Source of the DNA: Mytilus galloprovincialis
Lineage: Eukaryota; Mollusca; Bivalvia; Mytilida; Mytilidae
Assembly (NCBI RefSeq): GCF_965363235.1
Contig: NC_134838.1
Span: 3,415,001-3,479,000, forward strand
Length of the DNA: 64,000 bases
Direction of reading: 5' to 3'
Part shown: positions 1 through 64,000 of the stretch, one piece after another
Layout: each line of letters opens with the position of its first letter
Numbering within the stretch: the first letter of the stretch is position 1
Notes under the pieces: model-generated
Told to the model about the DNA's origin: nothing
Database searches by the model: none
What the model saw: only the letters and a program-made list of their open reading frames with translations
Translations under genes and position numbers: made by a program

Positions 1-329
1 AGTGAATTCTTCTACTGAATAGTATGTTGAAAGTTTATCATATAAAATCAAAACAAAAAGGGTGCTTATCAATAAAGATTAGTAATTTTCATTTTAACAA
101 AAAGAGTAATTTTAGAATTAACCAGATGACTCAAATAACCTTCAGAAATTCAGAGGTCATCATAAAGTACCTAAAAAAACAGAACAGTGTTTGTACAATA
201 TGTCATGTGGAACAAGTACGTGAGTCTAAAATGTTTTGAATAAACTAAAAAGAATCTATCAAAGATATGTCATCAACAACTCCAAATAACAAATAAGGAT
301 ACATGACACATAAGACAAAAGACAATTAC
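1..329. other. intronic sequence, no feature seen
   Basis: AT-rich DNA to the left of the last RNF123-like exon that I can place. I see no convincing exon, RNA gene or repeat boundary here. It is most simply part of the next intron of the minus-strand RNF123-like gene, which continues past the window edge. Confidence 0.5.
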
Positions 330-3300
330 CCAATACATCCATTACTTCAGGTTGTATACCACAAGTAGATGTTTTGTTTAGTGAGAGATTTGTTTTTTGT
401 TTCTGAGGACTTTATAAAACAAGACATATACAAACCTGCATTAGTGACCACATAAGATCAAACATATTACATATAAGTGACTGTTCCTCTTTTACAAAGC
501 TGTTGATTCTCAATAAAAACTTTATCAGACATTGTTCTACTATATAGGCATTTTTCTGAAAGAAAGAAACTTTATTAATAAGACTAGAAAAAACAAGTGA
601 AACTGCGAGCTACTGCTCACTGATGATACCCCCGGCGCAAGTGGATAATATTAATAGTGTAAAAATATGCAAGTGTTCGGTAAACAGGAAGTTGTCGAGT
701 GATGAATCTGAAAATGCATCACACGGTATAGCTGACTTATATAAATCCTGAAACCAAATTTCAGAAATTCTTGTATTGTAGTTCCTGAGAAAAATGTGAC
801 GAAAATTTTCAACTTGGCTATCATGTGTAAAATCATACAAGTGTTCGGTAAACAGGAAGTTGTCGAGTGATCAATCTGAAAACGCATCACACGGTATAGC
901 TGACTTAGATAAACCCTGAAACCAAATTTCAGAAATCCTTGTATTGTAGTTCCTGAGAAAAATGCGACGAAAAATATTCATGGGACGGACGGACTGACTG
1001 ACGGACTGACGGAAGGACAGACAGAGGTAAAACAGTATACCCCCCTTTTTTAAAGCGGGGGTATAAAAATATATGGTGTAATATTTTGTTTGCTATTATA
1101 TCTTATGTAATGTAATTTATTAAATATAAAGTATTCAATTTTCATTTATTTCTTGCTATCTAAATAAAACATTAAAGTTGTTCAGTCAGATCAGGTCATC
1201 AAATAAGATACTTACAAGTAACGGTGCCAACTGGTCAAACAAATGAGCTGCTACTAATAGAGTTGTACAAGATTTACTAGGGTGATGGCCAAGCGATGTA
1301 TCATCCGTTTTCAACAAAGAATCCTCTGGAAACTATGAAAAATACTGGGTCAATTAAATTATACCTTTTTTTTAAAGTTAAAAACACTTTTAAAAAGCTC
1401 TAGTTGTGAAATAATGAAAACTGTGGTTATATTTGAAAACATCTACAATGTTGAACATCACTAATACTGAAGATTCAGATGCATATAAAACTTTCTACAA
1501 ATATACAGTCAGCCAACTGAACTTCTTTTTTTAATGTAAGTCATTACTGAGATTTTGTTTTTCAAACTATCCAAAGCACAACAGAAAATTATTTTTGATG
1601 AAAAAAAATAACTTTTGCAAACATATGTATCATTTTTTTTCTCTCTGTATAATCACATTATAAGTGTAAATACTGGTAACTATCTACATGTACACTAACC
1701 TGATCTCCTGAGTTTACATAAGGGATGAGATTTTCTAGGTAGTCCAACAGATACCAAGCTTTAGCTATATCATCAGTCGGTGGGTCCTGTAAGGGTCTAC
1801 AACCCTCCACAGGGTATGTATGGTCAGTTAATGTACACTAACCTGATCTCCTGAGTTTATATAAGGGAGGAGATTTTCTAGGTAGTCCAACAGATACCAA
1901 GCTTTAGCTATATCATCAGTCGGGGGGTTGTAAGGTCCTATAACCCTCCACAGGGTATGTATGGTCAGTTAATGTACACTTACCTAATCTCCTGAGTTTA
2001 CATAAGGGAGGAGATTTTCTAGGTAGTCCAACAGATACCAAGCTTTAGCTATATCATCAGTCGGGGTGTTGTCAGGTCCTATAACCCTCCACAGGGTATG
2101 TATGGTCAGTTAATGTATACTAACTTGATCTCCTGAGTTTACATAAGGGAGGAGATTTTCTAGGTAGTCCAACAGATACCAAGCTTTAGCTATATCATCA
2201 GTCGGAGGGTCCTGTAAGGTCCTATAACCCTCCACAGGGTATGTACGGTTAGTTAATGTACACTAACCTGATCTCCTGAGTTTACATAAGGGAGGAGATT
2301 TTCTAGGTAGTCCAACAGATACCAAGCTTTAGCTATATCATCAGTCGGGGTGTTGTCAGGTCCTATAACCCTCCACAGGGTATGTATGGTCAGTTAATGT
2401 ACACTAACCTGATCTCCTGAGTTTATATAAGGGAGGAGATTTTCTAGGTAGTCCAACAGATACCATGCTTTAGCTATATCATCAGTCGGGGGGTTGTAAG
2501 GTCCTATAACCCTCCACAGGGTATGTATGGTTAGTTAATGTACACTAACCTGATCTCCTGAGTTTACATAAGGGAGGAGATTTTCTAGGTAGTCCAACAG
2601 ATACCAAGCTTTAGCTATATCATCAGTCGGGGGTTGTAAGGTCCTATAACCCTCCACAGGGTATGTATGGTCAGTTAATGTACCCTTACCTGATCTCCTG
2701 AGTTTACATAAGGGAGGAGATTTTCTAGGTAGTCCAACAGATACCAAGCTTTAGCTATATCATCAGTCGGTGGGTCCTGTAAGGGTCTATAACCCTCCAC
2801 AGGGTATGTATGGTCAGTTAAGGTCAATCATAGTTCACTCTATTAAACCTTTTTAAACAATTACAAATGTGATACACATAAAACTGACCTACATTTCGGT
2901 CATTCAATATACAAATTGATTACAGGGGATTCAATTTTCTTGTAGATACACATTTTCAGGATTGAAAAGAATTTGAGGTTTTGCCAAAGTTATTATACAA
3001 CCAATACTGTATAATCCCCTGACATGAAAAATATGAAACAAGCCAATTGAGAAAACGAATAGCCTAATGCATAACAAAACAATTTACAAACAAGAATGTG
3101 TCCAAAGTACACGGATGCCCCACTCGCACTATCATTTTTCATGTTCAATGGACCGTGAAATTGGGTAAAAAATCTAATTTGGCATTAAAATTATAAAGAT
3201 CATATCATATGGAACATGTGTACTAAGTTTCAAGTTGATTGGACTTCAACTTCATCAAAAACTACCTTGACCAAAAACTTTAACCTGAAACTCCCACTTT

Positions 3301-6300
3301 CATTTATTATGTTCAGTGGACCGTGAAATTGGGGTCAAAAGACTAATTTGGCTTTAAAATTAAAAAGATCATATCATAAGCAACAAGTGTACTAAGTTTC
3401 AAGTTGATTGGACTTCAGCTTCATCAAAAACTACCTCGACCAAAAACTTTAACCTGAAACTCCCACTTTCATTTTCTATGTTCAGTGGACCGTGAAATTG
3501 GGGTCAAAAGTGTAATTTGGCTTTAAAATTAGAAAGATCATATCATAAGCAACAAGTGTACTAAGTTTCAAGTTGATTGGACTTCAGCTTCATCAAAAAC
3601 TACCTCGACCAAAAACTTTAACCTGAAACTCCCACTTTCATTTTCTATGTTCAGTGGACCGTGAAATTGGGGTCAAAAGTCTAATTTGGCTTTAAAATTA
3701 GAAAGATCATATCATAAGCAACAAGTGTACTAAGTTTCAAGTTGATTGGACTTCAGCTTCATCAAAAACTACCTTGACCAAAAACTTTAACCTGAAACTC
3801 CCACTTTCATTTTCTATGTTCAGTGGACCGTGAAATTGGGGTCAAAAGTCTAATTTGGCTTTAAAATTAGAAAGATCATATCATAAGCAACAAGTGTACT
3901 AAGTTTCAAGTTGATTGGACTTCAGCTTAATCAAAAACTACCTCGACTAAAAACTTTAACCTGAAACTCCCACTTTCATTTTCTATGTTCAGTGGACCGT
4001 GAAATTGGGGTCAAAAGTCTAATTTGGCTTTAAAATTAGAAAGATCATATCATAAGCAACAAGTGTACTAAGTTTCAAGTTGATTGGACTTCAGCTTCAT
4101 CAAAAACTACCTCGACCAAAAACTTTAACCTGAACGGACGGACGGACGGACGCACAGACGGACGCACAGACGGACGCACAGACGAACGGACAGAAACAAA
4201 CCAGAAAACATAATGCCCCTCTACTATCGTAGGTGGGGCATAAAAACAAATATGACAGACATGAACCAAAGATAACAAATAAACTACAGGCTCCTGATTT
4301 GGGAAAAGGCACATATAGAATTTGGCAGGGTTAAACATAATTGTGAGTGCTGAACCCTCCCGCTACCTCCAAAATCATATTCCTTGTATTTAAATTATTC
4401 TTTTGTCCTAAATTTTTTCAAAGAGTGTGTTGATTTTATTCTGTCATTGGTCTGCTGTCTTGTTAACCCTGCATATTTTGATTTTTATTCATAACAAATC
4501 TGGCCAGTAAAATACCAATATTATGCTGAAAATTCTATTGTTGTAAACTTTAACACTATCATTGTCTTGCTATGACTGAATTGTGCTTAAGGGGGCTCGT
4601 TGGTATAAATCAAATTTTCTTTTAATATAGGATTTCAGTATATTTTTCTATAAATGAACTTTATCATATACTTAATAGAAAAATGAAATGAAAAAATGGG
4701 GTCACCGTTCATTTACTCTCACAATCTGACTCCGAAAGAAGCATACATTTTTGTTAATGTCCTTTTTTTCTGTTGAACTAATAGGAGAAATAGACGTAAT
4801 ATCGAAATAAAAAAAGAACTAAATTACAGAACTCGCTTAAATCTTACAATAATTTAGTTTATGTACAGCTTATTTGAAAACAATAATACAAAATATAGGT
4901 CACTGATGAGTTTAAAAAGATATTTCAATTTAAATGCAAAAAAATGGCATTTTTTTGCAGCAAAGGGAGATAATTTGGAGCTTTTTCAAAGATATAAACA
5001 TTTTAAAACTCATCTGGGGCCAAACCAAATCGATTTTTTTTGTTGATTTTTGTACCATATCGTAAAGTAATAACTAATAGTGTAATAAATAAAATTTGTA
5101 ATGAAAAAAACAAATGTTTAATTTTATGCTGAAATTTTTGTACCTGCAAGCCTCCTTAACAGATCTATGGTACATTGAAGCAATTTGTACATTGATGTCA
5201 ATGCCAGTCAAATCTGGTATATTTGTTTAATTAAATAAAGTATCAGGGCAAAAGGATATCTGAGAGGTGTTGCTCCAAAATTAGCTCTTAGATTTTCTGA
5301 TGCTGCCAGACTAACTGCAGGGAAATATGCATATCCTGGTCCAAGATTTATATTTGTAAAAGCTTTTCCCATATTTTTACCATTCCTAAAAAAAAGAAAG
5401 AGATATTAGAATCTTTATGGTGTTGTCAAGAGCATAATTGATCTTTTTACAATTGAATTCAAGTACATCATATCTTTCTTTTTCTTTAAAGGGTTATAAT
5501 TCATTCATGTTATTAACACTATCTAACTGTCTATCTTTCTGTACAAGGTGTCATACATGCCTTTAAAACATGATAAAAATGCATAATACTCGCATATAGA
5601 AGGTGTCGTAGTTGCATATATAGTGTGTCGTACTTGCCTTTATAAAGGGGCAAACTTGTCTGTACAAACTATTATACTTGCCTATTTAAGGTATTATACT
5701 TGCCTATAAAAGGTATTATACTTGCCTATTAAGGGTATTATACTTGTCTATTAAAGGTATTATACTTGCCAATAAAAGGTATTATACTTGCCTATTAAAG
5801 GTATTATACTTGCCAATAAAAGGTATTATACTTGCATATATTAAAGGTATTTAATATACTTGTCAATGAAAGGTATAATACTTGCCTATTAAAGGTATTA
5901 TACTTGCGTATTAAAGGTATTATACTTGCCTATTAAAGGTATTATACTTGCCTATAAAAGGTTTTATACTTGCCTATAAAAGGTAACTGTTCCTTCATCA
6001 CAATCGATAGCACAACTAATTATATCACCTGTGGTCCATGCCTGACAAAATATGAAGAGTTAACCATAAAAGCCAGAGTCAGTTCAGTAAGTTTCTCATA
6101 GATTGTACTATTTCTAACTGTGACAAATAAATGTTAGAGACGAAGTTGGGTACAGAAATCATTTTGAGTAACAGCACAAAAGGGTAATTTTAAAACTAGC
6201 ATAGCATACCAATTGAAAATATTGAAAGATTTCACATATTGAATATATCCTTGCATGAATAATTTCATGATACTATGAAAAAAGAATTCCAGTATGGGTT

Positions 6301-6634
6301 TTCAATCACAAATAATATAAAAACAAAGATTTGGTGTAAATTGGTCCAATGATTCCTCAAAGTAGTTTGTCCAGTTCTTTCTAATGATGAACCATGAGAT
6401 AAACCAAGCAAAATTGGGCAAATGTAAAAGTTGAGCAAATGTAAAAAAGAAGATGTGGTATGATTGCCAATGAGACAACTATCCACAAAAGACCAAAATG
6501 ACACAGACATTAACAATTATAGGTCACCGTATGGCCTTCAACAATGAGCAAAGCCCATACCGCATAGTCAGCTACAAAAGGCCCCGATAAGACAATGTAT
6601 AACAATTCAAACGAAAAAACTAACGGCCTTATTT

Positions 6635-6667
<33 letters not shown>

Positions 6668-9600
6668 GAAACTTATCAAAATCATTAACAGGCTATGGAC
6701 AAATGATGGAAGAATTTTTAGTTTTCAGTTTGCTTTTTTACATAATTTCAGGTTTTCTCAAAATCTTATGAGGTAAACAGGTTAACAAGTAGAATTAGCA
6801 TATAAAAACTGCTATTTTTAAATTGTTGGCAACACTCTTTGGTGTTTAATTCAGGAAAGACAATAAACATACCTCTCCATATCTCTGTGTTGTTTTGTTC
6901 CATTTTCTGACACGATTCCCATCAAAGGCATAGGAATCAACAGTGTCTCCTACACCTTCCTGTATAAAATAACAATCAAATTAGTTTATGTGGAGCGACA
7001 TGTCTTCCTGCCAACTTGTCAGTTAGTACAATTAAATCTGACTCACCATGCTGGTCAGGAAAGGGAGGTTTCCTTTTTATACTATACTGAATGTATTTGA
7101 CATATAACCTGCTGTTTATTTAACATAAATCTATCCTAACGTTATATCAATTAAACCTTCTTTGTTTGTCAATTAGGGAATATCAATTTCATATAATATC
7201 TTGACTTAACACAGGAAAATACACACAACTATTTGTTGTACTTTGTCAATAAACAAGGTCAAGTTTTAAAATCGATCTAAAAAATCAGAATCTATAGTCA
7301 ATTGTTAATAAATTTCTGGTAGAAACTAGGTAAAAATGTCTTTTTAAATAGACTTTACTGGATACATTTGGTTGCACAACTATATTGTGAATTCTGACTC
7401 AGATTGTTAATTTCATTAAACTGTTGTTCTTTTCTAATCCTAAGCATTTTTTTAAATTTTTCATATCAACTATACAAATTTTCAAAAAATAAAAAAATAC
7501 ACATGAATTATCTAATATTATCTAATGTATTATCCATTTATTTTTTTAATCAAACATCAAATGACTTTTAAGTTATACTCAATGAAAGAACAAATTATTT
7601 GAAAGCCAACATATTATTCTAATAAATCGTTTGATTTAAAGCAAAATTCTCAGAAACCTGATGTTCAGTAGTTGTTGTTTGTGGATGTGGTTCATAAGTG
7701 TTTCTCATTTGTAGGTTTTTATATAGATTAAACCATTGGTTTTACACTAGTCATTGTTGGGGCCTTTTATAACTTGCTGTTCAGTGTGAGCCAATGCTCT
7801 GTGTTGAAGACTGTACTTTGACCTATAATTGTTTACTATTTACATTGTGACTTAGATGGAGAATTGTCTCATTGGCACTCATACCACATCTTCTTATATC
7901 TATAAATACCTGTATATAGAAATGTATTTTTACCTCATGAAAAAATTTACAATTAATTGTGCACCATCCAATCTGCATCATTCCCTCTGATCCTAACATC
8001 ACTTCATAAACCCATTTACCTGGAAAACATAATTACTTTGTTAGTCATTCTTTTATAGTTTATGGTGTCCATTAAGGAATTTTGTGATATGACTGGTCTC
8101 TCTTTTACGTACACTTAAAATGTTACTGAAAAAACAAAGGGCAATTTAGAGCTTGATATAATAAGATATGGACATCAAATACCATTGATTGATCTCTGCT
8201 TGTCCTTTTGGTTGTATCATTAAGTAGCTGTGTCATTGATAACAATACACTTTGTATAATAGGTTTTGATTATTCCCCAACTAGGGGCATTATGTTCTTT
8301 GGTCTGTGCGTCTGTTTGTTCAACAATCTGTTTGTCCTTCCATTCGTCCGTCTGTCAAACTTCAGGTTTAAGTTTTTTGTCAAGGTGAAGTTGAAGTTTT
8401 ATTAATTTGAGACATAGTACACAAGTTCCCCATGATATGATCTTTCTTATTTTAATGCCAAATTAGAGTTTTGACAGTTCACTGAAGTTGAATGAATATA
8501 GAAAATGATTTTTGTGTTCTTGAAGTTGTGAAAAGTAGTAAAACATTATCAATTTGTGTATCTTTTTATCCCTTTAAAATTCATCATAACTCACATTGTG
8601 ACGTTTCAGTTTTCTGTGAGATTTCCATGGTAAAATCTACTGAATGCCCATTGTTCAGTAATGCTCAGTGACAAGCCACTGTTTACCTATCTAAATATGT
8701 TTCAACAGAAACTAAAGAATAACCTACCCTTGAAGACACAACAGTTGGCTCGAATGGTACTAAAATTGCTACAACTTGTAACCTGAAAAATTAAATGTAA
8801 TTTTATATCACAATAAATGTATAATTTTAATATTTAAATTGGACTATTATTTGGACATAATGTTATCAATTTGAGCATGGCAAATTGTATTTTCTCAGTA
8901 TGTTTAGACAATAATTAAATTAAAAAAAATGTTGATGAATGAATGTAGGACTCAAGCTATATTGTGCCTACAAACTTATCTGTGTTTACCTCTTAACATT
9001 GTCAATCTTGTATCCTTATTGGTTGTTGGACTTATAGAAAAGCATTGAATAGATACAAAAGTGAAAATAATTCATTATCAATAGAACCACAATAACTTTT
9101 GACAATGCTGGTGTCAATTTACACTACTGTTATCCAATTAATAATCTTGTGTGTATTTGTGGTTCAGATCATTATTTGTACATATATTTTGATAATTTGA
9201 ATTGTTACATCTCTTTTGTAATAATTTTACATTTATTTGTTACCAATCCCTTTTACTTCATGAGTTTATCTTTTTTTCAAGTAGCAGTGTAAATTTTACC
9301 TTATATATCTTTGTCCAGAATATGCATGAAAAATTTCCATTTAGAAATAAATCAAATCAATTAATTTGGCTAGTGAGCAAGCTGACAGATGCTTGTAAAA
9401 CTTACTTCAAGTCTGTGCGACTCCACAGCTACTATCCCACTTCCACCGTTTGATCTGAAGTCAAACACAACTTCTGAAGGACCAATCCTTCCAGATGTGT
9501 TTTCTTTATTTCCTTCAAATATCAATGCAAAGTAAAAGTTGGTGCTTATAAATACTTTTGTGGATTGTTAAAAAAAATCCTAGACAGGAGGAGGTGATAA

Positions 9601-12600
9601 GTTTACCTACAATATTTTGTATCACTGCTATCCATTCAAAGTTCTATTGCGGACTTTTAAAATCACAACCATTAAATTTCTCTATCTGATATAGAAAGAC
9701 ATGCATGCTGAATATGCATATGCATTTCATTATAACAAAAACTCAATTCATATTTGCAAATAAGGATATTGTAAATTATAAACCCATGAATTTTCAAGTA
9801 CATTCATCTTTTATTTCTATTCAATATATACCTTAAAAATAATAAACTGTTGGTTGATGTCTGTCATATCTATTTTAGTCATGGTTTATCATAAGGTCAC
9901 ATTGGGTTTTTTTTCTTTTTAGTTGATTCACATTTTGTTTTTTGTTGAGATCTTTTATAGCTGATTATTTTGCATGGGTTTTGCTCATTTTTGAAAGCTA
10001 TACAGTGACCTAATCACATTAGGTTCCTTCAATCCACTTCAGTTGAACTCTGTTAGATAGTTGTTACTTTAGCAATCCTATCACATCTCCTTATTTCTTT
10101 TTATTTATGTGTATTAATACAGTCAAAGACAATAATCCTGTATCAGCCATCAGTCATCATGTTCATATCAGTCATCAGGCCTCATTAAACCCCAAAATCT
10201 GTGTTACGCTACTAAGTATATAATAAAGTGGATAAAAGATGTTTTTAATATCACACACCTCATCAACCAACCTCCAATTTAATCTCTTGAGATTGTATTT
10301 GAGTCTAAGGGTTGATAAAATCCCTACAATATTTTCTATAGATTTGTCTTACCTTTCTTTGCTTTGCTGTCAGATTTAGGATTTTCCATAACACTGCCAA
10401 GAAAATACTGTAAATTCATTAAACCTGTTGGCTTGCTAAAAATACATTACAAAACTTTAATTAGCAATTTTTTCACAATTTCTAAAATTGGTTTTTTGTC
10501 CCATTCAACAAATGAAAACTCTACTAAAACTGAACCAGGTGCTCCGCAGGGCGCAGCTTTATACGACCGCAGAGGTCGAACCCTGAACAGTTGGGGCAGG
10601 TATGGACAAAACATTCAAGCCTGATACAGCTCTGAATTTGGATTGTGATCAAATTTTTGACATTACATGGTTTTTTTTACACAAAACAAATGTCAAGATT
10701 TTACAAATCAATTAAAGATTTCTTCTTCAAACTTATTTAAATCTAAAATAAATTGTTGACACAGCATAGGTTTCTGACACAGAATGAATGTGGTCTAATG
10801 AACTTAAAATTTGTTTTTTTGCCTTTGAGCAATTCACTATGCTGTTGAATATTAATCCTCTCAAAAAAATGTTTGAAGAAATTTTCTTTTTATTTATGAA
10901 ATCTGAAATGAGAAAAATTTAACCCCCCCCCCCCCCCCATTTTTTTTTCACATCCCTGTTTCCCTTTTTCCAAAACTGATATCAATTCAAATTTCTAATG
11001 GAGTTTGCAACAATAACTACTCTATTAAATACATCATAAAATATTAAAATGTAAAATAAAGTGCTTGTTATCACTGAATGGTAAAGATTGGTTGGTAGTA
11101 AAAGTGAATATACATTGTTTATTGTATAAAACAATGAAAAAAAACTTCATCAGCAACATTTTATATTGGCAATTTCCAATGAAGTTATTTACATAAAGTT
11201 ATTGGCAAATAAAAATAGAAAATGACATCATAGTCATGTCTGGCAAATGTCCAACATACATTATCTAAAAACATTTTAGATAAGATAAGGAAAAAAAGCT
11301 TCATCAGCAACATTTTATATTGGCAAATTTCCAATGAAGTTATTTACATAAAGTTATTGGCAAATAAAAATAGAAAATGACATCATAGTCATGTCTGGCA
11401 AATTTCCAACATATATTATCAACTACTATTCTATACAAAGAAAGATAACTCCAATTGAAAATTAATTGCTATTGCACAATATTGTGCAATTAGATATTTC
11501 TTGCTATTGTGCAATACTGTGCAATTGAAAATTTCTTGCTATTGCACAATACATAATATGGAATCCTGATTTGGACCAACTTGAAAACTGGGTCCATAAT
11601 CAAAAATCAAAGTACATGTTTAGATAAAGCATATCAAATAAGCCCAAGAATTTAATTTTTGTTAAAATCAAACTTAGTTTAATTTTGGACCCTTTGGACC
11701 TTAATGTAGACCAATTTGAAAACTGGACCAAAAATTAAGAATCTACTTACACAGTTAGATTTGACATATCAAAGAACCCATTTATTCAATTTTTGATGAA
11801 ATCAAACAAAGTTTAATTTTGGACCCCCATTTGGACCAACTTGAAAACTAGGCAAATAATTAAAAATCTAAGTACATTTTTAAATTCAGCATATCAAAGA
11901 ACCCCAAGGATTCAATTTTTGTTAAAATCAAACTAAAATTAATTTTGGACCTTTTGGACCTTAATGTAGACCAATTTGAAGACGGGACCAAAAATTAAGA
12001 ATCTACATACATAGTAAGATTCGGCATATCAAAGAACCCCAATTATTCAATTTTTGATGAAATCACACAAAGTTCAATTTTGGACCCTTTGGGCCCCTTA
12101 TTCCTAAACTGGTGGGACCAAAACTCCCAAAATCAAACCCAACCTTCCTTTTATGGTCTTAAACCTTGTGTTTAAATTTCATAGATTTCTATTTACTTAT
12201 ACTAAAGTTATTGTGCGAAAACCAAGAATAATGCTTATTTCGGCCCTTTTTTGGCCCTTAATTCCTAAACTGTTGGAACCAAAACTCCCAAAATCAATCC
12301 CAACCGTCCTTTTGTGGTCATAAACCTTGTGTCAAAATTTCATAGATTTCTATTCACTTAAACTAAAGTTATAGTGCGAAAACCAAGAAAATGCTTATTT
12401 GGGCCCTTTTTGGCCCCTAATTCCTAAAATGTTGGGACCAAAACTCCCAAAATCAATCCCCACCTTCCTTTTGTGGTCATAAACCTTGTGTTAAAATTTC
12501 ATTGATTTCTATTCACTTTTACTAAAGTTAGAGTGCGAAAACTAAAAGTATTCGGACGACGACGACGACAACGCAGACGACGACGCCAACGTGATAGCAA

Positions 12601-15263
12601 TATACGACCAAAAAATTAAAATTTTTGCGGTCGTATAAAAATTGTTGGTATAAGCTTTAAATCATAAGAAACAGTACAATAAAATCAGACACACAAAAAA
12701 GTTTGAAGAAAAATATTTTTCACCTTTTCCATCTTTGGTTCCTTCTTATTTGGTTGTTGAAAGGCAAATCCCTTACATTAATATACATTTGCACATATTT
12801 GTGCCACATTACAATTTGTTATAATTTAATGAGAAATGGTTCATAAGTCATTACATATAAGTATTAAAAATAAATATGAAGAAAATTTGTTATCATTTAA
12901 AATGCATTGCAATGTTTTACCTTGTTTCATACACAGCAGCTGTAGCCCCTTCTTCTTTATGATGGAATACAACATCAAGAATTTCTTTCAGGTAAGGATC
13001 TATAATAGAAACTGTCATAATGTAACCATGCTTATTTGAAACAAGAGTGCACACGCTGAAATGTCTCGCCTTCTATACTAATCATTGATATTATGTTGAT
13101 AGTCCTAAGTAAAAAGCTAAGCTTTATAACAACTGTACCATAAACTTAACATTAACCAAGATAACTAAACAAAGACCAATGAACCTTGAAAATGAGGTCA
13201 AGGTCAGATGAACCATGCCAGGCAGACATGTACAGCTAACAATGCTTCTATACAACATATATAGTTGACCTATTTCTTATAGTTTAAGAAAAATAGACCA
13301 AAACACAAAAACTTAACACTGTGCAATGAACCGTGAAAATGAGGTCACGGTCAAATAAAACCTGCGCGACTGACATAAAGATCATTAAATATTTCCATAC
13401 ACCAAATATAGTTGACCTATGGCATATAGTATTAGATAAAAAGCCCAAAACTCAAAAACTTAACTTTGACCACTGAACCATGAAAATGAGGTCAAGGTCA
13501 CATGACATCTGCCCGCTAGACATGTACACCTTACAATCATTCCATACAACAAATATAGTAGACCTATTGCATATAGTATGAGAACAACAGACCAAAACAC
13601 AAAAATTTAACTATAACCACTGAACCATGAAAATGAGGTCAAGGTCAGATGACACCTGCCAGTTGGACATGTACACCTTACAGTCCTTCCATACACCGAA
13701 TATACTAGCCCTATTGCTTATAGTATCTGAGATATGGACTTGACCACCAAAACTTAACCTTTTTCACTGATCCATGAAATGAGGTCGAGGTCAAGTGAAA
13801 ACTGTCTGACAGACATGAGGACCTTGCAAGGTACGCACATATCATATATAGTTATCCTATTACTTATAATAAGAGAGAATTCAACATTACAAAAAATTTG
13901 AACTTTTTTTTCAAGTGGTCACTGAACCATGAAAATGAGGTCAAGGACATTGGACATGTGACTGACGGAAACTTCGTAACATGAGGCATCTATATACAAA
14001 GTATGAAGCATCCAGGTCTTCCACCTTCTAAAATATAAAGCTTTTAAGAAGTTAGCTAACGCCGCCGCCGTAGCCGCCGCCGTAGCCGCCGCCGCCGCTG
14101 GATCACTATCCCTATGTCGAGCTTTCTGCAACAAAAGTTGCAGGCTCGACAAAAATTACAAAATTCATGAAAATTGTAAAAATTTACTATAAAGGGCAAT
14201 AACTCCTAATGGGGTCAATTGACCACTTTGGTCATGTTGACTTATTTGTAGCTCTTACTTTGCTGTACATTATTGCTGTTTACAGTTTATCTCTATCTAT
14301 AATAATATTCAAGATAAAAACCAAAAGCTGCAAAATTTTCTTAAAATTACCAATTTAGGGGCAGCAACCCAACAACAAGTTGCCCGCTTGTTCTGAAAAT
14401 TTCAGGGCAGATACTTCTAAACCTACTGAACAATTTTATCCCAGCAGATTTGCTCTAAATGCTTTGGTTTCAAAGATGTGAGCCAAAAACTTCATTTTCC
14501 TCTATGTACTATTTTTAGCCATGTCGACCATCTTGGTCCGCGGGCTGGGTCATCGGACACATTTTTTAAACTAGATACCGTAATGATGATTGTGGACAAG
14601 TTTGGATAAATTTATCTTAGTAAGTTTCAGAAGAAAAGATTTTTTTAGATGATAACAAAATTTGTAAAAAAATTGACTATAAAGGGCAATTACTCCTTAA
14701 GGAGTCAACAGACCATTTTGGTCATGTTGACTTATTTGTAGATCTAACTTTGCTGAACATTATTGCTGTTAAAAGTTTATCTCTTTCTATAATAATATTC
14801 AAGATAATAAACAAAAACGACAAAATTTTCTTAAAATTACCAATTTAGGGGCAGCAACCCAACAACGGGTTCTCTGATTCATCATTTTACCCCCATGTCA
14901 GGTTTGCTCTAAATGCTTTGGTTTCAGAGATATAAGCCAAAATCTTCATTTTACCCTATGTTCTATTTTTAGCCATGATGGCCATCTTGGTTGGTTGGCA
15001 AGGTCACCGGACACATTTTTTAATGAGAAAAGCTCACTTGGCCCTTCCGGCCAGGTGAGCTCAAAATGTAAACTTTATCTATAGAACTAAAATATCATAT
15101 AATTCAGAATACATTGCATATATATCCTTTGTATTTTAACTAACACAAAATTTATACAGTGTTATTTTATTTGAGTTCTTATACTACCTTCTGAACCAGT
15201 ATCCTGATCTTGTTCTGATCTGACATATAGCCCTCCCTTGTATGCTGCTTCAGCCATTTTCAC
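330..15263 (-). CDS. RNF123: RNF123/KPC1-like E3 ubiquitin ligase, 5' part (SPRY domain)
   Basis: Minus-strand multi-exon gene. Exons in gene order: 15188-15263 (ATG at 15255-15257; CAG acceptor just upstream implies a 5' UTR intron), 12921-12999, 10353-10393, 9406-9512, 8728-8782, 7934-8019, 6873-6959, 5974-6041, 5260-5385, one copy of the 1700-2807 array, 1216-1332, 436-555, 330-402 (last one tentative). Phases agree at every junction. The product matches RNF123: [55 protein letters not shown], then [14 protein letters not shown] and [14 protein letters not shown]. The SPRY domain covers about residues 75-235. In vertebrates RNF123 is the catalytic subunit of the KPC ligase, which ubiquitinates p27Kip1 in the cytoplasm; the C-terminal RING is outside this window. 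Oddities are a GC donor at the 5974 end, an AT-AC intron and a multiplied exon, each listed separately. Confidence 0.9.
622..1065 (+). mobile_element. hairpin-ended non-autonomous element, family E (ATACCCCC)
   Basis: The left end carries GATACCCCCGGCGC. Two tandem core units of about 175 bp follow, each containing GTGTTCGGTAAACAGGAAG. Next come a GGAC/TGAC tetranucleotide run (about 978-1020) and a terminal hairpin at 1036-1065, TATACCCCCC paired with GGGGGTATA, followed by an A-run. The left subterminal motif is the complement of the hairpin arm. This plan (left arm, core repeats, tetranucleotide run, right hairpin) resembles Pearl/CvA-type bivalve elements and Helentron-related DINE/HINE elements. 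It lies in the intron between RNF123 exons 436-555 and 1216-1332. Confidence 0.75.
1700..2807 (-). repeat. eight tandem copies of one RNF123 coding exon
   Basis: Eight near-identical exon copies: 1700-1817, 1843-1958, 1984-2099, 2125-2242, 2268-2383, 2409-2524, 2550-2664 and 2690-2807. All are separated by exactly 25 nt. The full-length exon is 118 nt and encodes [13 protein letters not shown] then [20 protein letters not shown] and NSGDQ, just after the SPRY domain. Copies at 1700, 2125 and 2690 are 118 nt and open. The copy at 2550 is 115 nt and in frame, lacking one Asp codon. Copies at 1843, 1984, 2268 and 2409 are 116 nt and run into a stop in the required frame; the 1984 copy also ends in TAG. 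Each spacer is a GT donor (GTTAGT in most, GTAAGT or GTAAGG in two), then ACATTAAC, then a CCATAC acceptor. The first copy in gene order (2690-2807) is preceded by the best branch site, CCTTAAC. Confidence 0.93.
2808..5259 (-). other. U12-type AT-AC intron of the RNF123-like gene
   Basis: Read on the minus strand, the intron opens with ATATCCTTTT (5250-5259), a textbook U12-type donor. It closes with CCTTAAC (2817-2823, a U12 branch-site match) followed 9 nt later by the AC acceptor (CCATAC at 2808-2813). Splicing CTCTCAG to ATACCCTGTG rebuilds the codons for L-R-Y-P-V, as in RNF123 proteins, and both exon phases agree. There is no GT or GC donor that would preserve the frame. The intron contains a family A hairpin element at 3092-4241. 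Confidence 0.85.
3092..4241 (+). mobile_element. hairpin-ended element, family A (TGCCCC), six core units
   Basis: The left end has AAGAATGTGTCCAAAGTACA then GGATGCCCCAC. About six tandem core units of roughly 168 bp follow (each containing GTTCAGTGGACCGTGAAATT and AAGTTTCAAGTTGATTGGAC). Then come (GGAC)n and GGACGCACA repeats at 4133-4190 and a terminal hairpin at 4213-4241 (ATGCCCC...GGGGCAT). Copies elsewhere in the window carry only one or two core units, so this one is expanded. It resembles Pearl/CvA or Helentron-associated (DINE/HINE) bivalve elements. No coding capacity is seen. Confidence 0.85.
5545..5985. repeat. 22-bp minisatellite built from a splice-donor sequence
   Basis: About 14 units of roughly 22 bp (plus-strand unit like TATACTTGCCTATAAAAGGT) occupy about 5690-5985, with more degenerate units back to about 5545. 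On the minus strand each good unit reads CCTTTTATAG then GCAAGT, identical to the end of the RNF123 exon 5974-6041 and its GC-type donor. The authentic donor is the last unit of the array. At least eight units keep AG/GCAAGT. Confidence 0.9.
6434..6666 (-). repeat. mussel dispersed repeat, tail family G
   Basis: Reverse-oriented copy of the repeat ending GTTGTCTCATTGGCAATCAT then ACCACATCTTCTT, best seen at 17870-18212. It includes the GGCCGTTAGTTTT block and a 27-nt poly-A tract (poly-T in the repeat's own sense) at 6640-6666. It lies in an RNF123 intron. Confidence 0.75.
7740..7905 (+). repeat. mussel dispersed repeat, tail family G (variant 2)
   Basis: Contains GTGAGCCAATGCTCTGTGTT, GTACTTTGACCTATAATTG, then GAATTGTCTCATTGGCACTC and ACCACATCTTCTTATATCT. 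The 3' end matches copies near 18.2, 42.2 and 43.2 kb. Intronic, non-coding. Confidence 0.7.
8265..8515 (-). mobile_element. truncated family A hairpin element
   Basis: Reverse-oriented end of a family A element. It has a degraded terminal hairpin (CCCCAACTAGGGGCAT), a GTCTG/GTCC tetranucleotide-like zone, and part of one core unit (CATGATATGATCTTTCTTAT). The remainder is missing. Intronic in the RNF123-like gene. Confidence 0.6.
10538..12637 (+). mobile_element. hairpin-ended element, family B (TATACGACC)
   Basis: The left end has GGGCGCAGCTTTATACGACC then GCAGAGGTCGAACCC. The body holds a duplicated block of about 158 bp (11138 and 11296, each with CTTCATCAGCAACATTTTAT), and palindromic ATTGCACAATATTGTGCAAT units (about 11467-11560). 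Several GGACC-rich core units follow, then a GACGACGACG run at 12554-12592 and a terminal hairpin at 12601-12637 (TATACGACC...GGTCGTATA) with an A-run. The TATACGACC motif recurs at both ends as subterminal inverted repeats. About 2.1 kb, intronic, no coding potential. Confidence 0.8.
13042..14150 (+). mobile_element. hairpin-ended element, family C (GTCGAGC)
   Basis: The left end has AAGAGTGCACACGCTGAAAT. About five diverged core units of roughly 150 bp follow (repeating AATGAGGTCAAGGTCA and GACATGTACACCTTACA). A GCC/GTA-rich run at about 14061-14098 replaces the usual tetranucleotide run. The terminal hairpin at 14116-14150 pairs GTCGAGCtttctgCAAC with GTTGcagGCTCGAC. Its right end abuts a family D fragment. 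Intronic in the RNF123-like gene. Confidence 0.75.
14155..15061 (+). mobile_element. family D hairpin element, left end missing
   Basis: Contains two core units of about 480 bp (ACTATAAAGGGCAATAACTC, then TTTAGCCATG..GGCCATCTTGGT). It ends in the hairpin AGCTCACTTGGCCCTTCC...GGCCAGGTGAGCT at about 15030-15061. The usual left terminus (AGAGGCTCTCAAGAGCCT) is absent; family C begins or ends exactly there, so the two elements form a composite. Confidence 0.75.
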
Positions 15264-15694
15264 CTGTAAATAAAAGGTATCAAAATCAGACAACTATATT
15301 ATCATGCACAATTCAATATGTGAATAAGCTGCTTTACTGATTGTGCTTAAATTTTATAGTGAAAGGCTTTAGAAAGATTCAAACAGCTAACACCAAGATT
15401 AACATTAATATCATCTATCCCTATTTGTGTCGATGTCAGATGCACTTTGATATGTACATTTGTAAACCTTGAATACTTTAATTCATACACTAAACAGTGG
15501 TGGGTTGAGATCAACAAAATCTTTTATAACATTTATTGCTACTGAGTCTGATTACCTAGAGCTGCGATTTATTCACAGCTTAATTTGACTTCTCAAACCC
15601 CAGCTTCAACATGCATGATTTATGAAAACTTAATCGTGATGAGTGTATACATAGTATTTAAATCTGTATAATGTTCATTATTGTAACTACATTT

Positions 15695-15795
15695 ACATGC
15701 TTATCACCGTACGGCCTTTAACAACGAGCAAAGCCCATTACACATAGTCATGCAGCTATAACATTTTAAACAAGAAAACTACTGGCCTAATTCAT
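15695..15795 (-). repeat. tail family G fragment
   Basis: Reverse-oriented fragment with CACCGTACGGCCTTTAACAA and GAGCAAAGCCCAT, matching the middle of the copy at 17870-18212. It lies between the RNF123 start codon and the shared promoter. Confidence 0.6.
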
Positions 15796-16619
15796 GTACG
15801 AAATAACAAACAAAATTCAAACTGCAGTGTAGACCTGTTGCAATTAGTATCCAAGATATAGTCTCAAACACAAACACTTAGTTAAAATTGATCTCTGGTC
15901 AATGACATGTTAAATAGACAGTAGTCTATAGACATTTTTATTTTAATTGCTTTGATGTTGATCTTTTTTGCACCAATTGCTTTAAAGAATGATTGTGAAT
16001 TTGTGATCATTGTATATATAATGAATATTATTATTTATTTCAGCTTTGGGCACTATGAGAAATTAAATACTATCCTTTATATGAAGACTGTATATTGACT
16101 ATTGTCCCTTAATTTTCTTTTCACCGGATTGTGTAGTCCAAGTAGGAAGGCGTCCCAGAAAAAAATTAAAATAGCCTTGCCAGACGTCATAATTATTTGG
16201 ACTACGGATTGTGGTGTTTTTAATTGTATGATATCTTTGGACAGATTGGGGACAACCCACCAAATGGCACATACTCATCGGCCTACGAAAACTTGGAAAA
16301 CCTGATCATTCCTTATTTTGTTTTGTTTTGCAGTCACCCTATTTTTGTTTTGTTTTGAAGTCACACTTGACATGCAAAATATCAGATGTTGGCCTTATTT
16401 AATCAAAATACATCACGTCGTCTGCTAAACTGTAACACTAACAGTAATTTTGTTTGGACTTGAATATATCACAACTTTACGACGCAAATTTTACTAAATA
16501 ATGGAAAACTATTTGTCAACATACAACTATAAGATGTGGCTTGATAAATATCAAGTTGTCATTAGTCTATTCATTTTAAAATATTCTTGCAGAGATCACC
16601 CTATTTTTGTTTTGTTTTG

Positions 16620-16923
16620 GTACACTTGACCAGTGATTTGAACCAGGAAGTGCCTAACAACTCAAATTTATTTAACCGGAAATGGTTACGCCTGAAGTAC
16701 TATTTTCAAATCCATTTCAGCATAAATATTCGACTTGCAAAGAACAAACCATTTTAAGGCTCAAAATAAAATTTAACTTAGGATGCTAATCTATCTATTG
16801 CAAAGACGAAAAATAAGAAAATATCAAATATTATAATGCTTTTGAGATTACTACTCGTGGGAGGCCATTTTCGCCGGTGTGTGTATTTATCAGCAGATTG
16901 AAACCTCACGAAGAATATTCACA
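16620..16923. promoter_or_regulatory. candidate divergent promoter between RNF123 and GDI
   Basis: Divergent gene starts flank this region: RNF123 coding begins at 15257 on the minus strand (after a 5' UTR intron) and GDI at 16924 on the plus strand. It holds two ETS/GABP-like sites, ACCAGGAAGTG (near 16641) and ACCGGAAAT (near 16675), a class common in bidirectional housekeeping promoters. The DNA is locally less AT-rich near 16858-16880 (CGTGGGAGGCCATTTTCGCC). No TATA box is obvious. Transcription starts are not visible from sequence alone. Confidence 0.4.
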
Positions 16924-19900
16924 ATGGATGAAGAATATGATGTTATTGTTCTTGGAACAGGACTAAAGGTATAAACGTTTGCTAAGCAAATAGATAAGAC
17001 GTGTAAAAAGACATAAATTTCTGTAATAAATGTCGTTATCAGAAAACAGTCTATCATCAGTCTTGTGTGATGTCATCACTGAAATTATCATGTGTTTTGG
17101 TTACAATACACAAAATGAAATGTACAATTTGCGAGACAGATTAAATGACATAGCTATTGGTCAATATAATTGCGAAAATGTTCAAAATCCGTTTAATGAT
17201 AAACCATCGATAATACAGCTGCGGAGGCTGATCTGCCGACATACATTTGGTGTATTGATTTTTGTAAGCTTCAGTAATTAGAAGCCCTTTACTCTGATTT
17301 ATGTATAAAATTTCATAGGCCTGTTCAATATGTCAGTTAAAGCTTGATATAAACATAATTTTGAATGTCTCTTTGCATTATTTTTTTTTTAATATAAAGC
17401 CACACCCCCTTACTCTATATTGTCACAAATCAAATAATCAATACATTCCATGTATAAGAGTCAGCATCTTTATGGTTTACTTTTATAAGGAGTTATTCAA
17501 TAAACAGCTGACACTTCTGATTTAAGTTGACACAGACTTAAATCTGGTTAAGATCAAGTGGACATTGTCATGATTGTCATAAAAATAAAACAAGTTATCA
17601 ATAACATAAAATAACCTGAATTTAATAGACAATATTAATTTGAACTAGTACATTTGCATTAAATGGTTATTGCATACAGTATTGAGACAATTAACTTACA
17701 AAAAAAAAGATTAGAGTGACATTGGTATTCACAGGGGGAAAAGACCACATAGCTCGCTGCTGTGTATTGACAGTTAAGCTTGTATTTTTGTCCATCTGAT
17801 GAGTTAAGCCTTTTTCAACTGATTTTTACAGTTCGTTCTTATGTTGTACTGTTATACCACTGTCCCAGGTTAGGGGGAGGGTTGGGATCCCGCTAACATG
17901 TTTAATCCCGACACATTATTTATGTATGTGCCTGTCCCAAGTCAGGAGCCTGTAATTCAGTGGTTGTCGTTTGTTTATGTGTTACATATTTGTTTTTCGT
18001 TCATTTTTTTACATAAATAAGGCCGTTAGTTTTCTCGTTTGAATTGTTTTACATTGTCTTATCGGGGCCTCTTATATCTCACTATGCGGTATGGGCTTTG
18101 CTCATTGTTGAAGGCCGTACGGTGGCCTATAGTTGTTAATGTCTGTGTCATTTTGGTCTTTTGTGGATAGTTGTCTCATTGGCAATCATACCACATCTTC
18201 TTTTTTATAAGCTACATGTTATGTAGTAATGTGATCATTGTAAATTTATGAGAGTCTTTGATTGTTACAGCTTAAATTTTACATTTTATCAAACCTACCA
18301 CTTGTATGATAGTTTTTTTAGTAAAAATTTATTACATTGTTACTGATTGTACCAAACCAGACCAATTCTTAACAAGCAGTAGCTTCTGTAACCGTAACTA
18401 TTTTTTTGGCATTTAAAAAATAATCTTTCAAATGAAATATCTTATCTGGTTATCTACAATTTATGCTTGTACAACTGCTTAAATATTTTACTGTTGGTTG
18501 CCAAGTGGTATGGTCAAATCATGTTTTTGTACGTCATATAAATTCATTCTTCTACTATGCATGCTTTTTCAATGGAAATTGTGATGTCACAATGCATTCT
18601 TAATAGCACGGAAACCCATGAGACGAGGATACATGTATACTCTCAAACATCTATTCTGTGTCTGTATATGTAACAGACAAATCATGCTCCATAATATCAA
18701 ATAAAATATTATATAGGATAAAGCACATAATAAATATGACTTGGTTTACCCCACAAATGTACAGCATTCATGTACATGACAAATGATATAAATAAAACAT
18801 AAAGCATAACAAGTGAAAATTAAAAATGTTGGAAGAAACTTTTTGGTTTGTTTTCCAGATTTTACCGTCTTACCAGTTATACATGAATTTAACTTCTTTT
18901 TTTTTAGGAGTGTATCATAAGTGGTATGATGTCAGTTATGGGAAAGAAAGTTCTTCACATTGATAGGAATTCTTATTATGGAGGTGAAAGTGCATCAATC
19001 ACACCACTGGAAGATGTAAGTATTCATGTGGGAACTGTTTACTCAATATGATCTCTGACCAGCGGTCTCATTAGCCCAATAAAGAATGGTGCTAGGCTCT
19101 TGATGTCTGTAGCCTCACATTTTTGTCCTTTTAGCCTTTAATCTAAAAATAACAATCATTGCGAGTTTTTTTTATACATGTATTTATTAAGTTGAATATT
19201 TTTGTATTTGGATTAGATTTTTTTTAATTGAACATTGGCAGGGTGACATCAAGTAATTTTAATTGAAAATCTAGGGTGATACAAATTTTTCCTAAACATA
19301 TTTAAGGGATAATTCTAGGTGATAAACTCACCCTTTTTGCCAACTACATGTATGGTAAGTGCTGATCAAAGCAATTTAATTATTTCAAACTTTTGTCACA
19401 ATGGCAAGTCATGAAAAAAATATGGTGTTTTCTTGTGATCGAATGATTTAATAAACTAAAGCTACATATAAATCTCATTGAAATGAAAATAAACACGTGT
19501 CTTTTCTTTATACCTTTAGGTTTACAAAAAGTTTGGAATGGGTAAACCAGCAGAAAAACTTGGAAGAGGAAGAGACTGGAACATAGATTTGATTCCTAAG
19601 TTTCTCATGGCTAATGGTGGGTAGCTATTTATAGAATTATTTATAAAACAATGAGACAACTACCTTCCAAAAAACTGTTGGTTACCATGGTTACCATACA
19701 AGCTTGGTGAAGAGAGTGTACATATATTTATATACGTATTTAGGAATAATTGTTCTTATTTAATGAAATGATTTCATACTTTCTTAGTAAGCATGAAAAA
19801 GCTTTCAGTTGAAAAATCGGATGTTGCAAATTCATAATCATCTTAGCTGACATACTTAAATAATTTTATAATTGATCCGTACTGGAAAAGTTCTCAGTTC

Positions 19901-22900
19901 AACATTGGTCAAAATTCCTTGTCCTGTTAATTTTGCTAAAGTAACTTCTTTAAAAAAGGATATATATATATATCTTAGAGAACAATATAACATTTTAGCA
20001 CTCCTGACAGCTTAATTAATATGCTGTCTTGAGGTGGAAAATATCCTTTCACACTTGGTGCAGTAGTAGAACCAACCTGTCTGTCTCAACTAGAGGCTCT
20101 CAAGAGCCTGTGTCGCTCACCTTGGTCTATGTGCATATTAAACAATGGACACAGATAAATTCATGACATAATTGTGTTTTGGTGACGGTGATGTGTTTGT
20201 AGATCTTACTTTACTGAACATTCTTGTTGCTACAATTTTCTCTATCTATAATGAACTTGGCCCAGTAATTACAGTGGAAAACATTTTCTAAAAATTTACA
20301 AAAAATTATGAAAAATGCTAAAAATTAACTATCAAGGGCAATAACTCCTTAAGGGGTCAATTGACTAGTTTGGTCCTGAAACTTATTTGTAGATCTTGTT
20401 TTGCTGAACATTATTGCTGTTTACAGTTTATCTCTATCTATAATAATATTCAAGATAATAACAAAAAATGGCAAAATTTCCTTAAAATTACTAATTCAAG
20501 GCAGTAACCTAACAACGGGTTGTCCGATCCATGTGAAAATATCAGGGCAGATAGATCTTGACCTGATAGACAATTTAACCCTGTCAGATTTGCTCTAAAT
20601 GCTTCGGTTTTTGAGTTATAAGCCAAAAACTGCATTTTACCCCTATTTTCTATTTTTAGCCATGGCGGCCATCTTGGTTGGTTGGCTGGGTCACCCCACA
20701 CATTTTTTAAACTAGATACCCCACTGATGATTGTGGCCAAGTTTGGTTTAATTTGGCCCAGTAGTTTCAGAGGAGAAGATTTTTGTGAAAGATTTCTAAG
20801 ATTTACGAAAAATGGTTAAAAATTGACTATAAAGGTCAATAACTCCTAAAGGGGTCAACTGACCATTTTGGTCATGTTGACTTATTTGTAAATCTAACTT
20901 TGCTGAACATTATTGCTGGTTACAGTTTATCTCTATCTATAACAATATTCAAGATAATAACCAAAAACAGCAAAAATTCCCTAAAATTACCAATTCAGGG
21001 GCAGCAACCCAACAGCGGGTTGTCGGATTCATCTGAAAATTTGAGGGCAGAAAGATCTTGACCTGATAAACAATTTTATCCCATGTCAGATTTGCTCTAA
21101 ATGCTTTGGTTTTTGAGTTATAAGCCAAAAACTGCATTTTACCCCTATGTTCTATTTTTAGCCATGGCGGCCATTTTGGTTGGTTGGCCGGGTCACGCCA
21201 CACATTTTTTAAACTAGATACCCCAATGATGATTGTGGCCCAAGTTTGGTTTAATTTGGCCCAGTAGTTTCAGAGGAGAAGATTTTTGTAAAAGTTAACG
21301 ACGACGGACGACGACGACGGACACCGGACGCCAAGTGATGGGAAAAGCTCACTTGGCCCTTCGGGCCAGGTGAGCTAATAATCACAGCCTACATTATATT
21401 TCTGGACAATTTACATATTCAATTAATCTTTTATGATTTAATAGTATTTATATTTTGTAGGACAATTGGTAAAGTTGTTGGTAGGTACTGGTGTGACCAG
21501 ATATTTAGAGTTTAAATGTGTAGAAGGAAGTTATGTGTTTAAAGGTGGTAAAGTGTACAAGGTCCCAGCTGATGAGAAAGAAGCATTGACTACATGTAGG
21601 TATTTGTTAGTAAAGTTAAAGAATGTAAAGCAACCTCTAAATGCCATTGTATTAAATGTTGTTGTTCCTTGGGAGACAGAATTACACATGATGTGGCCTT
21701 GGCACTAGAAAACCATAGAACTGTCCAAAGAATCGTATTGGTTTTCATTAATTTTGTGATGCATCACAACATCAGCATTATTTTTTAGTGAAATATAGTT
21801 TCTTTTATTGATTTTATATGCATACATGGCATATGTATACATTAGTTTCAAACTACAAACAAACAAAATACCAACAGCAATAAAAACAAGAAATGATGCT
21901 CTTATCAAAATGTATTTTCACCTTATTTATATACAGTCGACTCTCGTTATCTCGAAGTCAGCCGGACCAGAGAAAAATTTCGAGATACACATACGAAAAC
22001 CGGAAGTTTGACAGAACAAGGGACACAACTCTTGCTTAGCTTGGTAAAGCTAAAATAAATCCGGGTGAATATTGGAAGGAGATCGATATTCTGGTATCAA
22101 ATCGATGTACTTGTATGTCAAGGTCTTTCATTATTATAATAACATTATTTTTACTTTTTCAATTGTTTCCGTTACAACCTTTTTCTATGGCTCTTATCCG
22201 AGAGAGTAATTTCCAATCAATAGTTTCGTTATTCAGGTCGTTTATAGTTGACAAAATTGTTTATTCTTGGATACAAGAGACTTTAGAAAATTTAGATTCC
22301 TCTTCATTTTGTTTTATCTCACTCTTTCTTTTCAAAATAAAATACAACAAGATTAAAGACGCCGATTGAGTAGTTTTTAGGTGATCATCAACGGAAGTTA
22401 TAATCCTTACTTTATACACACCCAAGCTCATTAGTGTAAATCACAATTAATTATTTTGTAAACATTTTATATACTTTTTCATGAACATTAACAATGCATC
22501 ACTAATTATTTATAAAAAAATTATAAAAGATAATCTTAGGTAAACACTCGGGGAAATAGCATGTCATAAATCAATACAGTGGTCAGTGACTGGAAATTTA
22601 ATTACACGTGTATAGTCAGATTAACTCTTCAATCCATTTAAATGGCGGAGGTCATATTTTGACATATGTGTACTAGTTCGAGATAAATAATGAATTTTTA
22701 ATGCTTTTGTTAACCTTGGGATCATAAATTTAGTTCGACTCAACCGAAATTTCGACTCATCCAATTTCGACTCATCAGGAGTCAAATTACATACATTTAT
22801 ATGGAACAAATTTCGGGATCACGTGAAAACTTCGACTCATCCGAAATTTCGAGTCAACCGAGTTCGAGACAACGAGAGTTAACTGTATTATAATAGTAAG

Positions 22901-25900
22901 TAAATAACTTTTGCCTGCATATGTAAAGTACAAGAAATGGTAGAAAGATTTTCAACCACATAATTGAATATAACTATATCCAATTAAATCAATTTCCATC
23001 ATGACCATTTTTCTGTATAAAAATGTTTTACACAAATCAATATTTCCTTCCATTTTTGAAGAAAAATATATATTAATTTAAGACTTGAATGAATAACATA
23101 AGTACCGCACCTGCTAAACTACATTTATTATTCTATTTCAGCACTTATGGGACTATTTGAGAAGAGAAGATTTCGAAAGTTTTTGATATTTGTAACTGAA
23201 TTTGACTTAGAAAACCCCAAAACATGGCAGGGTGTAGATCCAAAACTAACCACAGCTTCAAAGTTATATGAAAAGTTTGGTCTAGATAACAATACAGCTG
23301 ATGTTACTGGCCATGCTTTAGCTCTTCATCTTAATGAGGCGTAAGTCTAAGTAAAAACGTAAAATAACAAAAATACTGAACTCTGAGGAAAATTCAAAAC
23401 AGAAATCCCTAATCAAATGGCAAAATCAAAAGCACAAACACAAACACATCAAACGAATTGATAACAACTGTCATATTCCTGACTTGGTACTGGTATTTTC
23501 TTATGTAGAAAATGGTAGATTGAACCTGGTTTTATAGCTAGCTAAACCTCTCACTTGTATGACAGTCGATTCAAATTCCATTTTATTGATATCGGTGCGT
23601 GAACAAAACAAACAGACATAATAGGTAAAAATGTAAAAAATACAGCAGTCAACATTGTATTAAAATCTTAATCATTAAAAAACAAACAAATATGTAACAA
23701 AGATGCACACAAAGCCACGCTTTATGGATGGAAGTAACACCAAAAGTCATATAGACAAAACACATTAGCAAAAATGATAGACAAGAATACAAGAATATCA
23801 TAAACAATAATGACAGTGTCTTTGGAAGTTTAAACTGTGCCTTGGGGTTGAATTTGTTGTCTCATGATGAACTTCAATTCAAATGATAAATTTGTAATAC
23901 TTTCCAAAAACTTTTTTAGATTAACCAGTGTTGTTGCCTTATGTACATCTATCTTTTATATAATTGTAATCTTAACAGCGATTGTCAACTTGCAGGTACA
24001 AGGATCAGCCATGTCTAGATTTAATTAACCGAGTGAAGTTATATTATGAATCATTAGCCAGATATTTGAAGTCTCCTTATCTATATCCACTGTATGGTTT
24101 GGGAGAATTACCACAGGGTTTTGCAAGGTATGTTTACATCAATCATATCTTATTTGTTGTTATAATTTTTATTCTGCCAGTACTGTTGATTACAGGCTGT
24201 TTAGCCACCTGATCAATAGGGTTGTTTAGATCTAAAGCCAGCACTTGACATTTGTCTCTATCTTCAGCATCTGTCTGAGTTTACCTTTAAACAAACAATT
24301 GTTCTCCTCTGAAACAACTGGGGCTAAGGAAACTTAACATAGTCATCCTTACATATGTGGTCAGTTTCAAATTAACTGCCTTCTTTGTAGATATTAAAGT
24401 TAAATATGATAAAAGATTAATTCCTGACAAAACGTGTTAATTGTAGCAGTTCTTTTGGGTTATTGGTCAATAAGTGTTCATGGTAGTAAATTTATAAGCA
24501 TAAAAGAAGATTGAATTTTACCAGTTTTAAACCTAGGCTCTTTTTTCTCTGAAAGATCATGAAAAATCTTAATCTTTATAAATATTTTGATATGAGCGTC
24601 ACTGATGAGTCTTATGAAGACGAAACGCTCGTCTGGCGTACTAAATTATAATCCTGGTACCTTTGATAACTATTTACACCACTGGGTTGATGCCAATGCT
24701 GGTGGATGTTTCGTCCCCGAGGGTATCACCAGCCCAGTAGTCAACACTTCGGTGTTGACAAGAATATCAATAATGTGGTCATTTTAATAAATTTCCTGTT
24801 ACAAAACTTTGAATTTTTCGAAAAACTAAAGATTTTCTTATCCCAGACATAGATTACCTTAGCCGTATTTGGCACAACTTTTTGGAATTTTGGATCCTCA
24901 ATGCTCTTCAACTTTGTACTTGTTTGGCTTTATAAATATTTTGATATGAGCGTCACTGATGAGTCTTATGAAGACACAACGCGAGTCTGGCGTACTAAAT
25001 TATAATCATGGTACCTTTGATAACTATTTACACCACTGGGTCGATGCCAATGCTGGTGGACGTTTCGTCCCCGAGGGTATCACCAGCCCAGTAGTCAACA
25101 CCGAAGTTGACAAGAATATCAATAATGTGGTCATTTTAATAAATTTCCTGTTACAAAACTTTGAATTTTTCGAAGAACTAAAGATTTTCTCATCCCAGGC
25201 ATAGATTACCTTAGCCGTATTTGGCACAACTTTTTGGAATTTTGGATCCTCAGTGCTCTTCAACTTTGTACTTGTTTAGCTTTATAAATATTTTGATATG
25301 AGCGTGACTGATGCGTCTTATGAAGACGAAAACACGCGTCTGACGTACTAAATTATAATCCTGGTACCTTTGATAACTATTAACATAGTGGTCCTGATAT
25401 ATTTTACAAAACCTATAATTCAAGCATACGATTATATACTGTAGTTCTAAGATTTCACTATTCAATAAGATTGAGCAAATTTGTTTTAGACAAGGCCAAA
25501 ATTTGAAAGTTAAGGTAAGCCATTCAAATTTTAACAAGTTAGTTTGATAAAAATGTTTTAATACTATTTTCAGATTAAGTGCTATTTATGGTGGAACCTA
25601 CATGTTAGATCGACCCGATGCTGAAATAGTGTATGAGGATGGAAAGGTAGTAGGTGTGAAAGCCCAGGGAGAAGTAGCTAAATGTAAAATGGTTGTTTGT
25701 GATCCTTCCTATGCTACAGACAAATGTAAAACTGTAGGAAAGGTTGGTATTGTATTAATATGATTCAAATGTACTATTCTATAATTCCTATTTAGTGAAT
25801 GTTGAGGTTGTCACTTTTCAGAGATAACCAGTAACTCAAGAAAGCAATAGAAATAACTCTTATCCCTTAAACTTTGTAATTTAAATTGTTGATATTATTG

Positions 25901-28068
25901 ATATTCTAAAAATCTTGTTTTAAAGTACAGTGTTTTCCACAGACTTTAAAGCACAATGTAATAGGGCTATTACATTTTACCTCTGTCATTTTCTGTGCTA
26001 TTGGACCCACCAAAGCTCTACCATTTTTTTCGAATGGTTAATTTCCTGCAACCACCTGTAAAATTTTGATCACCGGATTATCTGTTGATTTGTAAAAGAA
26101 TTTTATCCTACCTAACAATGCCAAATATAAGAGGGACCAGATCAATGAAAGAATAAAATGCTGCCCCTACACATAACTATTACAACCAGATGGATTTTTT
26201 TTACTAAAAAGATACAGAAATTTAATGGATGGAGAAATTGAAATCAGTGGCAATTACTCAAGAAATCATTTGCAAGCTTATAAACAATAAATGTACTGTA
26301 AAAAAGTGCATAAAGATCCAACCCATGGTGAAATCAATATAAACTCCAACTACCTTGAACTTTATCTTAAATGTTGCTAAATTATTAGGAGATTGACAGT
26401 TGACAGTTAAGTTACAATAATTGTGTTTACTATTTTAGGTAATCAGAGCCATCTGCATCTTGGATCATCCCATTAAAGATACAAAAGATTCATTATCAAC
26501 ACAAATTATTATTCCACAGAACCAAGTCAACAGAACACATGGTAACATTATTTATCCTAATACAGCTTATAAATATGTTATCATTGATGATTGTAATCAA
26601 TTCAGTGTTAATTATAAGTTAATTCTACATAATGGAAGAATTATTTATATTTGATAATCATGATAATTGTTGAATTGCAAAATGAAAGATAGTACACTTG
26701 TTTGAAATAAACATAATCGAAAAGGTTTTAAGACGAATCTTCCACATGCAAATGGTTTTCTCACTTGAAAATTTGATAAGTTTATGCGGTCCTCTCACTT
26801 CAAAGTTTGATAAATTTATGCATGTAATAGATATCCTTTACACATTTCTTGTTTTTATTTTCATGAATGTTGTTAACTGCATTGCTCACATTAAATAAGC
26901 AATTGCTTCACAAGCATTTGACTCTATATCTGATGTTTTCTTGCAGATATTTATATTAGTATGATATCAGCTACACATTTTGTCGCTGCAAAGGGACATT
27001 ACTTAGCCATAGTCAGTACCACTGTAGAAACAAGCAATCCAGAGGAAGAAATTAGGGTAGCATTAGACCTAATTTCACCTATAGAACAAAAGTGAGTTTG
27101 TAATTAAGTTTCTTACAGTAAAATGCCTTCCAAATATCCATTGCTACCTAATTGCAAAGAAAATAAAATAGTCCGTCAGAAGGGAATGATAAATGGCTGA
27201 CTCATGTTAAGAGAGAGCCATATCTCTTACACGTAAAAGACACCCTTGTAGGTTACATGAAAGAGCAGGCTAATGCTGCAACAAGGCAGCACTTTCACTT
27301 GCAAAGTGGAAAGAGATTAATATAAGTTCCAAAAAAAAACTTGTTTCCCAATCTACTATAAATAAATGTTTAAACTAAATTTCTGCTTTAAAAATCAATC
27401 TTTCATTAATTGATTTGACTGTACAAAAAAAGGCTATTGATGAATAGATACATGTACCAACACTAAATAATTAATGTTTTAAATTTTTTTCTGTGTGCCC
27501 ATTCTGTAAATATCCATTAAACTGTTTTCCTACATAATATACATTTCATTTCAGATTTGTGTCAGTGAGTGAATTAAAAGAACCAACTGATGACGGATCA
27601 ACTTCTAAAGTAAGATTTTATTTTATGATTTAAGTTTATGTTATGACAAATGTAGGAGTTAAACTATCATTATTATTAAGTGTAAAAAATTAGAAAGTTA
27701 TATTATTGTTTTGCTTTGACAGTTATAACACATTTCAAACACTATTTGACACAGTTAAAGCTTGGCAATAAACAATTAAAACATTTAATTGTACCTGTAT
27801 ATTTAATATATTCAAGTTTAACCATTGTTGCCATATGCTACAGGTGATTTTGCTTTCGTATTAAGTGAATAAACAAGTGATTATTTCAATTTGTAGGTTA
27901 ATTATTTCTTATCAACAATTTCTTTATATGCAGGTATTTATTACAAAGTCCTACGATGCCACATCACATTTTGAGACAACTTGTGCAGATGTAATTCAAG
28001 TGTTCGAACGAGCATATGGAGGAAAGTTTGACTATGATAAAGTACAAAATACAGATCACGAAATGTAA
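16924..28068 (+). CDS. GDI2: Rab GDP dissociation inhibitor (GDI)
   Basis: Complete gene; exons 16924-16968, 18908-19015, 19520-19616, 21461-21595, 23142-23340, 23996-24127, 25574-25742, 26439-26541, 26947-27091, 27555-27609 and 27934-28068. All introns are GT-AG and phases agree, giving 1323 nt including TAA, or 440 residues (vertebrate GDIs are about 445). It begins [20 protein letters not shown], the GDI/REP dinucleotide-fold signature. [44 protein letters not shown] and [10 protein letters not shown] are conserved Rab-binding and mobile-loop regions. The C-terminal third has [21 protein letters not shown] and [12 protein letters not shown] extracts GDP-bound prenylated Rabs from membranes and recycles them through the cytosol. 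Invertebrates usually have a single GDI; the symbol is by vertebrate homology and GDI1 fits equally. Introns carry MITE-like DNA but exons are clean. Confidence 0.97.
17870..18212 (+). repeat. mussel dispersed repeat, tail family G (best copy)
   Basis: About 340 bp ending GTTGTCTCATTGGCAATCAT then ACCACATCTTCTT. It contains GCCTGTCCCAAGTCAGGAGCC, a block also found just downstream of the Penelope-like remnant at 47.8 kb. It also has ATAAGGCCGTTAGTTTTCTC and GGCCGTACGGTGGCCTATAG. It sits in GDI intron 1 with no coding capacity, and probably represents the 3' tail of a retroelement spread on its own. Confidence 0.75.
20090..21376 (+). mobile_element. hairpin-ended element, family D (AGCTCAC), full length
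   Basis: The left end starts TAGAGGCTCTCAAGAGCCTG (itself a hairpin) followed by TGTCGCTCACCTTGG. Two or more core units follow (ATTGCTGTTTACAGTTTATC ... TTTTAGCCATGGCGGCCATC). A GACGACGGACG run at about 21298-21332 precedes the hairpin AGCTCACTTGGCCC..GGGCCAGGTGAGCT at 21346-21376. GCTCACC near the left end is the complement of GGTGAGC at the right. It lies in GDI intron 3; the exons on either side are intact. Confidence 0.85.
21934..22885. mobile_element. Tigger/pogo-like MITE with TA target duplication
   Basis: It is flanked by TA (21932-21933 and 22886-22887) and bounded by inverted ends CAGTCGACTCTCGTTATCTC and GAGACAACGAGAGTTAACTG. Subterminal copies of TTCGAGATA, TTTCGACTCA and TTTCGAGTCAACC are scattered at both ends. 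At 952 bp with no transposase-like reading frame it is a non-autonomous Tc1/mariner-pogo type element. It lies in GDI intron 4. Confidence 0.8.
23365..23710 (+). repeat. mussel dispersed repeat, family J
   Basis: Characterised by AATCAAATGGCAAAATCAAA, then ACACATCAAACGAATTG, TGTCATATTCCTGACTTGGT, and GGTTTTATAGCTAGCTAAAC with CTCTCACTTGTATGACAGTC. The same blocks recur at about 40165, 49700 and 56530. It directly follows GDI exon 5 in intron 5. No coding capacity; class unknown. Confidence 0.7.
24574..25385 (+). repeat. 354-bp tandem repeat (2.3 units) with hammerhead-like core
   Basis: Units start at CTTTATAAATATTTTGATAT: 24574-24927, 24928-25279 and a partial unit from 25280. Each has a hammerhead-ribozyme-like segment, best in unit 1: CTGATGAG (24602), a stem GTCTT-atg-AAGAC, GAAAC (24622), then CGC-loop-GCGTA ending at 24640. 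Unit 2 has lost the GAAA box and unit 3 the CTGATGA box. Short tandem repeats carrying hammerheads are the hallmark of retrozymes, known from molluscs. I could not find a good stem I, so activity is doubtful. It lies in GDI intron 6. Confidence 0.6.
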
Positions 28069-28830
28069 CATAAACAACATAATAGACTTCAAATTTTAAC
28101 TCAATATGTTGTGATAAAGGGAAGCAATTCATTGCAAAATTATGATGCATTTGGTATAAAAATATATTTGTCTATTTATTTGCATCTTTTTTATTTGGTG
28201 CACTGGCTGAAACCAATGAAATATCAGTATTTTGTTTGCTTCTTGTTAAAAGATATGTTATTTTGAGAATCTATTGGGGAAAGAAAATTATACTTTTATC
28301 TTCCCTAGTTTTGTTTGTTTATAATTCAGCAGTTGTTTTTGAACAGAACAACTGTATAGAGTATAGAACATTTACAACAATTTGAAAACTAATATTAATT
28401 TCCATTCCATACATGAAATTTCTTAAAATTTACAATCTTTTTATAAAAAGTGTTCAGATTGATCAGTGTACATATGCTATGGTTTATTAATAAATTATTT
28501 TTATGTCTCTTTGTCCATTGACTTGTTCTAACAAAGTTATATATAATATGTCATTATCATATTTTGTACTTGCATGGCACAACTTTGTCTGTTGAGGAGT
28601 ACATTTGATATCATTTTATCATCTGAAGTATTTTATGCTGTATAATGATCAAATAGGAAGATATGAATTAACAATATAAAGTAACATAATACAAATGCTG
28701 TTGGAACAAGGTTACTTGATTGAGGATCAATATATACTGTCACAAAGTCATGTAGTGCATCTGTGTTAATTGTATGTTTATAACTTTCACACACCTAAAG
28801 TGCAATAAAAGTAGGTTTATATAACATTTT
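28069..28830 (+). other. GDI 3' UTR with candidate poly-A signals
   Basis: AT-rich sequence following the GDI stop codon. AATAAA signals occur near 28489 and at 28804-28809 (GCAATAAAAGT). No open frame of note. The actual cleavage site cannot be fixed from sequence. Confidence 0.5.
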
Positions 28831-31000
28831 TAAACAGGACCTGTGCTCCGTAAGAAAGCATTTCAAATTATTTTGATTTAAAATTATTTAAGCATTCTCT
28901 CAAATCCATAGAAACTAATTGCTTACCACATAATTTATATGACTTCAGCACTGTAAAATTGTGTTAATTCTTTTCTCTCAAATGAACATTTTAGATATGA
29001 ACAAAATGGAAAACTAAATATTATTGTATATGCTACCTCCCTGGCATAATGTGATAAGGATGGAAATGGTAAACTAGGCATAGGTTAAGGATTAAACTTT
29101 TTTTTTTTTTTATATATTTTGTAATTGGATTATGCTTTCCGTTACTTTGGATTATTTTTATTGACTGTCAATTGCAATGACATTTAATGTGTTTATTAGT
29201 CATTGTAGTTCTGTCCTGTCTGTGCCAAAACAGAGGTACCCTTTTAAGATGTTAAAGCATGCTCAACTGCTGAACTAACGGATAATAATACTTTTAACAA
29301 ATTCTATCTAAATTGCTTCAAATACTTTTATGATAATTCCAAAGGTTCTATTTCTTACATTTTTACCAATGGACCAAATTTATATTTGTTATTATTTATT
29401 AATGTGAAATTTGTTTTTGCTATAATAGATTATGAACACATTTTTAATAAAGCACTAGAATGATCTACAATACCTATACATATAAATGATATCATATCAA
29501 TACATGTTTTATCACTTAATGCCAACTCCTAAAACCAGATTGATGTTCACAATATAGGTGTCTTATATATAGAACAATATTTCATTTACAGAACACTTAA
29601 ATAACAGTTATCCTATATGTTTTTAAATTCCCCCAACATGCACCAAAAGTCCTTGCCATCAAATCTGTGGAGCTGACAGTCCTATAAATGTAAACCACAT
29701 TTTACAATTGACTTCCATGTTTTATGGTGAAGTCTGTACATGTGTTATCATTAAAAGACTTAATAACAATATAAGATAGCAGAGAGTGTCATTGTAGTAA
29801 TGTATTGGCACTCATACCACATCTGTGTATATCTATTGGGTATTGTAGTCATTTGTATTGTTTTATGGAATCAAGGATAACACAACCGAAAACTTTTCAT
29901 TTTTTATTGGAAGAGTTGCACTACCATTTAGGCTGTAATTAGTGTTATTTTAAAACAAAAATCCAGTACACATCTGATAATAGTTTAAAAAAAATATCAA
30001 AATTGAGTGCATTGAATAATAAGAAAAAGAAGGTGAAGGATTTGAATAAATAATATTAAAAAAAAATGACTTAGCTTGCTAGTAATTGACTTGAAAAAGT
30101 CATGGTTATTGTCAGTAAAACTTAAATGTGTACTGTATATCATTAGAAATAAGGATTTACATTATAAATGTAAGCTATGAGATTAGCTATGTAGCCTATA
30201 AAATGCTGATGTAAAAGAAAAAAAGTAAGGACATTTACTGTAGTTCGTAATGAAAAAATTGAAAATGCTATTATTTGTAAGAAATTATAATTATGCTTTA
30301 TCACATTAAATATGTCAGAAATTATTAAAAATCATAAACATGCTATTCTCTAGTTTGTTTGTTTATTCCATAAAGTTTGTGAATTATTAGTGAAATGACC
30401 AATGAGACCCAGTATTTTGTGATAAAATACATACTAATAACTGATAGCTAACATATATATATATATATTGAATTAGTTAAATAATGCTAATAGGAATTCT
30501 TTAGTAGCACTGTGAACAAAACTCATAGAAGTCAAACCATATGTATCTACAGTGTCATAGGCAGTGTAAGTATTAAATGCTGGTTGTTTATATTTAATTA
30601 TGAAATTTGATGTATAGTTTTTGTTCCCCACCTGAAAGGGGATATGGAATTGGGATATTTGTCAGCCTCTCAATCATTAAGTGTTATCAGTTCCACATTT
30701 CTCAATGAATGTAGTGACATTTATTTCAATAATTTACATCATAAATGTATCATAAAATTAGGTCTTATTAATAACATCATGGTATTTGTAATGTAAATTA
30801 TTGGAAAATTTGCATTTACATCTACATTTCCTATATGAGTATTTATGTAAGCCATATATTGGACAAGTTCTTTAATCACACACACGTTTCTGGAACAGCC
30901 TCCATCTAGTTCAATCAATATCCAAGAGGAAGCCAAAGGATAGCATACTGTTGAAAATTAAAAGCCTGGCATTGTTAGGCTAAAAGAATCGCTCTTCTCA
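28831..31000. other. intergenic AT-rich DNA
   Basis: No exon-like segment with supported splice sites was found. It holds T-runs, an (AT)n tract near 30450-30470 and a small tail family G fragment near 29805-29835 (TTGGCACTCATACCACATCT). Otherwise featureless. Confidence 0.5.
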
Positions 31001-31029
31001 ATGACAACTGAAATGAAATATCCACCCTC

Positions 31030-31121
31030 TCGTGGGAAAAATTTGGTTGATTATATAGGGAATCACTGGAGCGGGCCCCCTTAGGTCAGTCAGCGTGCCC
31101 CCCTTATGGATCCGCCACTGC
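31030..31121. mobile_element. fragment of hAT-like MITE (GGATCCGCCACTG end)
   Basis: The right end reads TTATGGATCCGCCACTG, complementary to the CAGTGGCGGATCCA start of the element at 53311. It includes GGAGCGGGCCCCCTTAGGTC, also present there. The left end is not clear. Confidence 0.5.
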
Positions 31122-31429
31122 AATCAATCCACTAAATTATCGAATTAGTTTCTCCCAAAACGTTTGAGAATACACTGAACTGCCCATACTGAAAATTGCA
31201 GATAAAATGTAATCGAGTCAATACTAAACCATCAACTCGCTAGTGACCTATGTCATTAATAGAACACAAACAGTGCCTCATGAGGACAGTTGGTCTGCAA
31301 TTACCTGAACTGGCCTTTTTAGCACTTTGATTCAAGCATCACTGATGTGCCAAATTATATGCTTGTTATCTTAGCACATAATGATAGTAAATGATAATGA
31401 TACAATACTGTGTCTTATGCATCATATCT

Positions 31430-31680
31430 ATTAGGAAAATGGTGATATTTATAAATTTTATAAATTAACTGTTTACAAACTTTGATTTTTTCGAAATAAT
31501 TGGGCTTATCTTACCCTGAAATATATTAGTTACACTGGCTATATTTCGAAAAGCCTTTCGAAATTTTAAGTCCTTAATGCTCTACAATTTCGTATCTTTT
31601 TGCATTTTGAACTTTTAATTCGAGTCGATGATGAGGTTTATGGCGTACAATATGTATATTCTGGAATTGAACTTTCTCAT
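31430..31680 (+). repeat. diverged copy of the hammerhead-bearing repeat
   Basis: Degenerate single unit related to 24574-25385: GTTTACAAACTTTGATTTTT, TCTTACCCTGAAATATATTAG, TCCTTAATGCTCTACAATTT and GTCGATGATGAGGTTTATGG. The ribozyme-like boxes are eroded. Older than the 24.6-kb array. Confidence 0.55.
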
Positions 31681-32339
31681 TTCTACTCATAGGCTTGTAG
31701 CAAACTTTTGATGATCTTTGTACTCATGGGTAGTACTTCATTTTCCACAGTGGCTTAACCCGGGTTAGCTCGGTCGACGCTTCCAGTATAGGCTCAGTCG
31801 CTTCATTTGCTGTAAATTCAGCCGCCGGCGCAAATAGGCATATGCTTCCCTCGCCGGTCTTCACTCACCGGCAAGCAATCAGCCGGTCATAAAAGTATGG
31901 CAGGAAGCTTGATTTTAGATAAATTGTCGGAATTTGAAAGGTGAAGATTTATTTTTTTCAATCAGACTATATTATATGAGACTGCATTGGTCAGCTTTGA
32001 CGATAATAAATTGCCATGCTATATTTTATTTTCAAGTTTATCAAGTTTATGTCGGAGAAACGTTTTTATGATGAATAAGGCCTAAGAAAAAAAGATAGCA
32101 TTTTAAAGATATATATTTATATTGTTAACAGGTTCATTTTTTATATTCCCTAGCTTGAAGAGCAAAACAGTATAAATTTGAACTTCTGTCGCCATCTTTA
32201 TATCAGCCGGTTCCACTCGTTTTATTTTCAGCCATATTTAATCCGGTCACGTGATAGGGCGAACCGGGCATAGCCCAACCTAGAACAAATGAAGCAGCCC
32301 CATTACAGAACTACAACTGATAACAGTAGTATAATAAAC

Positions 32340-32490
32340 AGCTGCGCCATGAACGCATAATACGCCCGTTGTCTTTTGTAGAAGTTTTATGCAAAATCAT
32401 AAATGGTTTCTTAGGTTATTTTGAATCTGTTCAAAGTTTTGATTTTTCTACCCTGTATACCACATTGCCTCACATTCTCATTAAGAAACA
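32340..32490 (+). mobile_element. Penelope-like reverse transcriptase fragment
   Basis: A short in-frame stretch encodes SFDFSTLYTTLPHILIKK, matching the FDFSTLYTTIPH motif upstream of the catalytic RT motif in the Penelope-like family seen at 57.4-60.7 kb. It ends abruptly at the start of a family A hairpin element. Fossil fragment only. Confidence 0.65.
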
Positions 32491-32543
32491 AGAATGTGTC
32501 CAAAGTACACGGATGCCCCACTCTCACTATCCTTTTCCATGTT

Positions 32544-34111
32544 CAGGTCCGTAACTAGCCTCTTTTAATAATGAGGCAAAATATATTCGCCGAGCGTAGC
32601 GAGGCGAAAAATTTTTGGCGAAGTGTCTGGGGGCCGCTCAAGGCCCCCAGAAGCTTTGAGTAAACTAACGCAAAATCATGCATTCTGAGCGTTCCACGGA
32701 CTCTTTCTTACATTGAAACGCAAATAATCTTTAGCTATTTTTTCGACAATATTCTGGTCTCAATGCAAAAACATAGATTCATTATAATTTAAGACTTTTA
32801 GGTTTTAGGGGCAATATTAAAAGACCGATATGTAGGATAAAGTAAAATTCGTATTTCTCATAATCATTAATACCGGGTCTGTCTGTCTGCTCTTGTCTTG
32901 TATTGTGCTGACTTTGATGATTTTTTTTTTATGACTAGATTTAAATATAGTGACAGTGCAGTATTATACTTTAAGTACTAGTACTGCTTAATTCGACACT
33001 AGGGACCATCTTGACCTTTTTTTACAGTATTAATGATTCTTTTATTATTGAGTACCCTCCAGCAAGATGAAGAACAGGAATAAAAATTTTGACCATTGAT
33101 CATTTGTATTTTTTCATGCATTGACTTTGTGTGCGATAAGTTCCCGTGTATGTTTACCCCATATTCCTTTATTTTCTGTCTGAACACGACTTTATGCAAG
33201 TTTAACCCTTCAATGTAAAAGGTCATATGGCAATACATTGTTGTTGTTTTTTTCAAATGATTTGGTACTACCGGGAAATCGGTGGTCTTACTTAATTTAA
33301 ACCATGTCAGCTATGTAGTTTTGTCCACAGGCGCTTGGGTATATATGATACATATATATTTTTATTTTTTGTTGTTGTTGATCAAAATAGTCAATTTTCT
33401 ATATTTATAATACATATGTATCACTTTTGTGCATGTCTCAGAGAAAATACCCAATTTTACCATCCATACTAAGAAAAATTGGGTATTTTCTCTGAGTCGT
33501 TTAGATCACTCGAAACTAGGTGAGACATACACAAAAGTGATATATATGCATTATTAATATAGAAAATTGAATATCTTAATCAACGAGAAAAAAATATATA
33601 TCTGTACCATATGCCCAAGGCCTGTGGTTTAATATACAAAAAAGGCAGTTTTGTATTCTTTGATATCAAGTTCAATTATCGATGCAGAAAAGACAATTTT
33701 TTTCTGGGTCCAGTAGTATCGTAGAGCATATTCTTAAAATATTTTCCCGCACAATATCTGGACATTGGTGGACATGTAACATTGCGCACGTTTAGAAATG
33801 AAAATCAACACTCAGACTATAGTCATAAAGTAGGAAAATAAAAGAACAAAAGACCGTGAAACCCGAGACACAGAAGTACAAACAATAGACCATCAACTCC
33901 GAAAACCAAAAGTAAAATAGAAACATGGATCACGAAAAAAATGGAGGGGCGACATCAGGAAGTGAAGAGAACTTGCTTCTTGCACGACACTTTCCGTGAA
34001 AACAATTTGATATGAAGACAATCTTTTTTTTTCAGTCTTTTAATTTTTTTTTTTTTGAAATTTCCAGCATGAGGCATTTGCCTCATTTGCCTCAATGTAG
34101 TTACGGCCCTG
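32544..34111. mobile_element. hAT-like MITE with 5-bp target duplication ATGTT
   Basis: Ends CAGGTCCGTAACTA and TAGTTACGGCCCTG are imperfect inverted repeats, flanked by ATGTT (32539-32543 and 34112-34116). The undisrupted site can be read in the sister copy at 53865. It is 1568 bp with no transposase frame. It contains GCCGAGCGTAGCGAGGCGAA near its left end and an inner fold-back at 33325-33627. Confidence 0.8.
33325..33627. repeat. large fold-back (inverted repeat), arms about 120 bp
   Basis: The left arm (from CCACAGGCGCTTGGGTATAT) and the right arm (ending ATATGCCCAAGGCCTGTGG) are complementary with scattered mismatches. The centre repeats the pattern: CTCAGAGAAAATACCCAATT at about 33440 and AATTGGGTATTTTCTCTGAG at about 33478. 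The transcript would form a long hairpin. Nested in the MITE at 32544-34111. Confidence 0.8.
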
Positions 34112-34529
34112 ATGTTCCATGGACCGTGAAATTCGGTAATTATCTAATTTGGCATTAAAATTAGAAAGATCATATCATAAGCAGCACGTGTACTAAGTTT
34201 CAAGTTGATTGGACTTCAGCTTCATCAAAAACTACCTTGACCAAAAACTTTAACCTGAAACTCCCACTTTCATTTTCTATGTTCAGTGGACCGTGAAATT
34301 GGGGTCAAAAGTCTAATTTGGCTTAAAAATTAGAAAGATCATCTCATAAGCAACAAGTGTACTAAGTTTCAAGTTGATTGGACTTCAGCTTCATCAAAAA
34401 CTACCTTGACCAAAAACTTTAACCTGGACGGACGAACGGAACCACAGACGGACGGACGGACGAACGGAGCCACAGACCAGAAAACATAATGCCCCTCTAC
34501 TATCGTAGGTGGGGCATAAAAAAAAACCC

Positions 34530-34927
34530 TCCCCCTTTTTTACAAAATACTGAATAACTCAAAAATGAAATTTTGAATCATCACCAAAAGGTTTACAGAT
34601 CTTAAGATTAATATAACTAAGAAGTGTGTAAAGTTTTAAGCAATAATCAAAAATTGCTTTTGAGATAAGGTGCGACGTGAAAAAAACACATCCCTGTTTT
34701 AGTTACAGAGTGCCGTAACTCAAAAAGTTTTAATCTTATTTTCACCAAAAAGTATACAGATCATTTGACCATCATAAGAAACAACTATTTAAAGTTGCAT
34801 GAAATTTTGATAAGTCGTTCTAAAGTTACGGTGCGACATGTTTACGCCGGACAGACGACAGACAGACGGACGGACACCGGACATTTGTATACCATAATAC
34901 GTCCCGTCAAAATTTTGACGGGCGTAT
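34530..34927 (+). mobile_element. hairpin-ended element, family F (ATACGTCCCGTC)
   Basis: Two related core units (AACTCAAAAATG/AGTTTTAATC) and a GGACAGACGGACGG run (about 34848-34880) lead to a near-perfect hairpin at 34897-34927, ATACGTCCCGTCAAAA paired with TTTTGACGGGCGTAT, then an A-run. The left boundary is unclear because it abuts the family A element ending at 34517. Confidence 0.7.
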
Positions 34928-35559
34928 AAAAATGCATGTACTATAACAAAAAAAAATCTTTTAGTACATAGAATTATGTTATCAATAGAAATTTTCGTCG
35001 TTGTCCCGTCTTAAAACTTTCTCTGTGTAAATCATAATTCAGGTTGTATGTACATGTATATGATTAGTTACTATTGTCTTTGCTTTGTTATTTACTCTCC
35101 AATAGGAGGCTAATAAATTACATATTATATATACGACACAGATAACTCTGCACAAATTTGTTGGAGGGGCTTAATTTAAGAGGAACAAACCACACATCTT
35201 AAAAGTCTACTGAACGTATTTGTAAAATCTAAAATTATGCACTTAAGTTTTGCATTCGAAAGTCTATTTGTTATTATTTCCATATTTTAGGAAAGGGTTT
35301 GCGATTTCTAATAGTAATATTGTTAATACATCCAAAGTCAACACACTTTCTACTATATTTTCATAAGGCTCGAAGAAGTTCTCCCAAATATAACCAGAAA
35401 CATCAATACTTTATTTTAAGCAATCCCCGTTTCACAAAGTATTAAAAGTTTATAAATGTGTGTTGCAGGCATTATCTTTTAAGATCTTAAAGATACTATA
35501 TATATTATAGATTACCAGATTTAAATAATTACTTTCTAAATCTTTTTGTCTCTTCAGAA

Positions 35560-36736
35560 TTGCCATTTGTTGGTCGCAATTTTTATAATACTACTTGGAA
35601 TGAACTAAAAATATTGTTTCAAAATACTTTCAATTCGATATATCTAAACATTGGTCAACAAAATGCCCCATCGAAAAAAAAAATCTAGTCTGAAAGCTTT
35701 CAGACTCTTGTAACGATTTGCGCAAAACGGTTAAAAGTTATGAAAAACTGGTTAACAAATTTCCATACAAAAACACTTACAGAAAATCTTTTACTCCAAC
35801 CGCTCGAAATATAGAAAAGCTTGTAAAAAGGCAGAAAGATCATACAAAAATTAAATATGTTCTGAAATAATTGTTAATAAAGACCCTAAAACATTTTGGA
35901 ATCTTTTACAAAAACTATGTACATCTTGTAATAATGAAGATTCTGTATATTTTGCTCAAGACGAATTTATCAGATATTTTAAAAAAACTAAACAAAACCG
36001 ACCAGAGTTTTAACCTATTGTAAGAAAAATTCTCAACAATTTTGAAACATTATTTGATGATTTTCAAAATAGCAACAGGACAAATGGCTTTCAGGAACAC
36101 ATTAAAACAAGTGAGATTTTAAAGGCCCTTTATAAAATGGGAAAAGCACACCTACTGATCTATTTCAAATGAAATATTGAAAAATGGAATATCAGTCTTA
36201 ACAAAATTATTACAAAAGCTATTTAACTTTGTTTTCAATAACGGAAGTTTTCCAAAAGCTTGGAGTGAATCATTTTTAGTACTTCTACATAAAAAGGGAA
36301 GTAAAAGTGACCCTGGTAATTACAGTGGTATATCCATTACTTCGAAAATTGTTTAATAAAATAATCCTCTCTTGATTAATTGCTCATATCAATGTTAACA
36401 AATTAATAAATAATAACCAGATTGGCTTCAAAAAAGAAAGTCGAACTGCAGTCCACATCTTCTCCTTGAAAATCTATTGTGAGCAATAATAAATCCACAC
36501 AAAAAAATTTTAAAATGCTGTTTTCATTGATCTTAAAAAAATCGTTCGATACAATTTGGAAAATAGAACTCTTTCATAAACTACTTCAAAGTAATTTACC
36601 AAAACATATTTTAATATAATATTTTCAATGCACTCTAATACAAAATGTAGAATTAAATTTTCTAATGGTCGTAGCCCATCATTTGAATCAAACTGTGGTG
36701 TTAAAACAAGGAGATGTATTGAGTCCTCTTCTTTTT
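35560..36736 (+). mobile_element. non-LTR retrotransposon (LINE) remnant
   Basis: Several short frames together resemble the upstream and RT regions of a Jockey/CR1-type LINE ORF2: KDPKTFWNLLQKL near 35880, then LFNFVFNNGSFPKAWSESFL..LLHKKGS and DPGNYSGISITSKIV near 36215-36350. FKMLFSLILKKSFDTIWKIE follows near 36510, with KQGDVLSPLLF just before 36737. There are frame changes and stops at many points and the catalytic motif is missing. The 3' part is cut off by the family D element at 36737. No intact endonuclease is seen. Confidence 0.75.
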
Positions 36737-37459
36737 AGCTCACCTTTTCTCATCACTTGGCGTCCGTCGTCCGTCGTCGTTAACTTTTTACATTTTGAAC
36801 TTCTTCTAGAGAACCACTGAATGGAATGAAACCAAACATGGCATGTATGTTCCTTATGAGGTGCTGACCAAGTGTTGTTACTTTGTAGCCGATCCATCGT
36901 CCAAGATGGCCGCCAGCGGGGGACTTAGTTTAACATAGGACCCTATGGGAAATGCATACAAATGACTTCTTCTAGAGAACCATTGAATGGAATGAAACCA
37001 AACATAGTATGAATGTTCCTTATGAGGTGCTGACCAAGTGTTGTTACTTTGTAGCCGATCGATCATCCAAGATGGCCGCCAGCGGGGGACTTAGTTTAAC
37101 ATAGGACCCTATGGGAAATGCATACAAATGACTTCTTCTAGAGAACCACTGAAGGGAATGAAACCAAACATGGCATGAATGTTCCTTATGGGGTGCTGAC
37201 CAAGTGTTGTTACTTTGTAGCTGATCCATCATCCAAGATGGCCGCCAGTGGGGACTTAGTTTAACATAGGACCCTATGGGAAATTCATACAAAAGTCTTC
37301 TTCTAAAGAACCAAGGAATTGATAGCATGAATAGTCCTTTCCTTATGAGGTGCTGGCCAAGTGTTGTTACTTTGTAGTCAAATTTTATCTGTTTTTATAC
37401 GATTTCAAAAAATCCAAGTAGAGTCAGGTGAGCGATACAGGCTCTTAAGAGCCTCTAGT
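36737..37459 (-). mobile_element. family D hairpin element, inserted in the LINE remnant
   Basis: Reverse orientation: it starts AGCTCACCTTTTCTCATCAC, then GTCCGTCGTCCGTCGTCG. Three tandem units of about 180 bp follow (CTTCTTCTAGAGAACCACTG ... CATCCAAGATGGCCGCCAGC). It ends TCAGGTGAGCGATACAGGCT with the CTCTTAAGAG hairpin. The core units differ in length and sequence from those of the copy at 20090, so this is a subfamily. Confidence 0.8.
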
Positions 37460-38354
37460 TATTTCTTTTATAGAAAAACAGACACATCCCTTTTCTTACA
37501 TTACCTCGAGACGAAATTTTTAAAATCATACGTTTATATACTCGGTGCATTCAGTCTGTATATATACATGTATATAGCTTGAAATACACCTTTCAACTCT
37601 ACTGATAAGCCCACCCCCCTTAGCAACACATGGCAACCCAGCATCTTAGGTCAAGCTAATCAACAAAATGGCGGTTATTATGAACATTGGATAATAACAA
37701 AGTAAAGAAAATGTTATGATAAATATAAAGAAGAGCAATATATATGTTTTTATGTTAATATATGTAAAATAGTTACTCCTCAAGAGTTGAGAGATAGATT
37801 TATGAAATTCTGACCATTTAACTAAATTAAAAGAAACAAATCGAATATTGAAATTTGAAGCTATCCGGCCTAGATTACTTTCATTCACAAATGTAGTTTT
37901 AACAACAAGATATAGAATATGATATGATTGATAAGAAAAATTATGATGATAAATTACAGGTTTGATGACTCTTTAATTATGCATGGCTAATGAATGCTGA
38001 TAAGTAGGTTTACTTTGTAGACAAACACAGCATTGGGCATGTTGGGTTAACTTGTGAAACGAGCATCGTTGCTCCAGTAACTATTAATTGTTTGTTGAAT
38101 AATATATAACCAATTTTCTTTTTTTAAGTCCATAGATAACCTATACTGATAATTAAAATTCCTATCACTAAGTAAAAAATAAAGAACATAAAAAAATTAA
38201 TATATGTTTTGCTTACATGTATATTTGGTCATTGAAGTTCGTCTTGGCTTTACATTCATATAGACTCTTATCCTTTTAAAACAGAATCTTTGCACATTGT
38301 ACCTTTTTAATTTAAAATTAAGAAAATAAAATATATCCAAAACTTCTCTACTTC
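37460..38354. other. intergenic AT-rich DNA
   Basis: No gene or clear repeat boundary. Part may belong to the 3' region of the interrupted LINE. The right end grades into the TATA-rich array upstream of the dehydrogenase gene. Confidence 0.4.
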
Positions 38355-38453
38355 TTTTTTTATATATATAAAATATATTTTTTTTATATATATAAAATAT
38401 ATTTTTTTTATATATATAAAATATGTTTTTTTTATATATATAAAATATATGAT
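38355..38453. repeat. TATATATA/T8 minisatellite upstream of dehydrogenase
   Basis: Four units of about 26 bp, each TTTTTTTATATATATAAAAT followed by ATATTT. Each contains a palindromic TATATATA tract and a TATAAAA box. The array ends about 110 bp before the ATG at 38561, so it lies in the likely core promoter. Whether it drives transcription is inference. Confidence 0.75.
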
Positions 38454-38560
38454 AATAATTTAATCAAGTTTAATTAGTAAATATTCGTCTCGCACCCGTG
38501 TTTTCTTACCGCTGTAAGATAAGTGTAACTTATCCGTGTAAAACTTGATGAATCACCGCT

Positions 38561-51948
<13,388 letters not shown>

Positions 51949-52700
51949 CTTAATTTCGCTATACTTGGTGTGTTCAAAAGACAGGAAAATAAAACTTGGA
52001 TGATTACAATATAAATGTGATTAGAATTAATTAAATTTACTTTTACAAAAAACATGATTTAAATTTGCATTAGTTTTCAATATATGCAATATAAATTGAG
52101 TTAATATAGATGGCTGATGTCTCTAATGAACGCATTATGCTCAACAGTTTGGTGTTTATGGGCAGGTTGCATGCGCTGACGTCACAGGCACTCGTCCCAG
52201 AAAAAAGTCCTATAAAGGTACATAGGTTGTTTTTTCTAGACGAGTGTCTGTGGCTGACGTCCCTGCCTAACGGTTTGTATATTGATTAACAAAAGATATT
52301 CTATTACATATCGGTTCGCAACACTTTCTGTTTGTCATTTCAAAGTCACAACAATACCTTAAACAAGGAACAAAAGCTAATAGCATATTCAAGAAAGGCT
52401 GTCACGGGTTCAATGAATTGTGAACTTTCCATTCCATAGCAGTAACATTCCAGCAGCGCCTGCTTACGGAGTATTATCTCCCGATTGTTACGATATTCCC
52501 GCTCTTTTATTTCCTATCGTGATTTCCTTGATAGAGACTTTCTGCTCACAAGGAGGCTATTAAACCAAGAGTTCCAAATTGTGAAGTTGAAATCATCTCT
52601 TCATAATTTACTGGCGCCATCACGAGTTGGTTAACCGTTATGTAATATCCGTTTCACAGATGATATCGGATATTTTTCTTACGTCGTAAGCACAATCCCC
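51949..52700. other. dehydrogenase 3' flank and intergenic DNA
   Basis: An AATAAA poly-A signal lies about 38 bp after the stop codon (near 51986). Beyond it I see no exon, RNA gene or repeat with clear ends. An imperfect inverted pair (CTGACGTCACAGGCACTCGTC near 52177 and GACGAGTGTCTGTGGCTGACG near 52239) would form a hairpin of about 80 nt. Confidence 0.5.
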
Positions 52701-52709
52701 TTTCCTTTT

Positions 52710-53010
52710 CATGAATGTGACCTACCGAATTGAACTATTTACCGAGTTTGTAGTAACATGAGCAACACGACGGGTGTCACATGTGGAGCCTGATCTACTT
52801 ACCCTTCCGGAGCACCTGAGATCACTCCCAGTTTTTGATGGGGATCGTGTTACTCAGTCTTAGATTTCTATGTTTTTTCTTGTGTACTATCATTTGTCTG
52901 TCTTTTTCATTTTTAGCCATGTCGTTTTCAGCTTATTTTCGATTTATGAGTTTGACTGTTCCTCTGGTATCTTTCGTCCCTCTTTTAACATGGCTTTTTT
53001 GCATGTATTT
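52710..53010 (+). repeat. dispersed repeat family H, plus orientation
   Basis: Contains GAGCAACACGACGGGTGTCA, CTTACCCTTCCGGAGCACCT, TTTTTAGCCATGTCGTTTTC and GAGTTTGACTGTTCCTCTGG then TATCTTTCGTCCCTC. An inverted copy lies at about 55835-56110 and a partial inverted copy at 53560-53740. Looks like the 3' end of a retroelement; no coding capacity. Confidence 0.7.
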
Positions 53011-53310
53011 ACGTACAATCGTTACGCCAAATGATCACAACTCTTGGCCAACATTCTCGTATGATGGAAAATTCAAACACACTTTTGTAAAGACAAAACA
53101 CAATCATTTCATTCCATGACATTTTACACATTTCAAGGAACTTAGAATTAATGTTACATAAAGACACATCTACATCTCATTTTAAAAACTGACCCAAAAA
53201 GGAGATTAGAAATAAAGATACAATTAATATATGTGATAAACACGAGGATTTGAACTTTTGTTGTTGTAAACTTTTTATAATAACAGACAATTCCCAAGTA
53301 TATTGCTAAT

Positions 53311-53440
53311 CAGTGGCGGATCCAGAACTTTTCCTAAAAGGGGGGGGGGGGCGCTGATTGACCTAAGGGGGACCCGCTCCAGTCATGCTTCAATGATTCC
53401 TTATATAATCAACCAAGGGCCCCCTTGGATCCGCCTATGC
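53311..53440. mobile_element. 130-bp hAT-like MITE (CAGTGGCGGATCCAG)
   Basis: Ends CAGTGGCGGATCCAGAAC and TTGGATCCGCCTATG are inverted repeats. The interior has a G12 tract and GACCTAAGGGGGACCCGCTCC, shared with the fragment at 31030. No coding. Confidence 0.7.
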
Positions 53441-53559
53441 TAATGCGTATCTCAATTGATACGAGTTAATATATCATTATGTCTTATGCAATTTAAAAGT
53501 TGCGAACATTTTAACAATGAAGTAGGGAAACAAAAATGGAGTCCCAATGTTTGATCTCG

Positions 53560-53740
53560 AAAAAAATAGAGAGATGAAAGATATCAAAGGGACATTCAAA
53601 CTCATAAATCGTAAATAACTGACAACGTCATTGCAAAAACTGAAAAAGGCCGAAAGACATGCAACAGTGTATACAAAGGACATAATAAAAATCTAGTAAG
53701 ACTGAGCAACACAAACCCCATCAAATATCGGCATACCAAT
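53560..53740 (-). repeat. dispersed repeat family H fragment, reverse
   Basis: GATATCAAAGGGACATTCAA, AACTCATAAATCGTAAATAA and CTGACAACGTCATTG are the complement of part of the family H repeat at 52905-52995. Followed by eroded sequence up to the family A element at 53821. Confidence 0.65.
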
Positions 53741-53820
53741 GGATATCTCAACACTTTGGTGGGCGCAAGAAAGATAGAACCAAATATATAAATAGCAAGT
53801 ACATAAGTATGATTAGAAAC

Positions 53821-54279
53821 AAGAATGTATCCAAAGTACACGGATGCCCCACTCGCACTATCCTTTTCCATGTTCCATGGACCGTGAAATTGGGTAATTA
53901 TCTAATTTGGCATTAAAATTAGAAAGATCATATCATAAGCAACAAGTGTACTAAGTTTCAAGTTGATTGGACTTCAGCTTCATCAAAAACTACCTTGACC
54001 AAAAACTTTAACCTGAAACTCCCACTTTCATTTTCTATGTTCAGTGGACCGTGAAATTGGGGTCAAAAGTCTAATTTGGCTTAAAAATTAGAAAGATCAT
54101 CTCATAAGCAACAAGTGTACTAAGTTTCAAGTTGATTGGACTTCAGCTTCATCAAAAACTACCTTGACCAAAAACTTTAACCTGGACGGACGAACGGAAC
54201 CACAGACGGACGGACGGACGGACGAACGGAGCCACAGACCAGAAAACATAATGCCCCTCTACTATCGTAGGTGGGGCAT
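53821..54279 (+). mobile_element. hairpin-ended element, family A, compact copy
   Basis: AAGAATGTATCCAAAGTACA then GGATGCCCCACTC at the left, about 1.7 core units, (GGAC)n at 54184-54225, and the terminal hairpin ATGCCCC...GGGGCAT ending at 54279, then an A-run. This is the uninterrupted counterpart of the copy at 32491-34517; their internal layout is otherwise the same. Confidence 0.85.
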
Positions 54280-54579
54280 AAAAATAAAAAAGTAGTATAA
54301 CAAAAATACTAAACTCCAAGGAAATTTCAATTTGGAAATTCCCTTTTCGTTCATATATTCTGAACCAATTCGGATACTGTGGTGTTACTGAACATAATAA
54401 AAGAGAAGGTTAGAAATTCCCTCTTGAAGGATACCAAGGAGAGAACCTCAACTGCTATTGCTTGTAGAGTAACAAGCAGTCATTGTTCTTGAAAAAAAAA
54501 AACCGGTGTACTTTCAAAGCCATTGATATTGGTTGAGTATTGCCGAGAATTTCTTGTTATGTGCATATCTTGTTCATGC

Positions 54580-55163
54580 TTACATTGGTGTGCGGTAATT
54601 GTCGCATAGTATATCCAAAAGCATCAATAACCACTTTGTAAAAATAAGGTTAGTTGTAGTTTCTTCCTCCTTTTCCCGATGATTCCCAGTCAAGTTCTTC
54701 CAATATGCCACACACTCCACTGGTGCTCCTAACGGTTGTTTGGCATAACGAACATGACGCTGGACCATCGCAACTTTGTTTTCACCTGCTCTTTTTGCAG
54801 GCAGGGCTCTATACTGTTGCACATCAGTCTAAGTTAGTTTTGACCATTACAACAAAGGCGTGTCTTTGTTCTATTATAAGATTCAATCACTTGCGTTTTA
54901 GAAATCTTAGAATGCTGTTTGCCTCTTTTTGATACGCTGTAGGTGTGTTTTTTCCGGGACATGTCAATTTCGAAAGTACTAGTATTTGATAATCCCTGAT
55001 CTTTCCAGCATTTGTCCCTAAAACGTGTGTGAGTGTTGTGTTGGTGATCGGCGTGTTTTGGTGAGTTATACACTGCTTTTCTGTCTGTGAAAGTCCATGT
55101 CACAACAATAATTACATTCTGTAAGTTTGAAAAGATCTTCTTGTAGTACAATACTATCAGCAA
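54580..55163 (-). other. unrecognised reading frames (80 and 109 residues)
   Basis: Two neighbouring minus-strand frames: 54834-55163 (109 residues, basic, rich in K, R and H, with RFRDKCWKDQGLSNTSTFEI) and 54580-54822 (80 residues, with MVQRHVRYAKQPLGAPVECV). I recognise no domain in either. They sit between inverted family H repeats (52.7 and 56.1 kb), so may be remnants of a mobile element. No splice sites or supporting motifs; treat as hypothetical. Confidence 0.25.
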
Positions 55164-55614
55164 GTGATGTTTTTGTTCTGTATACTATGCCATTTTCTGC
55201 AAAGAATCGTGTGCTAGTCATTTGCATAGCATGTCTTTGTTGTACATTGTATGTTTACATATGTTTGGCTAGCCTCCTGTGTTCCAATTATTATCACCTA
55301 AGAGCAGTAGGTCCGTTTGTGTTTCTCGCTCAATTTTGTCAATATAAACGTTACTATAAAACAATTGGTATACAAGTGGGAGATTTAGCTAGCTATAATA
55401 CCAGGTTGTACCTACCTTTTTCTTCGGAAGATGCATGTATCAAATCAAGAAAATGGCAATTGCTTTTCACTTGATCCCTTGGTGGATAGCTCTTGATCTT
55501 GTCGATTAAATAGACTTACGTTTTGGAAATACCTTTGATTTCGGTATTTTTTTTATGAATTATGTTGCCGTTTATGTCGTTGATAAAATACAAGAAATCG
55601 TAACGGTCCGAGTA

Positions 55615-56110
55615 TAGAAATTTTTGTTACACTTCATTGTTTCTGTTGTTCTGCAGTTTACCTTGTATAGTTAATGTGTTTCCCTCGGTTTTAGTTTGCT
55701 ACCCGGATTTGTTTTCTCTCAGTCGATTTGTGACTTGAATAGTGATATGTTACTGTTGCCTTTATAGTTTAGTTTCTTCGGGGACTCCACTGACCACAGT
55801 AAAATTCTCTGATGAATCTCCCTTGACGATGAAAAAGGGACGAAAGATACCAGAGGGACAGTCAAACTCATAGATTGAAAATAAACTGACAACGCCATGG
55901 TTAAAAATAAAAAGACAAATAGACAAATATTAGCACAGAATACACAACATAGAAAACCAAAGACTCCGCAACACGAACCCCACTAAAAACGGAAGGCTAT
56001 CTCAGGTGCTCCGGAAGGGTAAGCAGATCCTGTTCGACATGTGGCACCCGTCTTGTTGCTCATGTTATTACAAATCCGGTAAATAGTCTACTTCGGTAGG
56101 TCACATTCGT
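55615..56110. repeat. dispersed repeat family H, two abutting pieces
   Basis: 55615-55770 matches 50930-51075 in plus orientation (GTTACACTTCATTGTTTCTG...CTGTTGCCTTTATAG). 55835-56110 is a minus-orientation copy of 52710-53010 (GGGACGAAAGATACCAGAGG, CTCAGGTGCTCCGGAAGGGT, CGTCTTGTTGCTCATG). Confidence 0.65.
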
Positions 56111-56524
56111 TAAATGGGAAGGGTATTGTTGTTAGGACATAAAGAACATAAGGGTGTTGTAGTTACGACATAAGAATGACTTGTTTGGTACGATCAATTA
56201 GGAATAAAGCCTAGTATATCTGTTCCGGACCATATGAGTATACGCGTATGGTCATGCCCATATGGGTATATACTCATATGGTCGGGGTAATTAACACTCT
56301 GTTACGGTTTACTTTTAATACTTCTAAACTCTTCATATGGTATGATCGTTCATTAAAAAGACGCTTTCATACATGATCATATAGGTAATTTTATTATCAT
56401 ATTATAATAAAAAGATAAGCTAAATAAAAATAAGAAGTTTTACATAGTTAATTTTACTTAACAGTCAATTTTATAGTAAACACATTTTATATACGTACCG
56501 AGGGTCATTACCGATTTGTTATTA

Positions 56525-56890
56525 CGAGTGAAAAGTAAAATCACAAAAATACTGAACTCAGAGGAAAATCAATTCGGAAAGTCCATAATCACATGGCAAA
56601 ATCAAATAACAAAACGCATCAAAAACGAATGGACAAGAACTGTCATATTCCTGACTTGGTACAGGCATTTTCAAATGTAGAAAATGGTGGATTGAACCTG
56701 GTTTTATAGCTAGCTAAACCTCTCACTTGTATGACAGTCGTATCACATTCAATTATATTGTCACCGATGCTTGAACAAAACAAACAGACACAATAGTCAA
56801 AAATGTCAAAAATAGCGGTACAGCAGTCAACATTGTGTTATCATATTAATCACTATAAAAACAACAAATGTAACGAAGAAGCACACATCA
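56525..56890 (+). repeat. dispersed repeat family J
   Basis: CATAATCACATGGCAAAATC, TGTCATATTCCTGACTTGGT, GTTTTATAGCTAGCTAAACC and CTCTCACTTGTATGACAGTC closely match the copy at 23365-23710. Non-coding. Confidence 0.7.
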
Positions 56891-57019
56891 AATTAACATC
56901 CTCATTTTGATTATATTATACGATTTTATTTGTCTATGTAAAATGCACCCATCAAGGAAGGAGGGTTTTGAGTACTAGTGTAAAATTGCGCGTTTGAAAT
57001 TCGCACAGGTAGACATGAA

Positions 57020-57390
57020 ATAATTTTGTCGTTCAACGTATGACAAGATGCATAAATACAGTCACGCAAAACAGATATAACAAAAACTGACTAAACAGTA
57101 TAAAGTAATAATAAATAAAATAATAGTGTGGTTCAAAGTATGACGAGATACATGAGTACAGAGTCAAGTCAAATGTATATCACAAAAAATGGGTCAACAG
57201 TAAAAGTACTATTAATAAATAAAATAATTTTGTCATTCAAAGTATGACAAGATACATAGGTACAGAGTCACATCATAAAATAATTTTGTCGTTCAAAGTA
57301 TGATGGGATACATAAGCACAGAGTTAAGTCAAAAAGGATATCTAAAAAACAGACCTAACAGTAAAAGTAATATTAATAAAGACAAATAAA
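57020..57390. repeat. about four tandem ~100-bp units beside the Penelope-like element
   Basis: Units begin ATAATTTTGTCGTTCAAAGT then ATGACAAGATACAT and recur near 57021, 57120, 57223 and 57275, with internal deletions. They lie directly downstream, in the element's sense, of the minus-strand RT frame that ends at 57442, so probably belong to its 3' untranslated region. Confidence 0.7.
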
Positions 57391-57441
57391 AGAATAATAT
57401 AACACGTTATTAAGATGATAAACAACGTCAGTATGCAAAAT

Positions 57442-60400
57442 CTATACTTCAAGACCATCGTGTATTATTTGTGAAGTTGATACGGAATATTTATCAACAA
57501 GTTCTGGGTACCTTCCAATGAACTTTTTTAGAAAAAGGACGAGACGTTCTTTGACATACCCCTGGTTCATCAACTTTCTGCTAAGACATTGGTGACGTTT
57601 TACAAAGTCTGAGTAGGAGCTGCAAGCTCTTGAATACCGAATAAGTTGGGAAATGTATATTCCATATGCAGGTGAAGTTGGTATATTGCTACTAAGGTGG
57701 GGGAAATTGATAATTTCAAAATCAAAATCGTCTCGTTTGTCATAGATTCTGGTACTAAGATGACTGTGTATGTCAAATTCGAGGTATAAGTCTAAAAATG
57801 AGGCGGAGGAAGCCGTGTCTGTTGTCTCTTTAATTTCTAGTTCTGGTGGATATATTAATGGAACCCAATCAGAAAAGTTCGGATTGTTAATGGAAAGAAC
57901 ATCATCAATATATCTGAAAGTGAAATTAAATAACCTGGCTTCTTTGATCTTCTTGTTTTTAACAAGTGTCTGAAGGAACTCCGATTCATATGAAAATAAG
58001 AAGTGGTCAGCAAGGAGAGGCGCGCAGTTCGTACCCATAGGAATGCCGACAATTTCTTGAAAAAGTCTACCTCCAAACTCAACAAATATGTTGTCGATAA
58101 GAAACTCCAGCATACTGACCACTTGTTCTTATGTGTAGCATGTTTTACCTTTTTGTTTGTCACTATTAACGAAATATGCCTTATGAAATCCCAAAGTAAT
58201 AAATTTATAGCGTATGCTACCATTTTTATGTTGAAAGGCATTGTGGATTATTTCTTTTAGGCGATTTTTCAATTTCACATGGGGAATGGTGGTATACAGG
58301 GTTGAAAAATCAAAAGTTTAATAACTTCAGAAAAAGACCGAGATTTAAAATTGTCTAGAAGTTCTTTAGAATTTTTAAGAATCCACATATGGTTAATACC
58401 ACTACGCGAGTAAACAGTTTCACAGTATTTCTGAAGACCCTCTTTCACTGCGGATAGAATTTTAGTCAATCTAATGGACAATTCTGTAGTGCAATATGAA
58501 GATGAGCCAGCAATATACCGTTGTTTGTACGGAATTTTATGAAGTTTTGGTATCCAATACAAACAAGGTATTAAAGTCCTCCGATTTGGTGTTCAATGTA
58601 ATGTTTATTGAAGCCATGAAGGACTTATGATTTGCTAAAATCTCATCCTTGTCAAATGATATGTCTTTGTATGTAGGATTACCTGAGTGCTCCTTTATAC
58701 CCAATTCTTTTACAAGACATTCGTAGTAATACGATTTACATACAAAGACAATATTATTTGAAGCTTTGTCCGCAGGAACAACAACATATTTATCATGAAG
58801 AGATGATAGACATTTCGTGGCCTCTTTGTCTCTGAAAACGGACTTTGGTCGATCGTTCACACAGTTTTTCAACTTGTGAATGCGACGTTTTATCAGAGAC
58901 CTGATAGTTTTAACCCATTCTGACAAAGTGTCCAGTTCAACATCTTCTCGCTTAGCCCATGCTCTGGCGTAGTCCTCAATGGAATCCATAATTATTTTGA
59001 AGTTATGGTTCCAATTGATGTGTTGGGGTTCTCTAAACTTAGGACCATGAGAAATCACCTTTCGGAGATTTTCATGTTGAATTATGTTTAGATCTCCAGT
59101 TATAACATGACCAGAGGGGCTGTAATTATAAGGCGAGTGGGAACATTCACATGTCGGAGGGTTTTTTAAGTATTGTTCTAAGTCAAGGTCCTGCAATGCT
59201 TGTTTGTAGCTAAATATTTTAGGTGCAATGGTTTTAGTGTAACTGTAGGATACAATAGGAACAGATTGATTTTGAAAATAAATAGGAATTTTAGATGTTA
59301 CTTCCTTGTGATGTAGATCGTTGCCGATATTGATTGCATCAATTCCTCTATTGGCAAAATCAACAGGAAGGAATTTCCTCTTTTCCTCATGTAAAGGTTC
59401 CGATCTTACTGGTTTGACAGGCGCGTAGCTACGTTTACGTCAAAACGCCCGGGCGTACACTTGAATTTTGGTAAAAAAAAATAATCTTAATAAATTAAAA
59501 TGATCTGATTTTAAAGCACACCAGTCTTGTAAATCTTTCTCTAATAGCTTGCAATTGCGAATAAAAGTGACGAAATTTACTTTTTATCAAATGGAACCCA
59601 TTATATATTTCTTCATTTTCTGTCAGTCAAGGTCTGAATCTACTGGGAATTCTTCTTACTTTTCTTTTGTTTAAAGCAATGTATAATAATCTGAGATTTG
59701 ATATGTGCTTTGAATTTAAGACGAGCCTGTGGCATTTATGACGCGTAGAAAAGAAAAAGTGAATCTTTATTTTGTTGGCGGCGTCAACGTTTAGGTTCAA
59801 TATGTGGTTAAATTGTTTTTAATATCAACAATTTTGTCAAACCTTCATGAAATTTTACGAAAGTTGGCCGACGTTTTTTTATTCTCAAAAGAGTACTCAG
59901 AGCATAATGATGAGTTCATGTTCTTAATTTCCCCGTATTTAACTAAAATGGAATTTGCAGTTAACAAGTTGATATACAGTCTGTGGTTAAAGTTTGTTAC
60001 ACTTCAATTACTTAATCAAACCTCCATCAAATTTTATGAAACATTGGCAAAAGCTTTTTTGTGATTTATGTCTAAAGCAACATTTTGAGGGTATTTTTTT
60101 TCATTTTTCAATTGACATACGGACTTATATTTTAGCAATTAACAGAGCCTTTTTCATAATGCACATAAACATCTATGCAAATTAATCATTTCATATCCAT
60201 TAACGAAATTTTCATAAAAAGGGGTTTTGGTCGAGTTATTGCGTTACCACGCGGGTCCTTTTAAACATATTTCAAAGTAACTGGTTTGGATATTTTCTCT
60301 TAACACAATGACCAATAGATTCCAGATCAACACAATGAATACATTAAACATACAAGATTTAAAAAATAGTCTCTAAAGTATGTTCAACTCGCTACATGTA

Positions 60401-60770
60401 TTGATAAGTTTTTAATGACAGAAATGGGTCTCCCCCTCCTCGAACCGACCGTGTTATCATCTGGATCCGATTGGGACTCTTAAAGTGAAACCCCTCGCCG
60501 TGGTTATGGCGTACACTTGAAAATTACCGATCTACGCCACTGTTTGAAAAGACGGAAAAGAGCTACATCACAAATAATACTGACTAGTCTGTATATTGCA
60601 GAAAATGTATTGGTGCCTCCTTTGTCAAATGCATAATCTCTCAAACGTTTTAGAAAATTAACTGGCAGTGAAACTGAAGAGAATAGTTCTTATGTAATGT
60701 AACCCTAGTGGATGATGAAGATGTGAAAACAGGTCATCAAAGCTCCCAGAGGGTGATGTAGATTTGGAAG
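57442..60770 (-). mobile_element. Penelope-like reverse transcriptase element, split by a MITE
   Basis: Parts in element order on the minus strand: an N-terminal region at about 60543-60770 (LRDYAFDKGGTNTFSAIYR), a 1.1-kb MITE (59418-60542), and the N-terminal/RT-upstream region at about 58563-59417 (YVVVPADKASNNIVFV). The RT fingers follow at 58275-58562 (YWIPKLHKIPYKQRYI), then the RT palm at 57442-58122 (GIPMGTNCAPLLAD and catalytic FRYIDDVLSINN). These motifs fit Penelope-like elements. No GIY-YIG endonuclease motif is visible after the RT. It is broken in a few places but well preserved, so of moderate age. RT family assignment is from motif memory. Confidence 0.75.
59418..60542. mobile_element. 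hAT-like MITE with TTTGA target duplication
   Basis: The left end CAGGCGCGTAGCTACG and the right end GATCTACGCCACTG are imperfect inverted repeats flanked by TTTGA (59413-59417 and 60543-60547). GGCGTACACTTGAA occurs near both ends as a direct repeat. At 1125 bp it has no transposase frame. It interrupts the Penelope-like element, so it is younger than that copy. Confidence 0.75.
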
Positions 60771-62343
60771 ACTTTTTTTTACATTAGGCCGATGGTAATG
60801 TTTTTGCCTTACGACTACGTTGTTGTCGTAAGGTAGTATTAAATAAACTCATTACATTAACATCACTGCAGGCAGGACTTATTTATATAATAGAGAACAA
60901 TGGACAAAGACCACAGAATGGACACAAAAAATGGAATGAAATAATATGATAAAAATAGAGAATAATATATGTAAACTACAACCTAAAGACAAAAATGTAT
61001 ATTTCGTTCTTATTAGACAAATAATGATGCCTGTCATAAACATGAATGAGGGTCTGGTTTGGGTGTTGATACAACAGAAAATAATGGACATAGACGACAG
61101 AATGGACAACAGATGAATAAAAAATAAAGAAATTGAGAATATTGAGTTGCTAGGATTTAAAGAATAGAGAATAATGGGGTAAAATATAACGATAATATAG
61201 ATAGAGCAGGAGCAACATTACTTTTCTATTTGAATTTATTGTCAAAAAGAAATAATTGTTGTCTCGAGCAGCAACATATATATTATATTCCCAGCTTTGA
61301 CTTTGCGCCTCTTTTATCTTGTATTGTTTTGCAAATCAATATTTTATTTACTATAAAAAAGACAAAAAATATAAAAGTGTATTCAAAATTTACAAACCAT
61401 TTAAATTATATATTCCCGCAATCTTACATAAATAATGTCTATCTGTTATTTATCCTTATTTATGTTATTTATAATTAATAAAGTTACATCATGGTATTAA
61501 TTTTCAATTTAAATTCCGTTAATGAACAAAGGGAAGCAAGTTTAGTTGTTTTACATAGGAGTAACATTGGCAGGTTAATGGTAAAAAATGGTGATCTAGA
61601 CCTCGTCATCGAGCATATCCCCTATGGAATGCGGGTGTCAAAAGTGGGTGGCGATGCCGTAAAAATATATGGTTCCCTCCACTTCTCCTTGGGTTTTTGA
61701 ATTGACTATAGTGTGTCACCCCTACTGCTTCTTTGGTTTTATGTGATTCGTTATGGATTCAAATTTAAATTGGTTGAACCATATAGTAATTGAGACAAGT
61801 GAATTGAGAATACATATATATACATAATTAAAAAACCAGAATCGAAACTGTTTTCTGCGTCTTCAATATTAAAACGTAGGTGAAAAAAATGTCAAAATAG
61901 GTGCAATTAATTAGTCTTTAGATGCAACTTAATTGGTTGACACCCGTTAATTGTTGTGTTGTTCTTTTGTACATTCTCAATTATATCTACTTTTTAATAC
62001 AACAATATCACTAGAGCCGATTTTTTCATTCAGGCCTTGTGGTTTAATGGTAGACTGAAAATCCGGGAATCCTGCTCAGGTGTTCAGCTTAACGAGCCTC
62101 GGTAATCTGTAGAAGTTATTTATAAAACAAATCCCATCTGTACCATTCGTCCTATCCTCAGAAAGTTTTAACAAATATGTGAATAGAAGACCTGCCTAGT
62201 TCGTTGCATATTACAAATTTATTTCGGTTTTCTGACTGATTTGCTACCAAAAAATGTCAACAGGAAGTTGGATTATTTTGTGTTGAGAATTTTAATTTTT
62301 GACTTCTTGAATGCTGCCTATTTAATAATTTCGATTATTAGGA
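60771..62343. other. intergenic DNA upstream of the nischarin-like gene
   Basis: AT-rich, with loosely duplicated AGAATGGACA-type segments at 60895-61110. An open frame at 61491-61700 (69 residues, MVLIFNLNSVNEQREASLVV) has no recognised domain or splice support. No promoter element can be named with confidence. The nischarin 5' UTR probably lies in the last few hundred bases. Confidence 0.4.
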
Positions 62344-63672
62344 ATGGCACAGTTCGGGAGAGATTTGGACACAGCATGTATAAGAATAATTTCATCCGAA
62401 ATTGTTGACAAGCACACGGTATTAAAATGGATAAGTGATTTCTTCAAGGAAATTTATATATATGTACCCCTCCCCTTGGAAGTTCAAGACATCTGACCAC
62501 CAAATTATCTGCACTTCCCACAAAAAAAAAAAAAGAAAAGAAAGAAAAGAAAGAAACTGCCTTGCATCAATAATATAAGTTATTGTGCTACAGGAATTTC
62601 ACACACATCTAAAGGAAACATGCCAATTCATATATGTCAAGAAAATAGTGCTTAAAATATTCATATCTTCATTTGTAACCAGGGAAGATGATACACATTT
62701 TCTTTTTAACTTTGATAGTTTATCGGACCAATGGAAAGACATGATAACAATGATAAATAATTGCTGCAAGAATTTTTAAAATCTTTGACCCTACCAACAT
62801 GACCAAATTGGCAAAAGAATATGGTTAATGAATAATGAAGATGAGAATTTGTTCTCAGAATAATGCATGTTCATTAAGGAATCTGAAAAGTTTTAATGGG
62901 ATTTATCTCCCTCTACTACTTGTAATTTGAACTTATATTTTCTCTATAATGAGATCTAGAGCACCGTCCCTTGATGAATCTTGCCCAGTACCAATGTCAA
63001 CCCTGGCTGCTGTGCATTAGTCATGAGAAGAATCACTATTGGAGTGATCTCATAATATGTCATGTCTGTAGTTAGTTCTGAATGGTCTCCCCTTGATGAC
63101 CTCTACATTCATTTGACATTGTTGTGATGTAAAAGTCACTCACTGCTGTGCACTGGTTATGAGGAGAAGTACTACAAAATGAGAAACTGTATTTCTGGTT
63201 CTATTTATTTTCCTATGATATTAATAAATTTTATATCATATTCTTTTAATTTTTTTTATTAAATCGACCTCAATGCTTCTTACCATAATTATATCCTACA
63301 TTGTTCATATTATCACTTTATTACGTCGTGTATTATGTTTTGTGTATTTCACTAAAAGCTTGTTTTATGATAATCATTATTCAGGCTTCCCTCTAAGGCG
63401 AGTCCATGAGTCCTGGACTTGTTCAAATCTGTCTGGACTCATCATTTTTAAAACTTGTGAGTCTGTGAATTGGATTTCTTTTACTTGGAATGTGTTAATT
63501 ATCCCACATGTTTTCAGTTGATCACCTTTAATTGTATCATGATTATCCAAGATTTCCTTTAAACCATCATAATTTGTATTTATTTTAGGAATATTTGATA
63601 GAGGTTACAGTTGGTACATATACATGGACAGTCAAACACAGATACAGTGATTTCTATGAACTCCATGAGAAG
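62344..63672 (+). CDS. NISCH: nischarin-like PX-domain protein, first two coding exons
   Basis: Exon 62344-62418 encodes MAQFGRDLDTACIRIISSEI then VDKHT. Exon 63589-63672 encodes EYLIEVTVGTYTWTVKHRYS then DFYELHEK. Both junctions are in phase 0 with a GT donor and TATTTTAG acceptor. The second exon is the start of a PX domain; the WTVKHRYSDFxxLHEK stretch and the preceding SE-VD-YT pattern match the N-terminus of nischarin (IRAS). In vertebrates nischarin binds phosphoinositides through PX, has leucine-rich repeats, and controls integrin alpha5, PAK/Rac signalling and endosomal traffic. The rest of the gene, with the remaining PX domain and the leucine-rich repeats, lies beyond the right edge. 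Another PX protein is possible but fits less well. Confidence 0.85.
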
Positions 63673-63821
63673 GTTTGAATACACTTAGACTCTAAAGTGA
63701 AAACATATAATATTTGACAAACTTACCTATTCAGGAAGTAAAAAATAGCCAGAAAAGTGTCCCATTTGACATGCATAAACATGTACATTGTATATATATA
63801 TATTGATGAAGTCATATAAAA

Positions 63822-63985
63822 TTCAGAATGGAAATGGGGAATGTGCCAAAGAGACAACAACCCGACCATTGAAAAAAACAACAGCAGAAGGTCACCAACA
63901 GGTCTTCAATGTAGCGAGAAATTCCCGCACCCAGAGGCGTCCTTCAGCTGGCCCCTAAACAAATATATACTAGTTCAGTGATAAT
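63822..63985 (-). repeat. retroelement tail repeat related to 47.9-48.06 kb
   Basis: Reverse copy: GGAAATGGGGAATGTGCCAA and AGAGACAACAACCCGACC, then CCCGCACCCAGAGGCGTCCT. This matches the complement of the tail at about 47895-48055. It lies in the intron after nischarin exon 2. Short matching pieces occur near 45710 and 46385. Confidence 0.75.
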
Positions 63986-64000
63986 GAGCGCCATACTAAT

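Follow-up and report, generated by a model that had tools for sequence, protein, structure and literature searches.

Eight tandem copies of an RNF123-like exon between a U12-type and a U2-type intron in Mytilus galloprovincialis, probably a young minisatellite-like amplification

Eight tandem copies of one RNF123-like exon, all different in sequence, were found on the minus strand at 2807-1700 of the window (the whole 64,000-nt stretch of Mytilus galloprovincialis DNA that was analysed). Each exon copy is preceded by a U12-like branch site with an AC acceptor and followed by a U2-type GT donor, and the array is placed between a U12-type AT-AC intron and a U2-type intron. Judging from the sequence, we consider it probable that the array is a young, minisatellite-like exon amplification made harmless by incompatible splice sites, with copy 1 as the default exon. 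The features concerned are listed below in the direction of transcription; a slash marks a splice junction.

5260-5385, minus strand: upstream exon, end of the SPRY domain (...NFGATPLR), final bases CTCTCAG
5250-5259, minus strand: U12-type AT-AC 5′ splice site, ATATCCTTTT
2808-5259, minus strand: U12-type AT-AC intron, 2452 nt, holding a tandem array of 169-nt period at 3122-4134
2817-2825, minus strand: branch site of copy 1, GACCTTAAC, the sole copy with an intact CCTTA core
2690-2807, minus strand: exon copy 1, 118 nt, readable, no private exon change; donor CAG/GTAAGG
2665-2689, minus strand: spacer 1-2, 25 nt, U2 donor GTAAGG, branch-like site ACATTAAC and AC acceptor
2550-2664, minus strand: exon copy 2, 115 nt, readable, one Asp missing, Pro to Thr
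2525-2549, minus strand: spacer 2-3, 25 nt
2409-2524, minus strand: exon copy 3, 116 nt, frameshifted with the first AC
2384-2408, minus strand: spacer 3-4, 25 nt
2268-2383, minus strand: exon copy 4, 116 nt, frameshifted with the first AC, TGA
2243-2267, minus strand: spacer 4-5, 25 nt
2125-2242, minus strand: exon copy 5, 118 nt, readable, Pro to Thr; weak donor CAA/GTTAGT
2100-2124, minus strand: spacer 5-6, 25 nt
1984-2099, minus strand: exon copy 6, 116 nt, frameshifted, TAG at the exon end; closed with either AC
1959-1983, minus strand: spacer 6-7, 25 nt
1843-1958, minus strand: exon copy 7, 116 nt, frameshifted with the first AC
1818-1842, minus strand: spacer 7-8, 25 nt
1700-1817, minus strand: exon copy 8, 118 nt, readable, private Tyr to Cys and Leu to Ile
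1333-1699, minus strand: U2-type intron, 367 nt, GTTAGT ... TTTTTCATAG
1216-1332, minus strand: downstream exon, FPEDSLL...LFDQLAPLL

TRF reported the array at 1688-2821 with a period of 141, 8.0 copies and 94% matches, in agreement with the original prediction of eight copies of one RNF123 exon. An origin by chance or low complexity was rejected, given eight copies at 94% and a clean exon grammar. The exon copies are 118, 115, 116, 116, 118, 116, 116 and 118 nt long (copies 1 to 8), and all seven spacers between them are 25 nt. The spacers had been described as invariant, which is correct for their length only, since six of the seven are distinct in sequence. This diversity bears on the possibility that errors of assembly or consensus account in part for the copy number or the frameshifts, with one or a few real copies, or with wrong C-run lengths in copies 3 and 7. 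The frame of copies 3 and 7 does differ from that of copy 2 by one C in a C-run (C6 against C5), as expected under such an error, but an array in which all eight exon copies differ and six of the seven spacers are distinct is unlike one sequence repeated wrongly, and both the array flanks and the neighbouring exons are single-copy within the window. We consider an error of this kind unlikely.

U12-type AT-AC introns have the 5′ splice site consensus ATATCCTT. The junction at the end of the upstream exon, CTCTCAG/ATATCCTTTT, is a full match to this consensus, and 10-mers of this kind occur three times on the minus strand of the window and not at all on the plus strand, the occurrence at 5259 being the only one at an identified exon end. 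The 3′ end of the 2452-nt intron is ACCTTAACTGACCATAC. On the other side of the array, TTTTTCATAG forms a U2-type acceptor immediately before the exon at 1332-1216. Both flanking partners that had been predicted, a perfect U12 donor upstream (directly after CTCTCAG at 5259) and a U2 acceptor downstream, were thereby recovered. In this arrangement a copy would be the only bridge from the U12 donor upstream to the U2 acceptor downstream, and copies would not be spliceable to each other; the sequence arithmetic behind this argument is shown here, and the behaviour of the spliceosomes is taken from established knowledge. According to PMC3584512, U12 and U2 splice sites are generally incompatible, so the types of splice site would disfavour both the joining of copies by splicing and the skipping of the array exon, and neither is expected. 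The incompatibility has exceptions, as some sites are used by both spliceosomes (PMC8329584, PMC10853781) and the major spliceosome removes certain AT-AC introns (PMC6717393).

The gene lies on the minus strand and, judged by its predicted product, is RNF123-like, resembling the ubiquitin ligase gene RNF123. Exons joined from about 8020 to 436 with copy 1 in use contain a SPRY domain (Pfam E 5.9e-29), and the array exon encodes 39 residues immediately C-terminal of it. The assignment to RNF123, which we take as a lead, was made with a human RNF123 sequence that was not taken from a database record. A tblastn search with this sequence returned 16 rows, colinear apart from two stray rows elsewhere. 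Strong matches (E below 1e-3) covered four upstream exons and copies 1, 5 and 8; copy 2 and four other exons matched weakly (0.016-0.56), copies 3 and 7 gave 12-aa matches and copies 4 and 6 gave none. Over 24 aa, identity to this human sequence was 66.7% for copy 1, 62.5% for copies 5 and 8 and 58.3% for copy 2. The RING end of the gene is beyond the window. When the spliced piece was compared with the PDB, 72 matches were returned, and the best 60 of these 72 were to other SPRY-type proteins (ryanodine receptors, DDX1, RanBP9/10, ASH2, Vid30), with no RNF123 among them; the array exon alone had no PDB match.

To determine the coding outcome of copy use, every combination of acceptor and donor was evaluated, including the alternative AC four bases downstream, and a product was called open when it was open in the downstream frame. 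Seven of the 72 combinations were open, all of them using a single copy, and multi-copy products were open in 0 of 56 cases. Skipping the array exon produced a frameshift with a stop. The claim that each mRNA should carry exactly one copy was thus sustained at the protein level, but it had overlooked products in which the acceptor of copy k is used with the donor of copy k+1 to give one long exon; these fail because of in-frame stops rather than site incompatibility. Run-on from readable copies 1, 2 or 5 ends at the branch-site TAA of the next spacer. With the first AC, copies 1, 2, 5 and 8 are readable, and copies 3, 4, 6 and 7, which are two bases below the 118-nt form, meet stops. This reproduces the predicted division into four readable and four stop-carrying copies, and all of the residue differences that had been noted among the readable ones (Tyr/Cys, Pro/Thr, Leu/Ile, one Asp deleted) were found.

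A single exon kept the frame for four of the eight copies with the first AC and for seven of the eight with either AC. Three of the seven open combinations (copies 3, 4 and 7) rely on the second AC, four bases on (CATAC/ATAC/CC), and one could imagine that these copies are rescued in this way, with a start peptide unlike the usual one (12 residues, the same in copies 3 and 7). The peptide ahead of the shift point lies outside the RNF123 frame and gives an unrelated start, chance would restore a frameshifted copy about half the time by simple arithmetic, and a first AC is generally preferred over a later one. Rescue through tandem ACs appears very improbable on these grounds, even with the report that U12 3′ splice-site selection is error-prone (PMC3584512).

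By eye, the end of exon copy 1 (2690-2750, minus strand) contains a pyrimidine-rich stretch followed by CTCAG/GAGATCAG, a potential weak U2 acceptor, and by alignment the same stretch and CTCAG/GAGATCAG are present in the other copies. If used, this putative acceptor could constitute a leak in the exclusion, with an 8-nt addition and a frameshift.

The copies differ in their predicted splicing signals. The U12 branch site has the consensus TTCCTTAAC, which pairs with U12 snRNA. Copy 1 retains the original intron end and reads ACCTTAAC, whereas copies 2-8 read ACATTAAC; the sequence upstream of copies 2-8 is the end of the preceding unit, and the tandem junction falls inside the branch site. 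The duplication breakpoint, by turning ACCTTAAC into ACATTAAC, would thus have deprived copies 2-8 of their predicted U12 pairing. The predicted duplex of U12 with the branch site was -5.8 kcal/mol for copy 1 and -1.3 to -1.4 kcal/mol for copies 2-8. In a fixed register, copy 1 (GACCTTAAC, 7/9 consensus letters) paired at -4.9 kcal/mol and copies 2-8 (TACATTAAC, 7/9) had no stable pairing, and the same C-to-A change placed in a perfect consensus reduced the best U12 pairing from -6.7 to -0.2. Predicted pairing of the donor with U1 was -11.5 kcal/mol for copy 1, -11.3 for copy 6, -9.0 for five copies and -2.8 for copy 5. These energies are a crude proxy, calculated from human snRNA segments, and proteins and exon enhancers also matter. 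The distance from branch site to AC is identical in all eight copies, 10 nt counted from the second A and 11 from the first. This equals or falls slightly short of the optimum of 11-13 nt given for U12 introns, in which this distance is short (PMC3584512). Of the spacer design that had been proposed (a U2 GT donor fused to a U12-like branch site and an AC acceptor), the layout was confirmed, but the branch sites are not equal between copy 1 (ACCTTAAC) and copies 2-8 (ACATTAAC), and in copies 2-8 the acceptors are predicted to be only weakly of U12 type.

Copy 1 is most likely the copy normally used: its predicted U12 branch site is far better than that of any other copy, its donor is among the two strongest predicted, and of the readable copies it is the one nearest to human RNF123 and the only one lacking private exon changes. 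Several observations speak against it as the default: all eight branch sites have 7/9 consensus letters and retain TTAAC, the donor of copy 6 is equally strong, copies 4 and 7 are also free of private changes, and the private changes of copy 5 are synonymous. The same signals bear on a scheme of dosage control by poison exons, in which copy choice would be near-random, about half of the transcripts would be unproductive, and the number and make-up of the array copies would set RNF123 output. In-frame stops in copies 3, 4, 6 and 7 (with the first AC) and the donor of copy 6, among the two strongest, are in line with such control. The branch-site ranking favours copy 1, however, and the broken copies carry no sign of conservation, with drift sufficing to explain them; we regard dosage control as doubtful.

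The differences among the copies were next considered as a record of selection. Exon substitutions, hand-listed from the alignment in the frame of copy 1 (leaving aside columns 45, 46 and 49 of the gap block and, in copies 2, 3, 4, 6 and 7, the C state at column 51), numbered ten: four synonymous, four missense and two nonsense. With 25% synonymous expected, this gave P = 0.23, and coding constraint among the copies was not detectable. None of nine essential splice columns varied, against 18 of 143 variable columns overall (P = 0.29; 0.27 with 19 columns); intact splice signals were accordingly rejected as proof of use, since 0/9 is expected by chance. Private exon changes are absent from copies 1, 4 and 7, copy 1 being the only such copy among the four readable ones; copy 5 has two, both synonymous, and copy 8 has two, both missense. 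The one-C difference by which copy 2 restores the frame could hint at selection for readable inner copies. We found no sign of selection on the array.

Another possibility is that copies 1, 2, 5 and 8, the readable ones, are chosen in a regulated and mutually exclusive manner, which would produce small protein differences after the SPRY domain. The splice layout does permit exactly one copy per productive mRNA, the four readable copies do show small residue differences, and copy 5 has only synonymous private changes in the exon, all of which such regulation would accommodate. Against this, the branch-site core is intact in copy 1 only, the donor of copy 5 is poor, four copies are broken and constraint was not detected. 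A search for docking/selector pairing in 1150-2900 yielded a single inverted pair, outside the copies, and 40 of 200 controls in which the flanks were shuffled base by base did as well, so complementarity there was no better than chance. We judge regulated choice to be improbable. Within 1150-2900 competing RNA structure was likewise not supported, the sole, weak inverted pair flanking the array. The proposal that the array was built for one-of-eight choice was not upheld, as seven of the eight copies lack the U12-pairing branch core, four are frameshifted and the substitutions look unconstrained (P = 0.23).

The distribution of variants within the array fits amplification from the inside, as in a minisatellite. 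AGACCC, which matches the RPLQ of the human sequence, is present in the end copies 1 and 8, and AGGACC in the six inner copies; a gap block is common to five inner copies, with copy 5 retaining GGACCC. The unit of the amplification that we favour is minimal. Its start lies just within the branch site of the upstream U12-type AT-AC intron and its end about 11 nt into the U2 intron, so that every copy carries a U12-like acceptor and a U2 donor. Copies 2-8 would rarely be used, and occasional use of copies 3, 4, 6 or 7 would lead to destruction of the transcript. On this reading the array would be tolerated because the gene is insulated from it by incompatible splice sites, and not for any need of eight choices.

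A second array lies at the adjacent junction. The preceding RNF123-like exon ends in a GC-type donor, TAG/GCAAGTAT, with its first intron base at 5973, and this donor forms the initial unit of a tandem array (5985-5670, minus strand) with about 14 copies of a 22-nt unit, which comprises the last 11 nt of the exon and the first 11 nt of the intron. The array has 14 CAAGTAT motifs; when 13 donor-like copies were tested, the frame was kept by the first alone. Two adjacent splice junctions therefore have tandem arrays in which the first copy is the sensible one, which makes a mutational, minisatellite-type origin likelier than a purpose-built cassette.

The exon array resembles coding minisatellites or VNTRs in that its tandem units are short and homogenised and its two end copies have a common state not found in the inner ones, and the window has many other arrays (33 TRF rows, some overlapping); it differs in that its unit is exactly one exon with the splice signals of two spliceosomes. 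Searches for relatives in bacterial/archaeal and in viral contigs gave 35 and 4 pattern matches, respectively, none of them a relative.

The closest parallels are exons 6a/6b (7a/7b) of the JNK family (MAPK8/9) and exons 11/11a of TMEM87A/B, which are mutually exclusive through U2/U12 incompatibility (PMC8329584, PMC3584512, PMC6717393). As in those genes, alternative exons lie between one U2-type and one U12-type boundary such that two should not be joinable, and the array likewise consists of homologous exons in tandem, each with a U12-like boundary on one side and a U2 boundary on the other. JNK and TMEM87 have two exons, however, whereas the mussel array has eight copies, half of them broken, with 25-nt spacers. 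Unlike in the JNK scheme, not every exon keeps the frame alone, and the polarity is mirrored: the mussel copies have a U12-like acceptor and a U2 donor, the JNK exons a U2 acceptor and a U12 donor. The array would therefore follow the logic of the JNK scheme with opposite polarity and eight copies. In PMC6071210 the U2/U12 mechanism is described as limited to clusters of exactly two exons, and a human survey gives five U2/U12 cases, 0.79% of human clusters (PMC5740500). The term 'U12' does not occur in PMC9741552, and PMC5111602 deals with U2-type exons. Among the matches listed, within a partial coverage of the literature, there was no report of a larger U2/U12 exon array; the same partial coverage gave no report of a U12-type intron in RNF123 or of a bivalve minisatellite at a splice site, and no report of mutually exclusive exons in Mytilus among the matches listed corresponded to the array. 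Large exon clusters of the Dscam type depend on competing RNA structures (PMC6071210). The array has a similar layout, with homologous exons in tandem (one per mRNA in Dscam), but its exclusion would need no docking/selector pairing (none found in 1150-2900) and its copies are nearly identical.

More tentatively, U2/U12 incompatibility may permit an exon array of any length in which at most one copy is productively used, with no regulator; a single-base branch difference arising from the duplication itself would rank the eight copies, leaving the others available as alternative or poison exons. If the array is expressed as predicted, it would provide a natural test of how the minor spliceosome chooses among eight near-identical acceptors, with a built-in branch difference and internal controls. 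It would also imply that U2/U12 incompatibility, which PMC6071210 restricts to pairs of exons, extends to large arrays and is able to protect a gene against a minisatellite of exon size. We suggest that exons between one U12 and one U2 intron may tolerate tandem duplication better than ordinary exons.

Two further features of the window were noted. The tandem family of 169-nt period recurs at 3122-4134 (inside the U12 intron), 34112-34426 and 53851-54184, and looks like a dispersed satellite-like element. At 57442-58122 (minus strand), an open frame of 226 aa resembles, by eye, a reverse transcriptase fragment.
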